From: Nitrospirota bacterium
GTDB taxonomy: Bacteria > Nitrospirota > Thermodesulfovibrionia > Thermodesulfovibrionales > JdFR-85
Assembly (NCBI GenBank): GCA_035873375.1
Contig: JAYWMQ010000024.1
Span: forward strand, 1 to 36,931
DNA length: 36,931 nt
Direction: 5' to 3'
Positions within the stretch are counted from its first letter, which is position 1, and each line of letters begins with the position of its first letter. The position numbers were made by a program, and so were the translations under genes. This document shows, one piece after another, positions 1-36,931 of this stretch. The notes under the pieces were generated by a model that did no database searches, was not told where the DNA came from, and saw nothing but the letters and a program-made list of their open reading frames with translations.

Positions 1-2
1 AG

Positions 3-143
3 CCCCCCCTGAAAAGGCCCTTTTTCAGGTCTCTTCACAGTAAGGTAGTCGAGGTTCCGGAGCTTGAGTTTGCAAGGCCCGGCATCCATGCATTTGAGGC
101 CGTAATAGACCTTAACAAAATTTTTCGTGGAGAAGATAAATGA
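3..143 (+). CDS. C-terminal end of a protein cut by the window edge, possibly a corrinoid/metal-binding ABC substrate-binding protein
   Basis: An open frame enters from the left edge and stops at TGA 141-143, overlapping the cbiL start as ATGA, which is typical of translational coupling in an operon. About 46 residues are visible. They contain the string ARPGIHAFEAVIDLNKIF, which resembles the RPG-x-R-x-hydrophobic end of BtuF-type periplasmic binding proteins. The overlap with cbiL makes a cobalamin-related role likely. The family call rests on this short tail only, so it is an inference. Confidence 0.45.
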   Translation, partial: PPLKRPFFRSLHSKVVEVPELEFARPGIHAFEAVIDLNKIFRGEDK

Positions 144-844
144 GTAATACCGTTTATTCGATCGGGCTTGGCCCGGGAAACCCCGAACTCCTGACGGTCA
201 GGGCAAGAAGAATGCTTGAGGAGTCGGATATCGTAGTAGTGCCCCAGTCCGACGAGACCGGAAGGAGCGTGGCAAGAGATATTGTTCTCCATTACATAGA
301 CCCCTCAAGGATTCTGATGTATTACTTCCCGATGAACAATGACAGGGAGGACCTGGAGAGAAGATACACTGAACTGGCCCGGAAGATAAAGCAACTGACA
401 GTGGAGGGTAAGAGGGTATCATATGTGACAATGGGGGATCCGACCATATTCAGCACATCAAATTATATTACCGAAAAACTGAAGGCAGTGGGAGTGGAGG
501 TAAAGCATGTCCCTGGCATAAGCTCCATAAACGCTGCCTCAACAATGCTCGGCCTTCCCCTGTGCGTCAAGGGAGAACACTTTGGTGTCTATGAGATGCC
601 GGGGGAGGTTGAAGAGGCAGTGAGGCTTATCAGGAGGCATCCGACCACGGTCTTTATGAAGGTAAACAGGAAACTGCCTGTGCTTGTTGAGGCTGTCAGG
701 ACAGCGGTGCCGGAGAGGGCTTATCTTGCCCGCAGGATAGGTCTTGACGAGGAGGTTTTTTATGATATGCTCAACTGTTCACCTCCGCCTGAGGCTGCGT
801 ATCTGTCGGTTGCAGTGATAAGGAGGGGGCAGTCAGCGGGATAG
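140..844 (+). CDS. cbiL: Cobalt-factor II / precorrin-2 C20-methyltransferase
   Basis: CbiL transfers a methyl group from S-adenosylmethionine to C20 of the corrin precursor, an early step of cytoplasmic cobalamin synthesis. The 234-residue product has the tetrapyrrole-methylase fold. It shows the N-terminal glycine-rich loop GLGPGNPELLT (about residues 9-19), the MGDPTIFST loop (about 98-106) and VPGISSINA (about 124-132), all of which line the SAM and substrate sites in this family. Length is normal for CbiL/CobI. The start ATG 140 overlaps the upstream stop. Among tetrapyrrole methylases the FSTSNYI context and PGISS-NAA segment favour CbiL; the identity is also supported by the neighbouring cbiD-H genes. 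The next gene begins 250 bases later, after a structured repeat. Confidence 0.92.
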   Translation: MSNTVYSIGLGPGNPELLTVRARRMLEESDIVVVPQSDETGRSVARDIVLHYIDPSRILMYYFPMNNDREDLERRYTELARKIKQLTVEGKRVSYVTMGDPTIFSTSNYITEKLKAVGVEVKHVPGISSINAASTMLGLPLCVKGEHFGVYEMPGEVEEAVRLIRRHPTTVFMKVNRKLPVLVEAVRTAVPERAYLARRIGLDEEVFYDMLNCSPPPEAAYLSVAVIRRGQSAG

Positions 845-879
845 GAAGGGTTTTGGAGTAGAGATGTGAACGGTTGTTG

Positions 880-1011
880 GAAGCGCTATGATAGACTCTT
901 CACTCATTCTCGATGGACATCGTGTCCATCTCCGAGGAAATTATCACGACTCACCATCCGGGTGAGACAAAAGTGATAATTAAAACCGTTCAGAGTCAAT
1001 CATAGCGCTTC
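880..1011 (-). repeat. Three-way-junction palindromic repeat, copy 1 (inverted orientation)
   Basis: Outer arms GAAGCGCTATGAT (880-892) and its complement (999-1011) enclose two inner hairpins. Read on the - strand, the order is the junction GAACGGTTTTAA, hairpin AATTATCAC...GTGATAATT with an inner CTCACC/GGTGAG stem, then CCTCGGAG, a GATGGACA/TGTCCATC hairpin and CGAGAATGAGTGAA. The same order and junction words occur in the copies at 7642-7783 and 36826-36931. The element lies 36 bases after cbiL and 84 bases before cbiD. No open frame or transposase is inside it. Confidence 0.9.
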
Positions 1012-1095
1012 TTTCCAATGATTGAGGCTTTTTATCGCTATATCCGGGGTTATGTAAGTGTTACAGTATTTTATTGCCCAAGTTAAGAAGATGAT

Positions 1096-1287
1096 ATGAG
1101 AAAGGGGTTTACAACTGGTGCTGCTGCCACCGCAGCAGCAAAGGCAGCAGCAATACTGCTGGCCGGAGGTCAGGGCTTGGAAGGCAGGAGCCGGAGACTT
1201 ACGGGATTTGTAGAGATTCAACTCCCTGACGGTAAAAAGGTCTGCCTTAAAATTCTTAACTCTGAACTCTTGACTCTGAACTCTTGA
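1096..1287 (+). CDS. cbiD: CbiD, N-terminal part (split gene)
   Basis: CbiD methylates C1 of cobalt-precorrin-5B using SAM in the anaerobic B12 pathway. This 63-residue piece begins MRKGFTTGAAATAAAKAAA, the CbiD N-terminal signature (normally FTTG followed by small residues), and continues to LPDGKKVCL, the expected first beta-hairpin. It then runs into a 7-bp tandem repeat and stops at TGA 1285-1287. The rest of the protein is encoded in another frame from 1284. The stop overlaps a possible TTG restart (TTGA), so coupled translation of the second half could occur, but no such product can be shown from sequence. The alanine-rich start is also repetitive at DNA level (GCA/GCAGCA runs). Confidence 0.85.
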   Translation: MRKGFTTGAAATAAAKAAAILLAGGQGLEGRSRRLTGFVEIQLPDGKKVCLKILNSELLTLNS

Positions 1288-1304
1288 CTCTGAACTCTGA
1301 ACTC
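1256..1304 (+). repeat. Seven tandem 7-bp units (TKRACTC) inside cbiD
   Basis: The units are TTAACTC, TGAACTC, TTGACTC, TGAACTC, TTGACTC, TGAACTC and TGAACTC, without gaps. Because 7 is not a multiple of 3, a change in unit number shifts the cbiD frame. The present seven-unit allele separates the two halves of the gene. Removing two units (for example 1270-1283) joins them in one open frame with no stop, which I checked codon by codon. Confidence 0.95.
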
Positions 1305-2177
1305 ATAGCCCGGGCATCGGTTATCAAGGATGCAGGGGACGACCCTGATGTTACAAACGGGATGGAGATACGTGCAGAGGTAAAAAGCCTTGAACATACA
1401 GGGGATATAGTGATAAAAGGTGGTGAGGGTGTTGGTGTGGTAACAAAACCAGGCTTGCAGATCCCGGTGGGTGAGGCGGCAATTAACCCTGTGCCGAGAG
1501 TTATGATAACCCGGGCGGTGAGAGACGTGTTGCCAAAGGGCGGGATAGCGGTTGAGATATCAGTGCCCGGGGGCAGGGAGGTTGCAGGGAAGACCTTTAA
1601 TCAGAGGCTGGGCATTGTGGGTGGAATATCTATAATCGGCACAACAGGCATAGTCGAGCCCATGAGTCTTGAGGCACTGAAGGCAACCATAAGGTGTGAG
1701 ATAGACGTGGCGCGGGAGGAGATCAGAAGCGCTCCTTCCGCCCTTTTTCTTGCACCCGGCAAGATCGGAGAAAATGCCTTAAAAAGTCTTTTTGGTGATA
1801 TAAGGGTTGTCCAGATGAGTAATTTTGTGGGGTTTGCACTTGAGTATGCCGGGGAAAAGGGTATAGATGATATTGTCATTGGCGGTCATCCTGGAAAGCT
1901 TGCCAAGATAATGATGGGCTATCTTGACACCCATTCAGGAAACTCTCCGCAGGCCACCGGGTTTGTAGCTGAATTCCTGGGTCTAAACAGTGAGTTTAAT
2001 ACTGTTGAGGAGATTATTCAATCAGTTAAAAAGGTTTCGGGTTCAGGGCAGACCTTTTTCGACCTTGCCGCAGGTATTGCAGAGGCGGTAAGGGAGAGGT
2101 TTGGGTTCAGGACGGTCGAGGTATGTCTCTTTGATATGAAGAAAGAGCTGACAGGTAGGGGGAAATGCACAGGATAA
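1284..2177 (+). CDS. cbiD: CbiD, main C-terminal part (cobalt-precorrin-5B C1-methyltransferase)
   Basis: This frame holds most of CbiD. Recognisable blocks are ARASVIKDAGDDPDVTNG near its start, GEAAINPVPRVMI, GGISIIGTTGIVEPMS and HPGKLAKIMMGYLDTHS, all in the family's order. Together with the 1096-1287 piece the protein would be about 360 residues, close to a normal CbiD. A TTG at 1284 is the only obvious restart at the junction and overlaps the stop of the first piece; there is no clear ribosome-binding site, so coupling or a frame-restoring repeat change would be needed. It overlaps the cbiE start at 2165. Apart from the repeat, nothing in this reading frame looks decayed, which argues against a long-dead gene. 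Confidence 0.88.
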   Translation: MTLNSELIARASVIKDAGDDPDVTNGMEIRAEVKSLEHTGDIVIKGGEGVGVVTKPGLQIPVGEAAINPVPRVMITRAVRDVLPKGGIAVEISVPGGREVAGKTFNQRLGIVGGISIIGTTGIVEPMSLEALKATIRCEIDVAREEIRSAPSALFLAPGKIGENALKSLFGDIRVVQMSNFVGFALEYAGEKGIDDIVIGGHPGKLAKIMMGYLDTHSGNSPQATGFVAEFLGLNSEFNTVEEIIQSVKKVSGSGQTFFDLAAGIAEAVRERFGFRTVEVCLFDMKKELTGRGKCTG

Positions 2178-2806
2178 CGGTAATAAGCGCAGGGCCGGGA
2201 GGCAGGGGATACATTACAGCCATTGCATTGCAGAAGGCAGGGCAATGCGATGTAATCATAGGCACAGAGCAGCAGCTCGCTACAGCAGGGCATACCCCCG
2301 GGCAGATCGTTTACAGGGAAAGCTCCATAGAGGGGATAATGAGACTGATAGAGCGGCACAGGGGCCGGCGTGTCGGGGTGCTCGTTACCGGGGATGCAGG
2401 GATTTACAGCCTTGCGCAGAAGATAATCGACAGATTCGGCAAAGAGGCAGTTGAGAAGATAATCCCCGGGGTATCAAGTATTCAGGTGGCCTTTGCAAGG
2501 GTCAAAGAGCCCTGGCTCAATGTGCGGGTCTTTTCATTTCATGGAAGACCGCTTGAAGGGCTTGAGGATATTTTAAGCTGCGACAGGGTGGCGGTTCTGT
2601 GTGACAGGGGGCATAATGCAAAGGCGGTGCTCTCTGCCCTGACAGGGCTGGGTCTCTTTGATGAAGCACGGAACATCTATGTATGCCGGGATCTGACGAT
2701 GGAGGACGAACAGGTGTTGGAGGTCCGAAACCTTGAGGATATAGAGGGCATTGGGACAGGGAGAAGGGAGATTGTTCTGTTGATTAAAACCATTAATGCT
2801 GATTAA
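2165..2806 (+). CDS. cbiE: Cobalt-precorrin-7 (C5)-methyltransferase
   Basis: CbiE methylates C5 of the corrin ring late in the pathway. The 213-residue product has the tetrapyrrole-methylase glycine loop SAGPGGRGYITA (about residues 8-19), the VLVTGDAGIYSL loop and IPGVSSIQVAFARVKEPW, the last being typical of CbiE/CobL N-domains. It is a stand-alone CbiE: the CbiT decarboxylase/C15-methyltransferase, often fused or adjacent, is not in this window. The ATG at 2165 follows a purine-rich GGTAGGGGGAA ribosome site and overlaps the end of cbiD by 13 bases. Confidence 0.9.
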   Translation: MHRITVISAGPGGRGYITAIALQKAGQCDVIIGTEQQLATAGHTPGQIVYRESSIEGIMRLIERHRGRRVGVLVTGDAGIYSLAQKIIDRFGKEAVEKIIPGVSSIQVAFARVKEPWLNVRVFSFHGRPLEGLEDILSCDRVAVLCDRGHNAKAVLSALTGLGLFDEARNIYVCRDLTMEDEQVLEVRNLEDIEGIGTGRREIVLLIKTINAD

Positions 2807-2920
2807 AACCACTGAGACACTGAGACACGGAGAAGAATAAAAATTTTTCACTTGCCATTTATCATTTTACAGGGTATTAAAATCCATTAAATATTCTGTG
2901 TCTCCGTGTCTCTGTGGTTT
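2806..2920. repeat. Inverted repeat with ACTGAGACAC-type arms
   Basis: Left arm 2806-2834 (begins AAACCACTGAGACACTGAG) and right arm 2894-2920 are imperfect reverse complements of 27-29 bases, separated by 59 AT-rich bases. The left arm begins at the cbiE stop codon and the element fills the cbiE-cbiG gap. The arms are made of repeated GAGACAC words. No coding content is seen in it. Confidence 0.85.
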
Positions 2921-2939
2921 CAACCAGGATATTTAAATC

Positions 2940-4502
2940 ATGAAGACAGCCGCAATAGCAATAACTGAAAAAGGTGCTGAGACGGCCCTTAAAATTGCCA
3001 CAGCTACAGGGGCGGACCTGCACCTGTGGCAGGAATGTCTGAACGGGAAGGCGTTTGATGAGGTTGGAGACAAGGCCGTCACCTTTGAGAGCCTGTCAGC
3101 TCATGTAAGCAGGATATTTCATGAATACGAGGGGTTGATCTTTGTCATGTCTCTCGGCATAGTAAGCAGGGTTATAGCCCCAATGATAAAGAGCAAATAT
3201 ACAGACCCGGCCGTAGTGTGCCATGACGAGGTCGGCAGATTTGTGATAAGCATTCTCTCAGGTCATGAGGGTGGTGCAAACGGGCTTGCCTGCAGTGTGA
3301 GTTCAGTTACAGGGGCAGAGCCGGTTGTCACCACGGCAACAGAGGCAAACAGGCTATATACCTGCGGGGTTGGTTGCAGGAGGGGTGTCCGGGCAGAAGA
3401 GATAATAAAAGCCATTAAAGAGGCCTGCAAAATGGCCGGCATCTCAGTGGATGAAATAAGGTGTCTTGCCTCGGCATGGGTCAAGAGTGACGAGGCGGGG
3501 CTACTTGAGGCTGCCGGGAAACTCGGGCTCTATCTCAGGTTTATACCCGAGTGGATGATTAAGGAGTATTACGAAAAAGACCCGCAGGCTGAGAGGTCGG
3601 ATTTTGTGCATGAAAGTATTGGGGTCTACGGTGTTTCAGAGCCATGTGCCATGGTATCGGGCAGGAACACGGTTTCTGTTTTGGGGAAGACAAGTTTTGG
3701 AGGAGTAACCGTTGCGATAGCAAGGGAGCGGCTTTTCAGGGATTTAATCAATATGGAAGTTAAAAAGGCAGGTGAGCTGGAAGGCAGGATTCTGCTCCTT
3801 GGCGGTACCACTGAGGCAACTGAGGTGGCCAGGGATCTGGCGAAAGAGGGTAAGGAGTTCTTTATAACCACTGCCACGGAATACGGCCGTGACCTCTTTG
3901 CAGAGAAGTTCGGCAGCAGGGTGATAAGGGAGAGGTTCAGTGAGGAGACCCTCCGTAAATTCATAGGGGAAAAGGGGATAGTGACGGTGATTGACTGTAC
4001 TCATCCCTATGCAGGGCTCATTACCGGATTGGCAAAGAGGGTGTGTGAGGCAGAGGGGATAAAATACATATCGGGAATAAGGGATTTGGAACAGACGGTA
4101 ACGATTGATTATGAAAAGATAAAGACAGTTGCTTCTGTTGAAGACGGAGCAAAAGAGGTTTTGGCGCTCGGGATCAAAAGGCCGCTTTTTACCACAGGAA
4201 GTAAAGACCTCTGTTTTACTAATATACTGAAGGGCAGGGATCTCTTTGTCCGGGTATTGCCGTATGAGGATTCTGTCAGGGCCTGTCTTGACGCCGGGGT
4301 GAGGAGGCAGCATATCATTGCCATACAGGGCCCCTTTTCCGCTGAATTAAATATTGCACTTATAAGGCAGTACGGTATAGACTGTCTGGTGACCAAGAGA
4401 ACCGGCCGTGCGGGTGGTTTTTATGAGAAGATCGAGGCGGCAAGGGAGTGCGGAATATGGGTTGTGGTGGTTGAAAACAGCAAAATGACGGAGATGAGAT
4501 AA
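2940..4502 (+). CDS. cbiGJ: Fused CbiG (cobalt-precorrin-5A hydrolase) and CbiJ (cobalt-precorrin-6A reductase)
   Basis: Residues 1 to about 275 match CbiG, which opens the delta-lactone ring of cobalt-precorrin-5A and releases acetaldehyde. Visible blocks are LIFVMSLGIVSRVIAP, SILSGHEGGANGLA and GVGCRRG, plus the C-terminal GKTSFGGVTVAIAR region. From residue 282 (RILLLGGTTEATEVARDL) the protein matches CbiJ/CobK, the NAD(P)H-dependent reductase, with TVIDCTHPYA, LFTTGSKDL and VTKRTGRAGGFYEKI. At 520 residues the length is the sum of the two enzymes. The stop TAA shares a base with the ATG of cbiF (TAATG). The two activities act on successive intermediates on either side of CbiD and CbiF methylations, so fusion may fix their ratio. 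The fusion itself is seen directly; the effect is inference. Confidence 0.92.
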   Translation: MKTAAIAITEKGAETALKIATATGADLHLWQECLNGKAFDEVGDKAVTFESLSAHVSRIFHEYEGLIFVMSLGIVSRVIAPMIKSKYTDPAVVCHDEVGRFVISILSGHEGGANGLACSVSSVTGAEPVVTTATEANRLYTCGVGCRRGVRAEEIIKAIKEACKMAGISVDEIRCLASAWVKSDEAGLLEAAGKLGLYLRFIPEWMIKEYYEKDPQAERSDFVHESIGVYGVSEPCAMVSGRNTVSVLGKTSFGGVTVAIARERLFRDLINMEVKKAGELEGRILLLGGTTEATEVARDLAKEGKEFFITTATEYGRDLFAEKFGSRVIRERFSEETLRKFIGEKGIVTVIDCTHPYAGLITGLAKRVCEAEGIKYISGIRDLEQTVTIDYEKIKTVASVEDGAKEVLALGIKRPLFTTGSKDLCFTNILKGRDLFVRVLPYEDSVRACLDAGVRRQHIIAIQGPFSAELNIALIRQYGIDCLVTKRTGRAGGFYEKIEAARECGIWVVVVENSKMTEMR

Positions 4503-5257
4503 TGTCCAAGGTATATTTTGTAGGTGCAGGTCCCGGTGACCCTGAACTCATGACACTAAAGGGCAGGAGGCTTCTGGAGGAGGCTCAACTGGTCATATTC
4601 GCCGGAAGCCTTGTGAATCACGAGATCGTCAGGGGTTTAAGTGCCGAGGTACATGATTCCTCAGGCATGTCCCTTGATGAGATAATAGACCGTATAAACC
4701 GGGCTGTCAAGGAAGGCAGATCAGTAGTCAGGCTGCACACGGGTGATCCCGCTTTCTACAGTGCCATATCAGAGCAGATAGAGAGGCTGCGGGCGCTGGA
4801 CATAGAGTATGAGGTTGTCCCCGGCGTATCTTCCGCCAGCGCAGGGGCTGCTGTTCTTGGACAGGAGCTGACAATACCCGAGGTGAGCCAGACCGTTATC
4901 TTTACGCGGCTTGAGGGGAGGACCCCCGTGCCTGAGACAGAGAGGCTGAGGGACCTTGCTGCACACAGGACAACAATGGTGATATTTTTGAGTGTCTCCA
5001 TGATAGAGCGGGTAAGGGAGGAGCTGCTGCACGGCTATTCCGGGGATACGCCGGTTGCAGTAGTTGAAAAGGCGTCCTGGCCTGAAGAGAGGGTTTTTCA
5101 TGGCACTCTCGGTGAGATTGTTAAGATAGTTAATGATGCGGGCATTAAAAAAACGGCCCTGATCTTTGTCGGAGATGCCCTCAGGGCATCCAGGAATACC
5201 ACAGGCAGGGAATCAAGGTTGTATAATAAGGACTTCAGTCATGAATACAGGAAATAA
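4502..5257 (+). CDS. cbiF: Cobalt-precorrin-4 C11-methyltransferase
   Basis: CbiF methylates C11 of cobalt-precorrin-4 with SAM. The 251-residue protein starts MSKVYFVGAGPGDPELMTLKGRRLL, the hallmark of CbiF/CobM, followed by FAGSLVN, the LHTGDPAFYSA loop (about residues 79-89) and VPGVSSASAGAAVLGQELTIPEVSQTVI. Length is usual. The gene is coupled to cbiGJ by a one-base overlap and itself overlaps the cbiH start by 17 bases. The final 20 or so residues are polar and not conserved. Confidence 0.94.
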   Translation: MSKVYFVGAGPGDPELMTLKGRRLLEEAQLVIFAGSLVNHEIVRGLSAEVHDSSGMSLDEIIDRINRAVKEGRSVVRLHTGDPAFYSAISEQIERLRALDIEYEVVPGVSSASAGAAVLGQELTIPEVSQTVIFTRLEGRTPVPETERLRDLAAHRTTMVIFLSVSMIERVREELLHGYSGDTPVAVVEKASWPEERVFHGTLGEIVKIVNDAGIKKTALIFVGDALRASRNTTGRESRLYNKDFSHEYRK

Positions 5258-6050
5258 AGGCAGGCTTTCTGTTGTGGGGATAGGCCCCGGAGACCCGGAT
5301 CACATCACTCCCGCCGCACTCAGGGCGATCAGGGACTCTGAAGTGATCGTGGGATATACAACCTATATCGACCTGATAAGGGGGTTGATCAAAGATAAGG
5401 AGATTATTACTGCGGGCATGACCCGGGAGGTTCAGAGGTGCAGGAAGGCCATAGAGGCCGCCTCTCAAGGCAGGACAGTTGCCGTGATATGCAGTGGTGA
5501 CCCCGGGATTTACGCCATGGCCGGGCTGGTGTTTGAGTTGATTGAAAAAGGGCTGCAGGTTGAAGGCGGCAGTTCAGATCAGGAGTTGGCCCCGGAAACC
5601 GGTACTGCGGAATTTGATGTTGAAGTCATCCCCGGAATACCTGCGCTGTCGTCATGTGCCTCAAGACTCGGAGCCCCGCTGATGCATGATTTTGCCTCAA
5701 TAAGCCTGTCGGACAGGCTTACTCCCTGGGATAAGATCGAGAGCAGACTCCATGCCGCAGCAGGGGCGGACTTTGTCATTGTGATCTATAACCCAAAGAG
5801 CAGGGGCAGAAAGGACCACCTTGAGAGGGCAATCGGAATTATTGCCAGGCACAGAAATAGTGATACACCTGTAGGGATTGTAAAGGCTGCCATGAGGGAA
5901 GAGGAGAAGATAATTATCACCACCCTCGGCAGTGTGCCATTTGAGGAGGTTGACATGCAGAGCACGGTTATTATTGGAAACAACAGGACCTTTATCCGGG
6001 ATGGCCGTATTGTGACCCCGAGAGGGTATGGGGATAAGTATGAGTTGTGA
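5241..6050 (+). CDS. cbiH: Cobalt-factor III / precorrin-3B C17-methyltransferase (ring-contracting)
   Basis: CbiH methylates C17 and contracts the tetrapyrrole to the corrin ring. The 269-residue product shows LSVVGIGPGDPDHITPAAL, VGYTTYIDLI, VICSGDPGIYAMAGLV and VIPGIPALSSCASRLGAPLMHDFASISLSD, then VIYNPKSRGR; all are in CbiH/CobJ order. I chose the ATG at 5241 because the homologous region starts right after it; an upstream in-frame ATG at 5166 would only add residues lying deep within cbiF. A segment of roughly 17 polar residues (about 108-124, GGSSDQELAPETGTAEF) interrupts the usual link before the VIPGIPA motif and looks like a lineage-specific loop. Confidence 0.92.
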   Translation: MNTGNKGRLSVVGIGPGDPDHITPAALRAIRDSEVIVGYTTYIDLIRGLIKDKEIITAGMTREVQRCRKAIEAASQGRTVAVICSGDPGIYAMAGLVFELIEKGLQVEGGSSDQELAPETGTAEFDVEVIPGIPALSSCASRLGAPLMHDFASISLSDRLTPWDKIESRLHAAAGADFVIVIYNPKSRGRKDHLERAIGIIARHRNSDTPVGIVKAAMREEEKIIITTLGSVPFEEVDMQSTVIIGNNRTFIRDGRIVTPRGYGDKYEL

Positions 6051-6082
6051 AGAGAGAGTTAGGGAGTTCAGGAGTTGAGGGC

Positions 6083-6161
6083 GCAAAGCGCATAGTGCAA
6101 AGCGTGTAGAACACGGGACTTCTCTCTCTTTGTCTTTAACGCTTTGCTCCATGCGCTTTGC
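6083..6161. repeat. Inverted repeat with GCAAAGCGCAT arms
   Basis: The left arm 6083-6104 and right arm 6140-6161 are 22-base reverse complements with two mismatches, built from the repeated word GCAAAGCG. The loop is 35 bases. The element lies in the 255-base gap between cbiH and the ThiC-like gene. It could act as a hairpin in the transcript; it lacks a T-run and is not a standard terminator. The remaining gap (6170-6290) shows no TPP or cobalamin riboswitch that I can recognise. Confidence 0.85.
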
Positions 6162-6305
6162 ATCTTTAAAAAGGTAATCGAGAGGCAAAAGAAAAGATTT
6201 TGAGCTTTACAAGGTCTTCTCAATAGACTCAAGACAGGGATTTGCAAGGAGTGAAACGGAACGCTGAGCTATTAAGATAAATCTAAATAAACAGGAGGCA
6301 GGTGA

Positions 6306-7607
6306 ATGACTCAGATTGAAGTTGCAGGAAGAGGAGAAATTACAGAAGAGATTAAAAAAGTCGCATCTGAGGAAGGCATAGATGCAGAAGTTATAAAAAG
6401 GAGGGTCTCAGGTGGCCGGATAGTAATCCCTGCCAATAAAAACCGTTCCACCCGGGTTGTGGGTATCGGCAAGGGGCTGAGGACCAAGGTGAATGCATCC
6501 ATCGGGACATCAACAGACATTGCAGATATCAATATGGAGGTTGAAAAGGCAAGGGTTGCTGAAAAATATGGTGCTGACACACTCATGGACCTGAGCGTAG
6601 GCGGTGATATAGCAGGGATAAGAGGCGCTGTGATGGATGCAGTAACCCTGCCGATCGGGACAGTGCCGCTTTACGAGGCCTTTTCCATGGCAATTGAAAA
6701 ATACGGGGCTGCCGTAGAGATGCCGGCAGAGCTGCTCTTTGAGATTATGGAAAAGCAGTGCGAGGAAGGGGTTGCCTTTATGGCAATACACTGCGGCATT
6801 AACAGAAGGACTGTCGAGATGCTGCGCAAACAGCATTACCGGTACGGCGGACTCGTCTCAAAGGGCGGTTCATACATGGTTGCATGGATGGAACATAACA
6901 ACATGGAAAACCCCCTTTACGAACACTTTGACCGGGTGGTGGAGATAATGAAAAAACACGATGTGGTACTGAGCCTCGGGAACGGTTTCAGGGCAGGCGC
7001 CATCCATGACTCTACAGACAGGGTACAGATTCAGGAACTGCTTATAAACTGCGAACTTGCCGAGACCGGCAGGGAGATGGGATGCCAGACAATGGTTGAA
7101 GGACCGGGGCATATCCCGATAGACGAGATAGAGGCAAACATCATCCTGCAGAAGAGGATGTCCGGAGAGGCCCCTTTTTACATGCTCGGGCCGATAACAA
7201 CAGACGTGGCCCCGGGATACGACCATATTACCTCTGCCATAGGCGCGGCCCTCTCCTCTGCCTATGGAACAGACTTCATCTGTTATGTCACCCCCTCGGA
7301 GCACCTCGGTCTTCCCTATCCTGAAGATGTGAGGGAGGGCGTGATGGCGGCAAGGATAGCTGCCCACATAGGTGACATGGTCAAGTATAAGCAGAAGGAC
7401 AGGGATAAAGAGATGTCGAGGGCGAGGAGGGACATGGACTGGCAGAAGCAGTTTTCACTCGCAATTGACCCTGAAAGGGCTCAGGAGATAAAGGCAAAGC
7501 GTGGAAACGGTGATTCCAATACCTGCACTATGTGCGGCAGTTTCTGCGCGAATAAAATATTGAGCGGTATGTTTGAAGAGGACAAGAAGGGCTCTGACAA
7601 GGAATAG
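6306..7607 (+). CDS. bzaF: ThiC-superfamily radical-SAM enzyme, probably 5-hydroxybenzimidazole synthase (BzaF-like); ThiC not excluded
   Basis: Both ThiC and BzaF rearrange aminoimidazole ribotide by radical-SAM chemistry; ThiC makes the thiamin pyrimidine, BzaF makes 5-hydroxybenzimidazole for the cobamide lower ligand. The 433-residue product has the shared core (VGIGKGLRTKVNASIGTS, YGADTLMDLS, MVEGPGHIPIDEI, APFYMLGPITTDVAPGYDHIT, CYVTPSEHLGLP) and a C-terminal cluster C407-x2-C410-x3-C414, whereas long ThiC proteins use CX2CX4C. At about residues 224-230 it reads GNGFRAG where ThiC proteins usually read GDGLRPG. The gene follows five corrin genes, and no TPP riboswitch precedes it. A good ribosome site (AGGAGG) lies before ATG 6306. 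Superfamily membership is secure; the BzaF assignment is inference from context and these changes. Confidence 0.62.
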   Translation: MTQIEVAGRGEITEEIKKVASEEGIDAEVIKRRVSGGRIVIPANKNRSTRVVGIGKGLRTKVNASIGTSTDIADINMEVEKARVAEKYGADTLMDLSVGGDIAGIRGAVMDAVTLPIGTVPLYEAFSMAIEKYGAAVEMPAELLFEIMEKQCEEGVAFMAIHCGINRRTVEMLRKQHYRYGGLVSKGGSYMVAWMEHNNMENPLYEHFDRVVEIMKKHDVVLSLGNGFRAGAIHDSTDRVQIQELLINCELAETGREMGCQTMVEGPGHIPIDEIEANIILQKRMSGEAPFYMLGPITTDVAPGYDHITSAIGAALSSAYGTDFICYVTPSEHLGLPYPEDVREGVMAARIAAHIGDMVKYKQKDRDKEMSRARRDMDWQKQFSLAIDPERAQEIKAKRGNGDSNTCTMCGSFCANKILSGMFEEDKKGSDKE

Positions 7608-7641
7608 AAGGAAGGGTGAATAATAAGGGTTCACCCCTGCA

Positions 7642-7783
7642 AAGGAGTGACATGATTAACCCTGAACGGTTTTAAGTATCACAAAGGCTTCACATAGATG
7701 GTGAAGCCTTTGTGATACTTACCTCGGAGTCCCGACTGGAAGTCGGGACGAGAATGAGTGAAGGGTTAATCATGTCACTCCTT
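7642..7783 (+). repeat. Three-way-junction palindromic repeat, copy 2
   Basis: This is the best-formed copy. A perfect 22-base outer stem (7642-7663 with 7762-7783) encloses a perfect 21-bp hairpin (7673-7693 with 7701-7721, loop ATAGATG) and a second hairpin (7729-7737 with 7741-7749) flanked by CTCGGAG and CGAGAATGAGTGAA. The junction word GAACGGTTTTAA is shared with copy 1. It sits 34 bases after the ThiC-like gene and 34 bases before the end of the convergent radical-SAM gene, so it could shape the 3' ends of both transcripts. Confidence 0.93.
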
Positions 7784-7817
7784 AAAACCTCTTATCACTG
7801 TATCCGGGTAGTATATC

Positions 7818-8564
7818 TTAAAACAAAACCTCGCAGGTGATACCTTCCCTTTCAAAGGAACGCCTTAAATCCTTCCCCTTCCGGATAAAGAACTCTTCCT
7901 TCATTGCCCACTCCATCCCGTGCTTTCTGTAAACCCAATCAGCATAGTGATAATTCATCCTGTCAATGAGTACATAATCGACTTTTCCTTTTAATCTTTC
8001 AACCAGCCCATCAGCCTTGGGAAGGATTGGCGCTATCATGGCAAATGTCTTTACCTCTTCCGAGTGTAATACGGCAAGAGCCTTGATCCTCTCTTCAACC
8101 GGCGGCGCCTTTGGCTCGAAAATCGTTCTTACCTTCTCATCCACTGTTGTCACGGTAAAGCCAACCTCAAGCTTTTGTGACCTCTTCAGCAAATCCAGGT
8201 CCCGCAGAACCAGGGAAGACTTGGTCTGAATTGTCACAGGCCAGTCATTTTCTATCAGGATCTCAAGACATCTTCGTGTCAATTTATACCTGCCTTCCAA
8301 GGGTTGATAAGGATCACATACACCGCTTATCCACACCCTTGCAGCCTTCTTCCTCTTTATCTCTTTCCTCAGCAGCTCAGGCGCATTGATCTTCACATCC
8401 ACAAACTCCCCCCATCCTTCACTGTGGCCTGAAAACCTCTTCATGAACCTTGCATAGCAGTAGGTACAGCCATACTGGCAACCAGTGTAGGGGTTCAGAG
8501 TATAATCAAAGACCTTTGATTTCGAGAGGATGTTTTTGGCCAGGATTTCTCTTGTCTTCATCAT
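7818..8564 (-). CDS. SPL-family radical-SAM protein, function unknown
   Basis: The 248-residue product belongs to the COG1533-type family of radical-SAM proteins related to spore photoproduct lyase. The 4Fe-4S motif is C29-x3-C33-x2-C36 in PYTGCQYGCTYCYA. Typical downstream blocks are WISGVCDPYQPLE, TRRCLEIL, TIQTKSSLVLRDLDLL and VGFTVTTVD. The true spore photoproduct lyase is longer and its catalytic cysteine region is not evident, so DNA repair should not be assumed. The start ATG 8564 gives MMKTREIL; the second ATG is equally possible. It is convergent with the ThiC-like gene and has no partner gene on its own strand. Confidence 0.85.
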   Translation of the reverse strand: MMKTREILAKNILSKSKVFDYTLNPYTGCQYGCTYCYARFMKRFSGHSEGWGEFVDVKINAPELLRKEIKRKKAARVWISGVCDPYQPLEGRYKLTRRCLEILIENDWPVTIQTKSSLVLRDLDLLKRSQKLEVGFTVTTVDEKVRTIFEPKAPPVEERIKALAVLHSEEVKTFAMIAPILPKADGLVERLKGKVDYVLIDRMNYHYADWVYRKHGMEWAMKEEFFIRKGKDLRRSFEREGITCEVLF

Positions 8565-8606
8565 ACAGTAGCGTCCGGTAAAAAGGAATTAACGAAGATT
8601 TCTCGC

Positions 8607-9038
8607 CTATGGCTCGAAGTGACAGTTTTCACACAGTTTGCTGCGCTTTGTTATGCCACTATAAGTGCGGATTAAATATTCGCTGATAACTGACACGGCA
8701 ATGCCCACTCCCTTTGAGTTCCAGTGTGTGTCATAGTTATTATAAATACCTGATGATTTATTAGCTCTGAAAATGCCTACAAGATTTATTGTTTTTACTC
8801 CCTCATTTTGCAAACGATCGGTCAGTAGATTAATATAATTTTTTGTGAATTCGTCAATATTGCTACCATAAATAGTTTGTTTCGCAGGTATGGCTATAAA
8901 TATATATTCCATACCTCGAGCATTAATATCTTCCTTTCTGCTCACTATTGATTGAACTGCACTGTCCAGATCATGTTCATTAAACCTGTGGTTCATAAAT
9001 CTATATTCCTCCTCAGCATTAAATAAGTAAACAAACAT
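8607..9038 (-). pseudogene. C-terminal remnant of an AlgX/AlgJ-like SGNH-type acetyltransferase
   Basis: About 143 residues remain. FIAIPAKQTIYGSN and NYDTHWNSKGVGIAVSVI match the end of AlgJ/AlgX/DltD-like SGNH proteins, where the DTHW motif (D103, H105 here) supplies catalytic residues for O-acetylation of exported polysaccharides. The full proteins are about 350 residues or longer, so the N-terminal half with the GDS serine is missing. In this frame the coding sequence runs back only to the edge of the insertion element at 9054, where a TGA lies across the border (9052-9054). The IS or a linked deletion therefore seems to have removed the head. AT content is higher than in the flanking operons. 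A functional product is unlikely. Confidence 0.6.
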
Positions 9039-9053
9039 ATCATTTATCAGGGG

Positions 9054-10097
9054 TCACTGCTGTCCAAGATATTCTAAAACCGAGAATCCCACCCTTATAA
9101 AATAAGGCTTTCGGACAGGCAAATTCCTATTTTCAAAATCAGGTTACCCCTTTTGTTCATTGTCTCTCCCATTATGCTGTCCAAATCTGTATCATTAAGG
9201 CATTTGCCGATGTTCCTACAAAGGTCTTTATCTTTAAATTCTGCTTTATCGTCTTAAAAAATATCTCTATCTGCCACCTGTCCTTATATATGGAGGCTAT
9301 TGTCGTTGAACCAAACTCGTGATGATTTGTCAGCAATACAATCACTTGTTTGTTTTCCTCATCCCAGACCTCTATCCGCCTTAACTGATATGGATAGTTC
9401 TTCCTGGCAGTATGCCCTGAAAACTCTACCACCTCGTCCTTTAATATCCTCCGCTTTTTCGGCAAAACTCTGTCCTCGACAACTCTATAATCTGCGTTTT
9501 TCTTCAGCCTTGTTACAAAATATACTCCCTCTTCTGTCCACTTTCTGAATAGTGCATAGGTTGGTCTATATATCCCCTGTCCATTACCACTATAGAACCC
9601 CCTGGAAATGACAATCCCCTTGCTATATTCACCTCATGTACTTTCCCTTCCGTTATATGTGCAAATACCGGCAGATATCCTTCATGGTCTAACAGTAAAT
9701 GCAGTTTTACGGCACCCCTTCGTTTGTCTGAACTTTGCCCAATCAAATAAACCGGCACATAACTCTATTACTGTTGCATCAAGGCTGAACTGCTTGTTCT
9801 TAAATCGAAACTCCTTCTTTCCAGCTGCTACCTTTTCGCATTTCTCTAACATCTGATAAAATATCTTCTCATATAACTGCCCCGGCCTGTGCTCATTGGC
9901 ATATGATAGCGTTGAACGCTTTGGTGCTCTATTTAGCCCCAGATGTTTCAATTTCCCAAAACAGCTTGCCAATCCTCCACATATCTCCCTCAATGAATGT
10001 GCCTGCCCTATTTGACAGAACAGCATTCCTACAAACTGCTGCCAACACGTAAAACCCTTTGCTCCCTCCTTTCAATCTTCATTTTGGACAGATGTGA
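9054..10097 (-). mobile_element. Decayed IS4-type insertion sequence
   Basis: The left end reads TCACTGCTGTCCAAGATATT (from 9054), and the right end reads TTTTGGACAGATGTGA (to 10097), an imperfect inverted repeat of about 14 bases. Between them lies a broken transposase on the - strand. The total of about 1.04 kb is shorter than intact relatives, since both the N-terminal and C-terminal coding ends are missing. I see no target-site duplication, so at least one flank has been rearranged. Confidence 0.75.
9172..10059 (-). pseudogene. IS4-family DDE transposase, frameshifted and truncated
   Basis: Three reading frames together give one transposase. Frame one (from 10059) has CWQQFVGMLFCQIGQAHSLRE through SLDATVIELCAGLFDWAKFR. 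The second has GAVKLHLLLDHEGYLPVFAH and the DDE segment SIVVMDRGYID. The third has RRIEVWDEENKQVIVLLTNH and the final block YKDRWQIEIFFKTIKQNLK with the catalytic glutamate. Frameshifts lie near 9735 (after RQTKG) and near 9555 (after DRGYID). The usual first 25-30 residues are gone, with a TGA just upstream in frame, and the usual C-terminal 50 or so residues after IQIWTA are replaced by a stop. It cannot make an active enzyme. Confidence 0.88.
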
Positions 10098-10145
10098 TTT
10101 CTGATATAGTTTTCAAGTGTGCAACTACGTGAAGTTGTAATCTAT

Positions 10146-10197
10146 CACTCGTAAAAACAAAAAAATGCCCATCCGCACACATCGGGATGGGCATTTT
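10146..10197 (-). terminator. Rho-independent terminator of the PEP-CTERM gene
   Basis: On the - strand a perfect 13-bp stem (10185-10197 with 10162-10174, AAAATGCCCATCC on the + strand), a 10-base loop and a following T-rich tract form a standard intrinsic terminator. It begins about 20 bases after the stop codon of the PEP-CTERM gene. Confidence 0.93.
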
Positions 10198-10218
10198 GAG
10201 GCTTTACATGATTGACTC

Positions 10219-10869
10219 TTATTTCATCTTTTTTCTTGCAAATGCAAGTCCAACCAGACCAGAACCGATAAGAAGCAAAGTGCCTGGCTCAGGTACTCTT
10301 TCGGTTGTCCCGTAAGTTCCTTCGAAATTATCTATGATGTAACGACCGTAATCAGATGTGAAATTAAATGTAGCATAAGACGCCGTACCTAAAAAGCTTA
10401 AACTGATATAGCCTTCCGGGTATGTGCTAGTGCCATAAGAAGTAGCTGTATATAACCCTGTTACAGTAGTCGAAGCAAGCAATGTGTCAGTGGAATCATA
10501 GATATAGAAAGAAGCTGTGTCATCTTCGTTATATGAATCTAAGGCAAACCCAAAGCTCAAAGAATCTTCAGCTCCGACTATAAAATCGACTCGGAGATCA
10601 GTTGAAAGCAAGCTAGTACCTTCAAGACCAGGTTCATCAATATAGGTCATATTTGTCCCCGGACCTACAGTATTAAAACCATAGGGATCGGTAGTAGTAA
10701 AGATAACATCGTCTAAGCTATCACCGTCACCATCGAAAGAGTAACTGGTCGCTCCAGTGATAAGGTCATCAAATGTTATGATAGCTGCGTGGGATACCCC
10801 AACAAAGGCAACCGTTAGCATCCATACCATAGTCAGCACAACGATAAACAGCAACTTATCCTTATTCAT
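10219..10869 (-). CDS. PEP-CTERM-anchored secreted protein
   Basis: The 216-residue product has an N-terminal signal peptide (hydrophobic stretch residues 7-25, ending SHA-A). A Ser/Thr/Asp/Tyr-rich, likely beta-sandwich body follows, and then a C-terminal sorting signal: RVPEPGT (PEP at 193-195), a hydrophobic helix LLLIGSGLVGLAFA and a basic tail RKKMK. Such proteins are processed by an exosortase (EpsH/XrtA family) and are usually linked to exopolysaccharide. No exosortase is in this window. The body contains GDGDSLDD, which may bind calcium, though this is not certain. The ribosome site AGGAGG lies 7 bases before ATG 10869. It has its own terminator and a candidate sigma-54 promoter, so it seems to be a single-gene unit. 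Confidence 0.92.
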   Translation of the reverse strand: MNKDKLLFIVVLTMVWMLTVAFVGVSHAAIITFDDLITGATSYSFDGDGDSLDDVIFTTTDPYGFNTVGPGTNMTYIDEPGLEGTSLLSTDLRVDFIVGAEDSLSFGFALDSYNEDDTASFYIYDSTDTLLASTTVTGLYTATSYGTSTYPEGYISLSFLGTASYATFNFTSDYGRYIIDNFEGTYGTTERVPEPGTLLLIGSGLVGLAFARKKMK

Positions 10870-10953
10870 TGCTTGTACCTCCTTTTTTTGATTCTTGTTC
10901 TTACAAGGTGATTCCTTACCTCCTTATTTATTTTTTCTTCGACTTTAAGCTCT

Positions 10954-10970
10954 TGCAGGAGATATGCCAG
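10954..10970 (-). promoter_or_regulatory. Candidate sigma-54 (-24/-12) promoter for the PEP-CTERM gene
   Basis: The - strand reads CTGGCATATCTCCTGCA. It matches the sigma-54 pattern TGGCAC-N5-TTGCA with GG and GC in the exact required spacing and two to three mismatches elsewhere. Transcription would start near 10943, leaving a leader of about 75 bases that contains two AAGGAGGT words, the second being the ribosome site. PEP-CTERM genes are known in some bacteria to depend on RpoN with PrsK/PrsR, so the location is sensible. This is a pattern match only. Confidence 0.5.
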
Positions 10971-11674
10971 CCTTAGCGGCATCCTTGTAACAGATTGAAT
11001 TCAAAAGGAAATAACCGCATTACGGTTCTTTGCCGATATTAGGATTGTTTGCTTTTAGTGCAAAAAAACCCGACAATATTCCTGCTAAGCAATAGCAAAC
11101 ATAAATAAGAACTAAAGCAGCCTAATGGATAAAGCTTTAATTTTAAAGAATATCTAATTAAAACCTTTCGACAAACAGGAATCACATTGTAAACTGTAAA
11201 AAGTATTTCTGATGTAAGGGATTCCGACATGATGCTACTATGAACCTGTCTTGATGAAAAAGGAAGACGTTTTCTTTTTTGGATGGTTTATTTATTTCTG
11301 AAAGAAGAAATCCACCTGTTTAGCTGGTTAGCATACATTTTGTATTGAAGCATTTTACTTCATTTTATTCGAATCGTTCTTTTACTTCTTTAATAAAGCT
11401 TAAGTGAGTACCAGCCAATCCTAAATCTACTCCCAAACAAATGAGAATTTAAAGACTATTTCTCCTTCGGGAATTGAAGAAAGTTCAGCCCTTGAATCGT
11501 GAAGCAACATCCTCAAAGGAAAACTTTCCCGACATCAAACATTTACTCCTTTGCTTGCAATTGTTGGCTGAAACCCTGATAAGATAGAACGCCGGGAATA
11601 CAGGAGCGGGCTCTTTATGAGCTCAAGCCACCGGTGAAAGGCAGTTACGATATTCTTTAATAATTCAGGAGGGT
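10971..11674. other. AT-rich stretch with no recognisable gene
   Basis: Roughly 700 bases between the PEP-CTERM promoter and the ahcY fragment. Open frames here are short, lack ribosome sites and show no family resemblance. Part of 11570-11660 can form small GC-rich hairpins just upstream of the ahcY fragment; I could not match them to a SAM or SAH riboswitch class. The area looks like decayed DNA. Confidence 0.6.
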
Positions 11675-11806
11675 TTAAAGCTAACGATTGAGGACAAGAC
11701 TGTTGTTGAGTATTTCAAGGTAGCGGATATTACTCTTGCCGAATGGGGAAGAAAAGAGATATCCATTGCCGAAACCGAGATGCCCGGATTAATAGCGCTT
11801 CTCAGG
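11675..11806 (+). pseudogene. ahcY: N-terminal fragment of S-adenosylhomocysteine hydrolase
   Basis: The + strand frame reads [18 protein letters not shown] and then [12 protein letters not shown], which is the highly conserved N-terminus of AhcY (normally [14 protein letters not shown]-x-AE-x-EMPGLMALR). The match ends near 11806, after which the frame runs on with unrelated residues to a TAA at 11894-11896. The complete enzyme is over 400 residues. There is no ATG at the expected place: TTA stands where it should be, after a good AGGAGG ribosome site. It is therefore a dead remnant. AhcY normally clears the SAH made by methyltransferases; a functional copy is presumably elsewhere. Confidence 0.82.
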
Positions 11807-12059
11807 AATACAGACAGGAGAAGCCACTTAATGGAGTCTGACTTCAACTTTTACCCCTTTGTATCTATGGCAAACAGAGTAATGTCTATCAGCTAAGACT
11901 ACAGCTTTTTCTCTTACGTCTTTTGAAAATGGCATGGTTTTCTTTTATACGCTAACACTGGGACAAGTGACTGGCAGGCCTGCGGAATGCCAGTCCGTCT
12001 TAATGCCATTGTTATTTTAATCTCTTTTTCCACACTTCTTAATTGTACCCATCCTTTCT

Positions 12060-12353
12060 TCAACAATTCCTAATAGTTCTATCTTTAATTGGGATTTCCA
12101 TTACCTTCTCAATATACCCTCTAAGCCAAATGAGTTTGTCATGTTCAAGTGGGGCTTCGAGCATCCAACTATCCTGAAATGAAACAGGGTCGTCAATGAT
12201 ATCCTGGATAAAATCCTTCATGCCTTTCAGATAGTCTTCTTCGTTTTTATATTTTCCTGATAATGCGCCAAGTTCTGTTTCTAAAAAAGGACTGATTTGA
12301 ATTGCTCTTTTGATTATCCTGAATGCTTCTTCACTTAAGTCATCAGTATCCAT
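12060..12353 (-). CDS. Hypothetical protein, 97 residues
   Basis: I do not recognise the family. The product is acidic and predicted to be largely helical (SEEAFRIIKRAIQIS, NEEDYLKGMKDFIQDIIDD, LIWLRGYIEKVMEI), with no membrane segment or cysteine motif. It overlaps the end of a 38-codon frame upstream (12335-12451) by 19 bases, as in translationally coupled small gene pairs. There is no strong ribosome site before ATG 12353, in line with coupling. A toxin-antitoxin or immunity-type pair is conceivable but nothing in the sequence proves it. Confidence 0.5.
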   Translation of the reverse strand: MDTDDLSEEAFRIIKRAIQISPFLETELGALSGKYKNEEDYLKGMKDFIQDIIDDPVSFQDSWMLEAPLEHDKLIWLRGYIEKVMEIPIKDRTIRNC

Positions 12354-12451
12354 ATTGTATTATCCCCAAAATATCCTGGCGGAATCTTTTGTTCACAATA
12401 TTCAGAAACAACCTTTTCTATCTTTTTTATTTCAAATTCTGTGAGTGGCAT
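12335..12451 (-). CDS. Very small ORF resembling the start of a DUF3024-type protein
   Basis: A 38-codon frame begins ATG 12451 after GAAAGG and ends TAA 12335-12337. Its start, PLTEFEIKKIEKVVSEYCEQ, resembles the N-terminus of DUF3024 proteins (FEIKRIEKLL-x-EF). The usual remaining part after the KIPPGYF segment is absent, replaced by a few unrelated residues. It overlaps the next gene by 19 bases. It may be a truncated gene or a real small protein; the family link is from memory of the pattern and is tentative. Confidence 0.4.
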   Translation of the reverse strand: MPLTEFEIKKIEKVVSEYCEQKIPPGYFGDNTIWILMT

Positions 12452-12505
12452 AGAAAACCTTTCTTAATTTTTCAGGGTAACATCTACCCGGATATTTTAT
12501 CATAT

Positions 12506-13102
12506 TCAAACCAGCTTTTCAGCCAGGGAATTAATTTTCGCATACACACGTTCAGGTAACTTTGGATGGGGTTCCTTGCTGATTAAACCCGTAAATAGTG
12601 TGCCAACCGGACTCGCTCCTGTAGTTTGAGCAGTCATTTTGAGTTGTTTATGAGTCTCATGAAACCAGCGCCCAACAATCCCGGGGGCTGCACATGAAGA
12701 AAGAAGTACCGCTCTCTTCTTTGGCACCTTTGCCTTTCGAAGCCTGGGGCTATTCATCTCCCATGGCCAATAGGCATAAACAACCAACCTCTCCATAAAG
12801 CGTTTAAAGATGGCGGTGACTGTGCCGAAGTTGGTGGGTGAGGCAAGAATATAAGCATCTGCCCTCTCAATTTTATCAATCAAATCCTGCATTCCATCAT
12901 GCTGTATACACTCACCCGGCGTATCACCGGGTTTTTGGGTACACACCCGGCAGTTAAGACAAAACTCAATAGGGTATTCACGCAGAAAGATAAGCTCGAC
13001 CTCTGCACCGGCTGTCTCTACGGCCTGAACCATGGCCCCGACAGTTTGATCGGTAATGCCATTGTTTCGATACGAACCGTTAATCGCAAGTATTCTCACC
13101 AT
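12506..13102 (-). CDS. Flavodoxin-fold NAD(P)H-dependent oxidoreductase / iron-sulfur flavoprotein-like
   Basis: The 198-residue product has the FMN phosphate-binding loop at its start (ILAINGSYRNNGITDQ, residues 4-19) and the flavin-binding segment ILASPTNFGTVTAIFKRFMERL. A cysteine cluster C48-x2-C51-x2-C54-x10-C65 lies in the insertion position used by iron-sulfur flavoproteins of anaerobes, although the last spacing is longer than their compact motif. Such proteins shuttle electrons to oxygen, CO2 or other acceptors; the substrate here is unknown. Length fits the family. It stands alone, with ATG 13102 after a GGGGAACCC region rather than a strong ribosome site. Confidence 0.85.
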   Translation of the reverse strand: MVRILAINGSYRNNGITDQTVGAMVQAVETAGAEVELIFLREYPIEFCLNCRVCTQKPGDTPGECIQHDGMQDLIDKIERADAYILASPTNFGTVTAIFKRFMERLVVYAYWPWEMNSPRLRKAKVPKKRAVLLSSCAAPGIVGRWFHETHKQLKMTAQTTGASPVGTLFTGLISKEPHPKLPERVYAKINSLAEKLV

Positions 13103-13184
13103 GGGTTCCCCTTACTTCCGCAAAAAGACAACTTTATCTTCAAGAGATATAAACAAGATACCACAAGGCGCCGACAATGGCAAC

Positions 13185-13370
13185 AGAACTTTTAGGGGTC
13201 AAGAACTTTTAGGGGTCAGGTCTCAACATTCAACATTTCTCATTATCATTGCCACTTCTGACATTTTCTTTCCAGTTTCCTGTGGGTATCAACTACTCTC
13301 AAATGATGATCGAACCTTGACTGTAGTTAGATATTAGATATCGAATGTTGAATGTTGAGACCTGACCCCT
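13185..13370. repeat. MITE-like palindrome with 27-bp arms and a 17-bp direct repeat at one end
   Basis: The arms 13211-13237 (begins AGGGGTCAGGTCTCAACATT) and 13344-13370 are perfect reverse complements around about 106 bases of non-coding DNA. Just outside and into the left arm, AGAACTTTTAGGGGTCA occurs twice in tandem (13185-13201 and 13202-13218). The outermost AGGGGTCAGGTCT word is of the type seen at ends of non-autonomous elements near REP-associated (Y1) transposases, from general recollection. No transposase is present here. Confidence 0.88.
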
Positions 13371-13373
13371 TTT

Positions 13374-13637
13374 TTATTTCTTTTTAGGGTTAGCCTTTTT
13401 GGTCTTCCCTACAGCAGGCTTCGTCTTTTTTGTTGCGGTTTTTGCCGGTTTTCCTTTTGTTTTTGATTTTGTTTTTGCCCGTGCCTTCTTTGGTGCCGGG
13501 GTCTCTTCAACATCGAGATCAATACCAAATATCTCCGACAGATCAGAATCAGCCATAACCTTCGGGCTTTTCTTCCTGGCCTTTTTGAGCATTTCACTCG
13601 TCTTGTCTTTAACTGCTCCGGAGACTAAATCATTCAC
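13374..13637 (-). pseudogene. C-terminal part of the SWIM zinc-finger protein, separated by a frameshift
   Basis: This 87-residue frame (LVSGAVKDKTSEMLKKARKKSP, then a Lys/Ala/Pro-rich tail) fits as the end of the SWIM protein encoded just upstream. In its frame the DNA before it reads FTLRGVEVNDLV, the expected continuation of RLDLEPELF in the SWIM gene. The break lies at the TTTT run near 13656-13659, where one extra T would join the two frames. The GTG at 13637 has no ribosome site and is unlikely to be a real start. The tail (AKTKSKTKGKPAKT) is histone H1-like and probably contacts nucleic acid. Confidence 0.7.
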
Positions 13638-13648
13638 CTCTACACCCC

Positions 13649-14236
13649 TTAAGGTGAAAACAGTTCAGGTTCCAAATCCAGTCTGGCCCCGATTCCATAT
13701 AACGTGGCTGCAACATGCTTGCACATATCGGCCCAGTCAGGGCAACTGCAGTCAAAGGAAATTTCTTTAGGTGCAGGGAAGAGGCCTGTTTTTGTATCGG
13801 TAAATATATTTGATAACGATTCAGGAAACTTGCCATTCATAAGCTCCTGCAGGGAATCAAATTCCCCCTGACAGGCCTTCTTGATATTTCCCCAGATTTT
13901 CTTCTTCAGGGTCTTTATCTCAATCCGGATTTCATAGGGGCTGAAATCCGTCCCCTGCACCAGGGATTCGACGAGTCCGGGTTTTATCTGCAGGTCCAGC
14001 ACTGCGCCATTGCGGACATAGCTCCTGCCACGTTCAATCCGGTTGCTATAATCGGCATAGCATTCCAGATTACTGTTCCAGGACTTTCCCCACCACGTTC
14101 CGGCCAGGGCTCTGCCTTCAATGATAACCGGCTTGATGTTCGGATTTTTCTTGCGAAGTGCCTTTAGATTTTTTTCCGCCCTTGCCCGTTTTTCAGCAAC
14201 GGTTACATAAGGGGCAAAAGATCTCCAGTAAGACAT
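13649..14236 (-). CDS. SWIM zinc-finger protein (main part)
   Basis: The product begins MSYWRSFAPYVTVAEKRARAEK, and a SWIM zinc site is seen as C163-x-C165-x6-C172-x-H174 in DCSCPDWADMCKHVAATLYGIG. SWIM domains bind nucleic acid or proteins and often accompany SNF2 helicases in bacteria. I chose ATG 14236 because AGGAGG sits 8 bases before it; an upstream start at 14257 would place the ribosome site inside the gene. The frame stops right after EPELFSP, earlier than full relatives, because of the frameshift described for the following piece. It follows the SNF2 gene with a gap of only 24 bases, so both are surely one transcript. Confidence 0.85.
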   Translation of the reverse strand: MSYWRSFAPYVTVAEKRARAEKNLKALRKKNPNIKPVIIEGRALAGTWWGKSWNSNLECYADYSNRIERGRSYVRNGAVLDLQIKPGLVESLVQGTDFSPYEIRIEIKTLKKKIWGNIKKACQGEFDSLQELMNGKFPESLSNIFTDTKTGLFPAPKEISFDCSCPDWADMCKHVAATLYGIGARLDLEPELFSP

Positions 14237-14260
14237 AATCATTCCTCCTGTTGTCAATAA

Positions 14261-16918
14261 TTAAAGGCTGAGTTTAAATAAATCCAGTATCTTTTCGTTA
14301 TCCATTTCCGTAATCCAGTTTTCGCTTGAACTCCGGAGCACATTTTCGGACATGGCGCTCTTTTCTTCCAGCATCATGTCGATCTTCTCTTCCACAGTCC
14401 CCTTTGTTATAAACTTGTGGACAATCACTTTTTTTGTCTGCTCGATACGAAAAACCCTGTCTGTAGCCTGGTTCTCAACTGCCGGGTTCCACCACCTGTC
14501 AAAGTGGATAACATGATTGGCCTCCGTCAGGTTAAGCCCTACCCCCCCGGCCTTCACTGACAGGATAAAGAAAGGAACATACTCATTGCTTTGAAACCGT
14601 TCGATAATCTTCTTCCTCCGGGAAACAGGGATACCGCCGTGCAGGATTAATCCCTCCCGGTTAAAAATGGTTTTAAGAAAATCATGAAGGGCATTGGTGA
14701 TCTCTTTAAACTGCGTAAAGATCAGTACCTTCTCCCTCTTTTCGAATATGGTCTCGCAGATATCCCTTAACCTCTGGAATTTTCCGCTGTCCTGTTCATT
14801 ATAGTCCTTGTTGTCAAGATACTGCCCGGGGTGGTTGCATATCTGTTTAAACTTCATGAGTGACGACAGTATTATGCCTTTACGCTGTATGCCGTCTGAT
14901 TCCTCCAGTGCCCTGCCGATATCGTCAACCAACCTCTTATATAAAAGGACCTGTTTTCTGCTTAAATCTGCATAGGTCTTCATCTCTATCTTGTCCGGCA
15001 AATCAGAGATAATGGATTTGTCGGTCTTCAGGCGTCTGAGGAGATAGGGGCTGATGACATCTTTCAAACGGCCGTATTTGTCGGGATGGTCGCTCAGCCC
15101 TTTTGTGTATTCTGCAAATTCGCGTATATTGCCCAACAGACCGGGATTAATAAAATCATACAGGGACCAGAGGTCGGACAGCCTGTTCTCTATGGGTGTT
15201 CCGGTAAGAATAATCCGGTTAAAGGATTTCAATTGCTTGACTGCCCTGCTCTGCTTTGTACCGGGATTCTTTATAGCCTGGGCCTCGTCCAGAATGACAT
15301 AATACCAATCGGAAGATTTCAGGGAGTCGTATTTCTGAATAAGGGCATAGGTCGTAATGACAAGGTCGTACTTATTACTGAATGTATCCTCCTTGAGTAT
15401 CTTCCTGCTCTCCGGATTAACACCGGGATGGGCAATAAAGAATTTTAAAGACGGGGCAAAGCGCTTTATCTCATTCTGCCAGTTTGACAACAGGGAGGCT
15501 GGAACGATGAGAAGACTGCAGCCGGCCTTCTTTTTCTTCAATAACGTTAGAAACGCAAGGACCTGAATTGTCTTGCCCAAACCCATGTCATCGGCCAGAC
15601 AGGCCCCGAACCTCAGAGAATGGAGGAAATGCAGCCAGTTCAATCCCTTCTGCTGGTACTCCCGCAGAACGCCCCTAAACTCCCTGCCGGGACGGATGGA
15701 TCTGATCATCCGGGGCTGTCTCAACTTTTCAATTACAGAGGCAAGCCACTCTCCGTTTGAAACCTCTACAAGGCTGTTTTTTGAAGGATCATCGAAGAGG
15801 GCCCTGGCCCCCATTTGCACACTCATGACATCCCTGAACGTCAACCCCATGGACTCTGCCTGCCTGGCCTGCTCAAAGGCCTTGAGTGCCTGCCTGAGTT
15901 TCCGGTGATCCACCTCTACCCATTTACCCTTGATATAGGCCAACCCCTCGGATTCAGCGAGAATCCTGCGCACTTCCTCCTCGCTTATAACCGAATCCCC
16001 GAGAAGCAGTTGTGCGTTAAAATTTAAGACAGAATCCATGCCGAGATGGGATGGAGGTGCCTTTCCAACCGTTATATTGACCCTGAGAGGGGTCCCGGTC
16101 CCTTTCCACCAGTTTGGAATCCGGCATAAAATCCCGCAGTTCTCATAAAAGGCAACCTCCCTGAGGAATTGATACGCCTCTTTTGACGTCCATGACAGGG
16201 GATGAAAAATCTCTCCGGAATCCAGAAGCCCGGCAATGAGACTGCTCTCCCTGGCGGCTAAATGAACAGTGGCCAGAAGGTCCAGGAGTTTGCGGCTGTC
16301 ATGGTCATACTCTTCCAATGCGTATCTGAGCGGGAGGTGCCTGGATTCACCCTTTTTATTAAGGCCCGTTGAGTATGTTGCAAGAAAGGCAAAGGGAAAG
16401 TCCTCACTCCTCCTGTTTTCCACAAGATGGAAATAGACCCGACCGACAAGATGGATATCCGGACTGTAATTCTTGATGAAACCTTCGACTGTCCCCTTAT
16501 GTTTTCTTATTTCCTGCTGAAATCCGGAGTTTAATCCTTTCCATAATGCCTTGAGAAGGACCTCATCAAGGTATTCCCCGCCGGTCATGAACGGGGCTCT
16601 GCTCAGGGTTTTCATTATGTCATTCTTTTCAAGGGGAACTACGACCTTGTCCCGTATGAGTTCAAGGTCAGGGGTGTGGCTTAACTTTTGAGCAAAAAGA
16701 TGAGAAAAGTCTCTCAGAAACCCGAGAGAAGGAGAGAGGTGCACTGTCTGGTCGCAAAACCCCAGAAAGAGTATGCAGGAGGAAGTATCTTCCTGAAACC
16801 GTTTAAAGATTTCCTTCTGTAATATGCGAGTGCTTTTACTGATTTTATCCCGTGGGTCAACCCATTCCAGCTGGATTGTGCCATTTGGCAGGATAACAGC
16901 AACGAGTTCCTGATCCAT
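14261..16918 (-). CDS. SNF2-family DNA-dependent ATPase/helicase
   Basis: The 885-residue product has a long N-terminal region (1 to about 410) of the type found in bacterial SNF2 proteins, then the two RecA-like lobes. Motifs are LREYQQKGLNWLHFL, the Walker A LADDMGLGKTIQ (about 438-448), DEAQ (about 541-544), LTGTPIENRLSDLWSL, and in the second lobe VLIFTQFKE, LHGGIPVSRRKKIIERF and SVKAGGVGLNLTEANHVIHFDRWWNP with QATDRVFRIEQ. It should translocate on duplex DNA using ATP. The partner SWIM gene follows immediately. Whether the pair serves repair, transcription recycling or defence cannot be told from sequence. The start ATG 16918 has no strong ribosome site. Confidence 0.93.
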   Translation of the reverse strand: MDQELVAVILPNGTIQLEWVDPRDKISKSTRILQKEIFKRFQEDTSSCILFLGFCDQTVHLSPSLGFLRDFSHLFAQKLSHTPDLELIRDKVVVPLEKNDIMKTLSRAPFMTGGEYLDEVLLKALWKGLNSGFQQEIRKHKGTVEGFIKNYSPDIHLVGRVYFHLVENRRSEDFPFAFLATYSTGLNKKGESRHLPLRYALEEYDHDSRKLLDLLATVHLAARESSLIAGLLDSGEIFHPLSWTSKEAYQFLREVAFYENCGILCRIPNWWKGTGTPLRVNITVGKAPPSHLGMDSVLNFNAQLLLGDSVISEEEVRRILAESEGLAYIKGKWVEVDHRKLRQALKAFEQARQAESMGLTFRDVMSVQMGARALFDDPSKNSLVEVSNGEWLASVIEKLRQPRMIRSIRPGREFRGVLREYQQKGLNWLHFLHSLRFGACLADDMGLGKTIQVLAFLTLLKKKKAGCSLLIVPASLLSNWQNEIKRFAPSLKFFIAHPGVNPESRKILKEDTFSNKYDLVITTYALIQKYDSLKSSDWYYVILDEAQAIKNPGTKQSRAVKQLKSFNRIILTGTPIENRLSDLWSLYDFINPGLLGNIREFAEYTKGLSDHPDKYGRLKDVISPYLLRRLKTDKSIISDLPDKIEMKTYADLSRKQVLLYKRLVDDIGRALEESDGIQRKGIILSSLMKFKQICNHPGQYLDNKDYNEQDSGKFQRLRDICETIFEKREKVLIFTQFKEITNALHDFLKTIFNREGLILHGGIPVSRRKKIIERFQSNEYVPFFILSVKAGGVGLNLTEANHVIHFDRWWNPAVENQATDRVFRIEQTKKVIVHKFITKGTVEEKIDMMLEEKSAMSENVLRSSSENWITEMDNEKILDLFKLSL

Positions 16919-17067
16919 TAAGTAGCCGTATTGTTAATTTGATTTTATTCTGTAGATAGTAATGCGCCATCATTTATACCTGATGCGCTTGTGATTATGC
17001 TGTTTATCTTACTACAGGTCCTTCTATAATTGTCAAATGATGACTGATCCACCCCGTCACCCCCCCC

Positions 17068-18333
17068 TCAGAAATACAGCCGTATCGATGTAAAGTATAT
17101 ATCTGGATACATACCGAACTCTGATTTGATCTCCCTTTCCACCACCCCTGAAACCTCGTTTATACGCGTCTCCGGTTTGCGGCCGGTGCTGATAAAGGCC
17201 CCCGCGTCAATATAGACGTCCTCGGCAAAGTTGAATTCAAACAGGGCTGAAAGGTATGCCGAGAGGTCCACGGCATTCAGCAGGGCCCGGGCAGTGAGGT
17301 TAAGGAGCGGCGTAATCTCATAGGCAAGGCCCGGGGCAATGTAGTGCCTGCCAGCAAGGTAGACAGCGCCTTCGGTATAGGCAATTCCGGCAAAAGCCTC
17401 CGGATATTCTTCAGGCCTGCCCCTGCCTGCCCCGTTAAAGTGATACTCGATAAAGCCATACAGGCCCTTGCCGAAATTATAATCAAGGCCTGTGGAAAGC
17501 CTGAAATAGTCTTCCTCAGGAGTGTAGTCAGCAGTTGCACCGGCAAAGGTATATGCAGCCTCCAGCCAGTATCCGGCGCCACCTATTGAGCGGGCAATAT
17601 CAAGGCCGAGGAGCAGGTTTTCCTTGAAGATAATCGTTATAAACGTCAGGTCAGTCTTGAGGAGATAGTTTCTTGAGCGTAAAAAGAGGGCACTCTCTGA
17701 GGCCCTGAATTTATCACCAAAAACGATGCCGCCGTCTAATTCCCCCATCTCTCCAACCGGCATTTTCGCCCTTATTGCATCAACCCCGATCCGTTCCTCC
17801 TGGTTAAGCACTTCATAGGCATAAGGGGCAAGCACATCAGTAGGGTTTATAACACGGGCTGAACCAAAGGCAACAGGCTGGCGGCCGAGATAAAGGTCGG
17901 CAGCAGGCAGATTAAGCGTGATAAAGGCGCGGTCAAGGTTTTGGGTGACCATGAATGAACTTTTCAAATCCTCTCTCCGCGGGTAGAGTCTCTCCCCCAG
18001 GTCAAATGCTCGGTATGAATAGGGCTCAGGCCTTGGCAGCGAAGCATACAGAAGATCACCTTCCATCGGCTGGACGGTCGGGGTTATCTCATAGGCAAGC
18101 TCTGCCGAAAGCCGGTCATGGGGCTGATAAAGGAGGTCCAGCCTTAAAACATTAAAAGCCCCTCCATCTAAATCACTATCTGCCTCCCCGGCACTACCGG
18201 TATCAGTCACGGTAAAAAAACCCTTCAGGTAGCCGCTTATCCTTATATCTTTTTCTTCTCCGTATACCGGGCCTGTCAGAATGGAGATGGCAAAAAAGAC
18301 AAGAAAACCAATAGCCCGCTTTTTAAGCTTCAA
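17068..18333 (-). CDS. Predicted outer-membrane beta-barrel protein
   Basis: The 421-residue product has a signal peptide (hydrophobic residues 8-22, probable cleavage after VYG at about 25). A body of alternating amphipathic strands follows, and the protein ends in a terminal phenylalanine (SIRLYF), the usual sign of BAM-inserted barrels. Segments such as DRAFITLNLPAADLYLGRQPVAFGSARVINPTDV resemble alginate-export/porin-type barrels in which LGRQ-x-x-FG is common. It begins right after the LolD-like ATPase gene on the same strand, so it is probably the outer-membrane part of the same export or lipoprotein-handling module. The ligand is unknown. Confidence 0.8.
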   Translation of the reverse strand: MKLKKRAIGFLVFFAISILTGPVYGEEKDIRISGYLKGFFTVTDTGSAGEADSDLDGGAFNVLRLDLLYQPHDRLSAELAYEITPTVQPMEGDLLYASLPRPEPYSYRAFDLGERLYPRREDLKSSFMVTQNLDRAFITLNLPAADLYLGRQPVAFGSARVINPTDVLAPYAYEVLNQEERIGVDAIRAKMPVGEMGELDGGIVFGDKFRASESALFLRSRNYLLKTDLTFITIIFKENLLLGLDIARSIGGAGYWLEAAYTFAGATADYTPEEDYFRLSTGLDYNFGKGLYGFIEYHFNGAGRGRPEEYPEAFAGIAYTEGAVYLAGRHYIAPGLAYEITPLLNLTARALLNAVDLSAYLSALFEFNFAEDVYIDAGAFISTGRKPETRINEVSGVVEREIKSEFGMYPDIYFTSIRLYF

Positions 18334-19044
18334 TTACCCTCCCCGGCTTCCTGGCTGATCGCTCTCGATTTGTCCGTCCTTCAGCATAATGAGTCTTCTC
18401 GACTTCTCCATGATCATGCGGTCATGGGTGGAGAAGATAAAGGTCATACCGCTCTTTTCATTCAAATTACTCATCATGTCAAGCAGGGCAGCGCCGGTTG
18501 CTGAATCAAGGTTGGCAGTCGGCTCGTCAGCAAGGATAATATCAGGCCTGGAAACCATAGCCCTTGCAACAGCCACACGCTGCTGCTGTCCGCCGGAGAG
18601 CTGTATGGGCAGCCGCTTGTCCATGCCCTCAAGACCGACCTCTCTCAAGATGGCCTTTACACGCTGACTCCTCTCCTGCTCAGAAACCCCCTGCAGGAGC
18701 ATAACGTACTCGACATTTTCCTTTACTGTCAGCACCGGGATAAGATTGTAGGACTGAAAAATAAAACCGATATGGTCACGCCTGAAGTCGGAAAGCTCAT
18801 TTCCGCTCATCTCATTAATCGGTCTGCCCGAGAGAATCACACGGCCTGATGAAGGGGTATCGAGTCCGCCGATGATATTCAGAAGGGTTGTCTTGCCGGA
18901 GCCTGACGGACCTGCAATTGCAGTAAACTCCCCCCTCTTTATGCTCAGGCTTAAGGATTTCAGCGCCCTTACCTCAACCTCGCCGCTTCGGTAAGTCCTG
19001 GAGACGTTTTCCACCCTGATTACCTCTTTTTCGTTATCTGTCAT
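18334..19044 (-). CDS. ABC transporter ATP-binding protein, LolD/MacB type
   Basis: The ATPase energises the two permeases encoded upstream of it. Walker A is GPSGSGKTT (about residues 41-49 from this start), the Q-loop is FIFQSYNLIPVLTVKENV, the signature is LSGGQQQRVAVARAM, Walker B is IILADEP, and the switch histidine lies in FSTHD. The pattern is that of the LolD/MacB/FtsE (MacB-type, mechanotransmission) class rather than an importer. I prefer ATG 19044 because the GAGGAG ribosome site lies directly before the other ATG at 19050 and six bases before this one. It ends against the barrel gene with no gap. Confidence 0.93.
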   Translation of the reverse strand: MTDNEKEVIRVENVSRTYRSGEVEVRALKSLSLSIKRGEFTAIAGPSGSGKTTLLNIIGGLDTPSSGRVILSGRPINEMSGNELSDFRRDHIGFIFQSYNLIPVLTVKENVEYVMLLQGVSEQERSQRVKAILREVGLEGMDKRLPIQLSGGQQQRVAVARAMVSRPDIILADEPTANLDSATGAALLDMMSNLNEKSGMTFIFSTHDRMIMEKSRRLIMLKDGQIESDQPGSRGG

Positions 19045-19054
19045 ACACATCTCC

Positions 19055-20290
19055 TCAGAAACTCCTTTTCATTGCCTTTGCCGGTGTGAGCCTGGCAGCA
19101 TAGTATGCCGGGTAAAGAGCGGCAACAAGCGTAAAAAAGAACACATATAGCGGATTCAGTAAATACTGCCGGACATTCATTACAGGATAAATAAGCTCGT
19201 TTATGGTTGTACCGGCAAACTCTATACCCCTGTAATCTATCCCGTAAACAGAGAAGAGCCAGCTGAAGAAAAATCCGGTTGCACTGCCGATAATAATGCT
19301 GATTATTGCAAGACAGCCCCCTTCCAGAAGGATCATAAGTGCCATTCTGAGGGGTCTTGTGCCTATGGCGCGCAGCACCCCAAACTCAAACATCCTCTCA
19401 TAAAGGGACATAAAGAGTGTGTTCATTATGGTAAGTCCGACTATGCCGAAGATTATGGTGGCGGTTATTACCTTTGAAAGGGTGGACATCTCCAGGACGG
19501 CCTCCATCTGGGGCATAATGTCTTTCCAGCCGATGGCCTCGTTGCCGTACCGGGAATATTTATTCCAGAAACCAAGAGAGCGGTTTCCGGCATCCTCGAG
19601 ATTATGAAAACGCAATGCTATCTCATGTACGCCCTGTCCCAGACCGAGTATTTCCTGCGATTTCTTCAACCCTATAAAGGCCACTGCACTGTCCAGCTCC
19701 TGAATGCCGAAGCGAAATATACCGCTCACCCTCAGCATCTCCTGCGATAAATCACCCGTCCCTGCCTGGGCCACTGTAACAACCACACGGTCGCCGACTC
19801 CCACCTCAAGCACCTCGGCAGTCTTTGAGCCGATGAGTATCTGCTGCGTATTACTGCCCCCAAGGTATCTCCCCTCTGTTATGGCCTCATCTATTTTGGA
19901 TATATCACGCTCCTGTGCCGGATCAATGCCATAGAGCATAATGGATGCGACATTCGCCGCTGACGCAAGCATGGCAAACGATTCTGTACGCAGGGAGAAA
20001 GCCTGAATCCTCTCCTCCTTCTTCAGGCCATCTTCAACCCACTGAAGGTTATTAACGGTCTTTTCAACCTCAAGCGTATCTCTGAACCCCCGGGCATGTA
20101 TCTGTCCCTGGCCGGCAAACGTGTCAGTGGAGGTCCTGATCATGCTTTCATTTATGCCCGTCATAAAGGCATCCCCAAAAATCATCACCGCCAGTCCAAT
20201 GCCGATGGCAATACCGGAAAGGATCGTCCTTCTTGTATTACGGAAAATATTCCGCCATGCAAGCTTTAAAAGGATCACGGCTTTCTCCAC
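19055..20290 (-). CDS. ABC transporter permease, LolC/E (MacB-PCD/FtsX) type
   Basis: The 411-residue product has the class topology: an N-terminal transmembrane helix (about residues 20-45, following NIFRNTRRTILSG), a large periplasmic domain of about 230 residues and three C-terminal helices with the FtsX block FEFGVLRAIGTRPLRMALMILLEGG. The N-terminus LAWRNIFRN and the C-terminal PAYYAARLTPAKAM are typical. MacB-type permeases do not move substrate through the membrane but extract or push it from the periplasmic side. It lies 4 bases downstream of a paralogous permease gene, so the two probably form a heterodimer with the ATPase. Confidence 0.9.
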   Translation of the reverse strand: MEKAVILLKLAWRNIFRNTRRTILSGIAIGIGLAVMIFGDAFMTGINESMIRTSTDTFAGQGQIHARGFRDTLEVEKTVNNLQWVEDGLKKEERIQAFSLRTESFAMLASAANVASIMLYGIDPAQERDISKIDEAITEGRYLGGSNTQQILIGSKTAEVLEVGVGDRVVVTVAQAGTGDLSQEMLRVSGIFRFGIQELDSAVAFIGLKKSQEILGLGQGVHEIALRFHNLEDAGNRSLGFWNKYSRYGNEAIGWKDIMPQMEAVLEMSTLSKVITATIIFGIVGLTIMNTLFMSLYERMFEFGVLRAIGTRPLRMALMILLEGGCLAIISIIIGSATGFFFSWLFSVYGIDYRGIEFAGTTINELIYPVMNVRQYLLNPLYVFFFTLVAALYPAYYAARLTPAKAMKRSF

Positions 20291-20294
20291 ATAT

Positions 20295-21512
20295 TCAAAT
20301 TGACCTCATGGCCTTGACCGGCTCTACCCTTGCAGCACGTATTGCCGGGAAAACACTCACCACAAGGGCCGTTAACACTGTCACTACAGCAGGCAGGATG
20401 ATGGACTTGAGTGAAACCATACCCACCATTTTTTCAAATACAATACCCCCGTATTCAATCGGAATTGGATAACTTATGCCGTATATGGAGAGGAGATAAT
20501 TGCCAAGCACACCAAAAACCCCGCCAAGCATGACGCCGAAAACCGAGAGCACTCCTGTTTCAATAATGATAAGCAGAAAGACCTTTACGGGTCTTGTGCC
20601 GAGTGCCCGCAAGAGGCCGAACTCATGGGTGCGTTCCAGGATGGTCATGAGCACGGTATTAAGAACCCCGACGGCAACGATAATCATGATAATCAGAAGC
20701 GATATATACGTGCCCTTTACGTCCGCCTGCATTGCCTGATAAAACTGCTTCTCCACCACCTGCCAGGGCTCAACATCAAGTGAGGGGTCATTAAGCCTTG
20801 TTCTAATCAGAGCGGCAACCTCCCTTGATTTCCTCTGATCGGTAAGGACAACGGCTATTTCGTGTATACGATCATCAAGAACAAGGAATTCCTGGGCAGT
20901 CTTAATATGCATATAACAATTCATCCGCTCAGAGGTATCCCTGGCAGAACCTGCAAAGCCAACAATATTAAAGAGGTCATTTGCGATTGAACCGTCGGCG
21001 CCCTGTGAGATGAGCACAAGTTCATCGCCTATATCTGCATTTAAAATCCTTGCAAGCCCGCTGCCGATGACAACCTCCCTGAGTGGCGTGCCGGAGATGA
21101 ATCTCCCTCTCCTTACCTTCTCCCTGAGCCGCGTTGTCCGGGCTTCCCTTTCGGGGTCTATGCCTATAATCCTGACTCCCGTGGTCTTTGTGCCGATAAA
21201 GGCAAGGGCCGGTGAATAAAGACGCGGAGCCCATGCCTGCACCTCGGGGACAGCCTCAATCTTTGCACCCAGGGCCTCATAGTTACTGATGGTCTTGTAG
21301 AGAGAGCGCCTGTCGAGATATCCCTTCCTGTGGATCTGTATATGCCCTGTATGGTCTCTTGTGAACATATCAATGATGCTGGAGTAAGTGCCGTCTGAAA
21401 CACCGATAGACAGGGAGAAGAGGAAGTAACCGCCCGCCATCATGATGATGGTCAGGAGGGAGCGCCGCTTCTGCCTGAAGACATTCCTGAAGGCTATCTT
21501 TAAAATAATCAT
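20295..21512 (-). CDS. ABC transporter permease, LolC/E (MacB-PCD/FtsX) type, second subunit
   Basis: The 405-residue paralogue of the downstream permease has the same design: first helix after AFRNVFRQKRRSLLTIIMM, a periplasmic domain, and C-terminal helices with the HEFGLLRALGTRPVKVFLLIIIETG block and FPAIRAARVEPVKAMRSI end. The two paralogues share the GLLRA/GVLRA-(L/I)-GTRP motif that contacts the ATPase coupling helix. It is preceded by the LolA-like gene with a gap of 3 bases. Start ATG 21512 gives MIILKIAFRN, in line with family starts. Confidence 0.9.
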   Translation of the reverse strand: MIILKIAFRNVFRQKRRSLLTIIMMAGGYFLFSLSIGVSDGTYSSIIDMFTRDHTGHIQIHRKGYLDRRSLYKTISNYEALGAKIEAVPEVQAWAPRLYSPALAFIGTKTTGVRIIGIDPEREARTTRLREKVRRGRFISGTPLREVVIGSGLARILNADIGDELVLISQGADGSIANDLFNIVGFAGSARDTSERMNCYMHIKTAQEFLVLDDRIHEIAVVLTDQRKSREVAALIRTRLNDPSLDVEPWQVVEKQFYQAMQADVKGTYISLLIIMIIVAVGVLNTVLMTILERTHEFGLLRALGTRPVKVFLLIIIETGVLSVFGVMLGGVFGVLGNYLLSIYGISYPIPIEYGGIVFEKMVGMVSLKSIILPAVVTVLTALVVSVFPAIRAARVEPVKAMRSI

Positions 21513-21515
21513 CCT

Positions 21516-22283
21516 TCACCTCCTCTTCCTCTGGAGGTTACGGAGTGTAAAGGTTTCCCTGTCCGGTTTTATATTGAAGCGTACGTCAATATACCGGATA
21601 ATGGTCTTATGCCCTTCCTTGTTCAACGGCGTCATCTCGAGGACTGCAGGCAGTTTCCGGTCACCGAACAGCCTGATATCCTTATATTCCATGACGCGCA
21701 TCTTTCTGCCCTTTTCGTCAAAATAGACCAGTCTTACCGGAATATAGTCATCCTTGCGCACTGTTACTATTATCCTGCCCCAGACACTTGGTGTATCCCT
21801 CTTCGGTATCAGTTCGATATGGTAATGGTCTTTATCTGCCCCTTCAGGGTTGATCAGCCTCGCACTGTAATCCCTCAATAATGAGCTCTCCTTTACAAGG
21901 TCGTCGTTGGTAAAATCAGACCCCATCCAGGAACCCATCATCATTGAAGGCGGAACCTTCATAACCTTGTTGATCTTTGGAAAATAGTTCCACATTTCGC
22001 TCCCGATGCGGAGGGTTGCAATGCCTGCATCCTTTTTGGGGGAGGTGATATAGAGAAAGGTCTTATCCATCCCCTCAGTCCATATCTTCATCCTGAGCCG
22101 GCGTCTCCAGTCAGGAGTGATGATCGTCATCTCGATCTCACCATAACTCGTATCACTGCGGTAGAGCCTGTCCACCCTGTCGATTATCTCCTGAACTTCA
22201 GGACTCCTCTGCGCGGCTGCAGAGGGGTGGAGACTCACAAACACCCCTGCGGCCGTTATTATTAAAACAATCAGGAGGCGCAT
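21516..22283 (-). CDS. Periplasmic outer-membrane lipoprotein-sorting (LolA-like) protein
   Basis: The product has a signal peptide (MRLLIVLIITAAGVFVSLHPSAAA) and the LolA-like family blocks GEIEMTIITPDWRRRLRMKIW, ATLRIGSEMWNYFPKINKVMKVPPSMM, GSWMGSDFTNDDLVKESSL and a C-terminal VRFNIKPDRETFTLRNL. Relatives are annotated as outer membrane lipoprotein-sorting proteins; the half-barrel carries a lipid or acyl group across the periplasm. I prefer ATG 22283 because GGAAG lies before it and the signal peptide starts there; 22313 is an alternative. As the first gene of the module it should pass cargo between the ABC permeases and the outer-membrane protein. Confidence 0.88.
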   Translation of the reverse strand: MRLLIVLIITAAGVFVSLHPSAAAQRSPEVQEIIDRVDRLYRSDTSYGEIEMTIITPDWRRRLRMKIWTEGMDKTFLYITSPKKDAGIATLRIGSEMWNYFPKINKVMKVPPSMMMGSWMGSDFTNDDLVKESSLLRDYSARLINPEGADKDHYHIELIPKRDTPSVWGRIIVTVRKDDYIPVRLVYFDEKGRKMRVMEYKDIRLFGDRKLPAVLEMTPLNKEGHKTIIRYIDVRFNIKPDRETFTLRNLQRKRR

Positions 22284-22466
22284 AATCCGGCTCTTCCGCA
22301 ATATCAGAAACATGCCTGAATTTTAGCACATACTGTAATGAGAAGCAATTTCACCCTGAAAAATTCGTGTTCTTGACAAAACAGGATAAATGCATGATAA
22401 TTATCTTAAGACCTGAGGAAAAGAGATGGAAACCTGCCGGCAAGGATTTATATGGAGGGCTTCGGT

Positions 22467-22832
22467 ATGAAAAAAACAGCAGTGTCGTTAATAATACTGG
22501 CCATGTTCATCACTTCGTGCGTGGCGATAGAGGGCAGACCCGGCCCGCGTCCATTACCCCCGGCACATGGATGCAAGGCAACGCACATCTATTACTACTA
22601 TCCATCCGCCTTTGTATATTTCGATGTCAACCGGAAGATTTATTTCTATCTTTCCGACGGGGCATGGATAACCGCTCCTGTACTGCCACCCACAATCGTG
22701 ATAAGACCTGACGAGTATGTCACTATCGAACTCGATGTTGACAGACCTTATATCTATTTTAATAAACACAGGAAGGAGTTCCCGCCAGGCAAGAAGTACA
22801 GAAGACATAAAGGCAGACACGGAATGCATTAA
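22467..22832 (+). CDS. Small lipoprotein of unknown function
   Basis: The 121-residue product starts MKKTAVSLIILAMFITSCVA, a type II signal peptide with lipobox ITSC and lipidation at C18. The mature part is short and aromatic (THIYYYYPSAFVYFDVNRKIYFYLSDGAW, too long to quote fully as one motif), with a basic histidine-rich tail KKYRRHKGRHGMH. The GGAGGG ribosome site fixes the start at 22467, not the earlier ATG at 22452. It stands alone on the + strand, divergent from the LolA-like gene and convergent with the radical-SAM gene. It may be surface or periplasm anchored; no function is recognised. Confidence 0.8.
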   Translation: MKKTAVSLIILAMFITSCVAIEGRPGPRPLPPAHGCKATHIYYYYPSAFVYFDVNRKIYFYLSDGAWITAPVLPPTIVIRPDEYVTIELDVDRPYIYFNKHRKEFPPGKKYRRHKGRHGMH

Positions 22833-22849
22833 GACTAAAAGGCGGGCAA

Positions 22850-23788
22850 CTATTCTGCGTGGAGAACCTCTACTGCAGGAGACTTGTAAAGTCTGCCCTG
22901 ATATGTATTGAGGTCATTAAACCGCTCCCCCATATCCCTCAGTATCTCCTGCCTGCCCTTGCCCCACAGCGGCGCTATCAGCATATCGTCAGGTGCTGTT
23001 GCAAAGACCCTCTGAAGGACTATTGAGGGTGAAAGCCTCTCAATAAACCTGACTGCAAAGTCGAGATACTCCTCATAATCAAAGAGATGAAAGGGGTCTT
23101 CCCTGTAAAGCTTCTCCAGCCGTGTATCCTTGATCACCTGCAGCTGGTGTATTTTTAGAAACTCAATGGACAGCCCGGATATTACATCCGCCATCTCAAG
23201 CATCTCCTCTTCAGTCTCTGTTGGAAACCCGACTATAAGGTGGGCACCAATATGAATCCCCCGTCCCCTGGTAAGTTCGATTGCCCTGAGGAATGCTGCA
23301 TAATCATGACCACGGTTGATAAAGTCGAGTGTCCGGTCATGGATGGACTGAAGCCCGTATTCAACAAGGATGAAGTAATCCCTTGAGAGTTCTTCAAGAA
23401 GCCTGACCTTTGCCTCATCAATACAGTCCGGCCTCGTGCCTATGGCAAGCCCAATCACATCAGGCCCCTTCAGGGCTTCCCTGTACAGGCGCTCAAGCTC
23501 ATCCACAGGTGCGTGGGTGTTTGTGTATGGCTGAAAATAGACGATAAATTTCTCCGCCTTGTATCTCCTCCTGAGGAAAACTGAGCCATTGCTTATCTGC
23601 TCCTTGAGCGGGAGAACCGAGCGGCATGAGGACGGCCTGAAGCTGTCATTGTTGCAGTATATACACCCGCCATACCCGGCAGTACCATCCCTGTTAGGAC
23701 ACGTAAATCCTGCATCCACATTCACCTTGTAGACAGTCAGGCCAAAGAGGGATTTTATGTAATGACCGAATGAATTATATCTCTGCAT
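22850..23788 (-). CDS. Radical-SAM protein of the YhcC/TIGR01212 family
   Basis: The 312-residue product begins with the family N-terminus RYNSFGHYIKSLFG-x-x-VYKV, then the cluster-binding cysteines C30-x11-C42-x2-C45 (FTCPNRDG and GGCIYCNN), the YFQPYTNTHAP block, IGTRPDCI, LVEYGLQSIHDRTL and HLIVGFPTETEEEMLEM. The spaced first cysteine is typical of this family and of the related Elp3-like enzymes. Its reaction is not established here; RNA modification is a frequent guess for relatives. The gene overlaps the end of thiE by 14 bases, so it is co-transcribed with the fatty-acid and thiamin genes. Confidence 0.88.
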   Translation of the reverse strand: MQRYNSFGHYIKSLFGLTVYKVNVDAGFTCPNRDGTAGYGGCIYCNNDSFRPSSCRSVLPLKEQISNGSVFLRRRYKAEKFIVYFQPYTNTHAPVDELERLYREALKGPDVIGLAIGTRPDCIDEAKVRLLEELSRDYFILVEYGLQSIHDRTLDFINRGHDYAAFLRAIELTRGRGIHIGAHLIVGFPTETEEEMLEMADVISGLSIEFLKIHQLQVIKDTRLEKLYREDPFHLFDYEEYLDFAVRFIERLSPSIVLQRVFATAPDDMLIAPLWGKGRQEILRDMGERFNDLNTYQGRLYKSPAVEVLHAE

Positions 23789-24440
23789 ATATTATATTAA
23801 CAAAATCGCGTGCAGTACGGCAGACGTCCGGGGATTTCAGGATTCCGGAGGCAACAGCCACGGCTGAGGCCCCGTGCCTCATAACATCCCTGAGGTTCTT
23901 CAAATTAATCCCGCCTATCGCCACAACAGGGATATCGAGAGACGACACAACATCCCTCAACAGATTAAGTCCCCTGGGAGTGCCTGCATCTTTTGTGGAG
24001 GTTTGAAAAACAGGGCCAAACCCGATATAGTCTGCACCATTACACCAAGCCTCCAGCGCCTGATTCATATCGTGTGTGGATATTCCGATAATCTTTTTTC
24101 CCATTATCTTCCTTGCTGCCTTTAGTGGAAGGTCATCCTGACCAAGGTGAACCCCGTCTGCACCCACTGCAAGGGCTATATCTGCATGGTCATTGACGAT
24201 TAATACGGCACTGTAATCATCCGTCAATCTCCTGAGCTTCTCTGCCTGCAAAAACATATCCCTTCTGCAGAGGGCCTTCTCCCTGTATTGTATCCACCTG
24301 ATGCCGGCATCAAGGACTTTTCTTACCGTCTCATCAACGCTCAGGGCAGAGAGACTGCCATCTGTTATAAAACAGATACCTCCGTAAAGCATGTTTTTAC
24401 CTGTTATTTCCTGATTGAAGGCAGGGGCACCGGATATCAT
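23775..24440 (-). CDS. thiE: Thiamin-phosphate synthase
   Basis: ThiE joins the pyrimidine pyrophosphate and thiazole phosphate to make thiamin phosphate. The TIM-barrel signatures are present: IQYREKALCRRDM (normally Q-x-R-E-K), LIVNDHADIALAVGADGVHLGQDDLPL, IIGISTHDMNQA, ADYIGFGPVFQTSTKDAG and IPVVAIGGINLKNL. Length is normal. The start is uncertain: ATG 24440 follows the accC stop by three bases with no ribosome site, while ATG 24392 (MLYGGICFITDG) is closer to typical family starts. Other thiamin genes are not in this cluster. Confidence 0.93.
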   Translation of the reverse strand: MISGAPAFNQEITGKNMLYGGICFITDGSLSALSVDETVRKVLDAGIRWIQYREKALCRRDMFLQAEKLRRLTDDYSAVLIVNDHADIALAVGADGVHLGQDDLPLKAARKIMGKKIIGISTHDMNQALEAWCNGADYIGFGPVFQTSTKDAGTPRGLNLLRDVVSSLDIPVVAIGGINLKNLRDVMRHGASAVAVASGILKSPDVCRTARDFVNIIYAEI

Positions 24441-24443
24441 CTA

Positions 24444-25790
24444 CTACCCGGACAGGAGGTTCTCAACAAATTTGGTGGTATAGTTGCCGCTGAGAAACTC
24501 TTCAGACACAAGCACCTTCTGCTGGAACGGAATGGTTGTCTGGATACCCTCTATTATAAACTCCTTCAGGGCACGGCGCATTCGGTGTATCGCCTCTTCA
24601 CGGTCTCTCCCTGTAACAATAAGCTTTGCTATCAGGGAATCATAGTTGCTCGGCACTGTCCAGCCACTATAAGCCGCTGTATCCACCCTCACCCCGGGTC
24701 CGCCGGGCAGATAAAGAAAAGTTATCTTTCCGGGAGAAGGCACAAATCTCTTCGGGTCTTCAGCATTTATACGGCATTCAATGGCATGACCGGTTATAGT
24801 TACCTTGTTCTGCCTGAACTCCAGTAAATTTCCGGCTGCAAGCTTTATCTGCTCCTTTACTATATCAATCCCTGTTACGGCCTCTGTTACGGGGTGCTCC
24901 ACCTGGATACGCGTATTTATCTCCATAAAATAAACATTATCCTCAAGGTCAACAATAAACTCCAGGGTCCCGACATTTCTGTACTTAAGGGCCTTTGCTG
25001 CCTTTACTGCATACTCCCCTATCTTCTTTCTGAACTTATCCGTAACATTAGGTCCCGGGGATTCCTCGAGCAGCTTCTGATGACGCCTCTGGATTGAACA
25101 GTCCCTTTCACCAAGATGCACTGTATTGCCCTTGTTGTCAGCCATTACCTGAACCTCGATATGGCGCATCTCGGATATGTACTTCTCCAGGTAGAGGTCC
25201 CCACATCCAAAGGCCGCAAGGGACTCCCTCTGTGCAGTATTAAATGCATTCTCTATTCCCGCCTCTGCCTCAACGATTCGCATTCCCCTGCCCCCGCCTC
25301 CGGCAGATGCCTTAAGTATCACGGGATATCCGATCTTGCCGGCAAGTTTTCGGGCCACTGCGGCATTTTTCACCAGGCCGTCACTGCCGGGCACCACTGG
25401 CACGCCCTTTTTCTTCAGTATATATCTTGCCCTTGCCTTGTCACCGCCAAGACGGATATTTTCAGGTTTTGGGCCGATAAAGGTAATACCTGACTTGCCA
25501 CAGGCCTCTGCAAACTGGGGATTTTCCGACAAAAATCCATATCCGGGATGAATGGCCTCAGAGTCTGTTATCTCTGATGCACTCAGTATGGCAGGCGTAT
25601 GCAGGTAACTGTGCTGCGGATTTGCCGGGCCAATGCAGACGGCCTCGTCAGCAAGCTTCACATGCATGGACTCTTTATCAACATCAGAGTAAACTGCAAC
25701 GGTCTTGATGCCAAGTTCACTGCAGGCACGGATAATACGTACTGCAATCTCTCCACGATTTGCTATAAGGATTTTTTTGAAGAGTTTCAT
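24444..25790 (-). CDS. accC: Biotin carboxylase subunit of acetyl-CoA carboxylase
   Basis: AccC carboxylates the biotin on AccB using ATP and bicarbonate, the first step of fatty-acid synthesis. The 448-residue product shows [21 protein letters not shown], the glycine-rich ATP lid [42 protein letters not shown] and [14 protein letters not shown] with the catalytic arginine. Length is standard. It overlaps the accB stop as ATGA, a classic accBC pair. The alternative pyruvate carboxylase subunit is possible by sequence alone, but the accB partner with a BCCP domain favours AccC. Confidence 0.95.
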
Positions 25791-26224
25791 GCCGGCTCTA
25801 TCAGGAAGAGGGGCTCACCGTATTCTACAGACCGACCGTTTTCAACCAGCATTCTCACCACTGTCCCTTCCACCTCACTCTCGATCTCGTTCATCAGTTT
25901 CATTGCCTCGATAATACATAAAACCTGTCCCACCTTAACCCTTGAGCCAACCTCAATAAAGGGTTCTGCATCAGGAGAAGGGGCAGTGTAGAAGGTACCG
26001 ACAATCGGAGATGTGACAGTAACAAGATGGGATGTATCCTCTGCTTCAGGCACTGATTCAGACGCCGGCTCAGAAACCCTGGGCCTTTTCTCCACAACCT
26101 CTATTGAGGACTGCTGCTTCTCACGCCTCAGTTTTACCTTTACTCCCTCCCTCTCAAGCTCGATCTCGGATATATCCGTATCCTTCAGGAGGTCAATAAG
26201 TGCCTTTATCTCGTCCAGGTTCAT
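25787..26224 (-). CDS. accB: Biotin carboxyl carrier protein of acetyl-CoA carboxylase
   Basis: The 145-residue product has an N-terminal helix ([22 protein letters not shown]), a Pro/Glu/Ser-rich linker and the biotinyl domain. The domain has [23 protein letters not shown] (quoted in parts: [14 protein letters not shown]) and the biotinylation site EAMKLMNE, with the lysine near residue 109. The SPMVGTFYR-AP-type thumb region marks AccB rather than other carriers. It starts 4 bases into the efp stop region (ATGA overlap) and is translationally coupled to accC downstream. Confidence 0.96.
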
Positions 26225-26784
26225 CCCTTCACCCTCTCTATGTATTCACCTGTGCGTGTATCAACCTTGATGATATCTCCCTCATTTATATGAAATGGAA
26301 CTTTCACACTTGCACCTGTCTCAAGTATAGCAGGTTTGCTGCCACCTGAAGCAGTATCTCCCTTAAATCCAGGCTCTGTCTGAGCCACTTTCAGCTCAAC
26401 AAAAATGGGCAGCTCAACTGCAATCGCTTCACCTTTATAGTATAGGATATAGACATTCATATTCTCCTTGAGATACTTCAGAGAATCACCAAGCTGCTCC
26501 TCTGTAACAGGAACCTGCTCATAGGTCTCGGTATCCATAAAATAACAGAGATTATCCTGCTTATACAGATACTGCATCTCCTTCTCCTCAAGCTCGGGCT
26601 TTGGCACCTTGTCCCCGGAGGAGAATGTCTCTTCGATTATCTTTCCCGTTCTGAGACCCTTCATTTTCGTTCTGACAAAGGCACTGCCCCTGCCCATCTT
26701 CACATGCTGAAAGTCCAGTATCTCATAAGGCTCTCCCCTGAATTCTATCTTGGTGCCCCGCTTGAAATCACTTGTTGAAATCAT
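26221..26784 (-). CDS. efp: Translation elongation factor P with arginine at the tip
   Basis: EF-P helps the ribosome through polyproline stretches. The 187-residue product has the three-domain pattern: [10 protein letters not shown] at the start, [20 protein letters not shown] in the KOW-like first domain, then [19 protein letters not shown] and a C-terminal [25 protein letters not shown] motif. At the tip loop (KMGRGSA) the residue at position 32 is Arg, not the Lys that EpmA modifies in E. coli. The ribosome site GGAGG lies 6 bases before ATG 26784, so the TTG at 26787 is not needed. It is followed directly by accB. Confidence 0.95.
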
Positions 26785-26841
26785 CAACTTCCTCCGTTAT
26801 TAAAATTTACGTAACAGCTTATTCTACTTTTAAAGCAGCGT

Positions 26842-27897
26842 CTATATAATCTCCGGCCTCTTCGGCAAACGGGTCAAAACCCTTGAACCCTTCTCACCAA
26901 TATAAACCATATCCTCTATTCTAACCCCTCCCACACCCGGCACATAAATGCCTGGCTCGATGGTAAAGACCATGCCCTGGCCGAGGGTATCCCTGCTTAT
27001 CAATGATATACGAGGAGACTCATGTATATCAAGCCCAACGCCGTGCCCGGTACCATGGCCAAAAAAATCTCCAAAACCCGCTTCTTTAATCAAGTCCCTT
27101 GCGGCCCTGTCCACTTCACTCGCCCTTACTCCTGCAACGGCTGTCCTGATTGCAGAACGGTTGGCCTTCAACACTGTATTATACATCTTTAGCTTACCCT
27201 CGATGTCGGAACCTTTTATCAGAAGGGTCCTCGTCATATCAGAAAAATACCCCCCTGCTTCTCCACCCCAGTCAATAACCACCAGGTCTCCTGCCTTAAG
27301 CCTTCTATCCGACACCGAGGCATGTGGAAGGGCGGCATTTTCTCCTGAGGCCACTATTATATCAAACGGTATGCGCTGACAGCCCCTCCTCCTAAGCGAT
27401 TCTTCAAGCCTGAGTGCAATCGCCCTCTCTGTCACACCCTTTCTTATTGCCGGCCTTGTCTCAACAAAGGCCTCTTCAGCGCGTCTTACAGCTTTTTTAA
27501 TCAGCCTGACTTCCTCCTTCTCCTTCTTCAGCCTGAGTGACTCAACCATCTCCTTCACGGCTCTGAGCGCAAAGCTCCTTTTAAGGTCATGATACAGGCT
27601 GTAGGGGGCGGTAAATTCAAAAGCAAGGGAAGTTTTTCGGAGGGACTTGAGGGTCTTCTTTACACGGCGCAGCAATGCCCCGACAGGCACGATAATTTCG
27701 CATCCCCTTACCTCCCTGGCCGCCTGCTCCCTGTATCTGAAGTCCGTAAAGAAGAATGCATCTTTTTTTGTGATAAGCAGTAATGCTGAAGAACCCCGGA
27801 AGCCTGTGAGATAACGAATATTTATAATGCTGCTGACCAGAAAGGCCTTCAGGCGTTTTTCTGAAACTCTTTCCCTTATGCTTTCAATCCTGTCCAT
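26842..27897 (-). CDS. pepP: Xaa-Pro aminopeptidase (M24 family)
   Basis: The 351-residue product has a creatinase-like N-domain (IRYLTGFRGSSALLLIT, FFTDFRYREQA) and the metallopeptidase C-domain. Metal ligands are visible in VVIDWGGEAGGYFSDMTRTL (two aspartates), GTGHGVGLDIHESPRIS (His), FTIEPGIYVPG (Glu) and GGVRIEDMV (Glu). It removes N-terminal residues before proline in the cytoplasm. Pairing with efp is common in bacteria and both relate to proline in proteins. Length fits the short bacterial class. An AGGG ribosome site precedes ATG 27897. Confidence 0.93.
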   Translation of the reverse strand: MDRIESIRERVSEKRLKAFLVSSIINIRYLTGFRGSSALLLITKKDAFFFTDFRYREQAAREVRGCEIIVPVGALLRRVKKTLKSLRKTSLAFEFTAPYSLYHDLKRSFALRAVKEMVESLRLKKEKEEVRLIKKAVRRAEEAFVETRPAIRKGVTERAIALRLEESLRRRGCQRIPFDIIVASGENAALPHASVSDRRLKAGDLVVIDWGGEAGGYFSDMTRTLLIKGSDIEGKLKMYNTVLKANRSAIRTAVAGVRASEVDRAARDLIKEAGFGDFFGHGTGHGVGLDIHESPRISLISRDTLGQGMVFTIEPGIYVPGVGGVRIEDMVYIGEKGSRVLTRLPKRPEII

Positions 27898-28014
27898 GTA
27901 AAAGACCCTTATAAATCAGCAACGGATTTTCAATAAAAAAGGATTTGAGCGCTTAAATCAGATTTGGGCTTCATTCAGAAACGAACAAGGTAAAGACCTG
28001 GAAGTGAGATACGG

Positions 28015-28371
28015 CTAAAACTCCTTCTCTATCTGTGGCACTGTCATTCTCAGCACATATCTTGCCTTACCGTAATTACCATCAGGCTTCACAACAAGGG
28101 CAAGATAATAGTCCTCTGTAATCCTTCTCATTATAATTCCACAGACGTCAGCTATAAGCAGAAACTCCCTGGCCTGCCCAAGCTGCAGATCCCGGGATGC
28201 CGTCTCAATATCCTTCATCAATGCTGAGGCCTCAGCAGAAAGGACACTGAAATCAAGCAGCCTCTCCACCACGTATTCCTCAACAGGAATACCGTCCGAG
28301 GCAAGTATCATCGCCGCTACAGCCCCGTCAACCCTGTCAGTTGCCTCTTTAAGAACTTCCGAAAAATTCAT
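28015..28371 (-). CDS. Roadblock/LC7-domain protein
   Basis: The 118-residue product (from MNFSEVLKEATDRVDG) follows the roadblock/LC7 pattern: helix, DGAVAAMILASDGIPVEEY, a central helix with LSAEASALMKDIE, then two strands (EFLLIADVCGIIMRRI, YYLALVVKPDGNYGKARYVL). Such proteins dimerise and act as GTPase partners (MglB type) or scaffolds. An upstream ATG at 28407 lies within the TPR gene; the overlap from 28371 to 28349 is normal for a coupled pair. No GTPase of the MglA type is nearby. The partner is perhaps the TPR protein. Confidence 0.75.
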   Translation of the reverse strand: MNFSEVLKEATDRVDGAVAAMILASDGIPVEEYVVERLLDFSVLSAEASALMKDIETASRDLQLGQAREFLLIADVCGIIMRRITEDYYLALVVKPDGNYGKARYVLRMTVPQIEKEF

Positions 28372-29326
28372 CCCCTCTATTCCTGAGTCCCTCGTAAAAG
28401 CCTTCAAGCCGCCCCACGAGAGACCCTGTATCCTTTCCTATCATTTTCAGATAATATTTCAACTCTTCCACCCTCTGTCTTACTTTACTGTTGTCAGGGT
28501 CTGTATCCAGTACACCTTGAAATATCTCAACAGCCTTCATATACCGGCCTGCGTCTATGTATCCATCAGCCTCCCTAAGGAGTGCATCAACCTCTGATGA
28601 GGCGGGTTTCCCTGCGGAATCGGTTAAACCATCCAGCATATCATCAAAACTAAAAGCTGAATCATCTGTAATACCCGCAAAAGGCTCCTCTGACTTGACT
28701 TCATCAGGCATGGCAAACATGGGTGAATCATCCCCTGCCGTCTCCTGTACCTCTTCAGTAACAATCTCACCGAACTGCCTGTATTCTTCAAAGCCGGCAG
28801 CCCCTATCGTCCCGGCAACCTCGATATCTTCAGAAACATCTTCCGATCTTCCGGTATCAGGAACTTCAAATGTCTCCACAGGTTCCGGCTCAACGTAAAA
28901 AGGTTGTTCCTCCGGTGATTTCCGGGCCGAACCAGTCAATATTTCAAGGGTCTGCCTTGCCTCATCATCATGGGGATTTATCTCAAGTACCTTTCGAAGG
29001 CAAACGGCCGCCTTTTCAGTATCTCCGGCCGAGTTATAGATTTCAGCAAGTTTTTTCTGGGCAAACAGGTTGTCAGGAACTGCTGCAATAACCTTTTCAA
29101 ACTCTCCTCTGGCCTTCTCTGTCTGACCTCTCTCGAGATATATCTTCCCAAGCGATACCCTTGCCGTCGTGTACGCAGGCTGTTTATGCAGTTCCTCGAG
29201 AAGCACTTCAATGGCTTCATCATACATACCTGCCTTACGGTATTCCTCAGCAAGGGGGACAAAGAGTTTAGAGCTGGGATCCTTTTCAAGCCTTGCCTTT
29301 AATTTTTCGATATCTTCCAGTGCCAT
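28349..29326 (-). CDS. Tetratricopeptide-repeat protein
   Basis: The 325-residue product has TPR units near its N-terminus (about residues 16-110: AEEYRKAGMYDEAIEVLLEEL, VSLGKIYLERGQTEKARGEFEK and LAEIYNSAGDTEKAAVCLRKVL). A long acidic, low-complexity middle (about 115-235) comes next, and then another TPR at 250-290 (ADGYIDAGRYMKAVEIFQGVLD). No signal peptide is seen, so it is likely cytoplasmic. The C-terminus YLKMIGKDTGSLVGRLEGFYEGL continues directly into the roadblock gene. A scaffold role with the roadblock protein is plausible but unproven. Confidence 0.88.
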   Translation of the reverse strand: MALEDIEKLKARLEKDPSSKLFVPLAEEYRKAGMYDEAIEVLLEELHKQPAYTTARVSLGKIYLERGQTEKARGEFEKVIAAVPDNLFAQKKLAEIYNSAGDTEKAAVCLRKVLEINPHDDEARQTLEILTGSARKSPEEQPFYVEPEPVETFEVPDTGRSEDVSEDIEVAGTIGAAGFEEYRQFGEIVTEEVQETAGDDSPMFAMPDEVKSEEPFAGITDDSAFSFDDMLDGLTDSAGKPASSEVDALLREADGYIDAGRYMKAVEIFQGVLDTDPDNSKVRQRVEELKYYLKMIGKDTGSLVGRLEGFYEGLRNRGDEFFGSS

Positions 29327-29415
29327 AAAAAATATCCTGTACCCGTTAAACTTCAGGTATAATATTCATTATATTGCCTGATTACAGACGATGTCAACAA
29401 CAATGATACATCTCT

Positions 29416-30600
29416 TTACTTTGAATGTCTCAGGTAGTGGTCAAATATTATCTCTGCACAACCCTCTTTGCTCATCAGGGGATAATCAGCAACACCGTCT
29501 TTGTCAATAATACTGATCTTGTTTGTATCAGAGTCAAACCCGGCTCCCTCTAAGGTTACATCATTAAATACAATAAAGTCCATCCCCTTTTCCCTGAGTT
29601 TTTTCTTTGCTTTTGCAATATTCGGACCGGTCTCGGCAGAGAAACCCACAATAAAAGGCCGTGTCCTCATACCTGATACAGCCTTCACGATATCCGGAGC
29701 AGGTCTCAGCCTGAGGGCAAAGGACTCCCCCTTTTCTCTTTTAACAGGCGAATAATCATCCGGCACGAAATCAGCCACTGCTGCAGCCATCACCAGGATA
29801 TCAACTCCCCCGACATTCTTCTTCACTGCCTCAAGCATCTCATCTGAGGTCTCTACCCTTACCACCTTTGCTCCCATGGGTGGTTCAACGGAGACAGGCC
29901 CACTTACGAGTGTAACATCAGCACCACGTTCCATGGCCACCCTGGCAAGGGCATACCCCATCCTGCCTGAGGAACGGTTTGATATGAAACGGACAGGGTC
30001 AATATACTCCCTTGTAGGACCTGCAACCACAAGCACCTTAAGCCCGTCAAGGTCTTTTTTGGTCAGACAACCTTTTGCAGCCTCAATTATGCGTCCAACA
30101 TCTGCCATCCTGCCCACGCCGTATTCACCACAGGCAAGCTCTCCCTCTTCAGGTTCTATCTCATGGAATCCCAAATCCTTGAGGGTTTTGATATTCCTTT
30201 GAACAACAGGGTGTTCATACATCCTCCAGTTCATTGCCGGAGCAAATATTACCGGCCCCCTGAATGCAAGCAAGGTGAGAGAAACCATATCATCAGCGAT
30301 TCCTGATGCAAACTTTCCGATGATATTGGCCGTTGCAGGGGCGACTACAAAGAGGTCGGCGCTTTCAGGCAGGTTTATATGAGCCATGGGCTCTGAGAAA
30401 ATATCCGTGCAGACCTTGTTTCCCGAGAGACTCTCGAGAGTAAGCGGGGTAATAAACCGTTGTGATGATTCCGTCATCACAACGGTAACTTCAGCTTCTT
30501 CCGACCTTAATCTTCTTACAAGCTCTGCGGTCTTGTAAACAGCAATACCACCGGTAACCGCAAGTATGACATGTCTATTCTTCAGGCTCGAAGGCTTCAT
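29416..30600 (-). CDS. coaBC: Bifunctional phosphopantothenoylcysteine decarboxylase / phosphopantothenate-cysteine ligase
   Basis: CoaBC makes 4'-phosphopantetheine for coenzyme A. The N-domain (flavin-dependent CoaC) shows NRHVILAVTGGIAVYKTAELVRRL, PATANIIGKFASGIADD, FAPAMNWRMYEHPVVQRN and the catalytic cysteine in ACGEYGVGRM. The C-domain (CoaB) shows VAGPTREYIDPVRFISNRSSGRMG and MAAAVADF. Length, 394 residues, is standard. Its start overlaps rpoZ by 26 bases, and the rpoZ-coaBC order is widely conserved. Confidence 0.95.
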   Translation of the reverse strand: MKPSSLKNRHVILAVTGGIAVYKTAELVRRLRSEEAEVTVVMTESSQRFITPLTLESLSGNKVCTDIFSEPMAHINLPESADLFVVAPATANIIGKFASGIADDMVSLTLLAFRGPVIFAPAMNWRMYEHPVVQRNIKTLKDLGFHEIEPEEGELACGEYGVGRMADVGRIIEAAKGCLTKKDLDGLKVLVVAGPTREYIDPVRFISNRSSGRMGYALARVAMERGADVTLVSGPVSVEPPMGAKVVRVETSDEMLEAVKKNVGGVDILVMAAAVADFVPDDYSPVKREKGESFALRLRPAPDIVKAVSGMRTRPFIVGFSAETGPNIAKAKKKLREKGMDFIVFNDVTLEGAGFDSDTNKISIIDKDGVADYPLMSKEGCAEIIFDHYLRHSK

Positions 30601-30961
30601 TCGGTTTTGCGGATCCTTCCACTGCCTCTTTTTCGTGAATATATATCTTCAGGTCCTTTTCAAGCTCGGAAAGGTCTTCTGTTTCAACCTCGCGTTTCTT
30701 TTCTTCAATCAGCCTGTGGAAATCAATCTTCTTTGCCTCTTCCCTGGCCTTTAATGCCTCTTCACCGGTAATGAACTCCAGTGCACCCTGAACAGCCTCT
30801 TCAATGGCTATAGTGGTTACCTTTTTTGACTTTGAAGGCACCCTTGGTTTACTGCCACCAAATATAAGGTCCTTTGCCCTCTGTGCCGCAATATTTACAA
30901 GCCTGAACCTACCATCAATCTTGTTGCGGTCATATTCAACAGGCAGGGAAATAATATCCAT
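30575..30961 (-). CDS. rpoZ: RNA polymerase omega subunit (extended)
   Basis: Omega helps assemble RNA polymerase. The RpoZ signature is RFRLVNIAAQRAKDLIFGGSKPRV and TTIAIEEAVQGAL. The product has about 128 residues against 70-90 for a common omega; an acidic, charged tail of around 45 residues (EEAKKIDFHRLIEEKKREVE onward) is added. I prefer ATG 30961 because GGAGAGG lies 8 bases before it; the GTG at 30970 would be too near that site. It sits between gmk and coaBC, its usual place. Confidence 0.93.
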   Translation of the reverse strand: MDIISLPVEYDRNKIDGRFRLVNIAAQRAKDLIFGGSKPRVPSKSKKVTTIAIEEAVQGALEFITGEEALKAREEAKKIDFHRLIEEKKREVETEDLSELEKDLKIYIHEKEAVEGSAKPNEAFEPEE

Positions 30962-31024
30962 TCCGATCACCTCTCCTTCTGTATTAATAGTAATAGATAA
31001 TTCAATACTGCATTAAAACTTGAT

Positions 31025-31642
31025 TCAAGATGCTTCCAACCCATATGTCTCCCTGATCCACTCGTGGTCAACACGGCTGATATGTAACCTCTTTGACAAG
31101 ACCACGGAGCCAAGCTCATTAAGGGCAACATCAAGGCTGTCATTTACTATAACATAATCGTACAACCTGTAGTCACCTATCTCTTCCCTCGCCTTTTTAA
31201 GCCTCCGGAGAATCACCTTCTCACTGTCGGTCTTCCTTGATATCAACCTCTTCTTAAGTATCTCCAAAGATGGGGGCAGGACAAAGATAAAGGTCGCATC
31301 AATACCCTTCTGCCGTATCTGGGCTGCACCCTGAACATCTATATCGAGTATTACGTCTGTACCGCCCTGTATCACTTCAAAGAGCTTTGCCCTTGATGTG
31401 CCATACAGATTGCCGTGGACCTCTGCCCATTCAAGAAACTCCCCGTCAGCAACCATACTCATAAACCGGTCTTCATCGACAAAAAAATAGTCCCTTCCAT
31501 CCACCTCCCCTTCTCTTGCCTGTCTTGTGGTATAGGATATGGAATGGACTATCCGGGGCACAACCCCTGTGAGACTCTTGCAAAGCGTTGTCTTTCCTGC
31601 TCCAGAGGGGGCTGAGACTATGAAGATTGAACCCTTTTTCAT
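31025..31642 (-). CDS. gmk: Guanylate kinase
   Basis: Gmk phosphorylates GMP to GDP. The 205-residue product has the P-loop [11 protein letters not shown] (about residues 10-20), [22 protein letters not shown] for GMP binding, [30 protein letters not shown] and [15 protein letters not shown]. Length is normal. It overlaps remA by 4 bases (ATGA). The remA-gmk-rpoZ order is common. Confidence 0.97.
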
Positions 31643-31926
31643 TCCTCCGGATCTTTTTCAGCAGTTTGGGATTCCTTACCAAAAAACCTCTGGGTTATGG
31701 TTTCCGGCTGCAGGGCCGACAGTATCACATGATCGCTGTCCGTCACGATTATGGAACGGGTTCTCCTGCCCTCTGTTGCATCCACAAGTTTTCCCCTTTT
31801 CTTTGCCTCGTCCCTCAATCGTTTCATAGGTGCAGAGCCGGGTGTTACTATAGCTATGACCCTCGATGAAGAAACCATATTGCCGAATCCTATATTAACA
31901 AGCACGGCCATTGTATCCCTTTTCAT
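31639..31926 (-). CDS. remA: RemA/DUF370 family DNA-binding regulator
   Basis: The 95-residue product matches the RemA family along its length: [61 protein letters not shown]. In Bacillus RemA activates matrix and osmoprotection genes by wrapping DNA; in other phyla the target genes are unknown. GGAGG lies 4 bases before ATG 31926, which supports the extended start [11 protein letters not shown]. The position between yicC and gmk is the canonical one. Confidence 0.93.
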
Positions 31927-31946
31927 CTTTCCTCCAGTGTTTGTTA

Positions 31947-32798
31947 TTACTGTAAATTCTGAACCTGCTCCTTCATCTTCTCAATCTCCGTCTTCATCTG
32001 TATAACAAGGTCCGAGACCCTGTATTCACTGCTCTTTGAACCGATGGTGTTAATCTCTCTTAAAAGCTCCTGAAGCAGGAAATCAAGTTTCCTGCCTATT
32101 GTACCACCTTCTGAAATGATTTTTCTTATCTGTGAGATATGGCTCTGAATCCTTGTAATCTCTTCTGATATATCAGCCTTCTCTGCCAGAAAGGCCGCCT
32201 CCTGCAACAGCCTTGTATCATCTATTGCTGTCTCCTTTGCAAGCTCTGCTATGCGTACCTTTATCCGTTCATAGGTCTTTTCAAGCACGCCTTCAACTTC
32301 TGCCCTGACTGCCTCAAGATGCTTCTCCAGGACCTCAACCATTGTCAGAATATCCCTGACAAGGTGTTCCCCCTCTCTTTGCCTCATCCCGGCAAGCCTG
32401 TCAAGGGCTGACTCGAATACACGGATGAGGTCTTCAGGGTTGTATTCAGGCTCTTCCCTGAAGAGGATATCCCTGAACCAGAAGAGGTGGTCAAGGGACG
32501 GCCCTTCTTTCAGGCCCAGGTCTTCCTGTAATTCCCGCAGGGACTTAAACAGATTTCCGGCAAGCCCCCGGTTGATGTTGAGCTTTACATCCGCCTTGTC
32601 TGTAAGGGCTATGGTGACATCAAACCTCCCCCTTGCAAACCGCTCTTTTATCATATTTCTGAGGGCTATCTCGTAAGGATTAATAAAAACAGGGATTCTG
32701 AACCGGGGATCCAGGTACCTGTGGTTCACTGAACGGACCTCCACCCTCACCCCCTTCTCTTCAGCCTGTCCAAACCCTGTCATGCTCTGAATATTCAT
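31947..32798 (-). CDS. yicC: YicC family endoribonuclease
   Basis: The 283-residue product starts with the signature [14 protein letters not shown], then [18 protein letters not shown] and the C-terminal DUF1732-type block [33 protein letters not shown], followed by [21 protein letters not shown]. YicC-family proteins are endoribonucleases that act on small RNAs or mRNAs. The conserved E-G-G-T-x-G-R-K-L and QE-x-NRE-like motif is intact, though the usual N in NRE is L here (LLREIN). It heads the yicC-remA-gmk-rpoZ-coaBC run. Confidence 0.95.
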
Positions 32799-32830
32799 AT
32801 CTTATTCACCCATGTCCCTGTCACGATCAG

Positions 32831-34075
32831 CTATCCAAAAAACTGCATAACATCATCTCTATTGACCTCTCCCTGCTCTCCATCGGAAAGTCTCTTATAG
32901 CGTACAGTCCCTCTTGATAATTCATCATCTCCAAGTATAAACACATATGCCGCCTTAAGCCTGTCAGCCTTTCTGAACCGGCTCTTCAGGGATGCCCCCG
33001 AGTAATCCAGCTCCACCCAGATTCCCTTTGTCCTCATCTCGGAGGCAAGTTTATACGCGGCCTTCTCAGCCTCGTCCCCGATAGCAGCAAAATAGACTGC
33101 AGGGACTGGCTCCACAATGCCGTGACGGTCCTTGATAAGAGTGGTAAGACGTTCCACTCCTATGGCAAAGCCGATTCCCGGAACGGCCGGGCCGCCAAAC
33201 TCCTCGATCAGCTTGTCGTATCTGCCACCTGCTGCCACGGCACTCTGGGCGCCCAGGGATTCGGAGGTGACTTCAAAAGTTGTTCTTGTATAGTAATCGA
33301 GTCCCCGAACCATTGCAGGATTAACGCTGAAGGGGATTTTAAGCAACTCAAGGTATCCCAGAAGGGCATCAAAATGCTCCCTGCACCCTGAACAGAGATA
33401 ATCCGTTATTCCGGGGGCCTTCTTCTTTATCTCCTCACATCCCTTCACCTTGCAGTCAAGCACCCTGAGGGGATTAACCTCATATCTCCTCTTGCAGTCT
33501 GAACAAAGGGAATCTATCTGTCCGGTCAAAAAATCTACCAGCGCCCTTCTGTAGATGGGACGGCATTCATCACAGCCAATGGAGTTGACCTCAAACCTGA
33601 GGTTATCTACCCCGACCCTCTCAAGAAAACACCTCAGCATATCAAGCACCTCGGCATCCATTCGCGGATCTTCTTCACCAAAGGCCTCAACGCCTATCTG
33701 ATGAAACTGTCTGAACCTCCCCTTCTGAGGTCTTTCATACCTGAACATGGGACCGATATAATAGTATTTCTGGGGAGACGGAAGACTATAAAGATGGTTC
33801 TCCACATAGGCCCTCACCACTGGAGCAGTGCCTTCAGGTCTGAGGGTTATACTCCTGCCGGCCCTGTCATTGAATGTATACATCTCCTTCTCCACGATAT
33901 CTGTTGTCTCTCCGATGCTTCTGGTAAAGACCTCTGTAAATTCCATAACCGGGGTCCTTATCTCCCTGTAACCAAATGGTGCAAAAACCTGAGCTGCTAT
34001 GGACTCAACTTCCTGCCATAGATAGACATCCGGAGGCAGTATATCCTGCACTCCCTTAATCGCCCTGTATTTCAC
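32831..34075 (-). CDS. hisS: Histidyl-tRNA synthetase
   Basis: HisS charges tRNA-His. The 414-residue class II synthetase shows AIKGVQDILPPD at the start, motif 2 in TLRPEGTAPVVRAY and FRYERPQKGRFRQFHQIGVE, the histidine loop RGLDYYTRTTFEV, motif 3 GFAIGVERL and a C-terminal anticodon-binding domain. The cysteine-rich insertion (CDECRP, CSDCKR, CSGCREHF) is usual in many bacteria. It overlaps the end of divIVA by 20 bases. Confidence 0.97.
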   Translation of the reverse strand: MKYRAIKGVQDILPPDVYLWQEVESIAAQVFAPFGYREIRTPVMEFTEVFTRSIGETTDIVEKEMYTFNDRAGRSITLRPEGTAPVVRAYVENHLYSLPSPQKYYYIGPMFRYERPQKGRFRQFHQIGVEAFGEEDPRMDAEVLDMLRCFLERVGVDNLRFEVNSIGCDECRPIYRRALVDFLTGQIDSLCSDCKRRYEVNPLRVLDCKVKGCEEIKKKAPGITDYLCSGCREHFDALLGYLELLKIPFSVNPAMVRGLDYYTRTTFEVTSESLGAQSAVAAGGRYDKLIEEFGGPAVPGIGFAIGVERLTTLIKDRHGIVEPVPAVYFAAIGDEAEKAAYKLASEMRTKGIWVELDYSGASLKSRFRKADRLKAAYVFILGDDELSRGTVRYKRLSDGEQGEVNRDDVMQFFG

Positions 34076-34559
34076 TCTCTAATGACCCCGCAGCACTCTC
34101 TTCCTCTGACTCTCTTACCTCATCAAACTCAAGCATCCGGACGTGGCTCTCTATCAACCTCTTGAGTTCTTCCTTGAAATGCCTCCTAATACCCTTCAGA
34201 TCCACAATATCCTCGTGTATCTTTACAACCCTTTCCTGGGCATCCTTTATAAGGGTATCAGCCTTGAGCTCGGCCTCCCTTAATATCAATTCGGCCTCTT
34301 TCCTCGCGTTTGTCTTATAATCCTCCACCATCTGCTGGGCAGTCATAAGTGTCTCACGGAGGGTGTTCTCCATATCCCTGAACTCCTGCAGCTGGGCCTC
34401 TGACCTGTGGTGATGCTCCTTCAATGAGGCGTTCTCCCTCAAGAGGTCTTCCATCTCCTCACGGATCACCTCTAAAAAGGCATAAACCTCCTCAACATCA
34501 AATCCCCTGAACTTAACGGGAAACTGTTTCTGCTGAATATCAAGGGGTGTAATTCTCAT
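34056..34559 (-). CDS. divIVA: DivIVA-domain cell-division/polarity protein
   Basis: The 167-residue product begins RITPLDIQQKQFPVKFRGFDVEEVYAFLE, the DivIVA membrane-binding N-domain (F/Q-K-F-GFD pattern), followed by a long coiled coil to about residue 150 (heptads such as LLRENASLKEHHHRSEAQL and MVEDYKTNARKEAELILREAELKA). DivIVA homologues gather at curved membrane near septa and poles. In Gram-negatives without the classic system the role is less known. The overlap with yggT (4 bases) and nearby proC-yggS is the canonical cluster. Confidence 0.92.
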   Translation of the reverse strand: MRITPLDIQQKQFPVKFRGFDVEEVYAFLEVIREEMEDLLRENASLKEHHHRSEAQLQEFRDMENTLRETLMTAQQMVEDYKTNARKEAELILREAELKADTLIKDAQERVVKIHEDIVDLKGIRRHFKEELKRLIESHVRMLEFDEVRESEEESAAGSLESEIQGD

Positions 34560-34864
34560 AACATGCCTCCTTTCAGTCTATAACCAAGTTCAATCAGACT
34601 CCTTACAATGAAATATCTGGCAAAAACAATTCCGAGTATCACTATCAGGGGCGAGAAATCCATGCCGCCATATATACCAAGCTTCCTCCTTATCGGGCTT
34701 AGGACCGGTTCTGTCGCCCTGTAGAGGAATCTGACAATCGGGTTGTACGGATCGGGATTAACCCAGGTTATGAGGGCGGAGATAATAATCACCCACATAT
34801 AGATACTCAGCAGAATATCAAGGATATTACCCACTGCTATAAAGAGATTACCAAGGATAAACAT
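34556..34864 (-). CDS. yggT: YggT family integral membrane protein
   Basis: The 102-residue product has two hydrophobic segments: near the N-terminus, FIAVGNILDILLSIYMWVIIISALITWV, and near the C-terminus, SPLIVILGIVFARYFIV. Between them lies the YggT loop NPDPYNPIVRFLYRATEPVLSPIRR, which is diagnostic. The function is unresolved (osmotic tolerance and envelope organisation have been suggested for relatives). It lies between divIVA and proC, with a 1-base gap to the latter. Confidence 0.95.
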   Translation of the reverse strand: MFILGNLFIAVGNILDILLSIYMWVIIISALITWVNPDPYNPIVRFLYRATEPVLSPIRRKLGIYGGMDFSPLIVILGIVFARYFIVRSLIELGYRLKGGML

Positions 34865-34865
34865 T

Positions 34866-35654
34866 CTATTGCCTCCCGCTTAACTCTTCTGCCCGCCTTG
34901 CAGCAGCCTCGACAGCCTCTTTTACGGCAGCCTTCAGAGAGTTTTTTTCAAGTCTGTAAAGACCCTCGGCAGTGGTTCCGCCCGGAGAGGTCACCATCTC
35001 TTTTAATTCTGCAGGCGTCTGCCCCTGCTTCAGCATCTTTATTGTTCCTGAGGCGGTCTGCAGGGTAAGGGCAAGGGCATCAGAGGCGCTCAACCCCATC
35101 CTCACACCGGCCTCTGCCATCGATTCAACAAAATACGCAAAAAAGGCAGGGCCACTCCCGCTAAGGGCCGTTACCGCATCCATCTTGTCTTCACTCAGCA
35201 CCAGCACCTCTCCTACGCTCCTGAATATATCCACAACTGTCTTCAAGTCCTTCTTCCTTGTCCCCTCCAGGGGGGAGACAACGCTCATCCCCTCTCCAGC
35301 AAAGGCAGGGGCATTAGGCATCACCCTGAAGAGTCTTTTAGTCTTCAGCCTCCCGCAAAGATATTCGAGTTTTATTCCTGCGGCAATCGAGACAACAAGG
35401 TGTCTGTCTGTAACCCCATCTCGTATCTCAGCAGTAACATCCCCGATATCCGCGGGTTTTACTGCAAGGATAACAACATCTGATGCTGACAGCACTTCCC
35501 TGTTGTCAGCAGTTGTCTTTACCCTGTATCTCTTCTTCAGGTAATCCAGTCTCTCTTTCCTTTTATCTGCTACTATTATCCTGTCTCCGGATGCACCAAG
35601 GAGTCCGTTTATTATCGCCTCTGCCATATTGCCGCCACCGATAAAGCCTATCAC
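34866..35654 (-). CDS. proC: Pyrroline-5-carboxylate reductase
   Basis: ProC makes proline from pyrroline-5-carboxylate with NAD(P)H. The Rossmann loop GFIGGGNMAEAIINGLL, VILAVKPADI, LVVSIAAGIKLEYL, RVMPNAPAFAGEGMSVVSP and the C-terminal signature VTALSGSGPAFFAYFVESMAEAGVRMGL with SPGGTTAEGL are all present. Length is normal. It overlaps yggS by 4 bases. Confidence 0.97.
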   Translation of the reverse strand: MIGFIGGGNMAEAIINGLLGASGDRIIVADKRKERLDYLKKRYRVKTTADNREVLSASDVVILAVKPADIGDVTAEIRDGVTDRHLVVSIAAGIKLEYLCGRLKTKRLFRVMPNAPAFAGEGMSVVSPLEGTRKKDLKTVVDIFRSVGEVLVLSEDKMDAVTALSGSGPAFFAYFVESMAEAGVRMGLSASDALALTLQTASGTIKMLKQGQTPAELKEMVTSPGGTTAEGLYRLEKNSLKAAVKEAVEAAARRAEELSGRQ

Positions 35655-36352
35655 TGATATAACCTCCTTCCAAATATCGCAGACCCGACCCTTACCATGG
35701 TCGCTCCCTCCTCCACAGCCACCTCAAAATCACCGGACATTCCCATGGAGAGTTCCGGGAGTTTAAACCCTTTCTCTTCAGCCCCATCCCTTATTTCCCT
35801 GAGTCTTCTAAAATACGGTCTGACGTCTTCAGGGGTTTCAAGAAACGGCGGTATGGTCATCAACCCCTCAACCACAAGATTATGCAAGTTCCCGACCTCT
35901 TCGAGGAGGGCAATTAGCCCCTCCGGACTTATCCCGGATCTGGATTCTCCCCCAGCGAGTTTTACCTGCACAAGGAGTCTCTGAATCTTTCCGGCCTCTG
36001 ATGCATAACGGTCTATCCTTTTAGCCAAATCTACTGAATCCACTGACTGTATCATATCAAAGAGTTGAACTGCAAGCTTTGCCTTGTTGCTCTGGAGGTT
36101 TCCAATCATGTGCCACGAGACCGTATCAGGCAAGACTCCACTTAGGACTGCAATCTTCTCCTTTGCCTCCTGCACCCTGCTTTCGCCAAGAAGTCTCACC
36201 CCGGCATCCACTGCCTCTCTTATGGCCTCGGGAGGGACCATCTTGGTGACCGCAACAAGCTTTACCTCCAGGGGGTCTCTTCCTGCCCTCATCGCAGCGT
36301 GCGATATCCTCTTGTATACACTACTGATAGATTCAACAATATGATCCGACAT
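35651..36352 (-). CDS. yggS: PLP-binding YggS/PROSC family protein
   Basis: The 233-residue alanine-racemase-like barrel binds pyridoxal phosphate and takes part in its homeostasis. It shows VKLVAVTKMVPPEAI with the PLP lysine, LLGESRVQEAKEKI, WHMIGNLQSNKAKLAVQLFDMIQSVDS, VQVKLAGGESRSGISPEGL, GLMTIPPF and LSMGMSGDFEVAVEEGATMVRVGSAIFG. Several are near-universal for the family. It is the second gene of the visible operon after the VanZ-like gene. Confidence 0.97.
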   Translation of the reverse strand: MSDHIVESISSVYKRISHAAMRAGRDPLEVKLVAVTKMVPPEAIREAVDAGVRLLGESRVQEAKEKIAVLSGVLPDTVSWHMIGNLQSNKAKLAVQLFDMIQSVDSVDLAKRIDRYASEAGKIQRLLVQVKLAGGESRSGISPEGLIALLEEVGNLHNLVVEGLMTIPPFLETPEDVRPYFRRLREIRDGAEEKGFKLPELSMGMSGDFEVAVEEGATMVRVGSAIFGRRLYQ

Positions 36353-36361
36353 GATAAGGAA

Positions 36362-36730
36362 TTACTTCAACCTCCCTCTCTTCTGTCTTATGGTTCTGGA
36401 ATAAACTCCCCATATAACAAAGAAGGAAGCTATGCCGGAGGCATTGGCAATTATATCACCTACACTGAAATCCCTGTACGGCAGAAAGTACTGGACGATC
36501 TCTATTGCTATGCCGTAAAGAAAGACTGCAATACCCAGAAAGACAAGAGAAGATAACTTCTCTCTTTTAAAGGCACAATAACATAATGATGCAGTTATGA
36601 AGTAGGCAACGAAATGGGCGAATTTATCCGATACCGAAACCACCTTTCCCGGCGAAGGGATGACGGATAAAACACCAATAATTCCGACCCAGAGAAAAAA
36701 GATTATCCTGTATATTGTTTTCCACTTCAC
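36362..36730 (-). CDS. VanZ-like membrane protein
   Basis: The 122-residue product has four hydrophobic segments and the VanZ pattern: SVIPSPGK near the start, VSDKFAHFVAYFITASLCYCAF with the conserved DK-x-xHF, and IEIVQYFLPYRDFSVGDIIANASG with the E-x-x-Q and D-x-x-AN-x-xG motif. VanZ proteins can give low-level teicoplanin resistance; chromosomal relatives mostly have unknown roles and a resistance function should not be assumed. It is the most upstream gene of the - strand run, with yggS 9 bases downstream. Confidence 0.87.
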   Translation of the reverse strand: MKWKTIYRIIFFLWVGIIGVLSVIPSPGKVVSVSDKFAHFVAYFITASLCYCAFKREKLSSLVFLGIAVFLYGIAIEIVQYFLPYRDFSVGDIIANASGIASFFVIWGVYSRTIRQKRGRLK

Positions 36731-36825
36731 ACATAAAGTATAAACATTTTTATCATCAACTTTTCAATCTTTCCCAGGATCGCCGACAGAAAACCTGTCA
36801 ACTTTTGACAATAGAGGCGGATACC

Positions 36826-36931
36826 GAGTTTGAACAGATTTAATTATCACATATGGCTCACCTGGATGGTGAGCCGTGATAATTCCCTCGGAGCCCCGGC
36901 TGGATGCCGGGACGAGAATGAGTGAAAACTC
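36826..36931 (+). repeat. Three-way-junction palindromic repeat, copy 3 (cut by window edge)
   Basis: GAGTTT (36826-36831) pairs with AAACTC (36926-36931), and the window ends within the outer stem. Inside are the hairpin AATTATCAC, ATAT, GGCTCACC (36842-36862) with its complement at 36868-36884, and the hairpin CCCGGC/GCCGGG (36895-36911). The words CCTCGGAG and CGAGAATGAGTGAA are shared with the other copies. It lies 95 bases upstream of the VanZ-like gene. Confidence 0.88.

Follow-up and report, generated by a model that had tools for sequence, protein, structure and literature searches.

Layout of the repeat in the window

The window, i.e., the whole stretch of 36,931 nucleotides analysed here, holds cbiL, cbiD and cbiH (cobalamin biosynthesis) together with thiC in one array at 140–6050. 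Three copies of a gene-free interspersed repeat lie in it. A sequence-only reading of this DNA had described them as sharing one architecture, and they are present where it placed them, the third being truncated at 36931; the junction words and stem changes that it quoted were exact when the sequence was read again.

Copy 1, with an outer stem of type A, covers 879–1011 on the minus strand (covariance-model match C24:883-1008:-, 135 bits) and lies inside the array, between cbiL and cbiD and antisense to both. Along its own strand, the junction word TGAACGGTTTT (982–992) is followed by hairpin 1, AATTATCAC...CTCACC-CGGAT-GGTGAG...GTGATAATT (938–981), the word CCTCGGAG (930–937), hairpin 2, ATGGACA-CGA-TGTCCAT (913–929), and the word CGAGAATGAGTGAA (899–912). 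The first two words were read from the sequence and the last from a genome word count, and both hairpins were assigned from sequence and folding. Beyond the outer stem, the 5' end region CCCCGGATATAGCGATAAAAAGCCTCAATCATTG (1012–1045, minus strand) is common to type A copies. The type A outer stem can be read as a leader peptide (ATG ATT GAC TCT GAA CGG TTT TAA); this frame is unconserved in the other types and was judged to be chance.

Copy 2, of type C, is found at 7642–7783 on the plus strand (C24:7647-7778:+, 128 bits), between thiC (+) and a radical SAM gene (-). Its outer stem, made of the 5' arm AAGGAGTGACATGATTAACCC (7642–7662) and a 3' arm at 7763–7783, encloses TGAACGGTTTT (7663–7673), hairpin 1 with a 20-bp stem (7674–7720), CCTCGGAG (7722–7729), hairpin 2, TCCCGACTGGAAGTCGGGA (7730–7748), and CGAGAATGAGTGAA (7749–7762, genome word count), all on the plus strand and with the stems assigned from sequence and folding. 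Copy 3, of type B, is cut by the contig end (~36815–36931, plus strand, covariance-model match L052). The 5' end region CCCAGGATCGCCGACAGAAAACCTGTCAA in front of it (36775–36803, plus strand) is common to type B copies and is also part of an inserted segment in genome G397 (L305). Contig C8 of the same genome ends with the copy 3 element in full (L009/L034), so the assembly breaks at the repeat.

Compared with dinucleotide shuffles, the folding energies of copies 1, 2 and 3 correspond to z = -8.5, -14.7 and -6.1. The outer stem exists as described in the sequence-only reading, but it is longer than the core suggests and continues into the end regions in the genus (e.g. CCCGGATTCAGCGATAAA).

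A three-way junction with constant joints and variable stems

The constant part of the repeat is a three-way junction, consisting of the outer stem, UGA-R-CGG-N-UU, hairpin 1, CCUCGGAG, hairpin 2, CGAGAAUGAG-Y-GAA and the outer stem again. The core spans ~130 bp, and with end regions, where these are present, the element reaches ~190–240 bp. In an alignment of 16 full copies from the host genome all stems are variable and the joints are constant. Of the cells, 96.5% are paired, while controls with a slid structure are only 27–46% paired. Changes on both sides occur in 30 of the 45 pairs, a number reached by 0 of 500 shuffles, and 126 cells are changed on both sides, few on one. For 91 copies from several phyla, 95.4% are paired and the covariation score is 0.771, compared with 0.184 after shuffling. 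The fold is thus kept by paired change across several phyla. A pair inside the joint, TGA-R-C...G-Y-GAA, also covaries, from A-U to G-C, and as read from the alignment the surrounding UGARC / GYGAA permits a tandem G-A pair.

Among 82 copies found with the covariance model, the columns GG, UU, C-CUCG-GAG and CGAG-AAUGA are nearly all 96–100% constant, figures that are upper estimates because the model was trained partly on pattern-selected sequences. GGA is usual in both hairpin loops of this set. Similarly, the cross-phylum set was gathered by an exact pattern, and its invariance at the pattern words is therefore partly by construction.

The isolated pairs in the outer stem reveal which strand folds. 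On the written strand, G-U is found 101 times and A-C 23 times, so one defined strand folds. A stricter recount likewise favours G-U in every clade for which there are data, and for copies antisense to genes it gives 28:5 (p = 7e-5). The structured strand, and the only one to tolerate G-U, is the one that reads TGAACGG...CCTCGGAG...GAATGAG, regardless of the neighbouring genes. This asymmetry is compatible with both RNA and single-stranded DNA (ssDNA) and does not separate them. Since the stems keep changing while the single-stranded joints hardly do, one strand probably must take the same shape. The earlier proposal that the fold itself matters is hence supported, both by a covariation exceeding all controls and by the strand asymmetry.

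Hairpins are exchanged as cassettes

Comparison of same-site copies in sister species reveals that the hairpins behave as cassettes, which reassort between copies. Hairpin 1 is replaced as a unit at two such sites (L049/L276 and L046/L304), and both hairpins are replaced between copy 1 of the window and L267; in each case the outer stem, the joints and the flanks are kept. Almost every exchanged piece is complementary to itself, and the joints are unchanged. Among 57 copies of the genus, 31 combinations of outer stem, hairpin 1 and hairpin 2 are found, with 4, 11 and 8 four-combination sets.

Recombination thus accounts for part of the covariation, which is not all point-by-point compensation, and this qualifies two points of the sequence-only reading. 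Its statement that the stems differ by paired changes holds in that pairing is kept, but much of the difference is whole-hairpin exchange instead of stepwise compensation; and the covariation test that it had suggested exceeds all controls, yet is partly a recombination signal.

Template switching and gene conversion are known behaviours of bacterial palindromes. The repeat could then be an ordinary MITE or extragenic palindrome in which inverted repeats correct each other by template switching, copies are exchanged by gene conversion and the fold is unselected, and both the swapping of whole hairpins, instead of stepwise changes, and the large excess of double over single changes in pairs would fit this. 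However, it leaves unexplained why the unpaired junction words are constant across phyla that share no other sequence, as well as the G-U over A-C asymmetry in the outer stem and the orientation bias discussed below. We disfavour this explanation and regard it as quite improbable.

In three loci (L001, L014 and L026, ~1440–1500, plus strand), a small hairpin TCCCGAAGTA[CT]TTCGGGAT replaces part of hairpin 1. It adjoins CGGAG and gives the impression of a third cassette inserted into the loop.

Distribution within and beyond the phylum

The sequence-only reading had suggested a search for further copies, and many were found in the host genome and in related genomes, also beyond the phylum. The word CGAGAATGAGTGAA has 31 exact copies in the host genome (Nitrospirota, 2.67 Mb), where the covariance model R1 finds 34 elements. 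Four sister species have 14, 21, 40 and 44 copies, a fifth has 5, and a genome of the same family has 35. Within the Nitrospirota phylum the covariance model detects the element in 77 of 396 genomes; the distribution is patchy, and many genomes of the same order are without a match.

The exact-pattern matches listed include Desulfobacterota, Latescibacterota, Gemmatimonadota, Auribacterota and Parcubacteria, and the element is common to at least six phyla. Per genome, there are at least 66 copies in one of the Desulfobacterales (G416), at least 56 in a member of the Gemmatimonadota (G408), at least 57 in one of the Latescibacterota (G409) and 2–5 in Parcubacteria. Among cultured carriers, Desulfurivibrio sp. 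AMeS2 has 26. Some of the cross-phylum matches are MAG contigs, for which misbinning is possible; that several copies per genome carry lineage-typical hairpins argues against it. Contigs terminate inside or beside the element in the window's own genome (window 36815–36931 and the end of C8) and in its relatives (G270 C20/C57, G308 C13/C96), and many do so in G416; the copy numbers from MAGs are thus lower bounds.

A 28-kb contig of a same-family genome (G288:C63; L297, L298) holds a local cluster: at least nine copies lie on it, some in each orientation, and three fall within 550 bp (L298 2974–3515).

Movement, ends and candidate mobilisers

Between species, copies have inserted or been lost. 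G397 carries a complete type B element, end region included, where the own genome has an empty site (L048/L305), and elements of G308 C13 are absent from the matching own-genome intervals. At the site after thiC in G354 the outer palindrome is kept and the two hairpins are missing (loop TGAGGTGAAG).

The ends of the element differ between lineages. In G416, the element around the core measures 195 bp and is bounded by 12-bp terminal inverted repeats, with the ends GTAACTATCCAG...CTGGATAGTTAC. Perfect 8-bp target duplications occur at seven of these elements, of which six are full-length and one has lost its core (control rate 0.0005), and one further element has a perfect 9-bp duplication; core-deleted derivatives of 63 bp occur. 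Terminal repeats with 8-bp duplications are the mark of a DDE-type transposase. The genus of the window has other ends, CCCGGATTCAGCGATAAA... and TAGTGTCCGGTAAA..., and one copy in G308, read by eye, has TGTAGCCC flanking both sides. At the edges of the outer stem, 110 copies of other taxa show no more target duplication than the control. The MITE-like combination of terminal repeats and a fixed-length duplication is thus found in G416, suggested by a single G308 copy and not seen at the outer-stem edges of the 110 copies. Unlike in MITEs, the ends vary by lineage around a constant core, many genomes show no target duplication and a search among IS66 genes gave no partner transposase. Since the core stays constant where the ends differ, conservation is higher in the core than in the ends.

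No autonomous partner with the same ends was found among Y1 genes, which are not near copies, or among IS66 genes, which are few or absent in the five genomes checked, and a search for the end pattern in the genus gave few sites. An autonomous version between close pairs of copies was rejected, as the intervening genes look ordinary by ORF layout.

An alternative route of spread is that the folded top strand serves as ssDNA substrate for an HUH enzyme (Y1, RAYT-like) or another ssDNA recombinase, similar to REPINs or attC sites. The strand-specific folding, the REP-like intergenic dispersal with hairpins and the occurrence of Y1 genes in 13 of the 17 family genomes would all agree with this, and the lack of outer-stem-edge duplications in the 110 copies is what IS200/IS605-type movement predicts. 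However, among 30 Y1 loci no Y1 gene lies within 1.5 kb of a copy, and in 1.37 Mb of element loci Y1 genes are rare, distant and never close. Nor does their presence follow that of the repeat: the well-complete carriers G288, G250 and G348 and the sister species G292 have no Y1 match, while G107 and G156 have Y1 and no matched copies. An association with RAYT/Y1 was consequently rejected, as it fails both by proximity and by presence. Furthermore, the G416 ends with their 8-bp duplications are not HUH-like, and lagging-strand targeting predicts sense rather than antisense placement. Integron attC sites have R and L boxes with a GTTRRRY core and are served by an integrase; by eye, the junction words hold no AAC...GTT box pair. 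We consider the ssDNA explanation the main rival to a folded RNA, possible but rather doubtful.

Genomic placement and a possible host function

Nearly every copy is intergenic. For copies between tandem genes, with orientation classes based on simple ORF calls, antisense placement of the folded strand outnumbers sense placement by 96 to 41 (p = 3e-6), and in the genus the ratio is 30:5. Because the targeting of lagging-strand ssDNA predicts the opposite sign (genes read with the fork), we take this bias to reflect selection that keeps the folded strand out of mRNA. For the comparison with the replication strand, the chromosome CP070788 (G400) is scaffolded with Ns and has no coherent GC skew. 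A promoter inside the element was not seen by eye.

The GGA in the loops is kept in many copies and in both hairpins, including the CsrA-like ACAGGAUGU, and copies lie near stop codons inside gene arrays. From this, the repeat could be a regulatory RNA kept for use by the host, e.g. as CsrA sites or as an element for mRNA stability or antitermination. Against a regulatory use, most copies are antisense to the genes beside them, the locations are polymorphic between sister species and GGA is missing from hairpin 2 in many Nitrospirota copies. CsrA as a reader of the GGA loops was rejected, as it is absent in 7 of 20 carriers: Gemmatimonadota G408, which keeps GGA loops in its at least 56 copies, four Parcubacteria, Auribacterota G411 and Nitrospirota G403. 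A regulatory RNA of the host is an unlikely explanation.

Comparison with known elements

The sequence-only reading knew no named element with this layout, and this agrees with our searches. Rfam (release 15) at gathering thresholds has no match to the element in the window or in 18 other loci, the only match being one tRNA elsewhere in one locus; relaxed thresholds gave weak unrelated matches only, among them a CsrB-type match of 17 bits against a cut-off of 71. Neither threshold gave a match to a ribozyme family. No description of the repeat was found in the literature searched, which took in only a small part of the subscription journals.

We class the feature with the REP/MITE-like non-autonomous repeats; what defines it is the strand-specific three-way junction with exchangeable arms. 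REP and REPIN sequences depend on REP-associated tyrosine transposases (RAYT; Nunvar 2010, PMC2817692; Bertels and Rainey 2011, PMC3116915), and the cognate RAYT (Y1) gene is present in the genome, usually with the repeats on its flanks. Like these, the repeat is short, gene-free, intergenic, palindromic and non-autonomous, has tens to hundreds of copies and is predicted to fold in ssDNA or mRNA. However, there is no RAYT gene near the copies, the layout is a three-way junction and not an inverted REP pair, and GTAG/GTGG is missing at the hairpin foot, the nearest being GGAG before hairpin 2. The constancy of the junction words over several phyla and the exchange of whole hairpins are also unlike REP/REPIN.

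BOX repeats are modular; here, the modules are exchanged hairpins around constant joints. The pneumococcal BOX, RUP and SPRITE are small interspersed repeats, rich in RNA secondary structure, that were judged parasitic (Croucher 2011, PMC3049150), and they are nearly confined to a few streptococci, in contrast to the wide reach of the present core. The ERIC or enterobacterial RU elements (PMC2759123) are likewise intergenic repeats, of ~127 bp, able to fold as RNA. The present repeat is not known to be related to them in sequence or junction layout, and its distribution differs. CsrB/RsmB share hairpins with GGA in the loop; however, CsrB is one sRNA that contains many GGA hairpins, and the carriers here include genomes without CsrA. 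Among REP/MITE-like repeats, the present one is unusual in its reach across phyla and in its cassette exchange.

A proposed mode of action

The copies are best read as a family of small repeats, mobile but non-autonomous, that are built around a strand-specific three-way-junction core. We suggest, with a probability of roughly 0.5, that this core acts as a folded RNA. A trans-acting transposase would read only the ends and move the elements, at least in the lineages with terminal repeats and 8-bp duplications. The junction core would most likely be the folded RNA of the structured strand, either self-acting or the target of a widely conserved protein. Copies that place this RNA strand in host mRNAs would be selected against, which would give the antisense bias. 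Short tracts of recombination or gene conversion, anchored in the constant junction words, could swap the hairpin cassettes, so that any hairpin would be tolerated if it pairs. In G416, and perhaps in the genus, the ends can explain transposition without the core, and conservation of the core there thus asks for another function; we infer that this favours RNA over an ssDNA transposition substrate.

It can further be speculated, only tentatively, that the junction is an uncharacterised RNA with a function of its own, which might cleave itself or offer a docking site to some universally conserved protein that handles RNA. Small mobile elements would then carry it across many phyla, with the active strand kept out of mRNAs and the arms exchangeable around a fixed catalytic or binding core.

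Constant joints combined with replaceable stems amount to a natural structure-function experiment, usually with a few to dozens of variants per genome and in at least six phyla. This provides a sequence set ready for testing as a new RNA (binding, cleavage) or as a new ssDNA recombination substrate, and the exchange of hairpin cassettes between repeats is displayed at orthologous sites. The repeats should also aid the annotation and assembly of genomes from groundwater Nitrospirota and others, in which contigs often break at them.

Other dispersed repeats

A second abundant palindrome of 106–109 bp is found in Desulfobacterota. It reads GTAACT[AG]TCCAGCAGCACC...GGTGCTGCTGGATAGTTAC and is a single hairpin without the three-way core (L407, L409, L412, L416, L423, L427, L429 and L435, at ~1300–1630 in each). 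There are 33 to more than 170 of its end sequences per genome, and some copies seem nested or doubled. IS66 was rejected as the mobiliser of the GTAAC-ended elements: in five genomes checked its genes are few or absent, being absent from a carrier with more than 170 such ends and too few elsewhere. Another dispersed repeat of the genus, with the words GAATAGTTGCCGGGTTATTA and GACGAATATGTCTCTCT, lies near the element but is separate from it; it is found in L361 (own C30, ~53.9–54.3 kb), in the flank of L028 and in L343 (G397 C47, ~2.0 kb).
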